NCBI RefSeq assembly: GCF_003990725.2
Contig: NZ_CP030064.1
Coordinates: 1-64,000, forward strand
From: Halorubrum sp. PV6
GTDB lineage: Archaea > Halobacteriota > Halobacteria > Halobacteriales > Haloferacaceae
Direction: 5' to 3'
DNA length: 64,000 nt
Position 1 is the first letter of the stretch. Each line of letters starts with the position of its first letter. This document shows positions 1 through 64,000 of the stretch, one piece after another. The position numbers were made by a program, and so were the translations under genes. The notes below the pieces were generated by a model, which was not told the origin of the DNA, did not search any database, and worked only from the letters and a program-made list of their open reading frames with translations.

Positions 1-33
1 CATCCAGTTTACCGTATTGCATCCAGTTTACCG
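1..33. repeat. 14-bp direct repeat at left window edge
   Basis: The 14-mer catccagtttaccg occurs at 1-14 and again at 20-33, separated by five bases, giving a 19-bp period. The array may continue beyond the left edge. It lies just outside the left origin recognition box. It could be a protein-binding site for the origin or for a gene outside the window; the sequence alone does not decide. Confidence 0.6.
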
Positions 34-43
34 GTCGCTGTCT

Positions 44-77
44 GCCCCTCCCCCCCACCCCTTCGTTTCGAGTGGAG
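44..77 (-). repeat. Origin recognition box, left, inverted
   Basis: Read on the minus strand it contains ctccactcgaaacgaagg followed by ggtggggggg. It matches the right box at nearly every position in the core (TCCAC-CGAAAC-AAGGGG) and in the G-string. Orc1/Cdc6 proteins bind such boxes; the G-string is the halophile-specific extension. Confidence 0.85.
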
Positions 78-149
78 ACGTGGTGTGGTGGGGTGGGGGT
101 CGACGAGTTGGTCCGGTCGGGACGAAGAGATGAACTGTCCCACAAAGAA

Positions 150-248
150 ATCGTCTCTCTGAACATAAAATAAACTAGTAAATGACTAAAATATAGTGTT
201 GGGCTTTGTCGAGGGTACTGTTTTAAGGGGTATATATTAAAACTACCG
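150..248. other. AT-rich duplex unwinding element
   Basis: The stretch contains runs such as ataaaataaactagtaaatg and ttttaaggggtatatatt, far more AT than anything else in the first 10 kb. It is bracketed by the two inverted ORBs, the expected place for initial strand opening. A TATA-like promoter inside it cannot be excluded. Confidence 0.7.
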
Positions 249-289
249 GTAACATTAGACGCCCCAGACACCCCCACCCACCCAATCTA

Positions 290-320
290 CCGTTCCACCC
301 GAAACAAAGGGGTGGGGGGG
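290..320 (+). repeat. Origin recognition box, right
   Basis: The plus strand reads gttccacccgaaacaaagg followed by ggtggggggg. It is the inverted partner of the box at 44-77 and points toward orc1. Further G-rich sequence on the opposite strand lies immediately to its left (268-282). Confidence 0.85.
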
Positions 321-729
321 CCAACGATACAGACGATATCAGTTCGTGAGATCCCGGTCGCCACGCCGCGGTTGGACCCTCCCAAACACCCTTTCGGTCC
401 GTTGTCCTCGTTTCTCTCGCCCGGCGTTTCCCGTCCAACCGATATGCTTCTCCGGCATATGCCCCTCGTATAGGCTCGACGATGCTGTCTTGCGCTCGCT
501 GGAGAACGTTCCGACCTACAGATTATCGGAGGCAACTCACCCGAAAACAGATCGTAAGGCATCATTTCAACTCCAGAGAGCAACACTTTAGTACCATCTC
601 TTCATCTGGTTCGACTGTATCAACTGGACGTGGTTTAGCATCAATACGACCACAGACCAGTATTTCCGACCGCAGACGGCGTGAGAAGCGGATTGGGAAA
701 CCGCTTCCACCTGAAACAGAGGGGTTCAC
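321..729 (+). promoter_or_regulatory. orc1 upstream region without a gene
   Basis: About 410 bp lie between the right ORB and the orc1 start. I see no credible gene: short ORFs here have no family features and unsuitable composition. AT content is higher than in coding DNA. The orc1 promoter must lie here, but no single TATA box stands out; tttagcatcaatacg near 631 is one weak candidate. Confidence 0.45.
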
Positions 730-2712
730 ATGAAAGAAGACGACCATACGCCGCAGGCCGACGGTGGCACCAACTCGAACGAACCTGAACCCGACCCAGA
801 CGAGGACGAATCGGGCCATAGCAGCGACTCCACCGGTTCTCCTTCGAGTGAAGCGTCACACAGCGATTCGTCGGCTCCCGCCGCTTCAGCCAGCGATTCT
901 TCGGTTACCGATCCCTCACTCACTGCTGACGCATCGGCTTCGCCCTCCGAAGGAGTGAGCGAAGGCGACGCACACGATGGCAATCTCGAGGAACCGACGC
1001 GAAACGACGCTGACGATCACAGCCCTGGCGATCACAACGCTGACGATCACAGCCCTGACGACCACGATGCCGGCGACCACGATGCCGGCGACCACGGCGC
1101 CGACGCCCCCAGTACCACCGAGGCCGACGGCGAAACCGCTCCCGCCGATTCGGGCACGCCGCCCGGATCGACCGAGAGCGGGGTGCCCGACGCCGAGTCG
1201 AAGACCGCGGGATTCGGCAACGGCGGGCGCGATCGTTCGTCGCCCGACGTCGACCTCAACGGCGTCGTCCTCGACGACGATGACGACGACAACCAGGGGC
1301 TGTTCGACGACTTACTCTCCGGAGAACCGATATTCGAGAACAAAGAGGTCCTCAGACCCTCGTACACCCCGCACGAACTCCCGCACCGGAACGATCAAAT
1401 AAATCGGATGGCGACGATCCTCGTCTCTGCGCTCCGCGGAGAGACTCCCTCAAACATCCTCATTTACGGGAAGACGGGGACCGGCAAGACCGCCTCCGCG
1501 AAGTTCGTCTCACAGGAACTCGAATCCACTTCCCAGAAGTACGACGTCCCCTGTGAGGTCGAGTACATCAACTGCGAGGTGACGGACACGCAGTACCGGG
1601 TCCTCGCGCAGCTCGCGAACACGTTCATCGAAAAGAACCAGGAGGTGATCGACGACCGGCTCGACCGCCTCGAATCGCTCCGCGCCGACGTGACAGAGGC
1701 CGGCGAGACAGCGGTCGAAGCGGACGGTACCGGAACCGCCACCGAGGCCCTCAACGGCACCGAGTTCGACTCCGTCGACGACCTCGACGACCGCATCGAG
1801 ACGCTCGAAAGCGACGCCGAGGAGATGGAAGAAGTCCCCATGACGGGGTGGCCCACCGACCGCGTTTACTCGACGTTCTTCGAGGCGGTCGACTACCACG
1901 AGCGCGTCGTCGTGATCATGCTCGACGAGATCGACAAACTCGTCGAGAAAAGCGGGGACGACACGCTGTATAACCTCTCGCGGATGAACTCCGAACTCGA
2001 CAGGTCCCGGATCTCGATTATGGGCATCTCGAACGACCTGAAGTTCACCGACTTCCTCGACCCCCGCGTCAAGTCGAGCCTCGGCGAGGAGGAGATCGTC
2101 TTCCCGCCGTACGACGCGAACCAACTCCGCGACATCCTCCAACACCGCGCCGATATCGCTTTTAAACAGGAAGCGCTCACCGACGACGTGATCCCTCTCT
2201 GTGCGGCGTTCGCGGCCCAGGAACACGGGGACGCGCGACGCGCGCTCGACTTGCTTCGAACCGCGGGCGAACTCGCCGAGCGCTCGCAGGCCGAGATCGT
2301 CGCGGAAAAACACGTCAGACAGGCCCAAGACAAGATCGAACTCGACCGCGTCGTCGAGGTCGTCCGCACCCTCCCGACTCAGAGCAAGATCGTCCTCTTT
2401 GCCGTCATCCTCTTAGAGAAGAACGGCGTCCACAACATCAACACCGGCGAGGTGTTCAACATCTACAAGCGACTCTGCGAGGAGATCGACGCCGACGTGT
2501 TGACCCAACGCCGCGTCACCGACCTCATCAGCGAACTCGATATGCTCGGCATCGTCAACGCCGTGGTCGTGTCGAAGGGGCGCTACGGCCGAACGAAGGA
2601 GATGGGGCTGTCGGTTCCCGTCGAAGAGACTGAGGCTGTTCTCCTCTCGGACTCCCGACTCGGGGATATCGAAAACGCCCAGCCGTTCGTGCAGGCCCGC
2701 TTCGACAACTGA
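730..2712 (+). CDS. orc1: Orc1/Cdc6 replication initiator with long acidic N-terminus
   Basis: Origin-binding AAA+ ATPase that recognises the ORBs just upstream and loads the MCM helicase. Walker A (GKTGTGKT) is at residues about 247-254, Walker B (LDEID) at about 398-402, a sensor-2-like GDARRA follows, and a winged-helix DNA-binding domain occupies about 560-650. At 660 aa it is longer than typical archaeal Orc1 (about 400-500 aa). The excess is mainly a roughly 190-residue, Ser/Asp/His-rich acidic leader with tandem DDHSP/AGDHD units, plus an acidic insert at about 310-370. The composition fits a real halophilic protein, but a downstream start is possible. A 16-bp repeat follows the stop codon. 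Confidence 0.95.
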   Translation: MKEDDHTPQADGGTNSNEPEPDPDEDESGHSSDSTGSPSSEASHSDSSAPAASASDSSVTDPSLTADASASPSEGVSEGDAHDGNLEEPTRNDADDHSPGDHNADDHSPDDHDAGDHDAGDHGADAPSTTEADGETAPADSGTPPGSTESGVPDAESKTAGFGNGGRDRSSPDVDLNGVVLDDDDDDNQGLFDDLLSGEPIFENKEVLRPSYTPHELPHRNDQINRMATILVSALRGETPSNILIYGKTGTGKTASAKFVSQELESTSQKYDVPCEVEYINCEVTDTQYRVLAQLANTFIEKNQEVIDDRLDRLESLRADVTEAGETAVEADGTGTATEALNGTEFDSVDDLDDRIETLESDAEEMEEVPMTGWPTDRVYSTFFEAVDYHERVVVIMLDEIDKLVEKSGDDTLYNLSRMNSELDRSRISIMGISNDLKFTDFLDPRVKSSLGEEEIVFPPYDANQLRDILQHRADIAFKQEALTDDVIPLCAAFAAQEHGDARRALDLLRTAGELAERSQAEIVAEKHVRQAQDKIELDRVVEVVRTLPTQSKIVLFAVILLEKNGVHNINTGEVFNIYKRLCEEIDADVLTQRRVTDLISELDMLGIVNAVVVSKGRYGRTKEMGLSVPVEETEAVLLSDSRLGDIENAQPFVQARFDN

Positions 2713-2714
2713 CC

Positions 2715-2752
2715 CGACACGCAACGGCTTCGACACGCAACGGCTTCGACAC
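2715..2752. repeat. 16-bp tandem repeat after orc1
   Basis: The unit cgacacgcaacggctt occurs twice in tandem (2715-2730, 2731-2746), followed by a partial third copy. It starts three bases after the orc1 stop codon, between the convergent orc1 and signal peptidase genes. No hairpin or terminator is obvious. Confidence 0.6.
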
Positions 2753-2847
2753 ACACCGATTCGATTTGCGAGTCCGGACTAACCACCTCTCCGAGTTTTG
2801 CGTTAAGAAGACCCGATCGCTTCGCGCCGCTCCCTCGCTGTCGCAGT

Positions 2848-4032
2848 TCACCCGGCGACGACCGCAGCCACATCTCCACCGGAAACGACGGCCTCTGTGT
2901 CACGAGCACCCGAGCCGTCGTCGAACCCGTCTTTCGCGTCAACGTGGCGAACGCTCGCGCGCGTCGTCGCTATCGGGCCGGTCGTCGCGACCACATCTCG
3001 TAACTCCGCTTGCCCGGTCGCGATCAGCCGCACGTACCCCAAGTACGGCACTCGAACCCGTGCGACGCCCGTCACCCAGTCGGCCTTGACGGGTGCGGCA
3101 AGCCCGTTCGCCTGATCGTACTGGCCGTTGTTGTCGCCGAGTGTGATGAACCCGTCGTGGGGTGCGGGACAGTGAGTCAGCTCTCCGCAGTCGGCGGCGC
3201 TGTGATACTGGTCGTCTGCGCGGTCATACCAGTTTTCGCCCGCCTCCACTCGAAACATCGCCCGGTGGATGATCGGCGAGGCGGTTCGCCCAGGCGGGCG
3301 GTAGATAACCACCGAGCCGTACGACCCGAACGTGCGGTAATCAACCCTCTCACCGATCGCGTGGGTCACCACGCCGACCTCGTTCTGGGCGGCGTCGGGC
3401 GCGAGTCGGCCCGGTTCCGTCACGAAGACGAGATCGCCCACCTCCATGTTCGGCTCCATGCTTCCGGACTCGACCGCGACCATCGGCGGCCACACACCGC
3501 TCACCCCGAAGAGCAGCAAGCCGATCAACAGGACGATGGCGACGCTGGAGAGCATCTCGCGAATCCACATCAGCGGGCCGTCCATGTCGTTCCGAAACCG
3601 GTACAGCAGTCCGTTATCGGTCGCGGACCCGTCGCCGGTGGGGCTCCCGTGGTTCGCCGGGCTGTCCGCTACCTCCTTGCTGTCTGCTCCCCCTTCACTC
3701 TCCGCTACCTCTTCGCTGTCCGTCACTACCTCTTCGCTGTCCGTCACTACCTCTTCGCTGTCCGTCACTACCTCTTCGCTGTCCGTCACTACCTCTTCGC
3801 TGTCCGTTACCTCCTCGCTGTCTGCTCCCTCTTCACTCTCCGCTACCTCGTCACCGCTACTGCCGTAAGCGGGGCCGGCGGGGGTCGGCTCGTCCTCTGT
3901 AATGTCTTCTTCGGTGACGTCGTCGCCCGGAGCAGCGTCTCGCGTGGGTCCGCCGCTCTCCTCACCGTTTCCCGCCGACCCTGTCTCTCGGTCGGGCTCG
4001 TCGTCCCGCCCCGACCGATCCCCGTTGTCCAT
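2848..4032 (-). CDS. sec11: Signal peptidase I, Sec11/S26B type
   Basis: Membrane serine protease that removes signal peptides from Sec-exported proteins. A hydrophobic segment at about residues 158-183 is followed by the catalytic motif ESGSMEPN (Ser191), HRAMF with His256 in the place that bacterial enzymes use for Lys, and a downstream LGDNNGQYD motif supplying the Asp. This Ser-His-Asp arrangement is the archaeal/ER type. The first 150 residues are an acidic, presumably cytoplasmic, tail with several tandem SEEVVTD units. The gene is convergent with orc1 and divergent from the DNA polymerase D small subunit; a TATA-like cttatgag lies about 27 bases upstream. A second, SipW-like, signal peptidase is at 55155-56249. 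Confidence 0.9.
   Translation of the reverse strand: MDNGDRSGRDDEPDRETGSAGNGEESGGPTRDAAPGDDVTEEDITEDEPTPAGPAYGSSGDEVAESEEGADSEEVTDSEEVVTDSEEVVTDSEEVVTDSEEVVTDSEEVAESEGGADSKEVADSPANHGSPTGDGSATDNGLLYRFRNDMDGPLMWIREMLSSVAIVLLIGLLLFGVSGVWPPMVAVESGSMEPNMEVGDLVFVTEPGRLAPDAAQNEVGVVTHAIGERVDYRTFGSYGSVVIYRPPGRTASPIIHRAMFRVEAGENWYDRADDQYHSAADCGELTHCPAPHDGFITLGDNNGQYDQANGLAAPVKADWVTGVARVRVPYLGYVRLIATGQAELRDVVATTGPIATTRASVRHVDAKDGFDDGSGARDTEAVVSGGDVAAVVAG
3700..3850. repeat. In-frame 21-bp tandem repeats in sec11
   Basis: The 21-bp unit cctcttcgctgtccgtcact (plus one base) is repeated about four times almost perfectly, with degenerate flanking copies. Because 21 is a multiple of three, it adds heptads of the sequence SEEVVTD to the acidic tail of the signal peptidase. 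Copy number probably varies between strains by slippage (inference). Confidence 0.8.
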
Positions 4033-4133
4033 TACATGGCGGTTGACGGGTTTCGCTCATAAGCTTCTGGGTCCCCGGTCGGAAAACGACGGCCTCCGGA
4101 ACCGTTTTGACCGGCGCTCCCGTTTCGAATGTC

Positions 4134-5777
4134 GTGCCGCTGGAGTCGAACGCCCGAATCGCCAAGGAACTCGCCAGACACGGCTACAACGCAGAACGCG
4201 AAGCCGTCACCCTCCTCGCGAGTGCATCCGACTCCGCCGCCGTCGTCGAATCGGTCGTCGACCGTGCTCCGGCCGACGCGCTCCGGATCACCGCCGACCA
4301 CGTTCGGGCCGTCACCGACGACCGCGCCGCCACCGACGACCGCGCCGATCCCGCCGCGAATTCGACCGCCACGTCTGCCGATTCGACCCACACGTCTCCT
4401 CCAAACCGAAATGGGAACGAATCGGCCTTTGAAGGTCTGAAAGAGGCGTCTCCAGTCGAAACAGGGGGGTCTTCTTCGACCACTCGTGCCGCTTCCAACG
4501 GCGAGACCGCCGGGAGCGCGTCCGACACCGCACCCGATCGCACCGACGACGCGCCGCACCACGACCCCGACTTACGAGAACTGACCGTCGGCAACGACAT
4601 GACCGGTCGGAGCACGGGGACGGGAGCGTACAGCGACTTCGTCCGGACCTTCCGAGACCGGTACGAGCGGCTCTCGAAAGTCCTGCGCGGTCGCGTCAAC
4701 CACCGCCCGGCCGAGGCTATCGCGGAGATGCCCGGCGGGAGCGACGCCGCGATGATCGGCCTCGTCAACGACGTTCGGTCCACGAAGTCCGGTCATTGGC
4801 TGATCGAACTCGAGGACACGACCGGAACCTTCCCCGCGCTGGTGATGAAAGACAAGGGGCTCGCCGACCTCGTCGACGAGATTCTGATGGACGAGTGTCT
4901 CGCTATCGAGGGGACCCTCGCCGACGACTCCGGCATCCTGTTCGCCGACTCGCTCCACTTCCCCGACATCCCGCGGACCCACCGGACCGGCGGCGCCGAC
5001 CGCCACGTCCAGGCCGCGTTGATCTCCGACGTCCACGTCGGCAGCGACGAGTTCATGGCCGACGCGTGGAGCAGTTTCACCGACTGGCTCCACACGCCCG
5101 AGGCCGAGCCGGTCGAATACCTACTCCTCGCCGGGGACATGGTCGAAGGCGTCGGCGTCTACCCCAACCAAGACGAGGAGCTGGAGATAGTCGACATCTA
5201 CGAGCAGTACGAGGCGTTCGCGGAGTACCTCAAGGAGGTCCCAGCCGACACCGAGATCGTGATGATCCCCGGCAACCACGACGCGGTTCGGCTCGCGGAG
5301 CCACAGCCCGGATTCAACGACGAGATCCGCGATATCATGGACGTCCACGACGCGCAGATCGTCTCGAACCCCGCCACGGTCACCGTCGAGGGTGTCGACG
5401 TGCTGATGTACCACGGCGTCTCGCTCGACGAGGTCATCGCGGAACTCCCCGAGGAGAAGGCCAGCTACGACGAACCACACAAGGCGATGTACCAGCTCTT
5501 AAAAAAGCGCCACGTCGCGCCCCAGTTCGGCGGCCACACGCGCGTCGCGCCGGAAGAACGGGACTACCTCGTCATCGAGGACGTGCCCGACGTGTTTCAC
5601 ACCGGCCACGTCCACAAACTCGGGTGGGGGAAGTACCACAACGTCCTCGCCGTCAACTCCGGCTGCTGGCAGGCCCAGACGGACTTCCAGAAGTCGGTCA
5701 ACATCGACCCCGACTCGGGGTACGCGCCGATCCTCGACCTGGACACGCTCGATATGACCGTCAGAAAGTTCTCGTAG
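4134..5777 (+). CDS. polD1: DNA polymerase D small subunit DP1
   Basis: Exonuclease subunit of the euryarchaeal replicative DNA polymerase D. An OB-fold (about residues 205-265) is followed by a calcineurin-like phosphoesterase domain with ISDVHVGS, LAGDMVEG, IPGNHD, MYHG, GGHTR and HTGHVHK motifs, which carry the metal ligands of the 3'-5' exonuclease. The N-terminal domain (ARIAKELARHGYNAEREA) contacts the large subunit in the family; a low-complexity acidic linker follows. I chose GTG at 4134 because the conserved N-terminus begins there and accgttttg lies about 27 bases upstream; an in-frame TTG at 4107 is the alternative. Its place beside oriC and orc1 fits coordinated replication functions. 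Confidence 0.93.
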   Translation: MPLESNARIAKELARHGYNAEREAVTLLASASDSAAVVESVVDRAPADALRITADHVRAVTDDRAATDDRADPAANSTATSADSTHTSPPNRNGNESAFEGLKEASPVETGGSSSTTRAASNGETAGSASDTAPDRTDDAPHHDPDLRELTVGNDMTGRSTGTGAYSDFVRTFRDRYERLSKVLRGRVNHRPAEAIAEMPGGSDAAMIGLVNDVRSTKSGHWLIELEDTTGTFPALVMKDKGLADLVDEILMDECLAIEGTLADDSGILFADSLHFPDIPRTHRTGGADRHVQAALISDVHVGSDEFMADAWSSFTDWLHTPEAEPVEYLLLAGDMVEGVGVYPNQDEELEIVDIYEQYEAFAEYLKEVPADTEIVMIPGNHDAVRLAEPQPGFNDEIRDIMDVHDAQIVSNPATVTVEGVDVLMYHGVSLDEVIAELPEEKASYDEPHKAMYQLLKKRHVAPQFGGHTRVAPEERDYLVIEDVPDVFHTGHVHKLGWGKYHNVLAVNSGCWQAQTDFQKSVNIDPDSGYAPILDLDTLDMTVRKFS

Positions 5778-5807
5778 CGCTCGTCGCGCCCGCCGGCCGA
5801 ACGCGCC

Positions 5808-6440
5808 TCACCGCTCGATGTCGACGCGCCCGCTCGTCGCGCTGTTGAGCCGCTCTGTCAGCGCGTCCACCTCCTCCACCGGAACCCGGAGCGCGAACCG
5901 GACCCGCTCGTCGTAGTCGGCGTCGAACTCGACGCCGGCCGACTCGATGACGCCGCGAACGGTCCCCGAGTCGTCGTAGGCGGTCTCTACGACCAGCCGG
6001 CGATGGGGCCGCTCCTCGACGACGCCCGCCTCGTCGACCCCGTCTTTCACCCCGCGCGAGTAGGCGCGCGCGAGCCCGCCGACCCCGAGGTTCGTCCCCC
6101 CGTAGTAACGGGTCACCACGGCGACGACGTTCCGGATCTCGCGCTGCTGGAGGACGTTGAGCGCCGGCTTCCCGGCCGATCCGGTGGGCTCGCCGTCGTC
6201 CGAGGAGTACTCCCGGAGCATCCCCTCGCCGTCGGGCGTCCGTTCCGACGCCTCGCCGGCCGGAACGCGGTACGCCGGCACGTTGTGGGTCGCGTCGTCG
6301 TACTCGCTCCGGACGCGCTCGATGAACGCCTCGGCCGCCGTCACCGAGTCGGCCGGCGCAACGTGGCCGAGGAACTCCGATCCCCGCACCTCGAACGTCG
6401 CCGTCGCCGCCTCGGCGACCGTCAGGTACGTCTCGCTCAT
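5808..6440 (-). CDS. yigZ: IMPACT/YigZ family protein
   Basis: Member of the UPF0029/IMPACT family (Impact N-terminal domain plus a small ferredoxin-like C-terminal domain). The family core is plain: SEFLGHVAPADS near the start, NVPAYRV, DGEPTGSAGKP and VTRYYGGTNLGVGGLARAYS at about residues 70-135. Bacterial YigZ and eukaryotic IMPACT act around translation control, but the molecular activity in archaea is unknown. The length (210 aa) is normal. The gene lies five bases after the membrane protein gene 6446-6970 and may be co-transcribed with it. It is convergent with the polymerase D gene. Confidence 0.88.
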   Translation of the reverse strand: MSETYLTVAEAATATFEVRGSEFLGHVAPADSVTAAEAFIERVRSEYDDATHNVPAYRVPAGEASERTPDGEGMLREYSSDDGEPTGSAGKPALNVLQQREIRNVVAVVTRYYGGTNLGVGGLARAYSRGVKDGVDEAGVVEERPHRRLVVETAYDDSGTVRGVIESAGVEFDADYDERVRFALRVPVEEVDALTERLNSATSGRVDIER

Positions 6441-6445
6441 GGGCG

Positions 6446-6970
6446 CTACGCCGAGTCCCCCTCGGCGCGCTCTCCGTCTCGGCGTTCGAGGACGACGCTC
6501 GTGGGCGGCGCGAGCCGGTACAACGCGAGGAACGCGACGACCCCGACGATTTCGGCTCCCTTCCCGACGATCGCGAGCGGCTCCGCCGCGAGCGCATTTA
6601 TCAGGCTCCCACTGTGCCAGCCGACGTAGCCGACGAGAAACGCGCCGAGGGTCCCCGCGCCCAGCGCGTACAGGCGTCGGTACTCGTCCGCGCGCAGCGT
6701 CGCGACGGCGACGGCGACGGTGAAGACGCCGGCGAGCAGGAACACGTACGGGCGCGCGTCAGCCGGATCGCCGAGTCGCGGCCACGCCCACAGCAAGTGG
6801 ACGGTCGCGCTCAGCGTCGCGGTCTGTGCCGCCACCGCCCGAAGCAGCCGTTTCCGTGTCGCGTCGCGGCCGGCGTACGCGCGGTCGGCCTCGCCCTCCG
6901 CGTCGCCTTCCGCGGCGTTCTCCGCGTCGCCTTCCGCGGCGCCCTCCGCGTCGCCTTCCGCGGCGCTCAT
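6446..6970 (-). CDS. Four-helix membrane protein, unknown function
   Basis: No family recognised. The first 35 residues are an AEGDAEGA-type repeat encoded by three 24-bp units. Then come four probable membrane helices at about 44-64, 72-92, 98-118 and 128-150, and a charged tail. The start codon is uncertain because the repeat leader could be non-conserved. It sits between the pspAB-like gene and the YigZ gene on the same strand with short gaps, suggesting an operon. The helices contain a conserved-looking GYVGWHSG turn but nothing catalytic. Confidence 0.7.
   Translation of the reverse strand: MSAAEGDAEGAAEGDAENAAEGDAEGEADRAYAGRDATRKRLLRAVAAQTATLSATVHLLWAWPRLGDPADARPYVFLLAGVFTVAVAVATLRADEYRRLYALGAGTLGAFLVGYVGWHSGSLINALAAEPLAIVGKGAEIVGVVAFLALYRLAPPTSVVLERRDGERAEGDSA
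6896..6967. repeat. 24-bp tandem repeat, three copies
   Basis: Three consecutive 24-bp units beginning ctccgcgtcgccttccgcgg (6896, 6920, 6944) encode the AEGDAEGA leader of the membrane protein on the minus strand. The units differ only at the last bases. Like the sec11 repeat, the unit length preserves the frame. Confidence 0.8.
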
Positions 6971-6995
6971 CGCGCGCCTCGCGCGGCCTGTCCGG

Positions 6996-7601
6996 TCATT
7001 CCCACGGGTGATTCCCCGGCGTATCGGGCCACAGCGGGTACCAGTAGGACTCGTCGGCTTCGAGGCCGAGCTCGCCGTCTAGAACGGATTGGAGTTTGAA
7101 CTCGACCTGCTGGTTCCGGTCGCTCGTCCCGTCCGGCGCGAAGGGGTAGTACCCTCCCCGGCGGAACGAGTAGATCCAGTAGGCGTCGACGCCGTCGCGT
7201 TCGAACCCGAACACGGCCGCGAGCAGGCGGGAGCCGAACCCCTCTTCGATGAACTGGTCGGCCGCGAAGTGAATGCTCGTCACCAGGTCCTCCGGGTCGT
7301 CGTCTTCCAACACGAACCACTGGTAGCCGTGATTGTCCTCGTATCGGTGGAATCCGGTCCCGGTGTCGATTTCGCCGGCCTCTAAGATCGCTTCGACCGT
7401 CTCGACCGCGTCGTCGAACCGCGTGCTGTCGACGCCGGAGAAACACAGCGCGGCCTCCCCGCAGTGGTCGTAGCCGAGGTCGGCCTCCATCGTCATGTAC
7501 GCGGTCGACATCCCGAACAGATCCTCGGGGTCGGCCTCGCGGGTCGCGTCCGTCTCGGCGCTCGTTCCGAGCACGGCGCGGATCGTGTCGAAGATACCCA
7601 T
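6996..7601 (-). CDS. pspAB: PspA-associated protein PspAB
   Basis: Resembles the PspA-associated protein PspAB family, found in actinobacteria and haloarchaea and linked genetically to phage-shock/envelope-stress responses. Family-like features are an N-terminal MGIFDTIR, a DLFGMSTAYMTME segment, GFTW-like GYQWFVLEDDD at about residue 105, FRRGGYYPFAP at about 160, and the C-terminal YWYPLWPDTPG. The length (201 aa) is typical. No PspA gene is seen nearby, so the assignment rests on the protein alone. The gene is first of a three-gene minus-strand run with the membrane protein and YigZ genes. Confidence 0.72.
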   Translation of the reverse strand: MGIFDTIRAVLGTSAETDATREADPEDLFGMSTAYMTMEADLGYDHCGEAALCFSGVDSTRFDDAVETVEAILEAGEIDTGTGFHRYEDNHGYQWFVLEDDDPEDLVTSIHFAADQFIEEGFGSRLLAAVFGFERDGVDAYWIYSFRRGGYYPFAPDGTSDRNQQVEFKLQSVLDGELGLEADESYWYPLWPDTPGNHPWE

Positions 7602-7671
7602 CTATGGAGCCGACTACGCGACGCGGGGTTTAGGGGTTTGCGTCGGAGCCGGACTCCGTTCGACGCCGGCG

Positions 7672-8595
7672 CTACTCCGCCCGCTCCTCCTTCTCGACGC
7701 GGTCGAGGTACGCCAACACTCCCCGCGCGTTCAGGCTGGCGTCGGCTCTGGCGCGCTCCGGGTTCCAGAACTCCACGTGTCGGCTCGCCTCCTCGAAGTG
7801 TTCCACGACCGCGTCGTCGTCGTCCAGCGCCTCGCGCTTCTCTCGGACGGCTTCGACCCACTCGACGTACGCCCGCTTCGCCTCGCCGATCAGCGACGGG
7901 TCGTACTCGCGCGGCCCGAAGTGACCGAAACAGAGGTACGCCGGATCGAGCGCCTCGATCGCGGACAGGTCCCTGAGACACTGGTCGAGATCGAACTGCG
8001 GCGGCGGCGCGGTCGGTCGGACCGAATCGACTTCCGGGACGTAGATCCCGGCGGCGTCGGCGGTGAACACGACGCCGGCGTCCGGCTCGTGATAAAAGGC
8101 GTGGTGCGGGGCGTGACCGGGCGCCTCGTGAACCACGAGTTCGCGGTCACCCAGATCGATCCGGTCTCCCTCTGTGAGTCCAGAAATGCGGTCTTCGGGG
8201 ACTGCGACGGGTTCGTCGTAGTACTGCCACTGGTCTCCGACAGCGGATTTCGTGCCGGCGACGAGCGTGTCCGGATCGACGAGATGTCGGACCCCCTTTT
8301 CAGGCAGGCGAACCGCGGCGTTCTCGTAACGCTCGGCGAGGTGACCCGCGCCGCCCGCGTGGTCGAGGTGGGCGTGCGTGGGGAGCATCCACGCGACCGC
8401 CTCGCGGTCGATGCCTATCGCCTCGACCGTCTCGAATAGCGACTCGCGGTTCGCGCCCGTGCCAGTGTCGATCACGGCCGGGCGCTCGGTGTCGTACACG
8501 TACACAGCGCCGTACTCGTCGGTGTCGTACATCCCGGTGTCGTGGACGTACAGGTCGTCGACACCCCGGACCGGCTCGAACTCGCCAGCGTGCAT
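7672..8595 (-). CDS. MBL-fold metallo-hydrolase
   Basis: Metallo-beta-lactamase-fold hydrolase of about 307 aa. The zinc motif THAHLDHAGG gives ligands His74, His76, Asp78 and His79; a second histidine lies in APGHAPHHAF and an aspartate in VFTADAAG. A C-terminal helical segment follows (CFGHFGP, then charged helices), as in glyoxalase-II-like or acyl-thioester hydrolases. The substrate is unknown. ATG at 8595 is preferred over an in-frame GTG at 8619 because ttttagca starts about 26 bases upstream, typical for leaderless haloarchaeal genes. It is divergent from the NAD(P)-binding protein gene. Confidence 0.88.
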   Translation of the reverse strand: MHAGEFEPVRGVDDLYVHDTGMYDTDEYGAVYVYDTERPAVIDTGTGANRESLFETVEAIGIDREAVAWMLPTHAHLDHAGGAGHLAERYENAAVRLPEKGVRHLVDPDTLVAGTKSAVGDQWQYYDEPVAVPEDRISGLTEGDRIDLGDRELVVHEAPGHAPHHAFYHEPDAGVVFTADAAGIYVPEVDSVRPTAPPPQFDLDQCLRDLSAIEALDPAYLCFGHFGPREYDPSLIGEAKRAYVEWVEAVREKREALDDDDAVVEHFEEASRHVEFWNPERARADASLNARGVLAYLDRVEKEERAE

Positions 8596-8691
8596 ACGGG
8601 GAGGACTACCACGCGGCACCTTTTAGCAATCGGTCCGTGAGCCGCCCGTCACGTGGCAGACGCTTATGGTCGCGCCGCCCGATGGGACCGT

Positions 8692-9687
8692 ATGCGCGCG
8701 CTCGTCACCGGAGCCACGGGATTCGTCGGGAGCCGACTCATCCCCACGCTCCTCGAACAGGGACACGAGGTGGTCGCGCTCGTCCGCGACGCCGACAGCT
8801 ACGCGCCGCCGGCGGGCGTCCGCGTCGTCGAGGGGGATCTGCTCGAACCCGACACGCTGCCGCCGGCCTTCGAGATCGACGGCGACCCCGTCGACGTCGC
8901 CTACTACCTCGTTCACTCGATGGACGGCGGTCCGGGGTACGAGGAGCGAGACCGCAACTGCGCCCAGAACTTCGTCGACACCGCGTCGGCGGCGGGGGTC
9001 GACCGGATCATCTACCTCGGCGGCCTCGGCGAGGACCGCGAGGCGCTCTCCGAACACCTCAAGTCCCGCCGGGAGGTCGAACGCATCCTCGCGACCGGCG
9101 ACCCGGCGCTCACGACGCTGCGGGCGGCGATCATCGTCGGCGCCGGGAGCGCGAGCTTCGAGGTGATCTACGGGCTCGCGAGCCGACTCCCGGTGATGAC
9201 CACGCCGAAGTGGGTCGACACCCTCTGTCAGCCGATCGCGATCGACGACGTGGTCGAGTACCTCGTCGGGACGCTCGACGCCCCGGCGACCGCCGGCGAC
9301 ACCTTCGAGATCGGCGGCCCGAACGTGTTGACGTACGCGGAGATCCTCCGGCGGACCCGGCACCAACTCGGGCACACGCTGCGTATCGTTCGCGTCCCCG
9401 TGTTGAGCCCGGAACTGTCGGCGAAGTGGCTCCGGCTCGTCACCGACGTGAACCCGTACCTCGCCCGGTCGCTCGTGGAGGGGCTCCGGAACACCGTGAT
9501 CGTCGAAGACGACCGGATTCACGACCACGTTTCGGTCGACCAGACGCCGTTCGAGGTCGCCGTCGCGCGGGCGATAGACGAGTTGAAACACCCGGAACGA
9601 CGGACTGACGCCGCCCAGACGCCGCGAACGGGGGACGGCTCGCCCGCCGGGTCCGGCGACGAAACGCCCGCGGGGAAGCAGTCGTGA
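8692..9687 (+). CDS. NAD(P)-binding epimerase-like protein
   Basis: Rossmann-fold protein of the atypical short-chain dehydrogenase (NmrA/NDUFA9-like) group. The cofactor motif GATGFVGS is at residues 8-15 and is followed by EGDLLEPDTL; YYLVHSM and IYLGGLG replace the classical YxxxK region, so it may not be a classical dehydrogenase. The length is 331 aa. ATG 8692 is chosen because the conserved MRALVTGATG begins there and gcttatgg lies about 27 bases upstream. The stop overlaps the GTG start of the following membrane protein by four bases, so the two are probably translated together. Confidence 0.85.
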   Translation: MRALVTGATGFVGSRLIPTLLEQGHEVVALVRDADSYAPPAGVRVVEGDLLEPDTLPPAFEIDGDPVDVAYYLVHSMDGGPGYEERDRNCAQNFVDTASAAGVDRIIYLGGLGEDREALSEHLKSRREVERILATGDPALTTLRAAIIVGAGSASFEVIYGLASRLPVMTTPKWVDTLCQPIAIDDVVEYLVGTLDAPATAGDTFEIGGPNVLTYAEILRRTRHQLGHTLRIVRVPVLSPELSAKWLRLVTDVNPYLARSLVEGLRNTVIVEDDRIHDHVSVDQTPFEVAVARAIDELKHPERRTDAAQTPRTGDGSPAGSGDETPAGKQS

Positions 9688-10352
9688 GCCGAAACTACGG
9701 CGAGACGTGGGTGTACGAGAGCCTCGTCGGCGGCATCCCCGGTTTAAACCTCTCCCGGACGCTCGCGGTCGCGATCCAGTTCCTCCTCTTCGAGGTCGGC
9801 GTGCTGGCGCTCGGCTGGTACTACGAGCTCTGGAGCGCCGTCCTCGCCGGGACCGTCGCCGTCGTCGTGGCGGCCGTCGGAAGCGTGGAGATGCACCGTC
9901 TCGGCGCGATCAACCGGCGACTCCCGACGCCGGCCTCACACAAGCGCCTCCTGTTCGGGTCGAGCATCGAGATCGTCCTCGGGGTGCTCGCGTTCATCGC
10001 GCTTGTCACGTACATGATCGCGTGGGACGGCGCCCTGATCGAACGCCTGTTCGGCGCCGACCCGCCGCTTCCGGTCGTCTACCTCACGCTTTTGATCCTC
10101 TGGGACCTCACCTATCGGATCGGGACCTCTTGGTGGAGCGCGGTCGTCGCGCTGTGGCGCGCGGTGCACGTCGACCTCCCGCCGGAGGCCACCGCCCGAG
10201 CGCGCCGACTCGACGCGGAAAATGTCGCCTTCTCGACGCTCCAGTTGGCGCTCGTCCCCTTCCTGCTCGCAGAGCCGGTCCTGCTCGGCGCGGTCGTCGG
10301 TCACGTCCTCGCCGTCGCGCTCGTCTGCTCCGCGGCGATCATCCTGTCGTGA
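9684..10352 (+). CDS. Membrane protein, translationally coupled to the epimerase-like gene
   Basis: A haloarchaeal multi-pass membrane protein of 222 aa with about six hydrophobic segments (about 25-45, 47-68, 90-112, 125-142, and two in 185-222). The start is GTG inside the GTGA overlap with the preceding gene. Conserved-looking motifs are WVYESLVGGIPG at the N-terminus and LWDLTYRIGTSWWS mid-protein. No catalytic motif is visible and no function can be assigned; the tight coupling suggests work with the NAD(P)-binding partner on a membrane substrate (inference). Confidence 0.75.
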   Translation: MSRNYGETWVYESLVGGIPGLNLSRTLAVAIQFLLFEVGVLALGWYYELWSAVLAGTVAVVVAAVGSVEMHRLGAINRRLPTPASHKRLLFGSSIEIVLGVLAFIALVTYMIAWDGALIERLFGADPPLPVVYLTLLILWDLTYRIGTSWWSAVVALWRAVHVDLPPEATARARRLDAENVAFSTLQLALVPFLLAEPVLLGAVVGHVLAVALVCSAAIILS

Positions 10353-10433
10353 CCCCGGCGGTGTGACTCGGCGATGGCTCTCTCGGAGTCTGGCTCCGTC
10401 AGACCGGAAAATAGCGGGGACCGAACCGCCGGC

Positions 10434-10607
10434 TCACTCGCCTTGCAGTTCTTGGAACTTGTCGAGGAGTGCCTCCGTGGAGTCGCCGGAATCGTACGTG
10501 AGCGATCCGGAGTACTCCGGCCGCTCGGCGTCGAAATCGGCGTCGACTTCGCTGGTCTTCTTCTCACGACGCTCGTGTTCGGCCTCGTCATAGGCACCCA
10601 TTGACAT
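10434..10607 (-). CDS. DUF5786 family small acidic protein
   Basis: A 57-residue, highly charged protein (MSMGAYDEAEHERREKK through TEALLDKFQELQGE). It matches my memory of the haloarchaeal DUF5786 family, which has no known function. The start could be ATG 10607 or ATG 10601. A TATA-like agtaatatatgtg lies upstream on this strand (about 10631-10643). It is divergent from the DUF5784 gene. The protein has no Cys and no membrane segment, and is probably cytoplasmic. Confidence 0.75.
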   Translation of the reverse strand: MSMGAYDEAEHERREKKTSEVDADFDAERPEYSGSLTYDSGDSTEALLDKFQELQGE

Positions 10608-10718
10608 GGTACACTCTCCCTTTGGAACTGTCAGTAATATATGTGTCGCCGACATTTCGCGGTGGGGCAGCGTTGGCCCCACCGGAACCGATTAATCGCG
10701 CCGTGCGATAGCTTCGAT

Positions 10719-11765
10719 GTGGCACAACCGCTTCGATTCAGACGCGCTCCCGGCCGGTGGAGCGCCGACCGCGTCCGCTCACAGCTCAAGCGTCCCCTCG
10801 ACGACAACCTCGGGGCGACCGCGAGCGACCCGTGGTTCTCGCCGCCGCCCGGCTACGAGGCCCGGCGATTCGACATGGACGACGGCTCGTTCGCGCTGTT
10901 CTGTTGGACCGACAGCGACGACGACCCCCCGCCGGCGGCCACGCCGGGGCCGGTCGGCTACTGGATCGGAAACACGGAGACGCCGAGCGAACTCTGGCGG
11001 ACGGACAAGTACGGCTTCGACGAAGTGCCGTATCCGGTTTCCCGGTGGGGGCAACGGGAGCTCCTCGCCGGCCTCCACGACGACGAGCCGTGGCTCGCCG
11101 CCTACCCGCACGTCTCGTGGTTCTTCCTCCCCGTGTTCTGTTCGAAGGACGGGGCCGAGACGACGCGGGCGTTCTTCCGGGACCACGCCGCCGGCTTCCC
11201 CGAGGCTACCCGCGCGGAGGGGACCGGGTTCGTCGAGGAGACGCTCAGGTCCGGCACCCTCGACGACGAGCGCGAGACGATGGCCGGGAAGCTCGGGACC
11301 TCGGCGTCGATGGACCTGGTCCGGATGAACGCCGCCATCGCGGAGTTCACCGCGGCCCGCATCCTCACCGACGCCGGCTACGCGATCACGCCCGAGATCG
11401 AGGTGACGACCGGCCACTCGCTCGACTTCCGAGCCACGGACCCGAACACCGGATCCGCGTGGCTCGTCGAGGTGACGCGCCCGCAGCCGGTCTCCGGGCG
11501 CGCCGCGAGCGACCCCGTCGCGGCGGTCCGCGACACCGCCGAGACGAAGACGAGCGGCCAGTTAGAGGCACACGGCGGGGGAGTCACCCTCTTCGTCGAC
11601 TGCACGTCGTTCCCCGCCGACGACTGGGCGGTCGTGCGCGACGCGCAACCGCAGGTCCGACACAAGCCCGCTGTCGTCCTTCGCGCGCGCCCGGACGGTC
11701 ACGTCGAAGGCTACCAGAAGGGAGCAGTGCCGCTCGACCTGTCGGACGCGATCGAGTGGGTCTGA
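10719..11765 (+). CDS. DUF5784 family protein, possible nuclease fold
   Basis: Conserved haloarchaeal protein of 348 aa. GTG 10719 is chosen because the conserved AQPLRFRRAPG starts there and gattaatcg lies about 25 bases upstream; a longer ORF begins at 10641. Landmarks are LKRPLDDNLGA, GYEARRFDMDDG, WIGNTETPS, WFFLPVFCSKDG and a C-terminal domain. That domain contains GHSLDFRA, then LVEVTRPQP after about 15 residues, then a Lys in AETKTSGQL. This order (Asp, Glu-x-x, later Lys) resembles a PD-(D/E)XK nuclease core, but that is inference. The function is unknown. Confidence 0.75.
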   Translation: MAQPLRFRRAPGRWSADRVRSQLKRPLDDNLGATASDPWFSPPPGYEARRFDMDDGSFALFCWTDSDDDPPPAATPGPVGYWIGNTETPSELWRTDKYGFDEVPYPVSRWGQRELLAGLHDDEPWLAAYPHVSWFFLPVFCSKDGAETTRAFFRDHAAGFPEATRAEGTGFVEETLRSGTLDDERETMAGKLGTSASMDLVRMNAAIAEFTAARILTDAGYAITPEIEVTTGHSLDFRATDPNTGSAWLVEVTRPQPVSGRAASDPVAAVRDTAETKTSGQLEAHGGGVTLFVDCTSFPADDWAVVRDAQPQVRHKPAVVLRARPDGHVEGYQKGAVPLDLSDAIEWV

Positions 11766-11859
11766 GACGGCCGCTCCATCGTACGTCCGCTCTCGACCGA
11801 GGGCCGCGTCGCTCTCGGAGCGAGCGTGTGAAAAAACGGAGTGTGGTTTCTGCGGCCTC

Positions 11860-12144
11860 TCAGAACGACACCGGCGTCGGGCCGTCGTCCGTGCCGGTCG
11901 TCGGGTCGCGGTCCGAGTAGAACCGCCGACCGACGCCACGGTGGCAGACGCCAGCGCGGAGCGTGGTGAACACGTCGTCCGCGTTGTCGAACGTCTGGTC
12001 GCCGAATCGCTCCAGCACGTCTCCGAGACGCTCGGAGCCGTCTGCGAGCTCTACGGTCGCGTTTCCGTGGGCCGCGATCAGTTCTTCCGAGGTCGTCGGA
12101 TATTGGTGCCGTTCGATCCGGTCGTCGACGCCATTCAAGCGCAT
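11860..12144 (-). CDS. DUF5789 family protein
   Basis: Small haloarchaeal protein of 94 aa beginning MRLNGVDDRIERHQYP and containing TSEELIAAHG, a DGSERLGDVLERFG segment and a C-terminal GRRFYSDRDPT. This matches the DUF5789 family as I know it, a set of short proteins with no assigned function. ATG 12144 is preferred over the TTG directly before it. It is flanked by the DUF5784 gene (convergent) and the PHP gene (divergent). Confidence 0.75.
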   Translation of the reverse strand: MRLNGVDDRIERHQYPTTSEELIAAHGNATVELADGSERLGDVLERFGDQTFDNADDVFTTLRAGVCHRGVGRRFYSDRDPTTGTDDGPTPVSF

Positions 12145-12285
12145 CAACTACTCCAAATCGCCGATGGTTCTTAATGATTGTCCATGCACAACCTTAGTCC
12201 GAGGAATCTCCTTAAATTGCCTTATATTCCACGTGCCGGCAGTCCCGACCGCCGACGCTTAGTGGCGGGTCGCCGAACGACCGGC

Positions 12286-13104
12286 ATGGACACGGACCGG
12301 ATCGTCGCCGACCTCCACGCGCACACGACGGTGTCCGACGGGACGATGACGGCCGACGAACTCGTCGACGTCGCCCGCGACGCCGGCCTCGACTGGGTCG
12401 CGATCACGGACCACGACCGCGTTCACCCGGCGCTCGACGCCCCGGTCGTCGAGCGCGACGGGGTCAGCGTCGTGCGCGGTATCGAACTCCGCGTCGACGC
12501 CGGCTTCGAACGCCTCGACCTCCTCGGGTACGGGGTCGAACACACCGACGCGCTCGACGCTGAGATCGAGCGCCTCCAAACTGACCGCCAGCGCCGCGGT
12601 GCGGCCATCCTCGACCGCGTGGAGGACCGACTCGGCGTGGAGCTCGGAGTCGAACCGCGCCCCGGCCTCGGGCGACCGCACATCGCTCGCGCCATCGCCG
12701 AGTCGTCGGCCCCCTACGACTACGCCGGCGCCTTCGACGAGCTGATCGGCAACGACGGCCCCTGCTACGTCGCGCGCGAGGTGACGGCTCTCGAACGGGG
12801 GGTCGAACTCCTCCGCGACTCCTGCGCGCTGGTCGGTCTCGCGCACCCGTTCCGCTACGAGGCGGTCGACGACGCGCTCGACGTGGCTCGCACACTCGAC
12901 GCGATAGAGCGGTTCTACCCGTACGGGCGCGCGGTCGACGACGCGCGCGTCGAACGTGTTGCCGCCGAGAGCGACCTCCTCCTGACGGGCGGGACGGACG
13001 CGCACGAACGCACGCTCGCCGAGGCGGGGCTGACGGCCGAGGCGTTCGCCCCGGTCCGCGAGCGGCTCCCGAAACCCGCCTCTTCCGACGCCGAGGCCCG
13101 CTGA
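12286..13104 (+). CDS. PHP domain phosphoesterase
   Basis: Polymerase-and-histidinol-phosphatase domain protein of 272 aa, probably a metal-dependent phosphoesterase of the YciV/RnAM-like type. Metal-binding motifs are ADLHAHTTVSDG near the start, ITDHDRV, the Glu in RGIEL, GLAHPFR at about residue 185 and TGGTDAHE near the end. The substrate cannot be read from the sequence. ATG 12286 is chosen over an upstream in-frame ATG at 12178 because the extra 36 residues are basic and unlike the protein, and a TATA-like gcttagtgg lies about 28 bases before it. Confidence 0.88.
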   Translation: MDTDRIVADLHAHTTVSDGTMTADELVDVARDAGLDWVAITDHDRVHPALDAPVVERDGVSVVRGIELRVDAGFERLDLLGYGVEHTDALDAEIERLQTDRQRRGAAILDRVEDRLGVELGVEPRPGLGRPHIARAIAESSAPYDYAGAFDELIGNDGPCYVAREVTALERGVELLRDSCALVGLAHPFRYEAVDDALDVARTLDAIERFYPYGRAVDDARVERVAAESDLLLTGGTDAHERTLAEAGLTAEAFAPVRERLPKPASSDAEAR

Positions 13105-13172
13105 CGGCCTCGATTCGGGGACGTTCCCGATCGACAAACAAGGTTAAGCCCGGCCCCGACAGAGCTGCAGGT

Positions 13173-13337
13173 ATGCGGTGTCACTACTGCGACCTGGAGG
13201 CCACGTACGAGGCCGAGCAGAGCGGCGTAGTCGTCGGCCTCTGTGAGGAACACTTCAAGGCGCGCGTAGAGGAACTCGCGGAGTCCGACACGCTCGCGTC
13301 GCTCCGCGATAAGATCGACATCGAGTCGTCGGAGTAG
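13173..13337 (+). CDS. Small CxxC protein, DUF6757-like
   Basis: A 54-residue protein (MRCHYCDLEATYEAEQSG...VGLCEEHF...IDIESSE). It has CHYC at residues 3-6 and a CEEH pair at about 24-27, giving a likely treble-clef-like Cys/His zinc site. It resembles a haloarchaeal family I recall as DUF6757. The gene has its own TATA-like ggttaagcc about 27 bases upstream, supporting a leaderless transcript and a real gene. It lies between the PHP and hemB genes on the same strand. Confidence 0.75.
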   Translation: MRCHYCDLEATYEAEQSGVVVGLCEEHFKARVEELAESDTLASLRDKIDIESSE

Positions 13338-13447
13338 CCGGCGTCCAAAACGCGCCGTCGGCCCTTCCTCCCCGCCTTTCGCCGCTCGCTATCGGTCGGT
13401 CCGCCGCGGACGGATCATAAAAGACGGCTCGGAGCCAACGCGTGTGT

Positions 13448-14428
13448 ATGCACCCAACCGACCGGCCGCGGCGGCTCAGAACCGACGGCGTCCGGCCGCT
13501 CGTGAGCGAGACCTCGCTTTCGGCCGCGGACCTCGTCGCGCCCGTCTTCGTCGACGCGACGACCGACGAGCGCGTCCCCATCGAGACGATGCCCGGCCAC
13601 GAGCGCGTCCCCGTGGACGAGGCCGTCGACCGCGTCGAGGCGATCCGCGAGACGGGCGTCGAAGCCGTCATCCTCTTCGGAATTCCCGACTCGAAAGACC
13701 CCGAGGGGAGCCGCGCGTACGCCGACGACGGGGTCGTCCAGCGCGCCATCCGGGCGATCACCGCCGAGACAGACGCGTACGTGATCGGCGACGTCTGCCT
13801 CTGTGAGTACACGGACCACGGCCACTGCGGGGTGATCGAGGACGACGCCGAGACCGACCCGACGCTCACCGTCGAGAACGACGCGACGCTGGAACTGCTC
13901 GCGGCGACCGCGGTCTCACAGGCCGACGCGGGCGCGGACATGGTCGCGCCCTCCGCGATGACGGACGGGCAGGTGCGGGCGATCCGCGAGGCGCTCGACG
14001 AGGCGGGCCACGAGGACGTGGCGCTCATGAGCTACGCCGCCAAGTACGAGTCGGCCTTCTACGGCCCGTTCCGCGACGCCGCCGACGGCGCGCCCGCGTT
14101 CGGCGACCGCCGCCACTACCAGATGGACCCCGCCAACCGCCGCGAGGCGCTCCGCGAGGCGCGAATCGACGCCGAGGAGGGCGCGGACGTGTTGATGGTA
14201 AAGCCCGGACTCCCCTACCTCGACATCGTCGCCGACCTCCGGGCCGAGTTCGACCACCCGGTCGCCGCGTACAACGTCTCCGGCGAGTACGCGATGCTCC
14301 ACGCGGCCGCGGAGAAGGGGTGGCTCGACCTCGAAGCGACCGCACACGAGTCGCTGCTGTCGCTCAAGCGGGCGGGCGCGGACCTCATCATCACGTACTT
14401 CGCCGAGGACCTGGCCGAGCGGTTATAA
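13448..14428 (+). CDS. hemB: Delta-aminolevulinic acid dehydratase
   Basis: Porphobilinogen synthase: condenses two 5-aminolevulinate molecules to porphobilinogen in haem and corrinoid synthesis. The metal site is the cysteine triad C117-x-C119 and C127 in [14 protein letters not shown]. The two active-site lysines are Lys199 ([13 protein letters not shown]) and Lys252 ([11 protein letters not shown], Schiff base). At 326 aa it has the normal length. ATG 13448 is taken; a GTG two codons upstream is possible. A TATA-like gatcataaaa lies about 28 bases upstream. No other haem genes adjoin it. Confidence 0.96.
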
Positions 14429-14434
14429 GTCGGC

Positions 14435-14677
14435 TCAGACGACCTGCTCGCCGTCGTCGTCGTACACCTCGATGGCGTCGACCGGGCAGACCCGCGCCGC
14501 GAACTTCGCGTCGAACTCCTCGCCGTCGGGCACGTCGACGACGAACACGCCCTCGCTCTCCGCTTCGCTGTCGCGTAAGTCCGCTTTCCCGTCGTTCAGG
14601 TTCTTCTCGAAGGCGTCCCACTCGGCGACACATTGGTACATCCCGACGCAGGTGTCGCGATCGAACTTCACTCGCAT
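14435..14677 (-). CDS. Three-cysteine ferredoxin, probably 3Fe-4S
   Basis: An 80-residue acidic ferredoxin beginning MRVKFDRDTCVGMYQC. Only three cysteines are present (C10, C16 and C64 in CPVDAIEV); the second position of the usual CxxCxxC is not Cys. That pattern is typical of single-cluster 3Fe-4S ferredoxins that serve P450s and other monooxygenases in actinobacteria. An insert rich in Asp/Glu between residues 28 and 56 looks halophilic. It is convergent with hemB, six bases away. The partner enzyme is not visible here. Confidence 0.85.
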   Translation of the reverse strand: MRVKFDRDTCVGMYQCVAEWDAFEKNLNDGKADLRDSEAESEGVFVVDVPDGEEFDAKFAARVCPVDAIEVYDDDGEQVV

Positions 14678-14809
14678 ATCTCTCGGTTCGACGAGGCGGT
14701 ACAAAGCGCTGACGGCGCCGCCCGCGATCTCGAGGGCCGAACCACGCCGCGTTGCGGTTCGCTCGCCGCGACCGTCCTTTTTAAGCGCCGCAGGGACCCA
14801 TGCCCGCGT

Positions 14810-15064
14810 ATGACCACGGTCTGGCTCGTCGACCGGCAGTTCGACTCGAAGGGGCTCGTGCGGCTCACGTACGCCACGACGGACGGCGAGCGGATGCACA
14901 CGAAGGAGCTGGCCGAACAGCGGCTCGTCACGGGCGGCGGCGTCACCGCCGGCCGCGAGGTCGACGAGAGCGCGCTCGGCGAGAGCCCGACCGAGGAGGT
15001 CGAGCGGTTCGCCGCCGAGGCGTCGAAGATGGCCGCCGAACACGACCTCGACGAGACGGTCTGA
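14810..15064 (+). CDS. Conserved small protein, unknown function
   Basis: An 84-residue acidic protein (MTTVWLVDRQFDSKGLVRLTYATTDGERMHTKELAEQ..., split here for brevity). The start follows a clear TATA-like tttttaagc about 27 bases upstream, so expression from 14810 is likely. It has a beta-rich first half and a C-terminal helix (TEEVERFAAEASKMAAEHD), no Cys and no membrane segment. I do not recognise a family. It lies between the divergent ferredoxin and valS. Confidence 0.7.
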   Translation: MTTVWLVDRQFDSKGLVRLTYATTDGERMHTKELAEQRLVTGGGVTAGREVDESALGESPTEEVERFAAEASKMAAEHDLDETV

Positions 15065-15201
15065 CCGGCGTCGCCCCAACCGCACTACCTCTCGTCACAC
15101 CCTCACTTCTCACCGCCTCACCGCCTCGCCGCGCCGACCGCGTCCCTCCGGCCCACACAACCGAGGCCGTTAAGGGGGAACCGGCGGAACGTGAGCGTGA
15201 A

Positions 15202-17820
15202 ATGCCCAGTGGTGAGTACGACCCGGAAACCGTTGAGCCTCGGTGGCAGCAGCGGTGGGTCGACGAGGAGACGTACGCCTATCCCGACGACGACCCGGTG
15301 GATCCGAACACGGTCTTCTCTATCGACACCCCGCCGCCGACGGTATCGGGGAGCCTCCACATGGGCCACTTGTACGGCTTTACCCTGCAAGACTTCGTCG
15401 CCCGGTTCGAGCGAATGCACGGCGGCGAGACGTTCTTCCCGTTCGGCTACGACGACAACGGCATCGCCTCCGAGCGGCTCACCGAGGACGAACTCGACAT
15501 CCGCCATCAGGACTTCGAGCGCCGAGAGTTCCAGGCGAAGTGCCGGGAGGTCTGTACGCAGTACGAGTCGCAGTTCACCGAGAACGTGCAGTCGCTCGGC
15601 GTCTCCGTCGACTGGGACCACACCTACCAGACCATCGAGCCGCGCGTCCAGCGCGTCTCGCAGCTGTCGTTCGTCGATTTATACGACCAGGGCCGCGAGT
15701 ACCGCGAGAAAGCGCCCGCGATCTGGTGTCCCGAGTGCGAGACCGCTATCTCGCAGGTCGAGACCGAAGACGACGAGCAGGACAGCCACTTCCACGACAT
15801 CGAGTTCCCGGTCGCCGGAGCAGACGACGAGTTCGTCATCTCGACGACCCGCCCCGAACTGCTGCCGGCCTGCGTCGCCGTCTTCGTCCACCCGGACGAC
15901 GAGACGAACCAGGACCTCGTCGGCGAGTCCGCCGAGGTCCCGCTGTTCGGCCACGAGGTCCCCATCATCGCCGACGAGCGCGTCGACATGGAGACCGGCT
16001 CCGGCATCGTGATGTGCTGTACGTTCGGAGACCAGAACGACATCGAGTGGTACCAGGTCCACGACCTAGACCTCCGGGTCGCCATCGACGAGTCCGGTCA
16101 CATGACCGACGTCGCCGAGGAGTACGCGGGGCTGCACTCTTCGGCGGCCGGCGAGGCCATCGTCGAGGACCTCGACGAGGCGGGCGCGCTGTTGGACCGC
16201 CGCGCTATCACGCACTCGGTCAACGTCCACGAGCGGTGCGGGACCAGCGTCGAGTTCCTCGTCACCGAGCAGTGGTACGTCGAGATGCTCGACAAGACCG
16301 ACGAGTACCTGGAGATCGGCCGCGAGATGGAGTGGTCGCCGGAGAAGATGTTCAGCCGGTACGAACACTGGGTCGAGGGGCTCCAGTGGGACTGGCTCAT
16401 CTCGCGACAGCGCTCTTCGGGCATCCCCTTCCCGGTCTGGTACTGCGACGACTGCGGTGAGGTCGTCGTCGCCGAGAAGGCCGACCTGCCTGTCGATCCC
16501 CTCTCGGACGACCCGCCGGTCGACGCGTGTCCCGAGTGTGGGCACGACGCGTTCGAACCCGAAAACGACGTGCTCGACACGTGGGCCACGTCCAGTCTGA
16601 CGCCGCTGATAAACGCCGGCTGGGACTGGGACGAGGAGGCCGAGGCGTTCACCATGGAGCACCCGGAGCTGTACCAGTTCGACCTCCGGCCGCAGGGTCA
16701 CGACATCATCAGCTTCTGGCTGTTCCACACGCTGGTGAAGTGTTACGAGCACACCGGCGAGGTCCCGTTCGAGGAGACGATGATCAACGGCCACGTCCTC
16801 GACGAGAACCGGGAGAAGATGTCCAAGTCCGTCGGCAACGTCGTCGAACCGGAGACGGTGCTCGACGAGTATCCGGTCGACGCCACCCGCTACTGGGCGG
16901 CCGGCACCGCCGTCGGCGACGACTTCCCGTTCAAAGAGAAGGACCTCCGCGCGGGCGAGAAGCTGATTCGGAAACTGTGGAACGCCTCGAAGCTCGTCGA
17001 GTCGCTGGCCCCGGAGCCGTATCCCGACCCCCCGGCCGACGACGAACTGCGCGAACTCGACCGCTGGCTCCTCGCCGAACTCGACGACCGAGTCGAGCGG
17101 CTCACGGCGTTGTTCGAGGACCGGGCGTTCTCGAAGGCCCGCGACGAACTCCGGAGCTTCTTCTGGAACACGTTCTGTGACGACTACCTCGAAATCGTCA
17201 AGCAGCGCGACGACGACGCCGCGGCGTACACCCTTCGAACGGCCCACCGCCGCTTCCTGAAGCTGTTCGCGCCCCTGCTCGCGCACGTGACCGAAGAGCT
17301 CTGGAACGACATGTACGCCGGCGACGTGAGCGATTCGATCCACCTGACCGATTGGCCCGAGCCTCTGGGGTTGGAGGCGGACCACGAGGCCGGTGCCGCC
17401 GCCACGTCCGTCGTCGGGGTCCTCCGGAAGTACAAGAGCGAGAATCAACTGCCGCTGAACGCCGAACTCGACGCCGTCGAGGTGTACGCCGACGTTCGCG
17501 GCTTCGAAGCCGACATCACCGGCGTGATGCACGTCGCCGATCTCACCGTTCACCCCGACGAAGACGCTCCGGTCGAGACGGTCGTCACCGGGATCGACCT
17601 CAATTACGCAACGGTCGGCCCGAAGTACGGCGACCAGGTCGGCGACATCGAGGCGGCGCTCGCTCAGGACGCCTACGAGATCGACGGCGACGAGCTCCAC
17701 GTCGCGGATCTCACCCTCACCGACGAGGAGTTCGAAGTCGACGAGGAGCGACAGTACCAGGGCGACGGCGAACTGTTAGAGGCGTCCGACGTGGTCGTCA
17801 TCGTCCGCAGCGAGGCGTAA
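15202..17820 (+). CDS. valS: Valyl-tRNA synthetase
   Basis: Class I aminoacyl-tRNA synthetase charging tRNA-Val, 872 aa. The HIGH signature is HMGH at residues 53-56 within SGSLHMGHLYG; KMSKS is exact at 539-543. Between them lie the editing domain (STTRPELLPACVAVFVHP, GSGIVMCCTFGDQND) and a zinc-binding-like pair WCPECE/CPECG with YCDDCGE. The C-terminal anticodon-binding helical domain follows. ATG 15202 is used; a longer in-frame ORF reaches 14800 but overlaps the preceding gene and has shadow composition. A TATA-like gttaaggg lies about 30 bases upstream. Confidence 0.97.
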   Translation: MPSGEYDPETVEPRWQQRWVDEETYAYPDDDPVDPNTVFSIDTPPPTVSGSLHMGHLYGFTLQDFVARFERMHGGETFFPFGYDDNGIASERLTEDELDIRHQDFERREFQAKCREVCTQYESQFTENVQSLGVSVDWDHTYQTIEPRVQRVSQLSFVDLYDQGREYREKAPAIWCPECETAISQVETEDDEQDSHFHDIEFPVAGADDEFVISTTRPELLPACVAVFVHPDDETNQDLVGESAEVPLFGHEVPIIADERVDMETGSGIVMCCTFGDQNDIEWYQVHDLDLRVAIDESGHMTDVAEEYAGLHSSAAGEAIVEDLDEAGALLDRRAITHSVNVHERCGTSVEFLVTEQWYVEMLDKTDEYLEIGREMEWSPEKMFSRYEHWVEGLQWDWLISRQRSSGIPFPVWYCDDCGEVVVAEKADLPVDPLSDDPPVDACPECGHDAFEPENDVLDTWATSSLTPLINAGWDWDEEAEAFTMEHPELYQFDLRPQGHDIISFWLFHTLVKCYEHTGEVPFEETMINGHVLDENREKMSKSVGNVVEPETVLDEYPVDATRYWAAGTAVGDDFPFKEKDLRAGEKLIRKLWNASKLVESLAPEPYPDPPADDELRELDRWLLAELDDRVERLTALFEDRAFSKARDELRSFFWNTFCDDYLEIVKQRDDDAAAYTLRTAHRRFLKLFAPLLAHVTEELWNDMYAGDVSDSIHLTDWPEPLGLEADHEAGAAATSVVGVLRKYKSENQLPLNAELDAVEVYADVRGFEADITGVMHVADLTVHPDEDAPVETVVTGIDLNYATVGPKYGDQVGDIEAALAQDAYEIDGDELHVADLTLTDEEFEVDEERQYQGDGELLEASDVVVIVRSEA

Positions 17821-17822
17821 GG

Positions 17823-18878
17823 CTACAGGTCCGCGCCGACCGCGTCTTGCACCGAGTCGAAGCCGTCCCGTTCGAGGAGGTCGAGGACCCCTTCGTTGAT
17901 CTCGCGCGCGAGGGCGGGACCCTCGTAGACGAGGGCCGTGTACAGCTGGACGACGGAGGCCCCGGCCCGTATCTTCTCGTAGGCGCTTTTTGCGTCGGAA
18001 ACGCCGCCGACGCCGATTACCGGTACGTCCGTACGCTCCGCGACGAATCGAACTCGCTCCGTGGCCATCGACGCTATCGGCTTGCCCGAGAGGCCGCCGC
18101 GTTCCGCCTGTTGGGGGCTCTGCAGCGCGTTCGGTCGCGTCGTCGTCGTGTTGGTCGCGATGACGCCGTCGAGGCCGAGATCGTCGACGACGCCAAGCGC
18201 GTCCTCGACTGCCGGCTCCGGGAGGTCAGGAGAGAGCTTCACCAAGAGCGGGTCGGCGCCGGCGGTCGCGAGCGCGTCGAGTATCTCCTCTAAGGCCGCA
18301 CGGTCCTGTAGCTCGCGGAGTCCGGGTGTGTTCGGGCTGGATACGTTGACGACGAAGTAGTCGCCCGCCTCGGCGACGCGCTCGTAGGTGTACTGATAGT
18401 CGTCCGCGGCGTCTGCCAGGGGCGTCGACTTCGACTTCCCGATGTTGATTCCGACCGGAACCTCGGGAAGCGGCTCCCGGTCGAGTCGCTTGCCCACCCG
18501 GTCGGCGCCCTCGTTGTTGAACCCCATCCGGTTTATCAGTGCCTCGTCCTCGCGTAGTCGGAACAGTCGCGGCCGCGGGTTCCCCGGCTGTCGCTCGGCG
18601 GTGACGCCGCCGACCTCGACGTGGCCGAACCCTAGCGCGGCGAGCGCGCGGGGAATCTCCGCGTTCTTGTCGAAGCCGGCCGCGACGCCGACGGGATTCG
18701 GGAACTCGTTTTGAAACGCCTCGACGCGGAGCCGAGGGTCGTCCACGACGAAACGGTCGCGGAGCAGGTCGGTCACCGGCGTCGCCTGTGCCGTCCGCAT
18801 CAGCCGATGCGTTAGTCCGTGTGCCGTCTCCGGCGGCAGTCTGAACAACGCCGGCTTCAACAGATCGTACGCGCCCAT
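17823..18878 (-). CDS. pyrD: Dihydroorotate dehydrogenase, quinone-dependent (class 2)
   Basis: FMN enzyme of pyrimidine synthesis that oxidises dihydroorotate to orotate and passes electrons to membrane quinone. FMN/substrate motifs are GVAAGFDKNAE, RMGFNN, GINIGKSKSTP, VNVSSPNTPGLR (class 2 catalytic Ser), LVKLSPDL and IGVGGVSDAKSAYEKIRAG. The N-terminal segment (LLKPALFRLPPETAHGLTHRLM) is the membrane-associating helix pair of class 2 enzymes. The length of 351 aa is typical. It is convergent with valS with only two bases between stop codons. Confidence 0.96.
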   Translation of the reverse strand: MGAYDLLKPALFRLPPETAHGLTHRLMRTAQATPVTDLLRDRFVVDDPRLRVEAFQNEFPNPVGVAAGFDKNAEIPRALAALGFGHVEVGGVTAERQPGNPRPRLFRLREDEALINRMGFNNEGADRVGKRLDREPLPEVPVGINIGKSKSTPLADAADDYQYTYERVAEAGDYFVVNVSSPNTPGLRELQDRAALEEILDALATAGADPLLVKLSPDLPEPAVEDALGVVDDLGLDGVIATNTTTTRPNALQSPQQAERGGLSGKPIASMATERVRFVAERTDVPVIGVGGVSDAKSAYEKIRAGASVVQLYTALVYEGPALAREINEGVLDLLERDGFDSVQDAVGADL

Positions 18879-19004
18879 CGTTTCCGCTCTCGTCGCGGAC
18901 GGGCATCAATCCGCCGACCGCTATCGCAGGGAGCGGTAGCGACGCCGCTGGCCTCGGCTCCGCGCTCTGCCTTCGATACGGGTCTATCGTCGAAATACGG
19001 CGGC

Positions 19005-19208
19005 TTAGAAATCGTGTTCGAGATCCTCGGGGCTCGCGTCGGCCTTCTGGATGATTATCTTTCCATCCCGGACTCGGACGAAGACTTCGTCGCCGATTTC
19101 CATCCCAGCGACAGCGAGTTCGTCTTCGTGGAGGTTCACGTGGACGTTGTGGTACTCCCCCTCGTCGTCCTTGGCGCCACTGGGGCTGAGCTTCTTTTTA
19201 CGGACCAT
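19005..19208 (-). CDS. AbrB/SpoVT-like small protein
   Basis: A 67-residue protein starting MVRKKKLSPSGAKD and containing VHVNLHEDELAVAGMEIGDE and VFVRVRDGKIIIQKA, a swapped-hairpin AbrB-type pattern (GDEV.VRVRDGKIII). Such proteins usually bind DNA or act as antitoxin-like regulators; here it may be a small chromatin-like factor. ATG 19208 is chosen over a longer ORF to 19247. It is divergent from the MC1 gene; a TATA-like cttatgtg is at about 19244-19251 on this strand. Confidence 0.8.
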   Translation of the reverse strand: MVRKKKLSPSGAKDDEGEYHNVHVNLHEDELAVAGMEIGDEVFVRVRDGKIIIQKADASPEDLEHDF

Positions 19209-19446
19209 CGCGGTTGTACTGGTCGGACTTCGCCATAGTAGACACATAAGTGTTGTTTCCCCGATTCGGGTCTGCGCTCTCTGGGCTCGTCTCGGGTGCC
19301 GGCGACGACAGATTCACCTGCGATTCGACGCGGCGGCGCCGCCGAGTCTCGCTGAAAACTGCGTGGTCGGCTCGACGTGCCTCCCAAATCGCTAGCCCGT
19401 ACGGAGTTAATATATAAAACTTTTGCAGGATATCTTTCATTTGGTC

Positions 19447-19488
19447 GATATATTTATTACAGGCTGTGTGTTGGTTTCGCATGGAGGA
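19447..19488 (+). promoter_or_regulatory. MC1 promoter and Shine-Dalgarno site
   Basis: The AT-rich gatatatttattac (about 19447-19460) is the best TATA box. ggagg at 19483-19487, eight bases before ATG 19495, is a good Shine-Dalgarno match. That is unusual here, since most genes in the window look leaderless. Confidence 0.65.
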
Positions 19489-19494
19489 TAAACC

Positions 19495-19824
19495 ATGGTA
19501 CGTGAAGACGGTAAGCGAAACTTTGCCCTTCGAGACGAAGACGGATCGGAATCGAGCGAGTTCTCCGGGAACATGCCTCGGCAGGCTGCGCTCAAGGCCG
19601 CCCGCACCCTCGAACCGGCCCCCTCCGAGGACGAGGCGGAGCGTGTCACGCTCCGGCTCCGCGAGAAGGGCACCCAGAAGGTCCACGAGTACGAGGGGTG
19701 GGCTTGGAAAGATAGCGCTCCCAAGGTTGACGAGGCCGACGACGACTTCTGGCTTAACGACCTTGACGACATTACGAAGGCGAACGTCTCGAAGCAAGGG
19801 ATCGAGTACATCGACGACGAGTAG
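19495..19824 (+). CDS. hmc1: Non-histone chromosomal protein MC1
   Basis: DNA-bending chromatin protein of methanogens and haloarchaea, 109 aa. It begins MVREDGKRNFALRD, then SSEFSGNMPRQAALKAAR, a beta-rich LRLREKGTQKVHEYEGWAW, and ends GIEYIDDE, matching the MC1 fold along its length. A ten-residue acidic insert (VDEADDDFWLNDLDD) replaces the shorter loop of methanogen MC1, a halophilic trait. The gene has a strong TATA box and a Shine-Dalgarno site, and a T-run after the stop, consistent with abundant, independently transcribed mRNA. Confidence 0.93.
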   Translation: MVREDGKRNFALRDEDGSESSEFSGNMPRQAALKAARTLEPAPSEDEAERVTLRLREKGTQKVHEYEGWAWKDSAPKVDEADDDFWLNDLDDITKANVSKQGIEYIDDE

Positions 19825-19835
19825 CCTCGAGTTCC

Positions 19836-19847
19836 GACTGTTTTTTC
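19836..19847 (+). terminator. T-run terminator after MC1
   Basis: Six consecutive T residues (about 19841-19846) follow the MC1 stop codon by 17 bases in an otherwise GC-rich stretch. Oligo-T is the usual archaeal intrinsic termination signal. Confidence 0.55.
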
Positions 19848-19920
19848 GCTGCCCCTGCCGCGGAGCTATTCGGCCGTTCACACTTCCTCGGCATGAAACC
19901 GCATGACGTAGCGCCGATAG

Positions 19921-19950
19921 TTCGACGGGGTTAAATACAACCCGGCCATC
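19921..19950 (+). promoter_or_regulatory. rRNA operon promoter P1
   Basis: Sequence ttcgacggggttaaatacaa continues with cccgg. Its layout (ttcgaYggg, a TATA-like centre, then ccc) is shared with a second copy about 103 bp downstream. Haloarchaeal rRNA operons are known for tandem promoters with this conserved look. Confidence 0.7.
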
Positions 19951-20023
19951 GTGACTAATGCGAAGAACGCACCTGCGAACTCGGGCCGTTCAACTCGGCC
20001 CGGTTTCGCTGGACTTGGAACGC

Positions 20024-20047
20024 TTCGATGGGTTTATGACCCGTCGA
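20024..20047 (+). promoter_or_regulatory. rRNA operon promoter P2
   Basis: ttcgatgggtttatgacccg parallels P1: the same ttcgaYggg block, an AT centre (tttatg) and a following ccc. The two copies upstream of 16S indicate tandem promoters. Confidence 0.7.
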
Positions 20048-20122
20048 AAGAAACAATCAAGTCCGCGAAGATGAGGATTTCGCCCCCTGCGCTCCGGCGT
20101 AAGCGGAAATCTGATGTGAGCC

Positions 20123-20180
20123 GTGGTAGTTCGGTGTCATCCAGGTCGCTGGGTGAACCGGACACCACATAGACCATGCA
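20123..20180 (+). other. 16S pre-rRNA processing stem, 5' strand
   Basis: This segment (gtggtagttcggtgtc ... tagaccatgca) is complementary to 21791-21844 over nearly its whole length, with small bulges. Folding would loop out the 16S rRNA. In archaea such stems carry a bulge-helix-bulge site cut by the tRNA-splicing endonuclease. Confidence 0.85.
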
Positions 20181-20255
20181 ATGGTGTTTTGACTTATCGC
20201 AAGTCAAAACCCGCCAACACCCCTCTGTACCGGGAATCAGGTACAGAGGTTATAC

Positions 20256-21724
<1,469 letters not shown>

Positions 21725-21790
21725 ACCGACCCGAGACTCCCATCCCAGGGAGCTCACCTTACGACCGTTCACCAGAACGGTCACTACTCA

Positions 21791-21844
21791 TGCACGGTCT
21801 ATCCGTCCGTCCACCCACCGCCCTGGACACCGACGAACTATCAC
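21791..21844 (+). other. 16S pre-rRNA processing stem, 3' strand
   Basis: Complement of 20123-20180: tgcacggtctatccg pairs with the end of the 5' strand and gacgaactatcac with its start. It lies between 16S and tRNA-Ala, and together the strands form the long stem that releases pre-16S. Confidence 0.85.
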
Positions 21845-21875
21845 GGTTCACACCTTCCTTCCCACACGGGAAGGT

Positions 21876-21947
21876 GGGCTCATAGCTCAGCGGTAGAGTG
21901 CCTCCTTTGCAAGGAGGATGCCCTGGGTTCGAATCCCAGTGAGTCCA
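21876..21947 (+). tRNA. tRNA-Ala (anticodon UGC)
   Basis: Located in the 16S-23S spacer. The acceptor stem GGGCTCA/TGAGTCC has the alanine identity pair G3-U70 and discriminator A. The anticodon stem-loop is CCTCC-TTTGCAA-GGAGG, anticodon TGC; the T-arm is CTGGG-TTCGAAT-CCCAG. The length is 72 nt without CCA, which is not encoded. A spacer tRNA-Ala is the norm for euryarchaeal rRNA operons. Confidence 0.98.
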
Positions 21948-22090
21948 TGTCAGCCTCAGTCCGAAACCGTCCCCTTAAGTGGGAGACGCGACTCGGATTG
22001 AGTAGACGACGACCGATGCACCATCTCGGGAAACCGCGGATGGGAAGGGTTCGACGGACACGCTCCATGCCTGGACGTGATCCGATGACG

Positions 22091-22165
22091 ACCGTGTATA
22101 CGTGCGATCCAGACGTCCACTGAACTCATACGAGTTCGTGGAACGTCAGTGAACCATATACAGTC
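22091..22165 (+). other. 23S pre-rRNA processing stem, 5' strand
   Basis: Complementary to 25137-25203 just after 23S: accgtgtatacgtgcgatcc pairs with ggatcgcacatatacacggt, and actgaactcatacgag pairs with the segment around 25160-25172. The rest of the 21948-22228 spacer has no gene; a local hairpin at 22191-22221 (gtcagtactctc/gagagttgac) sits next to the 23S 5' end. Confidence 0.85.
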
Positions 22166-22227
22166 GGGTGACATCTAGTCACTTGACACCGTCAGTACTC
22201 TCTTTTGGAGAGTTGACTGACACACTA

Positions 22228-25136
<2,909 letters not shown>

Positions 25137-25138
<2 letters not shown>

Positions 25139-25203
25139 ATACGGCACTGACACCACAGTTCGTATGAGTTCAGGCGGTAACTGGATCGCACATATACACG
25201 GTT
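25137..25203 (+). other. 23S pre-rRNA processing stem, 3' strand
   Basis: Pairs with 22091-22165 along most of its length with internal bulges. Together the strands loop out 23S for excision by the splicing endonuclease (known archaeal mechanism). Confidence 0.85.
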
Positions 25204-25222
25204 GACCGATCGGACGATCGGA

Positions 25223-25291
25223 ACCACCGACACAGGCGTCTCTCTCCGCGAGATTGCGGGAGAGTCTCGGTTCGAATCCGAGAGTCGGCGT
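25223..25291 (+). ncRNA. tRNA-like element immediately 5' of 5S rRNA
   Basis: A tRNA-like fold ends one base before 5S: the T-arm-like hairpin tctcggttcgaatccgaga (25265-25283) is followed by gtcggcg, whose gtcgg can pair with ccgac near 25227. A hairpin ctctctccgc/gcgggagag lies between. D and anticodon arms are not recognisable. Haloferax volcanii 5S maturation is reported to use such a t-element cut by tRNase Z; here the cut after the discriminator position would create the 5S 5' end. Confidence 0.7.
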
Positions 25292-25413
25292 AAAGGCGGC
25301 CAGAGCGGTGGGGAAACACCCGTACCCATTCCGAACACGGAAGTTAAGCCCACCAGCGTACCGGGAAGTACTGGAGTGAGCGATCCTCTGGGAACCGCGG
25401 TTCGCCGCCTGCC
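25292..25413 (+). rRNA. rrf: 5S ribosomal RNA
   Basis: About 122 nt. aggcggccagagcggtgggg at the 5' end pairs with ccgcctgcc at the 3' end. The conserved cccgtacccattccgaacac and ggaagttaagcccaccagcg are present and agtactggagtgagcgatc follows. The start is placed right after the tRNA-like element. Confidence 0.95.
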
Positions 25414-25422
25414 CATTCATAC

Positions 25423-25448
25423 GGGAGCATACTCCCACTCGATTTTTT
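25423..25448 (+). terminator. Hairpin and T-run after 5S rRNA
   Basis: A short hairpin gggag-cata-ctccc (25423-25435) precedes six T residues (25443-25448). It may end part of the rRNA transcript before tRNA-Cys, which also seems to have its own AT box (gcttaaac near 25510). Confidence 0.55.
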
Positions 25449-25543
25449 CTGGTGACGAGCGACGCGCTCGTCGCTCGTACACGACACCACACACGCACGC
25501 GACCGCTAGGCTTAAACGCTCAACTGCGGTACGTTCGATACGC

Positions 25544-25619
25544 GCCAAGGTGGCAGAGTCTGGTCAGACGCAGCGGCCTGCAGAGCCGCCCAACGCCGGT
25601 TCAAATCCGGCCCTTGGCT
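25544..25619 (+). tRNA. tRNA-Cys (anticodon GCA)
   Basis: The acceptor stem GCCAAGG/CCTTGGC carries discriminator U, an identity element of tRNA-Cys. The anticodon arm GCGGC-CTGCAGA-GCCGC gives anticodon GCA; the T-arm is GCCGG-TTCAAAT-CCGGC. The length is 76 nt. It follows 5S, the usual place in haloarchaeal rRNA operons. The 147 bp to the next gene hold nothing I recognise. Confidence 0.97.
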
Positions 25620-25766
25620 TTCTACATTCCTCGAACGACGACTACGCTTAGCCTACGCTACGGATCTCACGCCACGCTGCACGATCTTTGTTCGCTCGTT
25701 TGCAACGCTGTTTGACTCCGCCAAAACGCTCTCTCGTTAGTCGCTCGCACTTCGCATCGTCGCCGT

Positions 25767-26570
25767 TCAGAGGTCCCCCGCGTCGAGCACCTCGTGCGGG
25801 ATGTTCTCGTCGCGGAGCCGCGCGGTGTGTTGTGGCAGCTGGTCGGCAGTCACCACCAACAGTACGTCCAGGCCTCGCACCGCGGCTTCGGCGACGGCGT
25901 CGGCGGTGCCGAACCGGATGTCTGGGTCCTCGTCGGCACGCGTCGCGAGCGCGTACGCCTCGGTCCCCGCCACGGCGAGGAGGCTCTCGGTCGATCGGGC
26001 CGCAGTGAGTACCTCGGGGGTGACCGACGAGCCGTCCGTCACCGCCGGTACCGGGAACACGGTGACGTACCCGGTCTCGTAGTCGAGGACGCCCTCGAAG
26101 TCGGCGACGCCGACGGCTTCTCCGGCCTCGGCAGCGGTGACGGTCACGGCGGTCGCCGTCCCGCCTGCCGGATTTGCGTGGAGTACGCCGTCGCGCATGA
26201 CGAGTCCCACGTCGCTTCCCTCGGGAACGGTTGCCATCGCGATGGCCGCGTCGACTTCGACGCTCCCGAGCACGTCGGAACTGACGCGGTCGAGGTACGC
26301 TTCGAGGCTGTCGGTCCGGGAGATCAGCCAGTCGACGCCCTCCTTCGTCACCGCGTACCGACCGCGACCCTCTTTCTCGACGTATCCGTGTTCGACGAGG
26401 TCTCTAACGTAGTCGCTGACGGCTTGTGAGGTAACACCGATCGCGTCGGCGATCTCCGTCTGGCTCACTGCGGGCTGTCGGGCAGCGATCTCTACCAAGA
26501 CTTGGTATCGGGTCGCGTCCCGCTTGCTATCAAGGACGGTCGGCGGTGTCGCCCGGTCCGAGTCAGTCAT
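25767..26570 (-). CDS. Winged-helix transcriptional regulator
   Basis: A 267-residue regulator. Residues about 18-85 form a winged helix-turn-helix (QTEIADAIGVTSQAVSDYVRDLVEHGYVEKEGRGRYAVTK in outline; recognition helix around SQAVSDYVRDL), related to MarR/TrmB-type DNA-binding domains. The rest is a haloarchaeal regulatory domain with no recognised ligand; its last part (DVLLVVTADQLPQHTARLRDENIPHE) looks like a Rossmann-like half. A TATA-like ctttaattac lies about 25 bases upstream, indicating a leaderless transcript. Targets are unknown; it is divergent from the membrane protein gene 26941-27795. Confidence 0.82.
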   Translation of the reverse strand: MTDSDRATPPTVLDSKRDATRYQVLVEIAARQPAVSQTEIADAIGVTSQAVSDYVRDLVEHGYVEKEGRGRYAVTKEGVDWLISRTDSLEAYLDRVSSDVLGSVEVDAAIAMATVPEGSDVGLVMRDGVLHANPAGGTATAVTVTAAEAGEAVGVADFEGVLDYETGYVTVFPVPAVTDGSSVTPEVLTAARSTESLLAVAGTEAYALATRADEDPDIRFGTADAVAEAAVRGLDVLLVVTADQLPQHTARLRDENIPHEVLDAGDL

Positions 26571-26940
26571 TACTCGGGATCGGTGTTGCGTAATTAAAGT
26601 ATTGTTGCAGACGGCGGGTCCAGACGGGCGAATTTCGCCCTTTCACTGACCCCTCGGTACGCTATCGTTTCACTACACTCGGCGCAGTTGTTCGCTGGTC
26701 GGATCTAGTTGCGGTAACTCGGATCCCTGTGGCGTGACCGACCCTGCGCTCTTTGTCGCGGGTGCCCGCTCTTCTACTCAGCATGTCCTCGCGCGAAACA
26801 CACCCGCGAAGAGCGCTCTCCACCTCTCACCGGAACCGCGCCCCCACGCCGCGCTGATGGGGAGCCGTCCCCCCGTCGGCACCGCCTTTCGGGAGCGCGG
26901 CTTAGTAACCGTTATACGCCGGGTGACCCATGCTGGAATT
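26571..26940. promoter_or_regulatory. Divergent intergenic region without a gene
   Basis: About 370 bp between two divergent genes. It holds the promoter of the winged-helix regulator (ctttaattac near 26591-26600, minus strand) and a TATA-like cttagtaaccgttat (26902-26916) for the plus-strand membrane protein. I see no other gene; an upstream in-frame extension of the membrane protein has unsuitable composition. Confidence 0.5.
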
Positions 26941-27795
26941 ATGCAACGACGCGCTGTGGCCGTGTACGCCACGCTCTTCCTTCTCGTCGCGGGCGTGGCC
27001 GGTGTGCTCACTGTGACGGCTGAGAGTCCGGAAGTCGCGTTCGAGAACCCCGATCTCGAACTGTCTTCCGGTGACACGTTCGAAGTGGACGGCGCGGAGT
27101 ACGTCGTCGCGGAAATCACCGAAGTCGAAGAGGGCGGCGGTGGCCACGGAGGTAGCGCCACGACATCTATCGTCGCGACGCTCGAACGAGAGGTCACGGT
27201 AGAGGAGTCACAGGCGTGGGCGAACGGGTCCACTGTCACCGTCGACGAACGCGAGTGGCGCGTTGAGATCGCCGGTGACGACCCGTCCGAGTTCACGCTC
27301 GTCGAGGTTCCCAACCGACAGGCGATCCTCGAAGCCGACGACAACGCCGACAACGAGACCGTCACGCGGGACGACGGCGAGTACGTCGTCGTCAGCGAGG
27401 GCGGCGAGACGACCCTCGTCCCCGCCGACGAGTACTTCCCTGCCCCCGAAGAACAGTCGTACGCGACGGGTGACACGTTCGACTACGACGGACACTCCGT
27501 GACCGTCGACCAGGTCACCACGGGTCAGGCGACCCTCGTCTGGGAGGCGACACAGACGAACTCGATCGAGGTCCAGCGCGAGAGCATGGTGACCCTCGGC
27601 GAGACGGACTTCGTCGCCAACTTCCCTGACGCTTCCACGCTGACGATGTCGTCCGACATCGACGGGTACGAGGCGCAGGTCGCAGCGATAGACCAGTTCC
27701 AGCAGTACAACTCCGGACTGACACGCGTGGTCGTCCTCACGCTGTTCTCTATCGTGTTGCTGCTCTCGGCCGCCTTCCTCCCGTCGCGGTACTGA
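26941..27795 (+). CDS. Membrane-anchored extracellular protein, unknown function
   Basis: Haloarchaeal-type protein of 284 aa with an N-terminal hydrophobic segment (residues 8-26, YATLFLLVAGVAGVLTV) and a C-terminal membrane helix (about 258-280). The roughly 230 residues between are acidic and beta-rich. Two similar stretches, SGDTFEVDGAEYVVAEIT and TGDTFDYDGHSVTVDQVT, suggest an internal duplication. This topology fits a surface domain held at both ends. No catalytic motif is seen. ATG 26941 is supported by a TATA box 25-39 bases upstream; the longer ORF to 26734 is not. Confidence 0.7.
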   Translation: MQRRAVAVYATLFLLVAGVAGVLTVTAESPEVAFENPDLELSSGDTFEVDGAEYVVAEITEVEEGGGGHGGSATTSIVATLEREVTVEESQAWANGSTVTVDEREWRVEIAGDDPSEFTLVEVPNRQAILEADDNADNETVTRDDGEYVVVSEGGETTLVPADEYFPAPEEQSYATGDTFDYDGHSVTVDQVTTGQATLVWEATQTNSIEVQRESMVTLGETDFVANFPDASTLTMSSDIDGYEAQVAAIDQFQQYNSGLTRVVVLTLFSIVLLLSAAFLPSRY

Positions 27796-27915
27796 ACGCG
27801 CACCGCGTTCGGTTCGCTTCTTTCTGTCCCGCCGGCACTGACGAGTGTTCGGCTTCGCCCATCGCCGCCTCTCTTCGACCAACACACTATAATTCTCGCG
27901 GCCGCTAGAGGTGGT

Positions 27916-28119
27916 ATGGCAGACGGAACGATCCGTCAACTCGCCCCGCACTGGGGCGTGATGTTCGTCTTGATGTTCGCCATGTTGGCGGCCGTCGACC
28001 GCATCCTCGGGCCGCCCCCGCTGTTGTTGTCGATCGCTCTCGTGCTCGCCGTCGCGTTCGGCTACCCGCTGGTCGTCCGAGCGCTCGGGGTCGCACCGCC
28101 GGTCTGGCAGCGATCGTAG
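27916..28119 (+). CDS. Small two-helix membrane protein
   Basis: A 67-residue protein with two hydrophobic segments (about 14-30 and 35-58) joined by DRILGPPPL. It has no recognised family. ctataattc lies about 27 bases upstream of ATG 27916, supporting a leaderless gene. A second tiny membrane protein follows on the opposite strand. Confidence 0.65.
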   Translation: MADGTIRQLAPHWGVMFVLMFAMLAAVDRILGPPPLLLSIALVLAVAFGYPLVVRALGVAPPVWQRS

Positions 28120-28162
28120 CCGGCCGATTCGCCTACTCGCCGCCCAACGCCCGCGTCAGCAG

Positions 28163-28309
28163 TCACTCCTCGGTAGCGTCGCGGAACGGGGCCGCGAGGC
28201 GGTAGCCGTACGTGGCCACCACGACGCCGAGCGCGAAGGCGACGACGCCGGCGACGGCGATCCACAGCGTGTTTGGGTGTTCGAGTCCGGAGTGTAAGAG
28301 CATCTCCAT
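28163..28309 (-). CDS. 48-residue single-helix membrane protein
   Basis: A short ORF: MEMLLHSGLEHPNTLW, a hydrophobic helix at about residues 16-36 (IAVAGVVAFALGVVVATYG), and the polar tail YRLAAPFRDATEE. A TATA-like cttaatcc on this strand (about 28331-28338) lies the expected 25 bases before ATG 28309, and the hydrophobic/polar pattern is protein-like. ATG 28303 is an alternative start. Function is unknown. Confidence 0.65.
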   Translation of the reverse strand: MEMLLHSGLEHPNTLWIAVAGVVAFALGVVVATYGYRLAAPFRDATEE

Positions 28310-28460
28310 GACTTCTGGTTCGCCCTGCTCGGATTAAGCGGTTCGATTCACGCAAATCGGCTGCTCCGTCGGCATCGTCAACCGCCGCGATAACACTCGC
28401 GTCAGTCGGTTGCTCGCCGGCCACTTCCGTTTTTAAGGGTACTCGTCTCGTATGGGTGGT

Positions 28461-29075
28461 ATGAGCGACGACATCCCTGCTCCGGTCTCCTCGGAGCGTC
28501 CCGACGCACCGTTTCACACCACCGGAACCGACCACATCACCGTCTGGGGGAGCAACGAGGCCGACACCATCGCGTTCTACCGCGACCTGCTCGGCATGCC
28601 GCTCGTCTTGCGTCAGCCGAACCTCGACGACCCCTCACAGACGCACCTGTTCTTCGACACCGGCGACGGGCGCATCCTGACGTTCTTCGTGAGCGACGAC
28701 CGACCGTCGGCGCGCGGACAGCGCGCCGGGACCGGCGCCGTCCACCACCTCTGTTTCAGCGTCGACCCCGAGGAGTACGAGGAGATCATGACCGCGTTGA
28801 GCGAGGCCGGAAAAGGCTACAACGTGTTCGACCGCGGGGTGTTCCACTCGATTTACACGCAGGACAACAACGGCCTCGTCATCGAACTCTCGTCGGACAA
28901 ATACGAGATTCCGGACGACCGAAAAGGCGAGGTGCTCGCGACCACCCAGCGGATCCGCGAGGAGGACGGCGCCGACTTCGCGCAGGACCGGCACATGGAA
29001 GCGGCGCTAGAGGAGCTCGACATCCCGGTACACAAGTACGACCTGCCCGACGCCGACGCGGGCGTCGGGGTGTAG
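28461..29075 (+). CDS. VOC family protein (glyoxalase/dioxygenase fold)
   Basis: Vicinal-oxygen-chelate superfamily protein of 204 aa. The first module has TDHITVWGSNEADTIAFYRD with a metal-site His and LFFDTGDGRILTFF; the second has VHHLCFSVDPEEYEEI and a closing NNGLVIELSSD with the metal Glu. Such enzymes include ring-cleavage dioxygenases and glyoxalases; the substrate here is unknown. A C-terminal charged extension (EVLATTQRIREEDG...) is present. ATG 28461 is preferred to ATG 28452 because tttttaag lies about 28 bases before it. Confidence 0.85.
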   Translation: MSDDIPAPVSSERPDAPFHTTGTDHITVWGSNEADTIAFYRDLLGMPLVLRQPNLDDPSQTHLFFDTGDGRILTFFVSDDRPSARGQRAGTGAVHHLCFSVDPEEYEEIMTALSEAGKGYNVFDRGVFHSIYTQDNNGLVIELSSDKYEIPDDRKGEVLATTQRIREEDGADFAQDRHMEAALEELDIPVHKYDLPDADAGVGV

Positions 29076-29131
29076 ACGCGGCCGCGTCGACCGACCCGTC
29101 ATGGAACCGGATCCGACCGCGCGGCCGTCGC

Positions 29132-31195
29132 TCACGCCAGCCAGTCGTCGGGCTTCGTGTCGTAGTCGACGTCGTCGGCCGCGATCCGGGCTTCGATCTC
29201 CGGGTCGAGGTCGTGTTCCGTCACCTCGCCGCCGTCGTACTGGAAGCGCACTCCGACCCTCTCGCCTTCCGGTTCGGTGCCTCGCCGCTTGGCGCGGCGA
29301 AGCGCGTCGTCCGCGTACTCGACGCGGATCGTCGCGAGGTTCACCGGCCGCCCCCAGAGTTCGAAGACCCGCTGTAAGGTCGCCTTCGCGGAGGCCTCGT
29401 CGAGCGCCACCCCGTTGTACCGGTGCCCTAAGAGGAGTTCACCCCGATTCCGGAAGTTCCCGTCGAGGACGACGACGGTCGGCTTCCCGAAGTTCGTGAA
29501 CTGCAGGAGGAGCTTTTTGCGCACGTCGGCGGCGTCCACGCTGGCGACGCGGTGCTGGCTGCTCGCCCGACTGTACTCGTAGGTGAAGTAGTTCTGCTCT
29601 CGGACGAACTCGTCGGTGAGGAACGCGTCGATGAACGTCACGTCGTTGTGACTCTCTCGGACCTCCAACATCCGGTCCCAGCCGGCGGTTCGGTCCACGG
29701 CGTCGAGCGCCTCCGCGACCGTCGCGTACCGGTCGACGTCGAACATGTACCGCGCCTGCTCGGTCAGCGTCTCCCGCGAGACGTTCCGGAGTGCGCTCCG
29801 GTGTTCCGGCCGGGAGAGGACGTAGTGGCGCTCCGCGAGCCCCTCGCGAGTGAGCAGTTTCCACGGGTAGCGCTCGATGTCCGGCCCGGCGCCGGAGGGT
29901 GTCGTCCCGTCGTCGCCTCGGGCCGAGAGCGCTCGGTCGACCGCCTCGGCGTCGACGCGCGGGTCGCCGTCGGCGGCGAGGTCGGCCAACTCGTCGAGCG
30001 TCTCCGGCCCGGCTCCGGCGATCGCCGGGTGCGGCGCTAACCCCGACGCGACCTCGTCGAGGTCGACGGTCGAGTGGAAGTTCTCCGGCGTCACGCCCTC
30101 GACGCGGAGCAGCGCGTCGATCACGTCCTGTCTCGCCGCCCGCAGCTCCACGTGTTTCCACAGTTCGAACCCGAGTTTGTAGGGGTTGAGCCCCGGCGAC
30201 CCGAGGACCCGAGACATGTGGTCGGCGTACGTGAGGAACTCGTCGGGGCCGGCGAACCCCTCGCCGCCCATCATCACCGACTCCCAGTACGTCGCCCACC
30301 CCTCGTTCATCACCTTCGTCTGCTTCTGTCCCGCGAAGTAGTACGCCTCCTCGCGGATCGCGTCGATGACCGTCGTCTCCCACGGCTCGCGGTCGACCGC
30401 CTTGCCGCTCTCGGGGTCGTACCGCTTCCCGTGGTCGCGCAGGAACGCGAGCACGTCCGGGCGGGGCGTCTCGGGTTCGACGCCCTCCCCCCTGGCTTCG
30501 AGCCACTCGTCGTCGAACACGTCGCGACGCACGGATTCGGACAGATCGAGTTCGGCGATCTGCGCTTCGGCCGCCGCCAGCGCGTCCGCGCCCCCGTCGC
30601 TCACGTCGTCGGCGATGCCCGGCTCGTCGACGGCGCGCGCGGCGTCGACCGTGCTGTGTTGGTCGATCGTGTCTTCGAGCGACGAGACGGCGTCGATCAG
30701 CCGCTCGACCTCGTCGCGGTCGACGTCCGGGCGGTCGGCGATCGCGGCGATCCGGTCCGCGTTGCGCTCCAGCCGTGCCGCGGCGTTCGGCCCGTCCTCG
30801 CCGCGGTCGGCGTACAGCCCGAACCACCCGTTGTTCGCGAAGAAGTCCGCGTGCGCCTCGACGTGCGTGATGACCGCCTTCTGGTCTGCGGGCGAGTTCG
30901 ACTCCTGGAGGAACGCGTGGCTCGGGTCGTCGTTGTTGACGATCTCGAACGCCTTTCCGAGCCCGTGTCGATCCTTCTTCGCCTGCCGCTCGTAGTTCAT
31001 CCCCCACCGCCAGTGCGGGTACCGGCGCTGGAAGCCGCCGTAGGCTATCAGCTCGTTCATCTCGTCGTGGTCGACGATCCAGTACCGAACCGGATACGGC
31101 GCTAACCCCAGCCGCTCTGCGAGCGCGCGAGCCTCCTCCGCGGGCTCGTCGAGGGTATCGGCCTCGCGTTTCGCCTCGATCCGCTCGTCTCTCAT
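29132..31195 (-). CDS. spoVR: SpoVR family protein
   Basis: Last gene of the prkA-prkA-DUF444-spoVR operon. SpoVR proteins (YcgB in E. coli) affect cortex formation in Bacillus, but here, with no spores, they belong to a conserved stress-related module. Typical features are [31 protein letters not shown] at the N-terminus (split across family motifs), [26 protein letters not shown] and [19 protein letters not shown]. At 687 aa it is longer than the usual bacterial 470-510 aa; the extra lies in an acidic mid region (about 130-260) and near 380-450. It overlaps the upstream gene by four bases (ATGA). Confidence 0.93.
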
Positions 31196-32559
31196 CGCCG
31201 GTCACCCCCGTCGGTGCGAGCGGTCTCGCCGGGCGTCGTCTCGCGGTCGGCCTCGGTGCTGAGTATCTCGTAGATGGCATCGATCACGTCGTCGGCGTCC
31301 GAGACGCGCGCGACGGCGACGTCGTTGGCGTCGCTGAACGCCTCCTCGACCTCGTCTGCGTGGCGCGCGCTCGCCGCGGTGCCGCCTGGCTGTGTCTCCA
31401 CGTAGGCGTGGAGGTTGGCCTCTATCGACTCCATCAAGGGGATCACCGACTCGACGGTGTCGCTTCCGGCGTTCTCGGAGTCGCCGGCGGCGAACACGTA
31501 GCGGTTCCACTCGCTGTAGGGGTACTCCGATAGAATCTCTTCGACGAGTTCGTAGGCGCTGGAGATGCGGGTGCCGCCGCCCGACTGGATCCCGAAGAAC
31601 TCCTCGCGGTCGACCTCCCAGGCCTCCGCGTCGTGGACGACGTAGCGGAACTCCGCGGCGTCGTACTTCCCCGTCAGGTACCAGTCCATCGGCGTGAACA
31701 CCCGCTCGACCAGTTCGCGTTTCGTCTCGCGCATCGACCCCGACGCGTCGCGGACGTTCACCACGACGACGTTGCGCTCGCGCTTCTCCGTCACCTCCGG
31801 ATGGCGGAACCGCTCGTCCTCCCGCCGGAACGGGACGGTGTCGAGCCCGTCGCGCCGGATCCGGGCGGTCGCGGGTTCGGGTTCGACCGCCGCGTCGAGT
31901 GCGTCGAAGTCGGGCCACCGCGAGAGCGCTTCGACGGGGTCGCCGTGTTCCTCCGCCGCGGTCGCCGCCGCGTCGGCGATCCACGCCCGCGAGACCGGCA
32001 CGCCGTTCCCGCGCGCCCACGCGAACACCTCGTCGACACCGGCGCCGTCGACGAACAGGCCCTCGCGGACGTAGTCGCCGTCGAAGTCGGTCGCGAGGTG
32101 TCGCTTCAGCCCGCGTTTGAAGAACTCGTCGACGTCGAGCGTCCCTCGCGGCCCGGCGCGGGCGGTGTCCGTGAAGTCGCCCTCCACCTCTTCGACGACC
32201 TGTTTCCCCTTCGGTTCGAGGTCGAGTCCCAGCTCCTCGTCGAGTTCGCGCGCGAACTCTTCCGGGTCCATCTCGTAGTACTCGTGGTCGTCGCCCTCCG
32301 TGCCCGGATCGCCCTCCTCGTCGCCGGGCTGTGGCTCGACCGGCTGGCCGGGCTGCGGCTGGCCGCCCTGCGCCTGCCCCACGCCGCCGGCCTCGCGGCG
32401 GTCGTACTCGAACTCGGGGAGGTCGACGATCTTCACCGGGATCCGGACTCGCCCGGGGTCGGAGCCGCCCAGGTCGCCGTGGCCGATGAACTCCGCGAGA
32501 TCCTCGCGGCGCTTCTCGCCCACCTCGCGGAAGCGCTCGCGGTCGTCGGTCAGTCCCAT
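31192..32559 (-). CDS. yeaH: YeaH/YhbH family protein (DUF444), VWA-like
   Basis: A 455-residue DUF444 protein, always found with PrkA and SpoVR. The N-terminal [19 protein letters not shown] and a proline/glycine/glutamine-rich linker (about 75-100) are followed by a von Willebrand A-like domain whose metal site is [10 protein letters not shown] (DxSxS form) at about 270. [16 protein letters not shown] and [12 protein letters not shown] follow. In bacteria the partner is reported as a target or cofactor of PrkA. It overlaps the upstream prkA-like gene by ten bases and spoVR by four, so the operon is tightly coupled. Confidence 0.93.
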
Positions 32560-34919
32560 GTCCGCTCACCCCCGTCGTCCGCGGCGGCGAGGCTCCGCCA
32601 CTCGTCGCGGACGTCCCGCATCACCGCGCGGCTCGTCAGCTCGGCGGAGGCGGGGCTGTACCCCCAGTCGACGAGCCGGTCGATCGTGGCCGCCTTCGCC
32701 CGCGCCGTCTCGGTGTCCGCCGGCGGGTCGGCCCACTCGGAGGGGTCGAGGTCCGGGAACCGCCGTTTCACGTCGGCGAGGTCGTTCGACTCCACCACCG
32801 CCTTCAGTTCCGGTATCTCGCCGAGTTCGACGTCGTCGACGCTGAACGCGTCGCCCCGGTTCCGCCACGCGTACCGGGTGAGCGCGCGGATCACGCGCTC
32901 GCGCCGGAACGTCGCGACCGCCTCCGTGGGGTCGGTGCCGCGGTAGTCGTCCTCGTCGAACCGGCCGAGCGTCTCCGTCTCGAACACCTTCATCACGAGC
33001 GCATCGGGCTCCTCGGGCCCGCGCTCGGTCTCGACCGGCTCGTCGGCGTCCCACGCGTACACGTGTTCGACGTACTCGGCCACCGTCGCCTCGGGGACGG
33101 TCTCGTCGGCCAGCACCGCGTCGATCACGTCCGCCCGCTGGCGCTCGCGAACGCGCTCGGCGACCGGCGCCTTCCGGTTCTCGAACTCCGCGACCTCCGC
33201 CCGCGAGAACACCGGCGCGTCGGCGAGCCCGTCGGCCATCGCGTCGAGCACGTCAGTCGGAGTGATCACCCGTTCGACGGGGAGGTCCGGGTGGCTGCGC
33301 TCGGCGTCGGCCCCGAGCAGCTCTGCGATCACGTCGCGGACGTACGTGACGGGGAGCCCGTTCCGCCCGTCGCCGTCGCCGAAGGCGATGTCGTCGACGG
33401 TGAGTTCCTCGTCGTCGGGTCCGCGCCGGATCGCGCCGGACTCGTACAGGTCCGCCTTCTCGACGAGGCCGATATCCGCCGAGAGGTCGTCGGTGTCGAG
33501 CCGCGTGACGACCGCGTACAGGGCCGCCGCCCCGATGGCGTGCGGGGCGATCTCACGGTCGGTGACGCCGCCCTTCCCGTCGCGGACGCCGATGGTGAGC
33601 GCGGCGGCGCCGGGGTCGCGGTCGGTCTCGGCGCCGCGTTCGGGCCCTTCGGCGCTCGTCTCTTCGACGCCGTCGACGGTCGGGACGCCGTGTTCGCCGC
33701 CGACCTCGCGACGGAGCAGTTCCGCCTCCAGCCGCCGGTTCGTGAGGTACCGGAACTCGTGGCGGGTGAGCCGCCGCTTCAACGCCTTGAGCGGGTCGGC
33801 CCCCTCTCGCTCGGCGTGGCGGTCGAGTTCGGCGTCGAGGTCGGGGTTCGAGATGACGATGAGCTGCGTGTCCAAGTCCATCCCGATCCCCTTGTCGAGT
33901 TTCACCCGCCGCTCGTCGGGAACGTTCAGGAGCCGACGGAGGAGGTCGGCGTGCTGGCTGGCGTCCTCCACGATGGTCGCGACCCCGTTACCCTGCGAGA
34001 GCACCCCGTCGTAACTGAACGCCTGCGGGTTCTTCCGTCCCCGCGAGCCGAGTTCGCGGAGCATCCCGCCCATCCACGAGCCGACGAGCCGCTCTTTCGG
34101 CGTCCCGTCGTCTTCCGCGTGCAGGACGCCGACCCCCGTTCCCACGTCGACGACGTAGCTCGTCACGCGGAGGTGATCCCGGTCGGTGATAGCCGAGAAC
34201 AGGTCTCGCCGCCCCTCGTCGCGGTACACCGATTCGAGGTGGTCGTACGCCTCGCGGCTGAACGGGTCCAACTCGACGTCGGCCGCGATCGGATACGCGT
34301 CCGCGTCGACGGCGTCGGCGATCGACTCCCGGACCGATTCGGGGAACACGGAGAGCGGGTGCGTCTGGACGGGGCTCCGGTACCACGCTCCGGTGTCGCC
34401 TCCGGTGCCGTACGAGAGCGACGCGGAGCCCGTCGCTCCCCCGACGCCAGCCCCGGCGCCGGTGACGTTCCACTCGACGGTGTAACGGCGCCCCTCCTCG
34501 GTCTTCGAGAACTCGCGGAGCCCGTTCACCAGACACCGCTTGAACTCCGACTTCCCGGTCGCCGTCGGCCCGTCGATCCACACTATCGTCTCGTCGTTGC
34601 CGCGGCCCGCGGCGGCCGCACGGAGGTCGTCGACGAAGGCGTTGAGCGCCGCGGTGTTGCCTAACACGGCGTGTTCGCCGTCGTTGTACGGGTCGTCGAA
34701 GAACCGGTATCGCTCCAGCCGCTCGCCGCGCTCGCGGACCTCGCGGGTCCCCTGCGACTCCACCGCCGCGAGGAGGTACCGCGCTCCGGAGGCGGCCGCG
34801 GTCGGGTTCTCCAACACCCGGTCGACGTACGCGTCGAGGCTCATCGGCGGGTCGTACGCCCCTCGCAGGGCCTCGTCGGCGTCGCGAACGAACGCCGCGC
34901 CGCGCTCGCGTTCGGTCAT
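32550..34919 (-). CDS. PrkA-like AAA+ protein, second paralogue
   Basis: A 789-residue PrkA-type AAA+ ATPase. After a helical N-terminus ([38 protein letters not shown]) comes Walker [15 protein letters not shown] at about residues 115-128. An arginine-rich AAA lid region ([37 protein letters not shown]) follows, then a long C-terminal domain. PrkA was described as a serine kinase and more recently as an AAA+ protease-like factor in Bacillus. This copy is larger and more diverged than the neighbour at 34921-36996; the extra acidic segments are at about 395-440 and 550-640. One base separates the two genes. Confidence 0.88.
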
Positions 34920-34920
34920 C

Positions 34921-36996
34921 TCAACGCTCCCCGTCCTCGATCTCCGAGCGAGCGACCGCTGCGCCCGCGTACTCTAACACCTCCGCGGCGCCGTCTTCGG
35001 AGTAGCCGCGCTCGACCAAGGCGTCGACCCACGCGCTCCGCTCTTCGTCGTCGAGGTCGGTCGCGGAGACCAGCGCCGAGAAGTTGATGTTGTGCTTTTT
35101 GTCCTCCCACAGTTTTCGCTCTAGGGCGCGGCGGAGCCGGTCGTTCTCCCGCGGGTCGAAGCCGCGCCCCTCGCGGGCGCGCCGCGACACCCAGTTCGAG
35201 ACCTCCTGTCGGAAGTCGTCCTTCCGGTCGGAGGGCACGTCGAGCTGCTCTTCGACCGCCCGCAGGAACGTCTCGTCCGGCTCGGTCTCGCGGCCGGTGA
35301 GCTCGTCGGCGACCGTGTCGTCGTCGATGTACGCCATCACGTGGTCCATGTACTTTTCGCCCTGTCTGCGGAGCTCGTCTACATCGTACGCTAACGCGTG
35401 TCTCACGTCCTCGATGGCGCGCTCGCGGTACTCCTCGCGGACCGTCTCCAAGAGCCGTTCGTACCGGGCGAGGTCGTCTTCGGCGATGGACCCGTGACCG
35501 CCGAGGTTCGCCTCGAAGTGGTCGAAGACGGACAACGGCGAGAGGTAGCTGCGGTCTCGGTGGGTGGCGTCCATTATCGCCTCGGCGATCTCGTCGCCGA
35601 CGAACCGCGCGGAGATGCCGTCCATCCCCTCGCCGATGTCGGCCGACTCGGCGGCGTCCTCGCGGAGCTTCCGGCGGTCTATCTCCTCGTCTTCGAGTTC
35701 GCCGTTGTACACCTTCGCCTTGTCGAGGAGGCTCACCGTCCCGTCCGTGGGCTCTTCGAGCCGGGTGAGCACGCCGAAGAGGCCGGCCATCTCCAAGGCG
35801 TGCGGCTCGACGTGGACGTTCGGCACGTCGGCGTTCGCGAGCATCTTCTCGTAGATGTTCGCCTCGCTCTCGTACTCCAACACGTAGGGGTAGTCGATCC
35901 GCTTGGTGCGGTCGTTGAACGCCTCCATCTTCTCGTCGCCGGTCTTCTCGCGGTACTCCGGCATGTTCGTCCGCCCGACGATCACCTGATCGATGTCGAT
36001 CCGCGGGTTGTTCTTCGGCTTGATCGTCGACTCCTGTGAGGCGTGCAGGAAGTCGTAGAGGAACTCCCGCTGGAGTTTGAGCAGCTCCTCGCCGGAGAAC
36101 AGCCCGCGATTGGCGTTACAGAACGCGCCGGCGTAGTCGAACGCGCGCGGGTCGGACTCGCCGTAGACGGCGAGTTTCGCGTAGTTGACGTCGCCGGTGA
36201 GTTCGGTCTCGTCCTGGTTTTTCTTGTCTTTCGGCTCGAACGTCTCGATGCACTCTCGGCGGTTCTCGTCGGCGACGAGCCGGACGACCTCGACGTGGTC
36301 TTCTAAGACTCGCTGGAGGTCGTCGTCGTAGTGCGCGAGCAGCTCGTTTAAATAGAACTCCGAGGCCGGGTCCGGATGCTGGTCGTTTCGGAGGGTGTAC
36401 GGGGCGTCGAGCCGCTCGTTGAGGTCCGCTATCACGTCTTCGCGTTGCGAGCGTGGCAGGAGGACGAGCGGGTCCTGGTTCATCGGCGAGCGCACCGTGT
36501 CGTCGCCGGGGTCCTGGTCGTCGATCACCGAACACAGGTCCACCCAGCGGAAGGTGTACATCCGGCCCGCCTCCTCGCGGGTGTACGCCTCGAAGTACCG
36601 GCGGACCAGCCAGTCGAAGTGCGACTTCCCGGACCCGACGGGGCCGAGAAGCAGCTTGATCCGCTTTTCGGGGCCGAGTCTGCGGGCGCCCGATTTCACC
36701 TTGTTGACGAACTCGTGGATCGACTCGTGGACCTCCCGGCCGTAAAAGACGTTCTCACCGTCGTGGAGCGGGTCGTCTGCGGCGAGCGCGTACTCGACGA
36801 CGCCGTGTTCCTCGTCGTACCGGGTGCCGTAGTGGTCGAACATATCCGCGACCCGCTGGTGGGCGTTTCGTGCGATTCGCGGCTCCTCGTACAGCGCGTC
36901 CAGGTACCAGTCGAACGAGCGAGGCTCTCGCAGGTCGTCCGGGACGTTCGTCCGGTACGCTTCGCTGAGCCGTTCGAGCGTGGGTCGGTTTGACAT
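34921..36996 (-). CDS. prkA: PrkA AAA+ serine kinase/protease-like protein
   Basis: First gene of the operon, 691 aa, close to canonical PrkA in layout. The N-terminus has PRSFDWYLDALYEEPRIARN and FYGREVHESIHEFVNKVKSG; Walker A LLGPVGSGKSHF is at about residues 116-126. MNQDPLVLLPRSQRE, ANRGLFSGEELLKLQREFLYD and the second-region VIVGRTNMPEYREK follow. The C-terminal third is the domain once described as kinase-like. Together with the second PrkA, DUF444 and SpoVR it forms a conserved stress or stationary-phase module. The ATG is preceded by about 350 bp of non-coding DNA. Confidence 0.93.
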   Translation of the reverse strand: MSNRPTLERLSEAYRTNVPDDLREPRSFDWYLDALYEEPRIARNAHQRVADMFDHYGTRYDEEHGVVEYALAADDPLHDGENVFYGREVHESIHEFVNKVKSGARRLGPEKRIKLLLGPVGSGKSHFDWLVRRYFEAYTREEAGRMYTFRWVDLCSVIDDQDPGDDTVRSPMNQDPLVLLPRSQREDVIADLNERLDAPYTLRNDQHPDPASEFYLNELLAHYDDDLQRVLEDHVEVVRLVADENRRECIETFEPKDKKNQDETELTGDVNYAKLAVYGESDPRAFDYAGAFCNANRGLFSGEELLKLQREFLYDFLHASQESTIKPKNNPRIDIDQVIVGRTNMPEYREKTGDEKMEAFNDRTKRIDYPYVLEYESEANIYEKMLANADVPNVHVEPHALEMAGLFGVLTRLEEPTDGTVSLLDKAKVYNGELEDEEIDRRKLREDAAESADIGEGMDGISARFVGDEIAEAIMDATHRDRSYLSPLSVFDHFEANLGGHGSIAEDDLARYERLLETVREEYRERAIEDVRHALAYDVDELRRQGEKYMDHVMAYIDDDTVADELTGRETEPDETFLRAVEEQLDVPSDRKDDFRQEVSNWVSRRAREGRGFDPRENDRLRRALERKLWEDKKHNINFSALVSATDLDDEERSAWVDALVERGYSEDGAAEVLEYAGAAVARSEIEDGER

Positions 36997-37347
36997 TGTA
37001 TCACGTCTCTCGGACGGGCGGAGACTCGACGGGTCGGCGTCGCAGCGCGGCGGCCGCGGGGACCGCAGGCGGAGTAGCGCCGTCGCTCTCCGTGCCGGAA
37101 TAACGGCTTGTGAAGCCGGCGAACGCCGCTGCCGTCGAGGGCGACCCGCTGTGGGCCACCGTTCGCCCGTAACCGAGGCTATATATGTGAGAGGGATTCA
37201 CAGGGATAAACATGTCGCCTGTTCACACGCAACACGTATACCCTGGGCGCCCGGTGCCCGGCGAACCGGCACCGCCGCGAGCAGCGAAAAACCGGTAACG
37301 CCGCCCCCGGAGCGCACCCTTTTGGCGGTCGGTGACGCAGGGCGCAC
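36997..37347. promoter_or_regulatory. Divergent region between prkA and the DUF1028 gene
   Basis: About 350 bp without a credible gene. No TATA-like sequence lies at the leaderless distance from prkA. The strongest one is the palindromic ctatatatgtg near 37178-37188, which would give prkA a leader of about 160 nt. A cccttttgg about 27 bases before GTG 37348 fits the DUF1028 gene. A short minus-strand ORF at 37001-37213 lacks family features and is not called. Confidence 0.5.
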
Positions 37348-38031
37348 GTGACGTTCAGCATCTGCGTTCGCGAGCGGTACACCGACGGCGACGGCGACGA
37401 CCAGATCCGATACGGCGTCGCGGTGACTACGCGCCTGCCGGGCGTCGGCACGCTGTGTCCGTTCGCGTCGGCCGACGGCGCGGTGGCCACCCAGTCGCTC
37501 GTCAACGTCGAGCTCGGCCGGAAGGGGATCGCGTACCTCGCCGACGGGCTCGCGGTCGACGACGCGCTCGAAGCGCTGTTAAATGCCGACGAGGGGAAGT
37601 CGCAGCGACAGCTCCACGGCGTCGACGCCGAGGGGACGTTCGCGTTCTCGGGCGAGGCGTGTAACGACTGGTACGGCCACGTCGTCGGGGAGAACTACAC
37701 CGTCGCGGGCAACCTCCTGACCGGGGAGGACGTGATCGAGGACACGGCGGCCGCCTACGAGTCCGACGCGCACGGGGACGCTCCGCTGGCCGAGCGACTG
37801 ATAGCCGCGCTCGCGGCGGGCCACGACGCCGGCGGCGACAAGCGGACCGACTTGCAGATACAGTCCGCGGCCCTACAAGTCACGAACACCGAGACGGCCG
37901 ACGACGACCCGTACTACAACGACCTCCGCGTCGACGCCTCCGAGACGCCGATCGACGACCTCCGTGAGACGTACGAAGCGGCCAAAGAGGGGTACGAAGC
38001 GGTGGTAGCGAAGTACGCAGACGAACCGTGA
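37348..38031 (+). CDS. DUF1028 family protein, Ntn-hydrolase-like
   Basis: A 227-residue DUF1028 protein. The family has an Ntn-hydrolase-like alpha/beta sandwich and appears in bacterial and archaeal genomes; its substrate is unclear (proposed amidohydrolase or peptidase). Visible landmarks are SICVRER at the start, the region GVAVTTRLPGVGTLCPF, ATQSLVNVELGRKG, and HVVGENYTVAGNLLTGEDV. The last has the glycine-Asn pattern typical of the family. The start is GTG 37348. It has no operon partner on this strand. Confidence 0.88.
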   Translation: MTFSICVRERYTDGDGDDQIRYGVAVTTRLPGVGTLCPFASADGAVATQSLVNVELGRKGIAYLADGLAVDDALEALLNADEGKSQRQLHGVDAEGTFAFSGEACNDWYGHVVGENYTVAGNLLTGEDVIEDTAAAYESDAHGDAPLAERLIAALAAGHDAGGDKRTDLQIQSAALQVTNTETADDDPYYNDLRVDASETPIDDLRETYEAAKEGYEAVVAKYADEP

Positions 38032-38084
38032 CGGCGCTCGTCGCCTTTTAAATCCCGTCGCGGTCGGTGCCGGCGGTCAGCCCC

Positions 38085-38909
38085 TCACAGGGTCAACCGC
38101 GCGACGATGGGCAGGTGGTCGGAGGGGTACCGCCCGCGGTCGTCGCGGTCCGCGAGGGTCGCGAACGCCTCGACGGAAATCCCAGACGAGACGAACGCGT
38201 GGTCGATCCGGCGACCGTCGATCAGGCGGGCGAAGTCGGTGAGGCTCGTCTCGGGGCCGTGCCGCAGGTCGGCGACCGCGGCGGCGTCGCGGAGCGGCAG
38301 ACTGCCGTCGTCCGCCACCGGCTCCCCGGCCGGGCCGTCGCCGACCAGAATCCGATGCGGCTCCGACCCCGGCGTGCAGTTGAAGTCGCCGACGAGCGCC
38401 ACCGGGTGGCTCCCGTCTGTGCCCGCCCCGGCTATCTCCGGCAGTCGCTCGCGGAGCAGGCGCGCGGACGCCCGGCGCGCCGCCGCGCCGACGTGGTCGA
38501 AGTGGGTGTTGACGACGACGAGTTCGGCGTCGCCCTCCGTCGCTCGCACGTGCGCCCACGTCGCGATCCGCGGGTAGGCGGCGTCCCAGTCGGTCGACGG
38601 CTCCTCCGGCGTCTCGGAGAGCCAGAACGTCTCGTGGTCGGTCACGGTCCACCGGTCGGTCCGGACCGCAATCGGGCAGCCCTCGCCCGCCCCGCCGCCC
38701 TCTCGTCCCCGCCCGACGAACTCGTAGTCCGGCAGTCGCTCGCGCAGGTCGCGACGCTGGTCGGGGAGCGGCTCCTGAAACGCGGCGACGTCCGGGCGGT
38801 GGAACCGGACGAGCCGCGCGACGGCGTCCCTGCGGTCGTGCCACGCGTCGTGGTGGTCGTCCTGGTTCGCGTAGCGGACGTTGTAACTCAGCACCCGAAT
38901 CCCGGTCAT
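38085..38909 (-). CDS. Endonuclease/exonuclease/phosphatase family protein
   Basis: DNase-I-like metallo-phosphoesterase of 274 aa. Family motifs run in order: VLSYNVRYAN at the N-terminus, the metal Glu in VAAFQEPLPDQ, VVNTHFDHVG at about residue 150, VGDFNCTPGSEP and the final SDHLPIVARL. The Asp-x-Asn and SDH triad for catalysis is intact. The substrate (nucleic acid, phosphoinositide-like or other diester) is unknown. No signal peptide is visible. It lies 43 bases from the sugar dehydrogenase gene on the same strand. Confidence 0.92.
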   Translation of the reverse strand: MTGIRVLSYNVRYANQDDHHDAWHDRRDAVARLVRFHRPDVAAFQEPLPDQRRDLRERLPDYEFVGRGREGGGAGEGCPIAVRTDRWTVTDHETFWLSETPEEPSTDWDAAYPRIATWAHVRATEGDAELVVVNTHFDHVGAAARRASARLLRERLPEIAGAGTDGSHPVALVGDFNCTPGSEPHRILVGDGPAGEPVADDGSLPLRDAAAVADLRHGPETSLTDFARLIDGRRIDHAFVSSGISVEAFATLADRDDRGRYPSDHLPIVARLTL

Positions 38910-38952
38910 TGAAACCCGTGTCGCGGGCCGGGCGTTTAAAACTCGGGGGGTG

Positions 38953-40158
38953 TCACTCGGCGGGCGCGATACGGTATATCGGCGCGTCGTCGTCGTCGAC
39001 CGCCGCGAAGAGATGGCCTGACACCGGCCCCACCGCCACGTCGCGGATGCGCTGCTCCCGGTCGGCGAGCAGCGTCCCCTTTTGGGTCACCTCCCGACCG
39101 TCGACAGCGAAGTGCGCGATGGAGCGCTTCGCCAACCCGGCGACGAACAGGTCCCCCTGCCAGTCGGGAACGGCGTCGCCGTCGTAGAACGCGGCGCCGC
39201 TCGGGGGGAACCCGCCGCTCCCGCACGGCCAGCCGTACACCGGGGCGATCACGTCGTCGCGCTCGGCGTGTGACACCCCGACCGGCTCGTCGGAGCCGTA
39301 CGCACAGGAGTTGTCCGCGACGGGCCAGCCGTAGTTTCCGCCCGCTTCGAGGACGTTTATCTCGTCGCCGTCGCGCTCGCCGAACTCCGTCTCCCACACC
39401 GCGCCCGTCTCGGGGTGGATCGTGAGCCCCTGCGGGTTCCGGTTGCCGTAGGTGAACACCGCGTCCGAGGCGTCCGGGTCGTCGACGAACGGGTTCGACT
39501 CGGGTATCGAGCCGTCGTCGTCCAGCCGCAGCACCGAGCCGAGGTCGTCGTCCAGCCGCTGCCCGACGTGGTCCGGACCGAAGTCCTTGAACTGGCGGTC
39601 ACCGACGCTGACGTAGAGGTACCCCTCGTCGTCGAACACCGCCCGCGAGCCGTAGTGCCCGTTCGATTCGACGAACGGGCGGGCGGTGTACACGGGCTCG
39701 AAGCCGTCGAGTCGCCCGCGCTCGCGGTCCAGTCGCCCGCGGCCGACCCGCGTCGTCGACCCGCCCTCGCCCGCGACGGAGTAGGTGAGGTAGACGAGCG
39801 AGTTCGCGTCGAACGCGGGGTGGATCGCCACGTCCAACAGCCCGCCCTGGCCGCGAGCGTGGACCTCGGGGACGCCCGTCAGCTCGGTTCGGTCGCCGGT
39901 CTCCGGCTCCAAGAGGAGGAGCCGGCCGGCCTGTTCGGTGACCAACAGCCCGGACTCGTCGGGGAGGAACGCGAGCCCCCACGGGTCCGAGAGGCCGGTG
40001 AACGCCTCGCTGACGGTGACGGGCGTGGTCGACTCGGATTCGGGCGCCGACGCGTCCCCGCCGTCGTCTCCCCCGAAGGTGCCGGTACAGCCCGCTAACG
40101 ACCCGGAGAGGGCCACCGCCGCGAGCAGACGGCGGCGAGACACGGAGTCGGTGATCAT
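38953..40158 (-). CDS. PQQ-dependent aldose sugar dehydrogenase-like lipoprotein
   Basis: Secreted beta-propeller of the soluble glucose dehydrogenase (Asd/YliI) family, 401 aa. ATG 40158 gives a Tat lipoprotein signal: twin-arginine SRRRLLAAVALSGSLAGC, whose LAGC lipobox Cys is the first mature residue. GLSDPWGLAFLPDESGLLV, DVAIHPAF, YVSVGDRQ, GNRNPQGLTIHPETG and GWPVADNS are family features around the PQQ and calcium sites. Haloarchaea generally lack complete PQQ synthesis, so it may bind another cofactor or act as an adhesin-like propeller (inference). Confidence 0.88.
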   Translation of the reverse strand: MITDSVSRRRLLAAVALSGSLAGCTGTFGGDDGGDASAPESESTTPVTVSEAFTGLSDPWGLAFLPDESGLLVTEQAGRLLLLEPETGDRTELTGVPEVHARGQGGLLDVAIHPAFDANSLVYLTYSVAGEGGSTTRVGRGRLDRERGRLDGFEPVYTARPFVESNGHYGSRAVFDDEGYLYVSVGDRQFKDFGPDHVGQRLDDDLGSVLRLDDDGSIPESNPFVDDPDASDAVFTYGNRNPQGLTIHPETGAVWETEFGERDGDEINVLEAGGNYGWPVADNSCAYGSDEPVGVSHAERDDVIAPVYGWPCGSGGFPPSGAAFYDGDAVPDWQGDLFVAGLAKRSIAHFAVDGREVTQKGTLLADREQRIRDVAVGPVSGHLFAAVDDDDAPIYRIAPAE

Positions 40159-40207
40159 GGGTGAACGTTGGCGCCACGAACGTATCACTGTGTGGCATTC
40201 CCCGGCG

Positions 40208-40265
40208 GCCGCTCTCCGATGCGGTAGCGTTCAGCCGCCCGCTCTCCGGCGGGGTAGCGTTCAGC
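40208..40265. repeat. 30-bp imperfect tandem repeat
   Basis: The block ccgctctccg...ggtagcgttcagc occurs twice 30 bp apart (40208 and 40238) with a few substitutions. It lies upstream of the sugar dehydrogenase gene and downstream of the PUA protein gene; no promoter element is recognised inside it. Confidence 0.55.
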
Positions 40266-40301
40266 TGCCACGCGCCGCGCGGCCGTCGCCCCGCCGGTCG
40301 C

Positions 40302-40784
40302 TCACGCCGAGAACTCGTACAACTCGTCGCCGACGTAGTGGATCGATTTGACGACCTTCCCGCTGTCGCCGACCATCTCGTCGCCGTCCGCCATCGCGCG
40401 CCCGACGGCGAGCACCTTCCCGTGCGTCTCCTCGGCGACGACCACGAGGTCGCCCTCGCGAATCTCCGGGTCGGCCTCGACGATGCCGGGCCGCATCACG
40501 TCGGCGCCGTCCGAGACGAACGAGATGGCGCCCGCGTCCACGGTGACGACGCCCGTCTCCGGCTCGTAGTCGTTCGCGCCCCGAACGGTGAGGAACGGCT
40601 CGTCGTCGTCGACGTAGAAGACGGCGGGCTCGCCGTCGACCAAGACGAGTTCGTAGTTCGCGTCGACGAACTCGACGAACTCGAAGGTCTCCCCGTCGAT
40701 GTCGACGCCGAGGTGGTCGGCGACCGCCTCGCGGATCGCCGCGATGTCGTCGCTCCGGAGGTGGTGCCGCGATTTCACTTCCAT
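40302..40784 (-). CDS. PUA-domain RNA-binding protein
   Basis: A 160-residue protein with a C-terminal PUA domain (about 80-155: GAISFVSDGADVMRPGIVEAD, DLVVVAEETHGKVLAVG). The N-terminus is of the MCT-1/Tma20-like kind (SRHHLRSDDIAAIREAVADH). The archaeal homologues (COG2016) are thought to bind rRNA or tRNA and assist translation. No membrane segment is present. It is divergent from the ferredoxin gene at 40926. Confidence 0.88.
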   Translation of the reverse strand: MEVKSRHHLRSDDIAAIREAVADHLGVDIDGETFEFVEFVDANYELVLVDGEPAVFYVDDDEPFLTVRGANDYEPETGVVTVDAGAISFVSDGADVMRPGIVEADPEIREGDLVVVAEETHGKVLAVGRAMADGDEMVGDSGKVVKSIHYVGDELYEFSA

Positions 40785-40925
40785 GGGCGCTTACTCAATC
40801 GCTCAGCCGATAAATGGTCCGCTCTGCCCTGCGTGGCCGCGCGCCGCCGCCCTCGCCGCCAGTCGGGCTCTCACGCCGTTGGACCGATCAAAACGGCCTT
40901 AAACCACCTTTCCTAATCAGTTCGT

Positions 40926-41528
40926 ATGCTCAATCCGCTCATTACGACGATCGCGAACGCGCCGGCGATTGTCATCGGCGTGATCGCGGTACTGCTCGTC
41001 GTCCTCGTCAGTTCGCTGAAGGGGACGGGGTGGGAACCCGCACCGGACATCTCGGACGAGGTACTGCAGCGGCGCGCCTCTGCCGTGCCAGAGACCGAGT
41101 TCCCCGAGCCCGGCAACCGCGCGGTCGGCGGCGGTGGCGGCGGCGGCGCGATCCCGGCCGGCGGCGAGGGCGAGGGCGCCGAGTTAGAGGACGGCGAGAC
41201 CGCGAGCGCCGGTCCCGGCGACATCCCCGAAGACGAGGTCGAGTACTTCGAGGTCGAGTTCGTCAAGCAGGGCGAAACCATCGAGCTCTCGAACGACCAG
41301 CCCATCTTAGACCAGGGCGAGGACGCCGGCTGGGACCTCCCGTACGCCTGCCGCCAGGGCCAGTGTGTCTCCTGTGCCGGGCAGATCGCCGACGGTCCCT
41401 CGGAGGACTACGTCGAGCACGACAACCAGCAGATGCTCGAAGACGCCGAGATCGACGACGGCTACACCCTGACCTGCGTCGCGTACCCCCGCGACTCCTT
41501 CAGCATCGAGACCGGCGAGGCGCCGTAA
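40926..41528 (+). CDS. Membrane-anchored 2Fe-2S ferredoxin
   Basis: A 200-residue protein with an N-terminal transmembrane helix (about 12-30), a Gly/Glu-rich linker (about 60-100) and a plant-type 2Fe-2S domain. The cluster ligands are Cys142, Cys147, Cys150 (CRQGQCVSC) and Cys184 (TLTCVAYP). The DGYTLTC region is standard for this fold. The anchor would tether the electron carrier at the membrane, facing either side. A TATA-like ccttaaacc lies about 28 bases before the ATG. The redox partner is unknown. Confidence 0.9.
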   Translation: MLNPLITTIANAPAIVIGVIAVLLVVLVSSLKGTGWEPAPDISDEVLQRRASAVPETEFPEPGNRAVGGGGGGGAIPAGGEGEGAELEDGETASAGPGDIPEDEVEYFEVEFVKQGETIELSNDQPILDQGEDAGWDLPYACRQGQCVSCAGQIADGPSEDYVEHDNQQMLEDAEIDDGYTLTCVAYPRDSFSIETGEAP

Positions 41529-41601
41529 CGCCGCCGACCCGCAGTTCTCTCTCGCTCGCCGTTCGCGACACCCTTTTTCACCTCTCTGCCGAACAGACGC
41601 T

Positions 41602-41928
41602 ATGTCTCTGATCACGCTCGTCGGCGTCGGCACCGGCGCGCTCCTCGCCGCGATCGCGGCCGCGCTCGTCTACCGCGACGCCGACCGCGTCGGTGTCGGT
41701 CTCGGGTCGCCGCGCCTGTGGGCCGCCTTCGTCGTCGTCACGTCCGCGGTTTCCGGGATCACCGTCCTCCTCGTCCCCGACGCGCCGATCCCCGGCGTCC
41801 TCGTGGTCGCGGCGCTGGGGCCGCTCTTGTACCTGCTCGAACGCGACGACTCGATGCACGGCGACGACCCGGCGGACCCGACCCGGCTCCCGAGCGAGTC
41901 GGAACGCGGAGAGGACGGCGAGGAGTGA
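41602..41928 (+). CDS. Small membrane protein, three helices
   Basis: A 108-residue protein with three hydrophobic segments (about 3-22, 38-58, 62-80) and an acidic, hydrophilic C-terminal tail (LERDDSMHGDDPADPTR...), probably cytoplasmic. No family recognised. It lies on the same strand 73 bases after the ferredoxin gene and 102 before the NFU gene; linkage with iron-sulfur proteins may be coincidental. Confidence 0.7.
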   Translation: MSLITLVGVGTGALLAAIAAALVYRDADRVGVGLGSPRLWAAFVVVTSAVSGITVLLVPDAPIPGVLVVAALGPLLYLLERDDSMHGDDPADPTRLPSESERGEDGEE

Positions 41929-42030
41929 GCCGCCGACTCCCGCAGGATCGACGGTGACACAGTTCGTTTCGCGCACCCTACACCCTCGCAAACCGCAAGC
42001 TTCCATAGGATCGGGTGCGAACACGGGACA

Positions 42031-42357
42031 ATGAGCGACGAGAGCCTCGCGGACCGAGTCGAAGAGTGGATGGTCGGACAGATGCCGATCATCCAGATGC
42101 ATGGTGGGACGAGCGTCGTGCGCGAGGCGGACGCCGAGACGGGCGAGGTCGTCGTCGAACTCGGCGGCACCTGCTCCGGCTGCGGCATCTCGAACATCAC
42201 CGCCGACAACATCCGCCGGGACCTGATCATGGACTTCGACGAGGTGGACAACGTCACGGTACGGACCGCCTCCTCCGGCGATCAGGGCGCCTCCACCGTC
42301 GAAGGCGGGCGCGGCGGCGAGTTGAAACACGAGACCGAATCCGCGAACCACTTTTAA
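42031..42357 (+). CDS. nfu: NifU C-terminal domain (NFU) protein
   Basis: Iron-sulfur scaffold/carrier of 108 aa. The NFU domain runs from [20 protein letters not shown], through [15 protein letters not shown] with the cluster-binding CxxC, to [16 protein letters not shown] short acidic tail follows. It would deliver Fe-S clusters to apoproteins such as the ferredoxin at 40926 (inference). The length fits stand-alone archaeal NFU proteins. Confidence 0.93.
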
Positions 42358-42460
42358 CAACTCGCCGTCGCGACCCCGCTCGTCGCAGACTCGGGTCGTT
42401 CGCTCGGTTACCGGCGTGCTCTCTTTTAAACCCGCGCTCCCGTTCACCCGTCTCCGCCGC

Positions 42461-43900
42461 TCAGAGCGCGTTCTCCAGCGCCGACGCCACGCTCCGGGCC
42501 TTCTCCGCGAGCGCCTCGGGGACCTCGCCCGCCGCCTCCGCCTCCCGAAGTTCGTCGTCGTCGACGCGCTCGACGGTCCCGTCCGGGTGTTTCATCACGT
42601 CGACGTGGAGGTCCACGTAGCGCGCGGCGTCCGGGAACACCTCGACCGGCGTACAGACGTTGACGTAGGTCCCGCGCACGGTCCCGTCGCGCCCGCGGTA
42701 CGTCGTCGGGTACCACCACCGCCCCTCTTTTAAGCTCGTCTCGGCCACGTCGCCGGCCTCGCGCGGCACGTCTAACCCGTCGTATGTGCCGCCGCCGGTC
42801 ATCTCGCGTTCGACCGTGACCGACCCGTCGGCGTCGACCGCGGTCACCGTCGCCTCGCCGAGCGTGATCAGCCGCCCGTCCGGCTTCCCGTGTTCGAGCC
42901 GGAGCGCGTCGCCCTCGGCCGGTCCGAACGCGTCCGTCACGACCCCGAACGGGAACGCGGCGTCGGCGTCGGGCTCACACAGCGCCTCCGCGAGGTCGAC
43001 GCCCGTCGACGCGTCCGCCGCCCCGGCCTTCACCCGGTGGTGACCCGGCATCGTCGCGGTCACCGTGCGGCGGCGGTCGTCGAGCGCGAACCGGCTCTCG
43101 CGGCCGAACCACGCCCAGAAGCCGGCGTTCGGCCGTGCGACGGGCTCGTCGCGGCGGTCGGTCGCCCCGTCGAGGACGCCCACGCCCCCGGCCGCGTCGA
43201 CGACGTCGCCGAGCCCTTCGGCGGCCGCGACCGCCCGGTCGAGGCCGGCTCGGAGCGCCTCGGTGTCCGCGTCGACCGCGGGCGGCTTCCAGACCGCCCG
43301 CCACCCTTCCGGCGGCTCCAACCCGAGCAGATCGAGCATCCCCGACAGCTCTCGTGCGGCCTCGTCGCGCCGCACGTCGACGCGCGTCCCCGATCCGGGT
43401 TCGAGCGCGACCAACCCGTCGCCCGCCCGCAGCGACCCGGCCACCTCGGGCCGGCGGTCGGTCCACGGCGCCGCTGACTCTCGGACCTGCACCCGGACCG
43501 AATCCCCCGTCTCGACCCGGTCGTCGACGCTCCCGTACGGGAGGTACCCCTCGACGGTCCCGTCGTCCAGCCGGAGCCGGACGACCGCCCCGCCGCCGAG
43601 CGTCTCGGTCGCCGTCCCGTCGAGCACGGTTCCGGGCGGCGTCGGGTCACTCCACGCCAGCGTGTCGACTCCGGTCGCGGCGAGGCGGTCGCGGAGCGTC
43701 TCCACCGCCTCCGGGTCGCCGTGTGCGCCCACGCCCTGTCGGTCCTCCGTGGTCGCGATCCGCACGTCGGGCGCGGCCGTGCCGAACTCGGCGTCGAAGC
43801 GCCGCCGGATCGGGGCCGAGGCGTCGACGACGTCGTGGCCCGCGTCGAGCAGCGCCTCGGTGAGCGCCGTCGCGTAGATGCCCCGGACGCGAGCCTTCAT
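42461..43900 (-). CDS. FAU-1 family RNA-binding protein
   Basis: Archaeal FAU-1, an RNase-E/G-like RNA-binding protein reported to bind AU-rich RNA and to affect rRNA processing. It starts MKARVRGIYATALTEAL and carries an S1-like domain at about 95-140 (GGAVVRLRLDDGTVEGYLPYGSVDD in outline). A central region and a C-terminal DUF402 domain follow (LKEGRWWYPTTYRG, VFPDAARYVDLHVDVMKHPDG). The length of 479 aa is normal. It is last of a two-gene unit, overlapping the upstream gene by four bases. Confidence 0.9.
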   Translation of the reverse strand: MKARVRGIYATALTEALLDAGHDVVDASAPIRRRFDAEFGTAAPDVRIATTEDRQGVGAHGDPEAVETLRDRLAATGVDTLAWSDPTPPGTVLDGTATETLGGGAVVRLRLDDGTVEGYLPYGSVDDRVETGDSVRVQVRESAAPWTDRRPEVAGSLRAGDGLVALEPGSGTRVDVRRDEAARELSGMLDLLGLEPPEGWRAVWKPPAVDADTEALRAGLDRAVAAAEGLGDVVDAAGGVGVLDGATDRRDEPVARPNAGFWAWFGRESRFALDDRRRTVTATMPGHHRVKAGAADASTGVDLAEALCEPDADAAFPFGVVTDAFGPAEGDALRLEHGKPDGRLITLGEATVTAVDADGSVTVEREMTGGGTYDGLDVPREAGDVAETSLKEGRWWYPTTYRGRDGTVRGTYVNVCTPVEVFPDAARYVDLHVDVMKHPDGTVERVDDDELREAEAAGEVPEALAEKARSVASALENAL

Positions 43901-44349
43901 AGCTCGTCGGAGTCGCGCGCGAACCGCACGCGGTCGTGGACGGTCGGGCCGAGCGACAGCTCGACGAGGACCGGCGTCTCCTCGTCGTCGCTTCCGGCGT
44001 CGGCTCCGCTTTCAGCGTCAGACCCGCTCCCGGCGTCGCTCCCGCCGGCCGTCCGCAACACCCGCCCGCCCTCGACCGGCACGCCCCAGCCGTCGAGCGA
44101 GAGGTAGCCGCGGAGGTCGCTCCCGTGGGTGAAAACCTCCACGCCGGCCGTCGCGTGCTCCTGTCTGTCGGTCGCGCTGTGGGCCATCTCCATGTCGGAG
44201 TAGTACGGCCCGGCCGGCTCGAAGAACGCCCGGAGCCGGTCGGCGTCCGCGTCGACCAGTTCGGCGACCCGGTCGGACGCCGCCGCCACCGCGTCCGCGT
44301 CGAGCCCCGCCTCGCGGAGGGCCTGTTGGGTCCGTGAATCGAAGTGCAT
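43897..44349 (-). CDS. Conserved protein upstream of the FAU-1 gene (possibly DUF7532)
   Basis: A 150-residue protein starting MHFDSRTQQALREAGLDAD. It contains PAGPYYSDMEMAHSATDRQEH (split by a conserved DMEMAHS) and VEVFTHGSDLRGYLSLDGWG, then a Gly/Ser/Asp-rich linker and an acidic tail. I believe it is a haloarchaeal DUF (number from memory, DUF7532). It overlaps the FAU-1 gene by four bases (ATGA), so translation is probably coupled. Function unknown. Confidence 0.72.
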   Translation of the reverse strand: MHFDSRTQQALREAGLDADAVAAASDRVAELVDADADRLRAFFEPAGPYYSDMEMAHSATDRQEHATAGVEVFTHGSDLRGYLSLDGWGVPVEGGRVLRTAGGSDAGSGSDAESGADAGSDDEETPVLVELSLGPTVHDRVRFARDSDEL

Positions 44350-44437
44350 ACTCGCGCTTCGACCGCCGCGGCTTCAATGCTGTCGGATCCTCCCCCGCTG
44401 GCCACTGGTTAAGTCCCCTCGGTCCGAACCGACGGTC

Positions 44438-45448
44438 ATGCCATCTCGGTCGGATCCGGTCGAGTCGCTCGCCGACGACGACCGCGACCTCTACGACATC
44501 GCCACGTGGGAGGAACGAACCTCTCTCGACGGCCTCTCGGTCGCGTTACACTGGCTCATCACCCGCTCGGCGAAGGCACTCGTCGTCTTCGTCGCGCTCC
44601 TCGGGCTCCTCGCGATACTCGGCTCCTTCGGCCTCGGCCTCGTCTTCGACCCGGCGGTCGCGATACTCGTCGGCCTCTCCGCGGTCCCCGCGCTCGGCCT
44701 CGCCGCGTACGTGTACCTCTCCGACGTGACGACCGGCGAACCGCTCTCGCTTCTGGTGGCGACGTTCCTGCTCTCGATACTGACCGCGACCTTCGCGGCG
44801 GTCCTCAACAGCTTCGCCCAGCCGTACTTCGACCCGTTCGGCTTTCCTGGGCTCGTCCTCTTTTTCTTCGTCATCGTCGGGCCCATAGAGGAGTCGGTGA
44901 AGCTGCTCGCGGTCCGGCTGTACGCTTACACCGACGCCCGGTTCGACGCGGTGATCGACGGTGCCGTGTACGGCGCCATCGCCGGGCTCGGCTTCGTCGT
45001 CATCGAGAACCTCGTCTACATCGCGCGGACCGTCGAGCTCGCCGAGCTGTCGATCGGGATCGCCGCGCTCGGCGCGGGCGACGGCATCGCCGCGCTGCGC
45101 GCGCTCGCCGGGCCGGGACACGTCATCTACTCCGCGTTCGCCGGCTACTACCTCGGGTTAGCGAAGTTCAACCCCGAGAACCGCGGGCCGATAATTGTCA
45201 AGGGGCTCGTCATCGCCGCCACGATACACGCGCTGTACAACACGCTTGTCGGCCCGGTGACGACGGTCCTCTCGGCGCTGACCGGGATCCCGCGGCTCGC
45301 CTCGCTTTTCCTCTTCGTCGTCGTCTTCCAGGGCGCGTTCGCCGCCGTCCTCGTGCGGAAGCTCCGCCGCTACCGCGACGCGTACCTCGAAACGCGCGAC
45401 GCGGTCGACCCGTCGGTCGCGCCGGAGCTGACGGAGTTCGAAAACTGA
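44438..45448 (+). CDS. PrsW-family intramembrane metalloprotease
   Basis: Multi-pass membrane protein of 336 aa with about nine hydrophobic segments. The PrsW active-site pattern is present: GPIEESVKLLAVRLY (EExxK), GLGFVVIENLVYI (conserved E-N), and GHVIYSAFAGYYLG with the conserved His. PrsW in Bacillus cleaves an anti-sigma factor. In archaea the substrate is unknown; the conserved histidine and glutamates suggest zinc. The N-terminal 45 residues are polar and cytoplasmic. It is divergent from the preceding minus-strand pair and has a TATA-like ggttaag 24-30 bases upstream. Confidence 0.88.
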   Translation: MPSRSDPVESLADDDRDLYDIATWEERTSLDGLSVALHWLITRSAKALVVFVALLGLLAILGSFGLGLVFDPAVAILVGLSAVPALGLAAYVYLSDVTTGEPLSLLVATFLLSILTATFAAVLNSFAQPYFDPFGFPGLVLFFFVIVGPIEESVKLLAVRLYAYTDARFDAVIDGAVYGAIAGLGFVVIENLVYIARTVELAELSIGIAALGAGDGIAALRALAGPGHVIYSAFAGYYLGLAKFNPENRGPIIVKGLVIAATIHALYNTLVGPVTTVLSALTGIPRLASLFLFVVVFQGAFAAVLVRKLRRYRDAYLETRDAVDPSVAPELTEFEN

Positions 45449-45474
45449 CTGCGGTCGTCGTTAATCCGCGTTTC

Positions 45475-46452
45475 TCAGGGCGGCGAGTCGACCCGCGACC
45501 GGTCGCCCGTCCCGCCGGTGAGCGCGCTCGCGAGCGCGCCTTTCACCACCACTTCGTCGCCGAGTTCGGTGAGCCTGACCTCGGGGACGTTAATGAACAC
45601 CATCTCGGCCAACTTCTCGCGGATCGGGTCGAGGATCCGGTCGGGATTGTTGAGCGCGACCGCGCCGCCGACGCTCACGACCAGCGGGGCGTACGCGTGG
45701 ATGACGTTAGCGACGCCCATCGCGTTCCAGTGTGCAACTTGGTCGATCACGTGGTCCGCGAACGTGTCCTCGCCGGCAGCCTCGAACACGTCGACCGCGG
45801 AGAAGTCGGGGTCTTCGATCGGCAGGCTCGTCTCGATCGGGTCCTCGGCGTGGAGTTCGCGGGCGTACTTCGGGATGTTGTTGCCGGAACAGTACCCCTC
45901 CCAGTGCCCGTCGAGCCCGCAGCCGCAGGTCATGAACCCGTGCGGGTCGACGGTCATGTGGCCGACCTCCCCCGCGTTACCGTCCCAGCCGGAGAGGACG
46001 TTGCCGTCGACGGAGACGCCGGCGCCGATACCGGAGGAGATGGTGAGATACACCAGGTCGTCGGGGTTGCGCTCGGCGTGGAACCGCTCGCCGATGACGC
46101 CGGCGACGGTGTCGTTGTGCAGGTGGATCTCGTCGGTGTCTAAAAGCTGTGAGACGGGGCCGACGAGGGGGATCCGCTCGACGGTGTCGGGGAGGTTCGC
46201 CGGGCCCTGTACGACCCCCGCCGCGAGGTCGAGCGGGCCGATCGAGCCGACGCCGGCGGCGACCGCCTCGCTCGGGTCGATCTCGGCGTCTTCGCACGCG
46301 CCGCGGACCACGCCGAGAACCGCCTCGGTGACGGCGATCCCGCTCGGACCGCGAGGCGTCCCCCGCTCGTCGGAGCCGAGGATAGTCGCTGTCTCGTCGC
46401 CGACGACCGCCCGGACGTTCGTCGCGCCGAGGTCGACGCCCACGTAATACAT
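45475..46452 (-). CDS. ROK family sugar kinase (glucokinase-like)
   Basis: ATP-dependent hexose kinase of the ROK family, 325 aa. YYVGVDLGATNVRAVVGD is the phosphate-1 motif. SGIGAGVSVDGNVLSG, the sugar-binding LHNDTVAGVIGERF and GNAGEVGHMTVDPHG follow. The zinc-binding site reads CGCGLDGHWEGYC: the usual third cysteine of CxCGxxGC is His, a form I believe is common in haloarchaea. Haloarchaeal ROK kinases phosphorylate glucose. It is convergent with PrsW and has a TATA-like cttaag upstream (about 46480). Confidence 0.9.
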   Translation of the reverse strand: MYYVGVDLGATNVRAVVGDETATILGSDERGTPRGPSGIAVTEAVLGVVRGACEDAEIDPSEAVAAGVGSIGPLDLAAGVVQGPANLPDTVERIPLVGPVSQLLDTDEIHLHNDTVAGVIGERFHAERNPDDLVYLTISSGIGAGVSVDGNVLSGWDGNAGEVGHMTVDPHGFMTCGCGLDGHWEGYCSGNNIPKYARELHAEDPIETSLPIEDPDFSAVDVFEAAGEDTFADHVIDQVAHWNAMGVANVIHAYAPLVVSVGGAVALNNPDRILDPIREKLAEMVFINVPEVRLTELGDEVVVKGALASALTGGTGDRSRVDSPP

Positions 46453-46510
46453 CGGCTAATAGCGCGACCCGGTGTCACTTAAGCGGGACGCTTCTCGCAA
46501 CGCCCCGCCG

Positions 46511-46596
46511 GCGACCGAACGCGCCCGCGGCCGGCGGCGACGACCGAACACGCCCGCGGCCGGCGGCGACGACCGCCGCTCGCCCGTCTCCCTGCC
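46511..46596. repeat. 29-bp tandem repeat, about 2.5 copies
   Basis: cgaccgaac[g/a]cgcccgcggccggcggcga is present at about 46512 and 46541, then a partial third copy. It lies between the ROK kinase promoter and the downstream end of the universal stress gene, and is extremely GC-rich. No coding or hairpin function is evident. Confidence 0.55.
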
Positions 46597-46607
46597 ATCT
46601 CCGTCGC

Positions 46608-47066
46608 TTAGGCGGCGACGTCACGCACGAACGTCACCGGGCACGGCGACGAGAGCAGGACCTCCTGTGCGACGCTCCCGAAGACGGCCTTCCCGGTCGG
46701 GGACCGGCCGCGTCCGCCGACGACGACGCGGTCCGCGCCGACCTCCTCGGCCGCCTCGACGACGCCGTCGGCGCGGTCGCCGACCGCACCGCGGATCGTG
46801 TGCGAGACGCCCGCCTCGCTGAGCGCCTTCGAGAGCGCCCGCGTGCTGGTGTGCCGCTCCGCGACGGCGGTGGGGGTCGAGCCCTCGCTCGCCCGGTCGA
46901 CGCCGAGCCGCGACCTGACCGCGTCGAACTCCTCGTCGCTGAACACGTGGGTCACCACGATCTCCGCGTCCGAGGCCTCAGCGATCGCGATGGCCTCCGC
47001 GGCGAGGCGCTCCGTCTGGGGTTCGTCTCCTGTTCCGACCGCAACGAGGACTGTCTCGATGCTCAT
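46608..47066 (-). CDS. Universal stress protein, UspA family
   Basis: A 152-residue UspA-fold protein. VLVAVGTGDEP near the N-terminus, TERLAAEAIAIAEASDAEIVVTHVF in outline, and the C-terminal GADRVVVGGRGRSPTGKAVFGSVAQEV with the G-x2-G-x9-G-S/T-type ATP-binding pattern. It probably binds ATP and is cytoplasmic; its client is unknown. A strong TATA-like sequence (gatttaaaag on this strand, about 47087-47096) lies 25 bases upstream. The region to 47240 on the left of the DUF5611 gene is AT-rich and otherwise empty. Confidence 0.92.
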   Translation of the reverse strand: MSIETVLVAVGTGDEPQTERLAAEAIAIAEASDAEIVVTHVFSDEEFDAVRSRLGVDRASEGSTPTAVAERHTSTRALSKALSEAGVSHTIRGAVGDRADGVVEAAEEVGADRVVVGGRGRSPTGKAVFGSVAQEVLLSSPCPVTFVRDVAA

Positions 47067-47240
47067 ACCCGTCTATTGTCCGCCCAGGCTTTTAAATCTC
47101 TCGAATTTTTAACTCACATTCGAATAAATTCTAAACCGATCGATCCTGACGTTCCGCCGGCGACCGATCCGGACGCGTCGCTCGCCGGTCGGTTCCGTGC
47201 CGCAAAACGTCGCCCGCGCCGAGAGCCGCTCGTCAGGCGT

Positions 47241-47624
47241 TCAGTAGTCGGGCGCGTCGTCTTCGACCTCGCGCTTCAGCGAGTCGCGCCGGGACTTCGC
47301 GTCGCGACCCGTCGCCTCCAGCAGGAACTCGTTTTTCGCGTCGACCGCGTCGGCGGCGGCGTCGGCGTTCCCCTCCGCGATGACATCTTCGGCGGGGCGC
47401 TCCTCGAAGTGGACCGCGAGCTTGTCCTTCTTGCTCCCGTACTCGGCGGCGCCGGCGACGATGCGCTCGAAGACGGGGTTGTCGGGGTCCCCGACGACGT
47501 ACAGTTCGTGGCCCTCCCACTCTTCCGTGCCGGTGACCGCACCGAAGTACGATTCGATGGATCCTTTCAGGTCGGGCATGCGGTCGTCCAGATGCTCGCC
47601 GCGTCGCATCTTGTACTCCTTCAT
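47241..47624 (-). CDS. DUF5611 family protein
   Basis: A haloarchaeal protein of 127 aa (MKEYKMRRGEHLDDRMPDL start, VGDPDNPVFERIVAGAAEY, RPAEDVIAEGNADAAADAVD, and a C-terminal ATGRDAKSRRDSLKREVEDD). I know this conserved C-terminus from DUF5611 proteins, whose function is unknown. ATG 47624 is preferred to an upstream in-frame start at 47666. No membrane or metal motif. Confidence 0.8.
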   Translation of the reverse strand: MKEYKMRRGEHLDDRMPDLKGSIESYFGAVTGTEEWEGHELYVVGDPDNPVFERIVAGAAEYGSKKDKLAVHFEERPAEDVIAEGNADAAADAVDAKNEFLLEATGRDAKSRRDSLKREVEDDAPDY

Positions 47625-47728
47625 GCCGCGACCGTTCGACAGGGGTGCGTAAACCAGTTTCGTCACGGCGTCTCCGTCGGCTTCGTCGCGTTCGCCGGGC
47701 CGTCTCCGGCGCTCGACCGCCGCGCGAA

Positions 47729-47735
47729 AAAAAGT
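47729..47735 (-). terminator. T-run terminator after the zinc-ribbon protein gene
   Basis: Seven consecutive T residues on the minus strand, 13 bases after the stop codon of the zinc-ribbon acidic protein. Confidence 0.5.
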
Positions 47736-47748
47736 GTGCGGTGTCCGC

Positions 47749-48858
47749 TCAGATCGGGCGCTCGTCGACGTACCCGCGTTTACACTCCGGACAGATGTCG
47801 CCCGCGCGCATCGAGTTGCCGTCGGCGGCGCGGGTCATCTCGCACTCGGGGCAGTAGTACTCCGTCGTCACCTCCGAAGTCGACGTCTCGAGGTCGGGGC
47901 TGTCCCCGCGGGTGATCCCGACGCCGTTGTTGAGGCCGTCTCCGGAGCCGGCGCCCGCCTCGCCCGCCGGCTGTGCGGGCGCCTCGACGTACTCCGCGTC
48001 CTCGCCCTCGGCCGGCGCGTCGGCGGCCTCCGGCGTGAGCCCGCCGCCGAACTCCACGCCGTCGGCGTTTCCGTCGCCGACCTCGGCGCTGAAGCCCTCG
48101 TCTTCGCCGGGGTGCTCGGGCCACGGCGTCGGCTCGTTCTCCGCTTCCGGCGCCTCGTCCACGTCGGGCCACGCGCCGCGCTCGCGGTCGTCCGCGGGTT
48201 CGGCCTCGTCGTCGAGGATCACGCCGTCGTCCGTCTCGGCGCGCTCCTCGTCGGCGGGCGTCTCCTCCGGCGCCGTCTCGGCCTCCGGGTACGCCGCGTA
48301 CTCGTCGTCGTCGCCGAGCCCGCCGTCGTCGCCCGCGTCTCCCGCCTTCGCGGGGCCGTCGTCGATCAGTTCCGCCCCGTCGTCTCCGCCCGCCGCGGTG
48401 TCTGCGTCCGCTGTCTCCGCCTCTGTCCCGACGGCATCCGCCGGATCGGCGGCTTCGGCCTCGCCGACCTCGTGGGCCGTGTCGTCGGAGTCGCTGTCGT
48501 CGTCGTCGATGATCACGGCGTCGTCGGCTCCCTCGCCGTCGACTCCGGCGGCGGCGGCCGCGGCGACGCCCGAGTTCGGCTCGCCGCCCGGCTCGCCGCC
48601 CGCCTCGCCGCGGTCGGCCGGCTCGTCGCCCGCGGTCGTCGGGTCCGGTCCCCCGGCCGCCTCCGCGGCGGTGGCCTCGTTGGTCAGTTGCTCCATCGTC
48701 GTGACCTCGGTGTTCTCGCTGACGACCTGCGTCTCGCCGCAGCGAGCGCAGGTCTTCACCTCGGTGACGGTCGTGACGACCTCGTTCCCGTCCTCCTCGC
48801 GCTCGCGCCGTAGTTCGGGCTCGCCGAAGTCGTGCCCGAGCAGACACCTGAGTCCCAT
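47749..48858 (-). CDS. Acidic protein with terminal zinc ribbons
   Basis: A 369-residue protein made of two metal-binding ends joined by a highly acidic, alanine-rich region (about 50-320). The N-terminus MGLRCLLGHDFGEPELRRE leads to TCARCGETQ (a CxxC pair). The C-terminus has YYCPECEMTRA and DICPECKRGYVDERPI, a four-cysteine ribbon. I recall this layout from a haloarchaeal family DUF7093 (number from memory). ATG 48858 fits the conserved N-terminus. The linker makes a flexible tether; a role in RNA or ribosome binding is only a guess. Confidence 0.75.
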   Translation of the reverse strand: MGLRCLLGHDFGEPELRREREEDGNEVVTTVTEVKTCARCGETQVVSENTEVTTMEQLTNEATAAEAAGGPDPTTAGDEPADRGEAGGEPGGEPNSGVAAAAAAGVDGEGADDAVIIDDDDSDSDDTAHEVGEAEAADPADAVGTEAETADADTAAGGDDGAELIDDGPAKAGDAGDDGGLGDDDEYAAYPEAETAPEETPADEERAETDDGVILDDEAEPADDRERGAWPDVDEAPEAENEPTPWPEHPGEDEGFSAEVGDGNADGVEFGGGLTPEAADAPAEGEDAEYVEAPAQPAGEAGAGSGDGLNNGVGITRGDSPDLETSTSEVTTEYYCPECEMTRAADGNSMRAGDICPECKRGYVDERPI

Positions 48859-49011
48859 TATGCCCAACCTGCGGTGCCGAAGGTAAAAAACGCCCCGTCC
48901 GGCGTCAGACGCCCGGCGCACGTCCGTCTCGGCCGCGGGCGCCCTCTGCCCCCGCGGGCGGTGACGTTACACAGACTCTTTGTGGGTCGGTCGCGTACCG
49001 TTCGCTCGTCT

Positions 49012-49326
49012 ATGCCAACCGTATCCTACCAGGGCGAAGAGATCGAGTGTGAGGAGGGTGCTCTGCTGCGCGACGTTTTGAAAGAGGCCGGCCTCTCCGT
49101 GTACAACGGGAAGATGGAGCAGCTGAACTGCCGCGGGGCGGGGTCGTGCGGCTCCTGTGCCGTCCAGGTCGACGGCGAGGTCAGCGAGCCCGGTAAAAAG
49201 GAGAAGGCCCGCCTCTGGTTCCCGCCCCACCACCCGAGCCACGACGTTCGCCTCGCGTGTCAGACCCGCGTCGAAGGCGACGTCGAGGTGACCAAGGGCC
49301 GCGGACTCTTCGGGCAGCACGTCTGA
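49012..49326 (+). CDS. 2Fe-2S ferredoxin
   Basis: A soluble plant-type ferredoxin of 104 aa. The ligands are Cys40, Cys46 and Cys49 (CRGAGSCGSC) and Cys83 (RLACQTRV). The first spacing of five residues (Cys-x5-Cys) differs by one from the usual four. ATG 49012 begins the conserved MPTVSYQGEE. It is divergent from the zinc-ribbon gene. A T-run 20 bases after the stop (about 49349-49353) is a likely terminator. Confidence 0.9.
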   Translation: MPTVSYQGEEIECEEGALLRDVLKEAGLSVYNGKMEQLNCRGAGSCGSCAVQVDGEVSEPGKKEKARLWFPPHHPSHDVRLACQTRVEGDVEVTKGRGLFGQHV

Positions 49327-49375
49327 TCCGGCCCCGTCGCTCGCGAGTCTTTTTACCTGACGTCGGTGGAGTACC

Positions 49376-49485
49376 GTCGCCCGGCGCCGTTCGATACCTG
49401 TCGCTCGCCTTCCTAGCGCCGTCGCTCCCCGTCGCCCGGCGCTGTTCGATACCTGTCGCTCTCCTTCCTAGCGCCGTCGCTCCCC
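49376..49485. repeat. 55-bp tandem duplication
   Basis: Two adjacent 55-bp copies (49376-49430, 49431-49485) beginning gtcgcccggcgc[c/t]gttcga differ at only a few bases. They fill much of the 310-bp gap between the ferredoxin gene and the cspA gene, which otherwise holds nothing I recognise. Confidence 0.75.
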
Positions 49486-49636
49486 GCCGCCCGCCCGACA
49501 GTCCGGCGGCAGCGACGCTCAGCGGTGAAATAAGCACCCGCGTCGGACGTGAATCCGGGGGCGGGCAGAAGTCTTGTTGTCGCGTGTCAGAGTCGCGTTC
49601 GGCGTCAGCCGGACCGACCCACCGTATCGGATCGGC

Positions 49637-49831
49637 TTACTGCCGAACGACGTTGGACGCGCGCGGACCCTTGGGCGAGGACTCGATGTCGAACTCGAGC
49701 TCCTGGCCCTCTTCGAGGTCCGGCCCTTCGACGTCTTCCATGTGGAAGAACACGTCGTCGTCAGCGTCGTCAGTCTCAATAAATCCGTAGCCGCCAGTGT
49801 CGTTGAAGAAATCAACCTTTCCGGTCGCCAT
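49637..49831 (-). CDS. cspA: Cold shock protein CspA
   Basis: A 64-residue single cold-shock domain: MATGKVDFFNDTGGYGFIET carries RNP-1 (GGYGFIE) and DVFFHMED carries RNP-2. PKGPRASNVVRQ ends the protein. It binds single-stranded nucleic acids as an RNA chaperone. A TATA-like ccttattacc on this strand (about 49857-49866) lies 26-35 bases before the ATG. Several CspA paralogues are usual in haloarchaea. Confidence 0.95.
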   Translation of the reverse strand: MATGKVDFFNDTGGYGFIETDDADDDVFFHMEDVEGPDLEEGQELEFDIESSPKGPRASNVVRQ

Positions 49832-50047
49832 TGCATTCTAACGAACGCCCCTTCCGGTAATAAGGATTGCGAGTGTACAGTTACCACGCGTGTAGGCGGA
49901 CGTTTGTTTTCACAAAGAGCAGTTATCGAGACGATCGGTGAACGTACACGCCGACTCCCTCCCCTCTGCCGACCGATCCGTCGGTTCTCTCGTCCGGAAT
50001 GCGACGACAGAGGGACGTTTATACTCACCCGCGGTCATCTGTCCGAC

Positions 50048-50584
50048 GTGTTCCGATCCCTCCGCGAGAACGGCCCGGCGCTGCTCGTGCCGGCGGCGTG
50101 GTCCGTCGTCGCCGCAACGGTGCTCGGCCTCGTCTCCACGCACGCCCTCTTCGTCGCCCACGTCGTCATGAGCGTCCTGCTCGTCGCCTTCGTCGTCGCC
50201 TCGTGGCGCGACATGGCCGCGGGCGCGCTCCGCACGTGGAAGTTCGTCATCGTCGCGGGCACGCCCGTGACGCTCGCCGGCGTCGCGGGGTTCCTCGCGC
50301 GCGGCGACGCGGTTCCGGCGCTCGCGGCCGCGGTCCCGGCCGACGCGCTCCTCGCCGTCGCGTTTTACGGGTGGCTGTTGTTGCCCGCGCCCGCGTTCGT
50401 CGACACCGGCCGCCGCGACCCGAATACCGCCCGCCGCGCGGTCTACTACGTCGCCGCGGCGTGTTCGGTCGCCGGCGCCGGCGTCGCGCTCGTCGCGACC
50501 TCCCCGACGCAGGTCGTCGCGGGAGTCGCGCTCGTCGCCGTCGGCCAGACCGCGGGCATCCTCGCCGCGACCCTGTTGTACTGA
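50048..50584 (+). CDS. Multi-pass membrane protein, unknown function
   Basis: A 178-residue protein of about five to six hydrophobic helices (about 12-30, 34-52, 62-80, 86-104, 118-140, 148-175). GTG 50048 is chosen because the conserved-looking FRSLRENGPALLVPAAW follows, and tttatactc lies about 27 bases upstream. An ORF extending to 49574 covers the cspA region on the other strand and is a shadow there. No catalytic motif recognised. Confidence 0.7.
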   Translation: MFRSLRENGPALLVPAAWSVVAATVLGLVSTHALFVAHVVMSVLLVAFVVASWRDMAAGALRTWKFVIVAGTPVTLAGVAGFLARGDAVPALAAAVPADALLAVAFYGWLLLPAPAFVDTGRRDPNTARRAVYYVAAACSVAGAGVALVATSPTQVVAGVALVAVGQTAGILAATLLY

Positions 50585-50652
50585 CAGCCGGCCGGACTCG
50601 CGGTCGCGTCCCGCCGCGGTCGCGCCACTTCCCTCCCGGCTTCCCCCGCCGC

Positions 50653-51633
50653 TCACTCCTCAGCGCCCGCCTCGCCGAGCGCCCGCCGAAGCGCCCGCTC
50701 GTGGAACTCGACCGCCGCGTCCCGCCCGACCGGCGGATACCGCGGGTTCGTCACCCGTCCGCTCCCGTCGACGGCGGCGCTCGCCACGGCCGCCACGCGG
50801 TGCGCGCGGGCGTCCGGCGGCGGCGTGGCGACCGACTCGTAGCCGGTGCGGAACGCCCGCCGGAGCGGTTCGGTCTCGCTCGCCGGCACGTACCAGTCGA
50901 CGACCAGGTGTTCGGCCTTGGCGACCGACACGCCCGGCGGGGCGGCGAGCGGGGCCTCCCAGTCGAGGACCGCCGTCACCGCGCCGTCCGCGACGAGCGC
51001 GTTGCCCGGCCGGAGGTCCCACGGGAACAGCCGAGGGTCGCGGGCGCGGGCGACCGGTTCCCGGACCGCCTCGGCGAGCCGCCCCCGGAGTTCGTCGAAC
51101 TCGGGCGGCAGTCGCGCGACGTGTCGCTCGCCGAACCGCCGGACCCAGGCCGCCGCGTCGGTCGGCTCGTGGACGGCGAGCGGCTCGTCGGGGTCCGCCA
51201 CCGAGTCGGTGTCCGCCGCGACCGCCAGCCGACCGCACGCCGGGAACCGGAACGCCTCGTGGACGGCCCCGAGGTACCGGCCGAACGCCCGCGCAATGTC
51301 GCGCTTTCCCGTCGCCCCCAGCTCGACGAACGCCTCGTGGAGGTCGCGCCCCTCGACCAACGGCGTGACCAGCCACCCCGTCCCGTCGGCGACCCCGTCG
51401 CCGATCGGCCGGGGCACGGGAACGCCGGTTCGCTCGCCGAGGGCGCGTAAAAGCGCCGCCTCGGTTCGGATCCGCGTCGGGTTCACGGCGCGCTGGACGA
51501 CGACCGGGGGCGCGGTCTCGAACCGGACGACCTCCGTTCGCTTGCGGTTCCCCCGGCCGAGCGACTCGACGCTCGCCGGCGTCGCCCCCGGTCGCGTCTC
51601 GGCGAGCGCCCGGTCCAAGACCGCGTCGCTCAC
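50653..51633 (-). CDS. Aminoglycoside phosphotransferase-like kinase
   Basis: A 326-residue protein of the APH/choline-kinase superfamily. The Brenner-like loop reads LFPWDLRPGNALV: Asp and Asn are kept, the usual His-Gly before Asp is not. The metal Asp is in VTAVLDWEAP. The N-lobe has VESLGRGNRKRTEVVRFE and ALLRALGERTGVPVPRPIG. Small-molecule kinase activity is plausible but the substrate is unknown; it need not be an antibiotic-resistance gene. The GTG start overlaps the HAD gene stop by four bases, so the two are coupled. Confidence 0.82.
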   Translation of the reverse strand: MSDAVLDRALAETRPGATPASVESLGRGNRKRTEVVRFETAPPVVVQRAVNPTRIRTEAALLRALGERTGVPVPRPIGDGVADGTGWLVTPLVEGRDLHEAFVELGATGKRDIARAFGRYLGAVHEAFRFPACGRLAVAADTDSVADPDEPLAVHEPTDAAAWVRRFGERHVARLPPEFDELRGRLAEAVREPVARARDPRLFPWDLRPGNALVADGAVTAVLDWEAPLAAPPGVSVAKAEHLVVDWYVPASETEPLRRAFRTGYESVATPPPDARAHRVAAVASAAVDGSGRVTNPRYPPVGRDAAVEFHERALRRALGEAGAEE

Positions 51634-52325
51634 GCGTTGGGCTCCGCGTCGCGTCTCGCGGTCAGCAACGCCGTCACCCCGTCTAACGAGTCGACGACGT
51701 GGTCCGGGCTGTAGGGCGCGGCCGCCTCGTCGGGGTCGGCGCGCAGCCACGCCGACTGCAGCCCGGCGTTGTGCGCGCCGGCGACGTCGTACGCCAGCGA
51801 GTTCCCGACGTACAGCGTCTCTTCGGGGGCGACGGAGAGAGCGGCCGCCAACCGGTCGAACGGCTCGGCGTGCGGCTTCCGGCGCGGCAGGTCGCCGGCG
51901 TACACGATGGCGTCGACGCGGTCGCCGAGCCCGAGCGCGTCGACTTTCGCCCGCTGCCGGTGTTCCGGGCCGTTCGTGAGGAGGCCGACGGGCCCCACCT
52001 CGGCCGCGGCCGACAACGCCTCTGTCGCGCCCGGCAGGTACGTCACTCGCGAGTCGTCGGCGACCGCCTCGAACGCCTCGGCGAGGGCGACGGGGTCGAC
52101 GTCGCGGCCGTGTTGGGCCGCCAGCCGCGCGAACCCCGCGCCGAGGTAGCCGACCCTGTCGTCTGGGTCCGGCGGGCCGTCGAGCGCCGCCCACAGCACG
52201 TCCGGCTCGCCGAACGGCTCGACGCCGGCCCGCTCGAAGGCGCGGCGGTACAGCGCCTCCACGTCGTGGTCGGGACGGCACAGCGTGTTGTCGAGGTCGA
52301 AGGCGACCGCGGTAATCCGGCTCAT
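51630..52325 (-). CDS. HAD superfamily hydrolase
   Basis: A 231-residue haloacid dehalogenase-like phosphatase. Motif I is VAFDLDNTLCRPD (nucleophile Asp11-type position), motif II LLTNGPEHRQRAK, motif III includes PRRKPHAEPF, and motif IV is YVGNSLAYDVAGAHNAG. An alpha-helical cap sits between I and II. This subtype often dephosphorylates sugar or nucleotide phosphates. ATG 52325 starts the conserved region. It precedes and overlaps the APH-like kinase gene, which suggests one pathway. Confidence 0.9.
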   Translation of the reverse strand: MSRITAVAFDLDNTLCRPDHDVEALYRRAFERAGVEPFGEPDVLWAALDGPPDPDDRVGYLGAGFARLAAQHGRDVDPVALAEAFEAVADDSRVTYLPGATEALSAAAEVGPVGLLTNGPEHRQRAKVDALGLGDRVDAIVYAGDLPRRKPHAEPFDRLAAALSVAPEETLYVGNSLAYDVAGAHNAGLQSAWLRADPDEAAAPYSPDHVVDSLDGVTALLTARRDAEPNA

Positions 52326-52411
52326 GGTACGACTGAGGTCCCGCGCGGCGAAGTCCGTTTCGACGACCCCCGCTCGGTACGCCCCGCTTTCGCGGTCCCG
52401 TCCGCGTTCCC

Positions 52412-52990
52412 CTAGTCCGTCGCTTTCGGCTCCGCCCCGGCGGTCGCGTCCGCTCCGCTCGCCGGGTCGTCGTCCGGGCGCGTGTACCACCACGCCCACA
52501 GCAGCAACACGCCCTGGAGGGGGAGCCGTGCCCACGCCCCGGCGCTGGCGACGCCAGAGAGGCGGTCGGGGACGGCCTCGGCCGCCACGCCGTCGGTCGC
52601 CATGTACACGTTCGCGGGGAACACGGCCCCCAGAAGCGCCATGATCCCCCACGCCGACCCGCGCCGCGTCCGGTCGAACTGCATACCGAGCCCGAAGGCG
52701 ACCTCCGCGATTCCGGACAGGTAGACGAGCGCCCGCGGGCTCGGGAGCCCCGGCGGGACGACCCGCGCGAACGCCTTCGGCGCGAGGAAATGCGTGATCC
52801 CGGCGATCACGTACACCGCGCCCATCGCTCGGCCGGTTCCCCGCTTTCGCTCCGCTACGGTCTCCGCGAGCGATCCTCCGGCGTCGGTTGCGTCGGCGAC
52901 CGCGCCGACGCCGGCGTCGCCGCCGCTTCGATCCGCGCGGTCGTTCGAGACGAGCCCGACACAGGTCGTGACGATTTCGGAGAGTGACAT
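52412..52990 (-). CDS. DoxX-like membrane protein
   Basis: A 192-residue membrane protein with a polar N-terminal region (1-50) and four hydrophobic segments (about 56-72, 86-104, 112-130, 150-168). The DoxX-like pattern is GITHFLAPKAFARVVPPGLPSP and LSGIAEVAFGLGMQF followed by NVYMATDG. DoxX relatives are redox- or thiosulfate-linked in some organisms, but the fold is broad and function here is unknown. The 186 bp upstream are empty apart from an AT-rich cataataaacg near 53057. Confidence 0.78.
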   Translation of the reverse strand: MSLSEIVTTCVGLVSNDRADRSGGDAGVGAVADATDAGGSLAETVAERKRGTGRAMGAVYVIAGITHFLAPKAFARVVPPGLPSPRALVYLSGIAEVAFGLGMQFDRTRRGSAWGIMALLGAVFPANVYMATDGVAAEAVPDRLSGVASAGAWARLPLQGVLLLWAWWYTRPDDDPASGADATAGAEPKATD

Positions 52991-53176
52991 GGGTTCGGGT
53001 GACGGACGCGGTCGGCGTGACCGACGCCACGGTCGTTACGTCCACCTGCGGCCGAGGCATAATAAACGATTGCGTGCGACGGCGACGCCGCTGCGGCGCG
53101 CTCCGTCTCGCCACCCGAAGTGCCTCTTTTAAATGACCGGCGCCAGCCGCGTCGGGCCGACCGCGAGGGGTTGCCG

Positions 53177-54193
53177 TCACTCCTCGTCCGCGGGCGCCCG
53201 CGTCCGGGGGACGAACGTGTACGTCACCCCGTCGTCGAGCACGACGTAGATCCCGCGATCGGGGTCGTGGACGACGCGCCGTCCGGAGTCGATGGCGACG
53301 TCGACGAGGTCGCCGAGGGTCCGGACCGACACCCGATTGCTCCCGAGGCGCCCGACCGATCCGGTCGAGACCCACTCGCCGTACCGGACGCGGCTCGCGG
53401 TGGCGACCGCCTCGGGATCGCTTTCGCGCCGCCCGAGGACGGCGATGCCGAGCCCGCCGACCGTGAGGAGCGTCCCGCCGGCGAGCCGCGATCCGGGAAC
53501 GTCTCTCGCGGCCGGGACGGTGCGCTCGACGGGCGTCGCACGGGTCGTCGACGCCTCGCGCTGGTCGCCGAACCGGTACGTGACGTCGTCGGTCACGAGC
53601 GGCGTCTCGACGGTGAGTCGGTCGACGTACCGGCCGGAGTCGACCTCGGTCTCGGCCACGACGACCGTCTCGACGCGACCGGCCGTCCCGACCTCGCTCG
53701 CGACCGCCGCGAGCCGCGTGTTCCGGTACTCGGTCACGTTCAGCGACGCCTCGGTGGTGTGCGTGCCGTCGGTCACCTCGACGGTCTCGCCCGCGAGAAG
53801 CTGGCGCTCGGTCCAGAACGCCTCGCCGTCCTCGACGGCCCGAGTGACGAGGTAGACGCGCTGGGTGACCGTCACGAGCCGGTCTTCGGGGAAGGTACTC
53901 GTGACCGCGAGGTCGACGGCCGGCGTCGCGGCGGCGAGGTACACCGGCGGCTCTGCGAGTCGCTCACCGGCGGCGAAAAGGGTCGTCTCTCCGGTCACGA
54001 CGGCGCTCGTCGTCAGTTCGAGGTTGAACGTCTCGACCGCGTGCTGTTCGGTGACGGTCGTCGCCGCCGGCGACCCGGCGTAGGCGACCCCGACCGACCC
54101 GAGCAGGACCGCCCCGGCGACGAGGAGCGCGAGGCCGACGAGCGTGCCCCGCGTCGTGAGGAACCACCGCGCGCGCTCCGCCCACGGCCCCAT
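53177..54193 (-). CDS. DUF5305 membrane protein of the putative fibre operon
   Basis: A 338-residue protein with an N-terminal membrane helix (about 17-40), a roughly 200-residue extracellular beta-rich domain, a second helix (about 232-250) and a cytoplasmic tail with a compact domain ending TYTFVPRTRAP. The pattern TVTEQHAVETFNLELTTSAVVTGE and the second-half TRATPVERTVP match the DUF5305 family as I remember it. Its position in the operon with a SipW-like peptidase and two of its likely substrates suggests a role in anchoring or assembling them (inference). It is fourth and last in the run. Confidence 0.78.
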   Translation of the reverse strand: MGPWAERARWFLTTRGTLVGLALLVAGAVLLGSVGVAYAGSPAATTVTEQHAVETFNLELTTSAVVTGETTLFAAGERLAEPPVYLAAATPAVDLAVTSTFPEDRLVTVTQRVYLVTRAVEDGEAFWTERQLLAGETVEVTDGTHTTEASLNVTEYRNTRLAAVASEVGTAGRVETVVVAETEVDSGRYVDRLTVETPLVTDDVTYRFGDQREASTTRATPVERTVPAARDVPGSRLAGGTLLTVGGLGIAVLGRRESDPEAVATASRVRYGEWVSTGSVGRLGSNRVSVRTLGDLVDVAIDSGRRVVHDPDRGIYVVLDDGVTYTFVPRTRAPADEE

Positions 54194-54324
54194 TATCGGC
54201 CCCTCCGCGAACTGGTGAACTGGTGTGCGTACATGTACTGAACCCCGACTCGGACCCGTATAAACCGGGAATCACCTCGTCGTGACTCGTCGCGTAACCC
54301 GGGGGTAACCTCGAACGTCCTCGC

Positions 54325-55158
54325 TCACGACGATTCGGATTCGAACACTTCCTCGTCGCCGCCGGCGACATCTTCCACCTCGATGCGCTCGCTCTCGACC
54401 TCGCCGCTCGCGTCGAACAGGCGGACCGTGATGCGGTAGGGGTCGCCGAACCGCTGCCCGCGTTTGCTGAACGAGAGCTCCCCTTCCAAGGCGGACGACG
54501 ATTTCGTCTCCGTCTCCTCCCGATCGAGATTGTCGAACTCGGCGGTCACCCGCTCGAACGTGTTTTCCGGGTCGTCAACCTCGTATTCGACGACGTACAC
54601 CGCCGGCCCCCCGTTCCCCCGCCTGGACTCGTCTTCGATCTCGACTTCCTCGAACGACGGCCGCGCCGCCGGCGGCGCACAGCCCGCCGCGTCCACGCTC
54701 GCCCGACGCGTCGCGACCGCGGAGAAGCCGTCTGCGGCGGTCGCCTCGACCGTGAACGTCACCGCGGCCGGCGCGTCGTCACAGGAGACCTCGACGGCGA
54801 CGACGAGCGAGTCGCCGGACGCGAGCGTCCCCGCGTCGTTCGAGAGCGTCCCGACCGCCTCCGCCAGCGTCACGGTCACCGCCACGGGCCGACCGGCGCG
54901 ATTCGTGACCGTCACGAGCCGGCTCTCGGCCCCGGCCGCGACGCTGGGAGCGACGTCGAGACCGAGCACGCCCGCGGCGTCGCTCGCGACGGGCAGCGTG
55001 GAGCCGCGATCGAGCGAGGCGGCCGTGTAGGCCCCGGACCCGCGCGCGGCGGCGAGACCGACCAGTCCCGCGCCGGCGGCGAGGAACGCGCGACGCGTGC
55101 CCCGAGGCCCGCCGCTCGCCGCTCGCGGGCGTCGGCGTCGCGGCGGCCGGCGCGTCAC
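54325..55158 (-). CDS. Secreted SipW-type substrate, Tat-like signal
   Basis: A 277-residue exported protein. The basic N-terminus ends in GTRRAFLAAGAGLVGLAA, a twin-arginine signal. The following GAYTAASLDRGSTLPVASDA is very similar to AFTAANVDRSANIDVVADQD of the DUF1102-like protein at 56316-56906, so both may be cut by the SipW-like peptidase between them. The mature region is beta-rich with one Cys pair (VSCDD, AAGCAPP) and an acidic tail. GTG 55158 overlaps the peptidase stop (GTGA); GTG 55167 is an alternative. Function is inferred from context only. Confidence 0.75.
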   Translation of the reverse strand: MTRRPPRRRRPRAASGGPRGTRRAFLAAGAGLVGLAAARGSGAYTAASLDRGSTLPVASDAAGVLGLDVAPSVAAGAESRLVTVTNRAGRPVAVTVTLAEAVGTLSNDAGTLASGDSLVVAVEVSCDDAPAAVTFTVEATAADGFSAVATRRASVDAAGCAPPAARPSFEEVEIEDESRRGNGGPAVYVVEYEVDDPENTFERVTAEFDNLDREETETKSSSALEGELSFSKRGQRFGDPYRITVRLFDASGEVESERIEVEDVAGGDEEVFESESS

Positions 55159-56249
55159 CGCGACCACCGCCGGAGGGCCGGCGCGCGCAGGGTCGCCAGC
55201 GGGCGGAGCGGCACCCGACCGTCGAAGCAGACGCGGTAGCCGACCGCGAACGGGAGGAGGCCGGCGCCGGCCGAGGCGACGGCCGCGAGGAGGGGATGGA
55301 GCCGGTGGAGCGCGAGAAGCGTCCCTTCGGGCAGCGTCGCGGGGTACGGGTACACCCTGAGCGTGGCCGTGATCGCCCCCGGCTGCGGCGGGGTCCGCAT
55401 CGCGAGCGGGAGCGCGTAGGTGCGCTCGGACAGCACCGGGACCGTCGCGTCGACGAACGGAACCGGAACCGCTCGCCGGTCGTTCGCGGCGGTGTACGGC
55501 GCGAGCGCCGACGCGGTGACGGTCCCCTCGGGGAGCCCGTCGACGGCGGCGCCGTCGGTCTCGACGAGGAGCGTCGCCACGGGCGACTGGACGACCGAGA
55601 CGCCCACCTCCCGGACGACATCGGCGTCGGCCGGGAGCGACGTCCCGACCCCGGCCTCGGTGACGACGAACGAGGCGTCGTAGCCGGCCGGAGCGATCGC
55701 CACGAGGGCGACCGTGACGACGAACGTGGTCGCGACGACCGGCCAGACGACCGCTCCCGACCGAAGCACGGACCGACCGACCCGGCGACGACGCGGGCGG
55801 AGCGTCGCCGCGAGCGCGAGGAGCGCGAGCCCCCCGAGGAGGGCGCCGAGGTTCCCGCTGACCGCGCCGGCGACGCGCCCGAAGCCGGGCACGACGACGG
55901 GGCGCCCGCCGACTTCGAGGAGGACGCCCCGGACGGCCGCGTCGGTCACGACGGGCGCCCCGGCCGCCTGGTCGGTCGCGGGGTTCGCGTCGCCGCGGGT
56001 GAGGTACCCGCCGGCCTCGCGGCCGACGACGCGGTGGGTCACGAGCTCGCCCGTGCGGGCGTCCTCGTAGGTGACGACGTCTCCCACGTCGACGTCGCCC
56101 GCGGGGACGAGGACGAACCCGTCGTCGACCCCGAGGGTCGGCTCCATGCTGTCGGAGTACACGTACCCGAAGCCGAGCGGGGTCACAGCGGAGAGGGCGA
56201 GGGCGACCAGCGCGGCGAGGGCGACGACGGTGAGTGCGGTCCGGAGCAT
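55155..56249 (-). CDS. SipW-like signal peptidase with extracellular extension
   Basis: S26 signal peptidase of 364 aa. An N-terminal helix (about 5-22) leads to YSDSMEPTLG with catalytic Ser34, then ELVTHRVVG with His72 and YLTRGDANPATD with Asp87, an archaeal Ser-His-Asp triad. A helix near 133-152 ends the catalytic part. Two more helices and a 150-residue beta-rich region follow, absent from ordinary signal peptidases. Its neighbours are two proteins with the matching AxTAAxxDR motif. SipW in Bacillus processes TasA and TapA; here the analogous role is inferred. Confidence 0.85.
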   Translation of the reverse strand: MLRTALTVVALAALVALALSAVTPLGFGYVYSDSMEPTLGVDDGFVLVPAGDVDVGDVVTYEDARTGELVTHRVVGREAGGYLTRGDANPATDQAAGAPVVTDAAVRGVLLEVGGRPVVVPGFGRVAGAVSGNLGALLGGLALLALAATLRPRRRRVGRSVLRSGAVVWPVVATTFVVTVALVAIAPAGYDASFVVTEAGVGTSLPADADVVREVGVSVVQSPVATLLVETDGAAVDGLPEGTVTASALAPYTAANDRRAVPVPFVDATVPVLSERTYALPLAMRTPPQPGAITATLRVYPYPATLPEGTLLALHRLHPLLAAVASAGAGLLPFAVGYRVCFDGRVPLRPLATLRAPALRRWSR

Positions 56250-56315
56250 GGTGTGAGTGTACTGAAACGGTGGGAATCGAGCGGTTCTGGAGGTGCGGCT
56301 ACGTCAGCGAAGCGG

Positions 56316-56906
56316 TTACACCGCGGCGTTCGCGTTGTCGTCGATGTCGAACGAGAGCGTGCCCGAGAGGTCGCTCCCGCTGGTGAGGACGGCGGCGTCG
56401 CCGTGGCCCGTGTCGACGGTGATGACGACGTAGAACGTCTGGCCGGCAGTGGCGCTGAACGACTGCCCGTCGGTCTCCTCGGAGAGGGTTGCGACGGCGC
56501 TACCCTGGTCGTCGTAGACGACGAACTCCACGTTATTGTCTTCGTTCGCGTCGTCGGTCGTGGCTGCGTACGTCGCGACGATATCGTGGGCCTCGGCGTC
56601 GTTGTTGGTCACGCTGAACGCGTGTGCGTTCTTCGCGTCGGCGCCGTCACCGAGGACGAACTGCGCGTCGGTGTTCGCGCCGCCCGCGGTTCCCTGCTCG
56701 AAGTCGATGGCGAGCTGCTCGTCGGCGTAGTAGACGAGCGGGCCCGAGGTCCCGTCGGTGAGCGCGAGGAGGCCGTCTTGGTCGGCGACCACGTCGATGT
56801 TCGCGGAGCGGTCGACGTTCGCCGCGGTAAACGCACTGGTGCTGATGGACGCGCCCGCCGCGAGGAGCAGCAGGGCGACGATCACGGTGGTGAACAGTCG
56901 GGTCAT
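56316..56906 (-). CDS. DUF1102/TasA-camelysin-like secreted protein
   Basis: First gene of the operon, 196 aa. A signal peptide (residues 1-28) ends in SISTSAFTAANVDRSAN, the SipW-substrate-like motif. The rest is a beta-sandwich-like acidic domain (NAHAFSVTNNDAEAHDIVATY, SFSATAGQTFYVVITVDTG, SGTLSFDIDDNA) resembling DUF1102 and camelysin/TasA-type surface proteins. No membrane anchor remains at the C-terminus, so it is likely released or polymerised. A strong TATA box lies 26-34 bases upstream. Abundant export is plausible. Confidence 0.8.
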   Translation of the reverse strand: MTRLFTTVIVALLLLAAGASISTSAFTAANVDRSANIDVVADQDGLLALTDGTSGPLVYYADEQLAIDFEQGTAGGANTDAQFVLGDGADAKNAHAFSVTNNDAEAHDIVATYAATTDDANEDNNVEFVVYDDQGSAVATLSEETDGQSFSATAGQTFYVVITVDTGHGDAAVLTSGSDLSGTLSFDIDDNANAAV

Positions 56907-56931
56907 TGCAACCGTACCGGCGACGGGTCGG

Positions 56932-56940
56932 GGTATATAC
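56932..56940 (-). promoter_or_regulatory. Promoter of the putative fibre operon
   Basis: The ggtatatac block, the most AT-rich stretch in the 91-bp gap, is centred about 30 bases before the ATG at 56906. This is the best-matching TATA position in the region and fits a leaderless start of the operon. Confidence 0.65.
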
Positions 56941-56997
56941 CGGCCGTAACCACGGGGCCGCCGGGCGGGTCACCTCGCGGTTACCACGGGGCGCCGA

Positions 56998-58998
56998 TCA
57001 GGTCGGCGCCGGGAGCAACAGGTCCACGCGCGTCCCCTCGCCGGGGGCCGAGGTGAGCCAGATCGCCCCGTCGTGGTACTCGACGATGCGCTGACACAGC
57101 GCCAGCCCCACGCCGGTGCCGTCGACGTCCGTCCGCCCCAGCCGCTCGAACACGTCGAACGCGCGCTCGACGGCCGACTCGTCCATCCCCGCGCCGTCGT
57201 CCTCGACGTACACGTGGCGCCACTCGCGCGACCCGTCGAGGCCGTCGGCGACCGACTCGGGAAGCGCGGCCGGGTCGACGGCGTCTCTCGCCCCCACGTG
57301 GACGCTCGGGCTCGCCGAGTCGTTGTACTTCACGCCGTTGTCGATCAGGTTCTGGAACAGCTGGACGAGCAGGCGCGGGTCGCCCCGCACCGTCGGCAGC
57401 GAGTCGGCGGTCACCGTCGCGTCCGCGTCTTCCACGCGAACGGTGAGGTTGAGCCGGGCCTTGTCGACCACGTCCGCGAGCGGGGTCGGTTCCAGGGCGC
57501 CGCCGCGGCTGTCGACGCGGGAGTACTGGAGCAGCGCGTCGATCATCGACTGCATCCGCTCGGTCGCGTCGACGGCGCTCTCGACGAGGTCGAACGCGCG
57601 CTCGTCGAGCGTCGACCCGACCCCGTAGAGCTCTTCCAGCAGGGTGAGGTAGTTCCCGACCGTCCGGAGCGGCTGCTTCAGGTCGTGTGAGGCCGCGTAT
57701 GCGAACTGCTCTAAGTCCCTGTTCGAGCGGCGCAGCCGGCGTCGCGTCTCCCGGAGCTCGGCCTCGCGCTCGGCGCGCTCGGTCACGTCGCGGTACACCC
57801 AGAGGTTCGCCTCGCCGTCCGGCAGCTCGTAGGGCACGTAGTCGCGTTCGAGCCGCCGCCCGTCGGCCAGCGTCAGCGGCTCGTCGGTCACCGGCTCGCG
57901 CGTCGCGATGCGCTCGTTCACTCGGTCGACGAACTCCTCCGGCGCCTCGAACACGTGCTTCAGGTCGTGTGCAGCCGCGGCGCAGTCCGCGCCCACGAGC
58001 GACGCCGCGTCGACCGGCACGTCGAGCAGGTCGCACAGCCGCTGGTTCACCGCGAGGATGTCCCGGTTCGGGTCCTCGACCAAGACGCCCGCCGGGAGCG
58101 TGTCGAGGACCGTCCTGAGGACGGTGTTCGTCCGTTCGAGCGTCTCCTCGCGCTCGACGCGCTCGGTCGTGTCCGCCGCGACGACCAGCGCCTGCCGGCC
58201 GGTCTCGCCCGGAACCGAAAGCGGGACCACGTCGGTCGTCACCGTCCGAGCGCCGCCGTCGGCGTCGACCAGCTCCTCGTCCGCTATCCTGACCGGGTCG
58301 CCGGTCTCGATGACCCGCTGCTCGGCGTCGCTGACGCCTCGGTCCCCCTCGCGGCCGAGACGAGGCGGACCGGTCGCCCCCTCGAGCTCCTCGACGCGGA
58401 CGCCGCGCGCGGCCGCGGCCGCCTCGTTCGCCAGCCTGTATCGCCCGTCGGCGTCCGCGACGACCACCTCCTGCGGGATCGTGTCGACGACCGTCCGGAG
58501 CGTCTCTCGGGCGCGTCGCGCCTCCTGTTCCGCCCGCCGGCCGGCGCAGGCGTCCGCCAGTCGCTCGTGTAGCGGGGCGAGCGCGGCGAGCGTCCCCTCA
58601 GAGAAGGGCGCCCCGTTCTTCACGACGACGAGCGCGCCGAAGTCCGGCAGGTCGAACAGGTAGTAGTGGGAGCCGTCGTGGGTCCCCACGATCGGCAGCG
58701 TCTCGTCGTGCCAGGCGGACTCGGGCTCCGCGCCCTCGGCGACGTGACCGGTCGCCGCCTCGAACGCCTCGTTGAACGTCGGCTGTCGCGGGATGCCGGC
58801 GACGAGGTCGTACGTTGCACCCCCGTCCGGCGCCTCGCGGCGTTCGAACACCCCGCCGGTCGAGCAGTTCAGCCGCCTGAGATACGACGAGAGCGCCGTC
58901 CGAGCCACCGCCGCGACCGTCTCCCCCCGACCGATGGAGAGCGCGATCTCGTAGAACACCTGGATCTGCTCCGGCGGGGTCGCCGTCGTCTCCCTCAC
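56998..58998 (-). CDS. PAS-domain sensor histidine kinase
   Basis: A cytoplasmic 666-residue kinase; no membrane helix is evident. An N-terminal GAF-like sensor (about 10-150) is followed by two PAS domains (about 168-285 and 290-410, each ending in VAADTTERVEREETLER or YRDVTERAEREAE). The H-box SHDLKQPLRTVGNYL has His438, then the ATPase domain with NLIDNGVKYND and EDDGAGMDE. It belongs to the haloarchaeal histidine kinases that act on receivers without fixed pairing. The GTG start overlaps the FIST gene by four bases (GTGA). Confidence 0.92.
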   Translation of the reverse strand: MRETTATPPEQIQVFYEIALSIGRGETVAAVARTALSSYLRRLNCSTGGVFERREAPDGGATYDLVAGIPRQPTFNEAFEAATGHVAEGAEPESAWHDETLPIVGTHDGSHYYLFDLPDFGALVVVKNGAPFSEGTLAALAPLHERLADACAGRRAEQEARRARETLRTVVDTIPQEVVVADADGRYRLANEAAAAARGVRVEELEGATGPPRLGREGDRGVSDAEQRVIETGDPVRIADEELVDADGGARTVTTDVVPLSVPGETGRQALVVAADTTERVEREETLERTNTVLRTVLDTLPAGVLVEDPNRDILAVNQRLCDLLDVPVDAASLVGADCAAAAHDLKHVFEAPEEFVDRVNERIATREPVTDEPLTLADGRRLERDYVPYELPDGEANLWVYRDVTERAEREAELRETRRRLRRSNRDLEQFAYAASHDLKQPLRTVGNYLTLLEELYGVGSTLDERAFDLVESAVDATERMQSMIDALLQYSRVDSRGGALEPTPLADVVDKARLNLTVRVEDADATVTADSLPTVRGDPRLLVQLFQNLIDNGVKYNDSASPSVHVGARDAVDPAALPESVADGLDGSREWRHVYVEDDGAGMDESAVERAFDVFERLGRTDVDGTGVGLALCQRIVEYHDGAIWLTSAPGEGTRVDLLLPAPT

Positions 58999-60125
58999 AG
59001 CCCCTCCACCACGCCGACGACCGCCGTCTTGTTGTACAGTTCGAGGAACTCGCGCCCGGAGTTGGCGATCTCGCCGACGGTGAGCGCGCCGACGAGCGGC
59101 CCCGCGTCGCCCTCGCCCACCGCGGCGAGCTCCCGGTCGAACTCGTCGCCGAGGTAGAGCACGCGCGAGATGCAGTCGAAAAACAGCGTCTCGCCGCCCG
59201 CGGTCGACGCCGACTCGCGGGCGGCCGCCGCGGCCTCGCGGGCGGCCGCCGCGGCCTCGCGGGCGGCCGCGACGAGCGAGTCCGGCTCGCCTTTCAGGAC
59301 GTGGACGAACGACCCGGCGGGGACCTCGCCGAAACAGCGGATCCCGCCGTCGGCCGTCGGTTCGAACGGGTCGCGGACGATCTTCTCGGCCTCGAACCGG
59401 CTCAGCCCGAGCGGGTACGACTTCGCCACCTCGAAGAAGTTGTCGGCGGTCAGCTCCCGGCCGATGTCCGGCTCGATGAGGTCGCGGTACACCTCGAACG
59501 CCGGCTTGTCACCGAGGAGGCGCACCACGGGGCCGTCGGCGTCCGTGACGCGGAACGGCCCGGCGAACTCCCGCCAGCCGTGACTCACGCCGACGCTTCC
59601 AGCCGCGCGGGTGGCCGCGACGACGGCGGCGTCCTCGACCCAGCCGTCCTCGGTCAGGAGACACGGCGCCTGCTCCATCGAGAGCGACCCCGCCCCGCCC
59701 CCGAGGACGGTGACCTCCACGCCGTAGGCGTCGAACAGCGCCCCGACGAGCGCCTCCGTCCGGGTGGCGAACGCGTCCGCGAGGACGAACGCCGTCCGAT
59801 ACCCCTCGACGAGCAGGTCGGGAAGCTGCGCGTCGAAGTCCGCGTCGGGATCGCTCAGCCCCTCGACGGGGGTGACGGCGGGCGCCTCGCGGAGGCCGAG
59901 AAGCAGCGTCCCCGTCTCGCGGGCGGTCCCGTCGGCGATCACCTGCGGGAACGCCCCTCCGAACGCCGTGAGCGACGAGCCGGCGAGTCTGTCGGCGAGG
60001 TCCGTCGCGTGAGGGCCCGCGGCGTCGGTCGCGAGGACGAGGAGGCCGGACACGTCGGGGTCGGCTTCGAGCGCGTCGAGCGCGGGGCCGACGGGGGAAT
60101 CGGGGGGAACGTACGTCTGCTCCAT
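58995..60125 (-). CDS. FIST-domain sensory protein
   Basis: A 376-residue protein with FIST N (about 5-205; GLLVLATDAAG, VLADAFATRTEALVGALFDAYGVEVTVLGGGAG in outline) and FIST C (about 210-370; YRDLIEPDIGRELTADNF, CISRVLYLGDEFDREL, GALTVGEIANSG). FIST domains are ligand-binding sensors, often linked to signal transduction, and bind small molecules such as amino acids. A three-unit AAAREAAAA insert lies in the C-terminal part. It is first of a two-gene operon with the histidine kinase; a TATA-like ctaatatatct is 26-37 bases upstream. Confidence 0.88.
   Translation of the reverse strand: MEQTYVPPDSPVGPALDALEADPDVSGLLVLATDAAGPHATDLADRLAGSSLTAFGGAFPQVIADGTARETGTLLLGLREAPAVTPVEGLSDPDADFDAQLPDLLVEGYRTAFVLADAFATRTEALVGALFDAYGVEVTVLGGGAGSLSMEQAPCLLTEDGWVEDAAVVAATRAAGSVGVSHGWREFAGPFRVTDADGPVVRLLGDKPAFEVYRDLIEPDIGRELTADNFFEVAKSYPLGLSRFEAEKIVRDPFEPTADGGIRCFGEVPAGSFVHVLKGEPDSLVAAAREAAAAAREAAAAARESASTAGGETLFFDCISRVLYLGDEFDRELAAVGEGDAGPLVGALTVGEIANSGREFLELYNKTAVVGVVEGL
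59215..59277. repeat. 21-bp tandem repeat inside the FIST gene
   Basis: tcgcgggcggccgccgcggcc (21 bp) occurs two times perfectly in tandem (59215, 59236), followed by a third partial copy. It encodes EAAAAAR in the loop between the FIST C parts and is in frame. Confidence 0.75.
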
Positions 60126-60477
60126 GGGACAGTTGCTCGTCCAGAGGGTGGCGAGATATATTAGCGCATCGTCAGGTCACGGGGGTCCGCCGCTCTGCAC
60201 GGGCCGCGGTCCCCGGTTGCCGGGGGTGGACGGGAGCGTCTCTGACCGGCCGGGGACCGCGCGCGGGGCGCCTCTGACAGCGAACCCGCCGAGGCGGCTG
60301 GATCGCGCTCCGGTTCGGGTTCGACCCCGGACGAATCGTTCGCCCGACCGGGCCTGTAGTGGCGGTGACGCGCGGGCCACCCCCGAGGGTCACCTCCAAG
60401 TTATTAGCCAGCCTGTACTTCGACACGATAACAGAGGCGAGACCACAGATGACCACGAACACCCCCGCCGAGGGACC
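60126..60477. promoter_or_regulatory. Divergent promoter region of the sensory cluster
   Basis: About 350 bp between the FIST gene (minus) and the HTH-receiver gene (plus). It holds the FIST TATA box (about 60151-60161) and one or two AT-rich candidates for the plus gene (agttattag near 60400; acacgataac near 60423). No further gene is supported. Confidence 0.5.
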
Positions 60478-61368
60478 ATGACCGACACGGACGGCACAGA
60501 CTCCGCGGCCCGCTCCCTCCTCGGAGCGAAGTGGAAGCCGCGCATCCTCGCGGCCCTCGCGCAGAACGGGCGGCTGGGGTTCGGGGACCTCCAGCGGGAG
60601 CTCGGTGGCATCTCGAACAAGGTGCTCTCGAACGACCTCGAGGACCTCCTCGAGTACGACACCGTGACCAGAGACGTCGTGCAAGAACAGCCCGTCCGCG
60701 TCGAGTACGAACTCACCGCCGCCGGGAGCGACCTCTACGACATCGTCGAGCGGATGGCCGACTGGGACGCGCAGTACGTCACCGGCGCCGGCCGCCCGAC
60801 CCTCCTGATCGCCGAAGACGACGTTCGCCAGATAGAGCTGTACTCGCTGTGGCTCTCCGCGACGTACGACGTGGTGACCGCGACGGACGGGCGCGAGGCG
60901 CTCGACGCCCTCGACGCGTCGATCGACGCGGCCGTCCTCGACCGGAAGCTTCCGGTCCTCCACGGCGACGAGGTCGCCGACGCGGTCAGGGGTGGTGGCG
61001 AGTACGTGCCAGTGGCCCTCCTCAGTTCCGAGCAGGTCCGTCCGACCGACGTCTCCCTCTCGGCGGACCTGCTGCTCTCGAAGCCCATCGGCCGGACGAT
61101 GCTGGAGAACGCCGTCGCGGAGCTCCTCCGGTTCGAGTCGCTCTCCCCCGCGGCCCGCGATGTCCGCGGGCGACGACACCGGCTCGCGTTCGTCAGGGAC
61201 CAGCTCGGGGCGACGGTCGAAGAGACCGGCCCCTTCGCCGACGCGGCCGAGGAGTTGGCGCGCATCGAGGCGGAGCGGAGCGTCGCGCTGCGCGAGCGCG
61301 AGCCGTGGCGTCGGCTGGTCGACGAGTCGGGTGACGCCCTGACGGAGGACGCGGATGCCGGCGGCTGA
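60478..61368 (+). CDS. HxlR-type HTH fused to a receiver and HalX-like region
   Basis: An unusual regulator of 296 aa. Residues about 12-95 are an HxlR-type winged helix (LLGAKWKPRILAALAQNG, SNKVLSNDLEDLLEYDTV), followed by a receiver domain (about 105-220: TLLIAEDDVRQIELYS, VLDRKLPVLHG with Asp155, SKPIGR with the conserved Lys). A HalX-like C-terminal region completes it. The order HTH-receiver is opposite to the usual receiver-HTH. Start ATG 60478. The next receiver gene overlaps its end by 14 bases. A direct response regulator for the divergent FIST-kinase pair is plausible. Confidence 0.85.
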   Translation: MTDTDGTDSAARSLLGAKWKPRILAALAQNGRLGFGDLQRELGGISNKVLSNDLEDLLEYDTVTRDVVQEQPVRVEYELTAAGSDLYDIVERMADWDAQYVTGAGRPTLLIAEDDVRQIELYSLWLSATYDVVTATDGREALDALDASIDAAVLDRKLPVLHGDEVADAVRGGGEYVPVALLSSEQVRPTDVSLSADLLLSKPIGRTMLENAVAELLRFESLSPAARDVRGRRHRLAFVRDQLGATVEETGPFADAAEELARIEAERSVALREREPWRRLVDESGDALTEDADAGG

Positions 61369-61831
61369 CCGCCGCGCGGAGGCGAAACACTTCCTCCCCC
61401 GGCTCGCGTACGTCGAGGACAGCGACCACGACGCCCTCATGTTCGAGACCGTGGTGGAACGGCGAGACCTCGCCGCCGAGGTGGTCCGGGTCGCGAGCGT
61501 CGCCGCGGCCGAACGGTTCGCCGCCGACCTCGCGAGCGGCGACGCCCCGCTCCCCGCGCTCGTCTTCGTCGACATCGACCTCCCCGACGGCTCGGGGCAC
61601 TCGGTCGTCGCCGGCCTCCGGCGCCGGTTCGACGAGGCGACGCTCCCGGTCGTCGTGTTCAGCGGGTCCGACGACCCCGGCGACATCGACCGCGCGTACG
61701 ACGCCGGCGCGAACTGCTACCTGATCAAGCCGCTGGCGTTCGGCGAGTACGCCCGGCGCGTCGCGGGAGCGTGCCGGTTCGCGGCCGCGACCGCGGGCGG
61801 CGAGCGCCGACCCGCGCCCGAGGGCCGCTGA
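61355..61831 (+). CDS. Stand-alone response regulator receiver
   Basis: A 158-residue CheY-like receiver. The phosphoacceptor is Asp73 in LVFVDIDLPDGSGH; the acidic pair is in AYVEDSDHDALMF, and the conserved Lys in CYLIKPLAFGEY. The N-terminal 16 residues are charged, and there is no output domain. It overlaps the preceding gene by 14 bases and precedes the receiver-kinase gene by 46, so the three form one likely transcription unit. It may shuttle phosphate between kinases or interact with the fused partners. Confidence 0.9.
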   Translation: MPAADRRAEAKHFLPRLAYVEDSDHDALMFETVVERRDLAAEVVRVASVAAAERFAADLASGDAPLPALVFVDIDLPDGSGHSVVAGLRRRFDEATLPVVVFSGSDDPGDIDRAYDAGANCYLIKPLAFGEYARRVAGACRFAAATAGGERRPAPEGR

Positions 61832-61877
61832 CGCCCGCCGGGTAAAGCTACTTTTAATCACCGACCGACGGTCGAGT

Positions 61878-62963
61878 GTGAACACCGTGGCCGCCGACCA
61901 GTCCGTGCTCCTCGTGGAGGACAACCCTTCCGACGCACAGGTGTACCGGACGATGCTCCAGGAGTTACAGGCCGACCCGCTCGAAGCGGTGGAGACGACG
62001 GGCGTCGACCACGTCGAGTCGGTCGAAGCGGCGATCGATGCGACCGCAGCGTCCGGCGATCCCTACGACGCGGTGTTGCTCGATTTAAACCTTCCCGACT
62101 CGCGGGGGTTGGCGACCGTCGAACGCGTGCTCGACGCCGACCCGTCCGCCGCGGTGGTCGTCCTCACCGGCGCGGGCGACGAGGAGATGGGGAAGCGAGC
62201 GGTCGCCAGCGGCGCGCAAGACTTCCTGATCAAAGACCACGTCACGCCGCGGGTCCTGGTCAAGACGATCAGCTACGCCGTCGAACGCAAGCGACAGGCC
62301 GCGACGCTGGAGCGACAGCGCCGCCGGCTCGCCGCGCTCAACTGGCTCGTCAGACACGACATCCGCAACGACGCGGCGGTCGTCCTCGGCTGGGCGGAGG
62401 GGATCGACCCCGAGAACCCGGCGGAGGCGCGCGCGGTCTCGCGCATCGTCGAGGCGGGCGAGAGCATCGTCGCGTCGACGGAGTCCGCCGGCGCACTCCT
62501 CGAGGCGCTCGACGGCGACGGGGACGCGCTCGTCTCGGTCGTCCTGAACGACATCGTCGAAGAGGAGGTAGACCGGCTCGAACGACGCCACGAGGGCGTC
62601 CGGACGGCGGTCGGCGGCCTCGACGACACGGTCGTCACTCGGGCCGACCGATTCCTCGGCGTCGTCGTCCGGAACCTCCTCGACAACGCGGTCGTCCACA
62701 ACGGCGCCGACGCCCCCGAGGTGACCGTCGACGTCCGCGAACGCGAGGAGACGGTGGTCATCGAGGTTGGCGACAACGGCGCCGGGATGCCAGAGCGAGT
62801 TCGGCGCGTGGTCGCCGAGGCGGACGACCCGACCGACCTCACCGACGTCGGCCTCGGCCTCTTCCTCGTCGGAACGTTCGTCGAGCGGTACGGCGGGACT
62901 CTCTCCGTCGAGGCCGATCCCGACTCAGGGACGCGCGTCCGAGTCACGCTCGAACGGGCTTAA
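61878..62963 (+). CDS. Receiver-histidine kinase hybrid
   Basis: A 361-residue hybrid. The receiver (about 8-130) has SVLLVEDNPSDAQVYRTML and LLDLNLPDSRG with Asp69. After a helix (YAVERKRQAATLERQRRR) comes the kinase: H-box LNWLVRHDIRNDAAVVLGW with His160 and the ATPase domain with VVRNLLDNAVVHN and VEVGDNGAGMPE plus GLGLFLV. An N-terminal receiver before a kinase (the order of haloarchaeal hybrid kinases of the bat/HR type) lets phosphorylation of Asp control kinase activity. GTG 61878 is supported by acttttaatc 20-30 bases upstream. Confidence 0.9.
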   Translation: MNTVAADQSVLLVEDNPSDAQVYRTMLQELQADPLEAVETTGVDHVESVEAAIDATAASGDPYDAVLLDLNLPDSRGLATVERVLDADPSAAVVVLTGAGDEEMGKRAVASGAQDFLIKDHVTPRVLVKTISYAVERKRQAATLERQRRRLAALNWLVRHDIRNDAAVVLGWAEGIDPENPAEARAVSRIVEAGESIVASTESAGALLEALDGDGDALVSVVLNDIVEEEVDRLERRHEGVRTAVGGLDDTVVTRADRFLGVVVRNLLDNAVVHNGADAPEVTVDVREREETVVIEVGDNGAGMPERVRRVVAEADDPTDLTDVGLGLFLVGTFVERYGGTLSVEADPDSGTRVRVTLERA

Positions 62964-62970
62964 AAACGGC

Positions 62971-63060
62971 CCCGCGCGCTCCGCTGCGCGCGACTCGTCT
63001 GGTTCAGAACCCGCTCGGCGTCGTTTCTGCACCTCTTCACTTCGGTCGTCGCCGCAGAAT
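62971..63060. repeat. Degenerate partial copy of the tRNA-Phe trailer repeat
   Basis: gctccgctgcgcgcgactcg to cgccgcagaat resembles the last 90 bases of the 122-bp tRNA-Phe unit with several substitutions. It begins right after the receiver-kinase stop codon and leads into the pseudo-tRNA segment at 63061. Confidence 0.65.
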
Positions 63061-63201
63061 ATGCCGCCTCCCGGATTTGAACTTCCGAAAGACTCGCTTC
63101 GCTCGTCTTTCGACTTCCCGCTCGCTCCGCTCGCGGGAACGGGGATTGCCCGATCTTCGATTGAGTTTCTACTACTCACGTGGAAACCGCGTCGAAATAG
63201 G
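63061..63201 (-). pseudogene. Degenerate tRNA-Phe copy interrupted by about 55 bp
   Basis: On the minus strand, the segment at 63062-63081 equals the tRNA-Phe 3' end (acceptor 3' strand and T-stem). About 55 bases of palindromic sequence (tcgcttcgctcg, cgctcgctccgctcgcg) follow. Then acggggattgcccgatcttcgattgagt resembles the tRNA-Phe variable and anticodon region (cggggacagctcgatcttcagtcgagt) with changes. The 5' acceptor half is not conserved, so no functional tRNA can fold. It is probably a decayed tRNA copy. Confidence 0.5.
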
Positions 63202-63567
63202 ATGCCGCCTCCCGGATTTAAACCTCGCCGAGACGTGCTCGATCCGCTGCGCGCGACTCGTCTGGTTCAGAATCCACTCGGCGTCGTTTCTGCGCCTCCT
63301 CACTTCGTTCGTCGCCGCAGAATATGCCGCCTCCCGGATTTAAACCTCGCCGAGACGTGCTCGATCCGCTGCGCGCGACTCGTCTGGTTCAGAATCCACT
63401 CGGCGTCGTTTCTGCGCCTCCTCACTTCGTTCGTCGCCGCAGAATATGCCGCCTCCCGGATTTAAACCTCGCCGAGACGTGCTCGATCCGCTGCGCGCGA
63501 CTCGTCTGGTTCAGAATCCACTCGGCGTCGTTTCTGCGCCTCCTCACTTCGTTCGTCGCCGCAGAAT
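63202..63567. repeat. Three perfect 122-bp tandem units carrying the tRNA-Phe 3' end
   Basis: Units start at 63202, 63324 and 63446 and are identical by eye; the true tRNA-Phe lies at the fourth position (63568). Each unit opens with the tRNA-Phe 3' end (atgccgcctcccggattt, minus sense), continues with the core gctcgatccgctgcgcgcga, contains ggttcagaatcc facing the opposite way, and ends with the tRNA trailer cgtcgccgcagaat. The spurious ORFs here read MPPPGFKPRRDV and are not genes. Confidence 0.9.
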
Positions 63568-63568
63568 A

Positions 63569-63642
63569 TGCCGCCTCCCGGATTTGAACCGGGGACAGCT
63601 CGATCTTCAGTCGAGTGCTCTCCCAGTCTGAGCTAAGGCGGC
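63569..63642 (-). tRNA. tRNA-Phe (anticodon GAA)
   Basis: Acceptor stem GCCGCCT/AGGCGGC with discriminator A; anticodon arm CTCGA-CTGAAGA-TCGAG giving GAA; T-arm CCCGG-TTCAAAT-CCGGG; length 74 nt without CCA. An AT-containing aatccttttg (about 63670-63679 on this strand) could be its promoter. Its 3' end is repeated in the 122-bp units that follow on its downstream side. Confidence 0.97.
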
Positions 63643-63763
63643 TCGCATCTCGAAGAATGGCGATTCGGGACAAAAGGATTTCGAAAGGCGGCGGGAAGGT
63701 ACGGGGTCCGGACGAACGGTGTCGGCTCCCCGTTTCACTTCGCTTCATGGCCACCGCCCGCGG

Positions 63764-63903
63764 TGTCGCTCGCAGCAGCAGAGTGGGACCGCCCGGATTC
63801 GAACCGAAACCGAACGTGCTCGCTCCGCCGTCGCTGCGCGCGTCCGGTAGGGTTCGAATCCGATCCACGGCTGCTGCTCGCGGTGTCGCTCGCAGCAGCA
63901 GAA
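63764..63903. repeat. 120-bp unit carrying the tRNA-Pro 3' end
   Basis: A partial copy of the tRNA-Pro 3' end (tgggaccgcccggattcgaac from 63784) and its trailer lies 120 bp downstream of the real one (63904). Its core cgtgctcgctccgccgtcgc then gcgcgcgtccgg resembles the core of the tRNA-Phe units. ggattcgaacc (63795-63805) and ggttcgaatcc (63851-63861) are a perfect 11-bp inverted repeat. Confidence 0.8.
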
Positions 63904-63974
63904 TGGGACCGCCCGGATTCGAACCGGGGTCACGGGCACCCAAGGCCCGGAGTATACCACTAACCCACGGTCCC
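63904..63974 (-). tRNA. tRNA-Pro (anticodon UGG)
   Basis: Acceptor stem GGGACCG/CGGTCCC with discriminator A; anticodon arm CGGGC-CTTGGGT-GCCCG giving TGG; T-arm CCCGG-TTCGAAT-CCGGG; length 71 nt without CCA. Its 3' end and trailer are duplicated 120 bp downstream. Confidence 0.97.
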
Positions 63975-64000
63975 GCACCTGTATATACCTCAATCGACCG

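Follow-up and report, generated by a model that had tools for sequence, protein, structure and literature searches.

A compact SipW-type gene cassette in Halorubrum sp. PV6 as a putative new variant of haloarchaeal TasA/Taf-like pili

The window analysed here comprises the first 64,000 nucleotides of contig NZ_CP030064.1 of the haloarchaeon Halorubrum sp. PV6, and within it four minus-strand open reading frames spanning 56906-53177 form the cassette listed in Table 1. All four reading frames of the cassette described in an earlier note on this sequence were recovered, with the peptidase scoring 54 bits against the archaeal signal peptidase I family TIGR02228 (cut-off 51.85) and the last gene product 120.5 bits against DUF5305 (PF17231, gathering score 29). 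The TATATA box ahead of P1 would fit a leaderless haloarchaeal promoter for the operon. A GTG codon at 55167 is a possible alternative start for P3. No empty site could be cleanly recognised, because the histidine kinase encoded upstream of the cassette lacks a close counterpart in the 38 further genomes of the genus that were compared.

Table 1 Genes and sequence features of the cassette (window coordinates)
Feature	Position	Strand	Basis
P1, probable major pilin, 196 aa	56316..56906	-	Homology to Tafi pilins and AF2 model
SipW-type (S26B) signal peptidase, 364 aa	55155..56249	-	TIGR02228 above cut-off, invariant residues, hydropathy
P3, second SipW-type substrate (putative), 277 aa, GTG start	54325..55158	-	Homology to P1, structure model
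DUF5305 membrane protein, 338 aa	53177..54193	-	PF17231 E 9e-35, alignment, hydropathy
4-nt overlap GTGA of P3 start codon and sipW stop codon (translational coupling)	55155..55158	-	Sequence reading
TATATA box about 30 nt upstream of the P1 ATG	56934..56939	-	Sequence reading

P1 carries a Sec-type signal with a hydrophobic stretch at residues 4-22 and an expected cleavage site at about A25/F26, followed by a predicted free N-terminal segment (about 26-42), which is the candidate donor strand, and a beta-sandwich at 46-190. P3 has a twin-arginine signal (TRRAFL) and the motif AYTAASLDR, with an expected mature start at A43/Y44, followed by a complete Ig-like domain (64-158) and a second beta-domain (165-263), in place of which homologues have another domain or none. 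The strict N-terminal motif A[FY]TAAxxDR, which the earlier note had pointed out in these two proteins, occurs in exactly 2 of 234 mechanically called open reading frames of at least 100 aa in the window, both times at the N-terminus, and not once in 200 shuffles of the N-termini. The same note had called one of the two proteins Tat-exported; Tat export as a defining trait was rejected, as few P3 homologues have a Tat motif and most combine an arginine-rich N-terminus with a plain hydrophobic segment.

The peptidase between them is predicted from hydropathy to consist of a catalytic domain, further transmembrane segments, an extracellular beta-rich domain at about 190-315 and a C-terminal transmembrane segment. 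Ser, His and Asp are the catalytic residues of ER/archaeal-type signal peptidases, and the corresponding Ser34, His72 and Asp87 were invariant in 13 aligned sequences. The protein scored 25.8 bits against the Bacillus SipW equivalog NF046067 (cut-off 190). The extracellular extension, described in the earlier note as unusual, is present in all four SipW-type proteins of the genome and throughout the SipW alignment. An additional motif copy within the extension (LAPYTAANDRR), not mentioned in that note, raised the idea that the peptidase might be its own substrate, which we rejected because no homologue keeps it; the copy is taken as a coincidence.

P1 was compared with the solved haloarchaeal pilus PDB 9P0A ("Natrinema sp. 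J7-2 Tafi pilus"), to whose pilins it shows full-length homology (hhalign probability 99.3%, E 2e-20, 172 columns) at a profile identity of 20%, with a PDB sequence-profile search also returning 9p0a_C at E 2.5e-4. This chain has 215 residues including the signal, of which only 28..215 (188 residues) are modelled. The first ordered residue is therefore the F of GTGA-F, so that the model of 9P0A begins at the position of the conserved motif where cleavage of P1 is predicted. Across P1, P3 and Tafi proteins Arg stands at +8 in 64/64 and Asp at +17 in 63/64, with hydrophobic alternation at +10/+12/+14, counts that were made on sets partly picked by similarity in that same region. This fixed segment beyond the cleavage site is likely to be a donor strand common to P1, P3 and the Tafi pilins.

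The predicted structure of P1 points the same way. The AF2 model (pLDDT 83.5, core >90) drops to pLDDT <50 at residues 16-26 and has no assigned strand before residue 47. In the VIA comparison it matched the Pyrobaculum calidifontis bundling pili (7ueg) best, with Z 9.2, rmsd 4.7 and 143 aligned residues, followed by the Sulfolobus acidocaldarius thread (7pnb, PMC9715654; Z 9.0, rmsd 5.2, 146 aligned) and the Tafi pilus (9p0a; Z 8.4, rmsd 3.5, 145 aligned), with the first unrelated row at Z 7.1; these are single-chain matches whose rmsd is high (3.5-5.2 A) and whose Z is moderate. Archaeal donor-strand filaments thus rank above unrelated rows, and the fold-based refutation set out in the earlier note does not apply. 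Foldseek alone placed 7pnb first, and 9p0a and 7ueg, which emerged in the VIA comparison, were absent among its best 50 matches; neither 7UEG nor 7PNB gave a detectable P1 match in the PDB sequence search. TasA itself was not among the structure matches listed, an absence that excludes nothing. Neither P1 nor P3 reached the cut-off of any Pfam family, TasA and camelysin included and, for P1, DUF1102 as well. P1 and P3 are themselves homologous (97.3%, E 2e-11).

Related loci were located by a genome scan with the SipW alignment, the P1 alignment having no stretch conserved enough for scanning. The cassette is patchy, occurring in 13/195 sampled genomes of the order. Of 24 closely related SipW loci, which come from many haloarchaeal genera, 22 have exactly the gene order P1-SipW-P3-DUF5305. 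The four proteins also diverge together, their pairwise distances giving Mantel r values of 0.60-0.87 that 0 of 2000 permutations reached. Given the kept order and this co-divergence, the cassette is far beyond chance. A near relative lies in Haloferax mucosum (P1 75% and SipW 57% identical).

A further link to the Tafi pilus comes from a Natrinema gari JCM 14663 locus (L176), where essentially the 9P0A pilin (E 3e-114), a SipW-type peptidase and DUF5305 lie in one cluster and the homologous pilin shares the cleavage motif and the Arg+8/Asp+17 segment. The two loci differ in order (pilin, CARDB membrane protein, SipW, DUF5305 in L176) and in that L176 pilins mostly have a Tat signal whereas P1 is Sec-type; a P3-like gene was not found in the examined stretch of L176. 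No cassette protein reached the curated NCBIfam cut-offs of TafA (NF052520), TafC (NF052521) or TafE (NF052522): P1 scored 13.1 bits against TafE (cut-off 155), which some P1 homologues do match, and P3 scored 18.4 of 155 bits against TafE and 33.1 of 410 against TafC, where its N-domain covers the N-terminal third and leaves the C-terminal part unmatched. TafC was matched by 17/25 P3 proteins, below its cut-off. No paper on Taf/Tafi turned up in the literature collection searched.

The Bacillus subtilis tapA-sipW-tasA operon resembles the cassette in its substrate-SipW-substrate layout, the aromatic residue after the cut, the overlap of the minor-subunit gene with sipW and the alike N-terminal strands of the two substrates (PMC9674648, PMC10151520). 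It differs in that the cassette gives no Pfam or NCBIfam SipW/TasA match at cut-off, in the apparently reversed order of major and minor subunit, and in DUF5305, which the B. subtilis control genome does not have. In Bacillus, TapA donates its N-terminus (PMC9674648, PMC10151520), and we propose by analogy that P3 provides the first donor strand, because it combines a complete Ig domain with an N-terminal strand nearly the same as that of P1. The P3 model (pLDDT 77.6) has an Ig domain similar to PapD/FimC (Z about 10), a likeness that lends little weight to the idea of a starter, since the Ig-like fold is very common. There is a real chance, though short of an even one, that P3 is instead only a tip adhesin or an anchor to the membrane or S-layer, with P1 nucleating itself. 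The swapping of its C-terminal domain would suit such a role, this being Laminin_G_3 in Haloferax mucosum (E 2e-18), a lamin tail domain in Halorientalis (E 1e-14) and bactofilin-like in a TafC-like protein of this genome (L013). However, P3 consists of the N-domain only (161-184 aa) in 14/25 homologues, which suggests that something besides adhesion keeps it, and its N-terminal strand mirrors the P1 strand in the way that TapA copies TasA (PMC9674648).

DUF5305 has an N-terminal transmembrane segment at 18-36 followed by an extracellular part, a probable second segment at about 239-255 whose hydropathy is below the 1.6 threshold used, and a conserved C-terminal tail (Trp274, Asp302, Arg306, Asp310, Tyr316) that is predicted to be cytoplasmic. 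The co-occurrence check suggested earlier was clearly positive: among 59 genomes, 35 have both SipW and DUF5305, none SipW only and one DUF5305 only, and for 46/50 DUF5305 genes a SipW gene is found no more than 10 kb away (0.6 expected). One open reading frame encodes a signal peptidase carrying a DUF5305 tail, with a second case likely. The family was found in 0/14 control genomes (Bacillus subtilis and Sulfolobus acidocaldarius among them), and the literature collection searched returned no paper on this Pfam family. DUF5305 is a probable biogenesis partner of the haloarchaeal TasA/Taf-like pilus. A role as a sensor or regulator, for instance signalling the status of the envelope or subunits via the tail, appears less likely to us: the strictest conservation does fall in that tail, and a TATA-like box and GGAGG site ahead of the gene suggest separate expression, but the tight pairing with SipW and the peptidase-tail fusion are explained at least equally well by a direct partner.

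Whether a fibre is formed at all must also be considered, as the motif occurs in many haloarchaeal proteins and this genome holds several such loci, so that P1 and P3 could be non-polymerising secreted or surface-bound proteins using a SipW-type signal. We regard this as improbable, since P1 is homologous along its whole length to a pilin whose structure was determined in the filament, archaeal filament folds head its matches and the segment beyond the cleavage site is conserved. Least probable is cleavage by general signal peptidases (e.g. 2848-4032 or C1:140327) with another role for the SipW-like protein, for although the genome has other TIGR02228-type peptidases, SipW lies between both putative substrates in every complete locus with Ser34, His72 and Asp87 kept, and bacterial LepB handles an aromatic P2' residue poorly while TasA of Bacillus is processed by SipW (PMC10269814).

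Taken together, the four genes very probably produce a thin fibre on the cell surface, a relative of the solved haloarchaeal pilus and of the Bacillus biofilm fibre, in line with the earlier, hedged suggestion of an archaeal TasA-like fibre, which the homology and fold of P1 support. We consider it likely that they are a compact operon for the biogenesis of a TasA/Taf-like haloarchaeal pilus, working as follows. P1 and P3 would be exported and retained by their hydrophobic signal segments until the dedicated SipW cuts beside the aromatic position in A[FY]T, freeing a mature N-terminal strand of the pattern A-F-T...R(+8)-x-A/V-x-V-x-V-x-x-D(+17). With P3 giving the first strand, P1 subunits would join through donor-strand exchange to give a thin filament. 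One fibre end would bear the C-terminal domain of P3, which is exchangeable (none, Ig-like, LamG lectin-like or lamin-tail-like), as tip or anchor, and DUF5305 would act as the membrane partner of SipW in pilus making. More tentatively, the assembly platform still missing for haloarchaeal donor-strand pili might consist of SipW and DUF5305. Together they would form a complex in the membrane that links signal-peptide cleavage to strand hand-over, as an alternative to the chaperone-usher machinery, with P3 as a starter bearing an exchangeable adhesive head.

On the strength of sequence comparison and structure prediction, we suggest that this cassette represents a new, compact version of the TasA/Taf-like pilus of haloarchaea. 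Its four genes are few enough for deletion and transfer tests in a haloarchaeon, and Haloferax mucosum, which belongs to the same genus as the model Haloferax volcanii, has a closely related cassette. That DUF5305 is strictly paired with SipW-type peptidases names a concrete candidate and provides a first role hypothesis for this family, which would tie it to the making of such fibres.

The window (C1:1-64000 of a 3.04 Mb genome on two contigs) is haloarchaeal in character, with high GC and acidic proteins, and direct reading of the sequence gives a four-gene cassette on its minus strand. From sequence homology and predicted structures our verdict is that this cassette probably encodes a haloarchaeal TasA/Taf-like pilus in a compact variant with a patchy distribution; it is not a TafC/TafE equivalog. 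A gap of 66 nt separates P1, the probable major pilin, from sipW, which overlaps P3, the putative second SipW-type substrate, by 4 nt (GTGA), and 131 nt lie between P3 and the DUF5305 gene. A TATATA box is found ~30 nt upstream of the P1 ATG. At 54 bits the peptidase clears the archaeal signal peptidase I cut-off (51.85 bits), and at 120.5 bits the DUF5305 protein clears that of PF17231 (29 bits); no Pfam family reaches its cut-off for P1 or P3. Direct reading and the family models bear out the earlier note, which placed a SipW-like peptidase between two motif-bearing proteins followed by DUF5305, and the motif it assigned to both, A[FY]TAAxxDRxx, was found in 2 of 234 mechanical ORFs of the window and 0 in 200 shuffles.

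Features of the cassette, its surroundings and related loci
Feature	Position	Strand	Length
Four-gene cassette	56906-53177	minus	
P1	56316-56906	minus	196 aa
SipW-like signal peptidase	55155-56249	minus	364 aa
P3	54325-55158	minus	277 aa
DUF5305 protein	53177-54193	minus	338 aa
TTTATA box, small ORF (ATG 54234), GGAGG	54263-54193		13 codons (ORF)
PAS histidine kinase and FIST-domain protein	56998-60125	minus	
DoxX-like membrane protein	52412-52990		
SipW-type locus L011	C1:478000-491000		
SipW-type locus L012	C1:1121000-1136000		
SipW-type locus L013	C2:178000-192000		
Rhomboid-like membrane protein	L011:7298-8197		
Small winged-helix-like proteins	L011:11026-11622; L012:2437-3018; L013:4396-4956; L165:905-1447		
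TafC-like protein	L013:4953-6125	plus	
Peptidase-DUF5305 tail ORF, genome G049	L188:4966-5988	plus	340 aa
Likely second fusion, genome G180	C1:1074021-1075016		

Against the PDB the P1 profile returned one relevant chain, 9p0a_C "Pilin" (E 2.5e-4, profile residues 1-168), titled "Structure of Natrinema sp. J7-2 Tafi pilus" in the fold service. Its N-terminus has a Tat-like signal and then GTGAFSSVEADR, and because the modelled portion is 28-215 of 215 residues, exactly 188, the ordered protein starts at the motif Phe. Compared with a profile of 15 Tafi-like pilins, P1 aligned over 172 columns (99.3%, E 2e-20). AlphaFold modelled P1 with a mean pLDDT of 83.5 (over 90 in the core), and the model agrees by fold with the TasA-like fibre cassette proposed earlier: the matches that outrank the first unrelated protein (Z 7.1) are Pyrobaculum bundling pili (Z 9.2), the Sulfolobus thread (9.0), the Tafi pilin (8.4) and cannula-type tubes (8.3, 8.1). 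These Z values are moderate and the P1-Tafi case is carried by sequence homology. In Natrinema gari, which we take to stand for strain J7-2, essentially the 9p0a_C pilin is present (E 3e-114) in the order pilin, CARDB membrane protein, SipW, DUF5305 (locus L176); SipW and DUF5305 are therefore neighbours of a pilin with a close relative solved as a filament.

P3 is homologous to P1 by profile (97.3%, E 2e-11), and its model contains an Ig-like domain (64-158, pLDDT about 97) and a second beta domain (165-263). The former can be superposed on chaperone domains of the PapD/FimC/Caf1M kind at Z about 10 and rmsd 2-3 A, a likeness that is weak taken alone because Ig folds are common. P3 resembles Bacillus TapA in its complete Ig fold and sipW overlap; TapA combines a complete V-set Ig fold with a free N-terminus donated to TasA, and tapA overlaps sipW (PMC10151520). 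P3 homologues differ in what they carry at the C-terminus: nothing, an Ig-like domain, Laminin_G_3 (E 2e-18) or a lamin tail domain (E 1e-14), so that this part is exchangeable. P3 is most likely a starter plus tip or anchor. Tat export, earlier attributed to the second substrate, is not a general trait, a Tat signal being found in few P3 proteins only.

Judged from conserved positions, the motif does not merely mark where cleavage occurs. In 64 proteins (24 P1, 25 P3, 15 Tafi pilins) numbered from the motif Ala, Arg occupies +8 in all and Asp +17 in 63, while positions +10, +12 and +14 are mainly hydrophobic or small; the sets were partly selected by similarity around the motif, so these counts are descriptive and no independent test. 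No strand is assigned to residues 18-46 of the P1 model. Residues 28-38 of TasA, immediately after the cut, form its donor strand, and the TapA N-terminus is similar to that strand (PMC9674648). By analogy we infer that the conserved post-motif segment would be the donor strand of P1, P3 and Tafi proteins.

The cassette is not a chance grouping. P1 and P3 were each used to search 195 genomes of the order and gave syntenic pairs, the regions around these were labelled with profiles built for this analysis, and a scan of the SipW alignment against named genomes then gave 80 loci. Of the 24 loci whose SipW is most similar to that of the window, 22 have the order P1-SipW-P3-DUF5305 on one strand; their hosts include Haloferax mucosum, Halobellus, Halonotius, Halospeciosus, Halomarina, Halolamina, Halorientalis, Haloarcula and Halarchaeum. 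In Haloquadratum walsbyi J07HQW1 (L112) the first three genes are retained, and the order differs in L109. The four proteins also have correlated distances (Mantel r 0.60-0.87). Distribution is patchy, with full-length P1 in 13/195 genomes of the order and 3/52 of the genus, where the other two P1-bearing members (L189, L190) also have the whole cassette.

Immediately upstream of the cassette lie overlapping genes for a PAS histidine kinase, with no close match among 38 other genomes of the genus, and a FIST-domain protein, a possible signal input to the operon. The DoxX-like gene downstream is present in 28/39 genomes of the genus. Three more SipW-type loci are present in the genome, two of them with DUF5305, and other cleavage-motif proteins lie near them; one cluster includes a membrane protein that is rhomboid-like by eye. 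Beside the second-contig sipW a TafC-like protein has a SipW-type signal, an N-domain like that of P3 and, unexpectedly for an exported protein, a C-terminal region that is bactofilin-like (PF04519, E 1e-17). Near several SipW loci we also found a similar small winged-helix-like protein (RRRxxxH start, IPWxxYYxGL, C-terminal TM segments), a possible regulator of SipW-linked pili.

The DUF5305 gene may have its own promoter and small leader ORF, with a TTTATA box, an ORF ending in a TAA that overlaps the ATG of DUF5305, and GGAGG ahead of the gene. The co-occurrence of SipW-like and DUF5305 genes across haloarchaea raised in the earlier note is clear: with SipW type called at 105 bits or more, 59 nearly complete genomes gave DUF5305 in 36, SipW in 35, both in 35 and SipW without DUF5305 in none. 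Within 10 kb of SipW lie 46 of 50 DUF5305 genes (0.6 expected), 37 of these on the SipW strand, and DUF5305 was absent from all 14 control genomes. In genome G049 one ORF joins an S26-type signal peptidase to a DUF5305 C-terminal tail (profile positions 166-217; 28.6 bits, slightly below the Pfam cut-off of 29, and 30 bits in the genome search), and a likely second such fusion in G180 covers its residues 7-336 at 44% identity. Conservation of DUF5305 is strictest in this tail. Given the strict pairing, fusion and tail conservation, DUF5305 is probably a direct partner of the SipW-type peptidase, where it may assemble, gate or sense, and it is the most useful new lead from the cassette.
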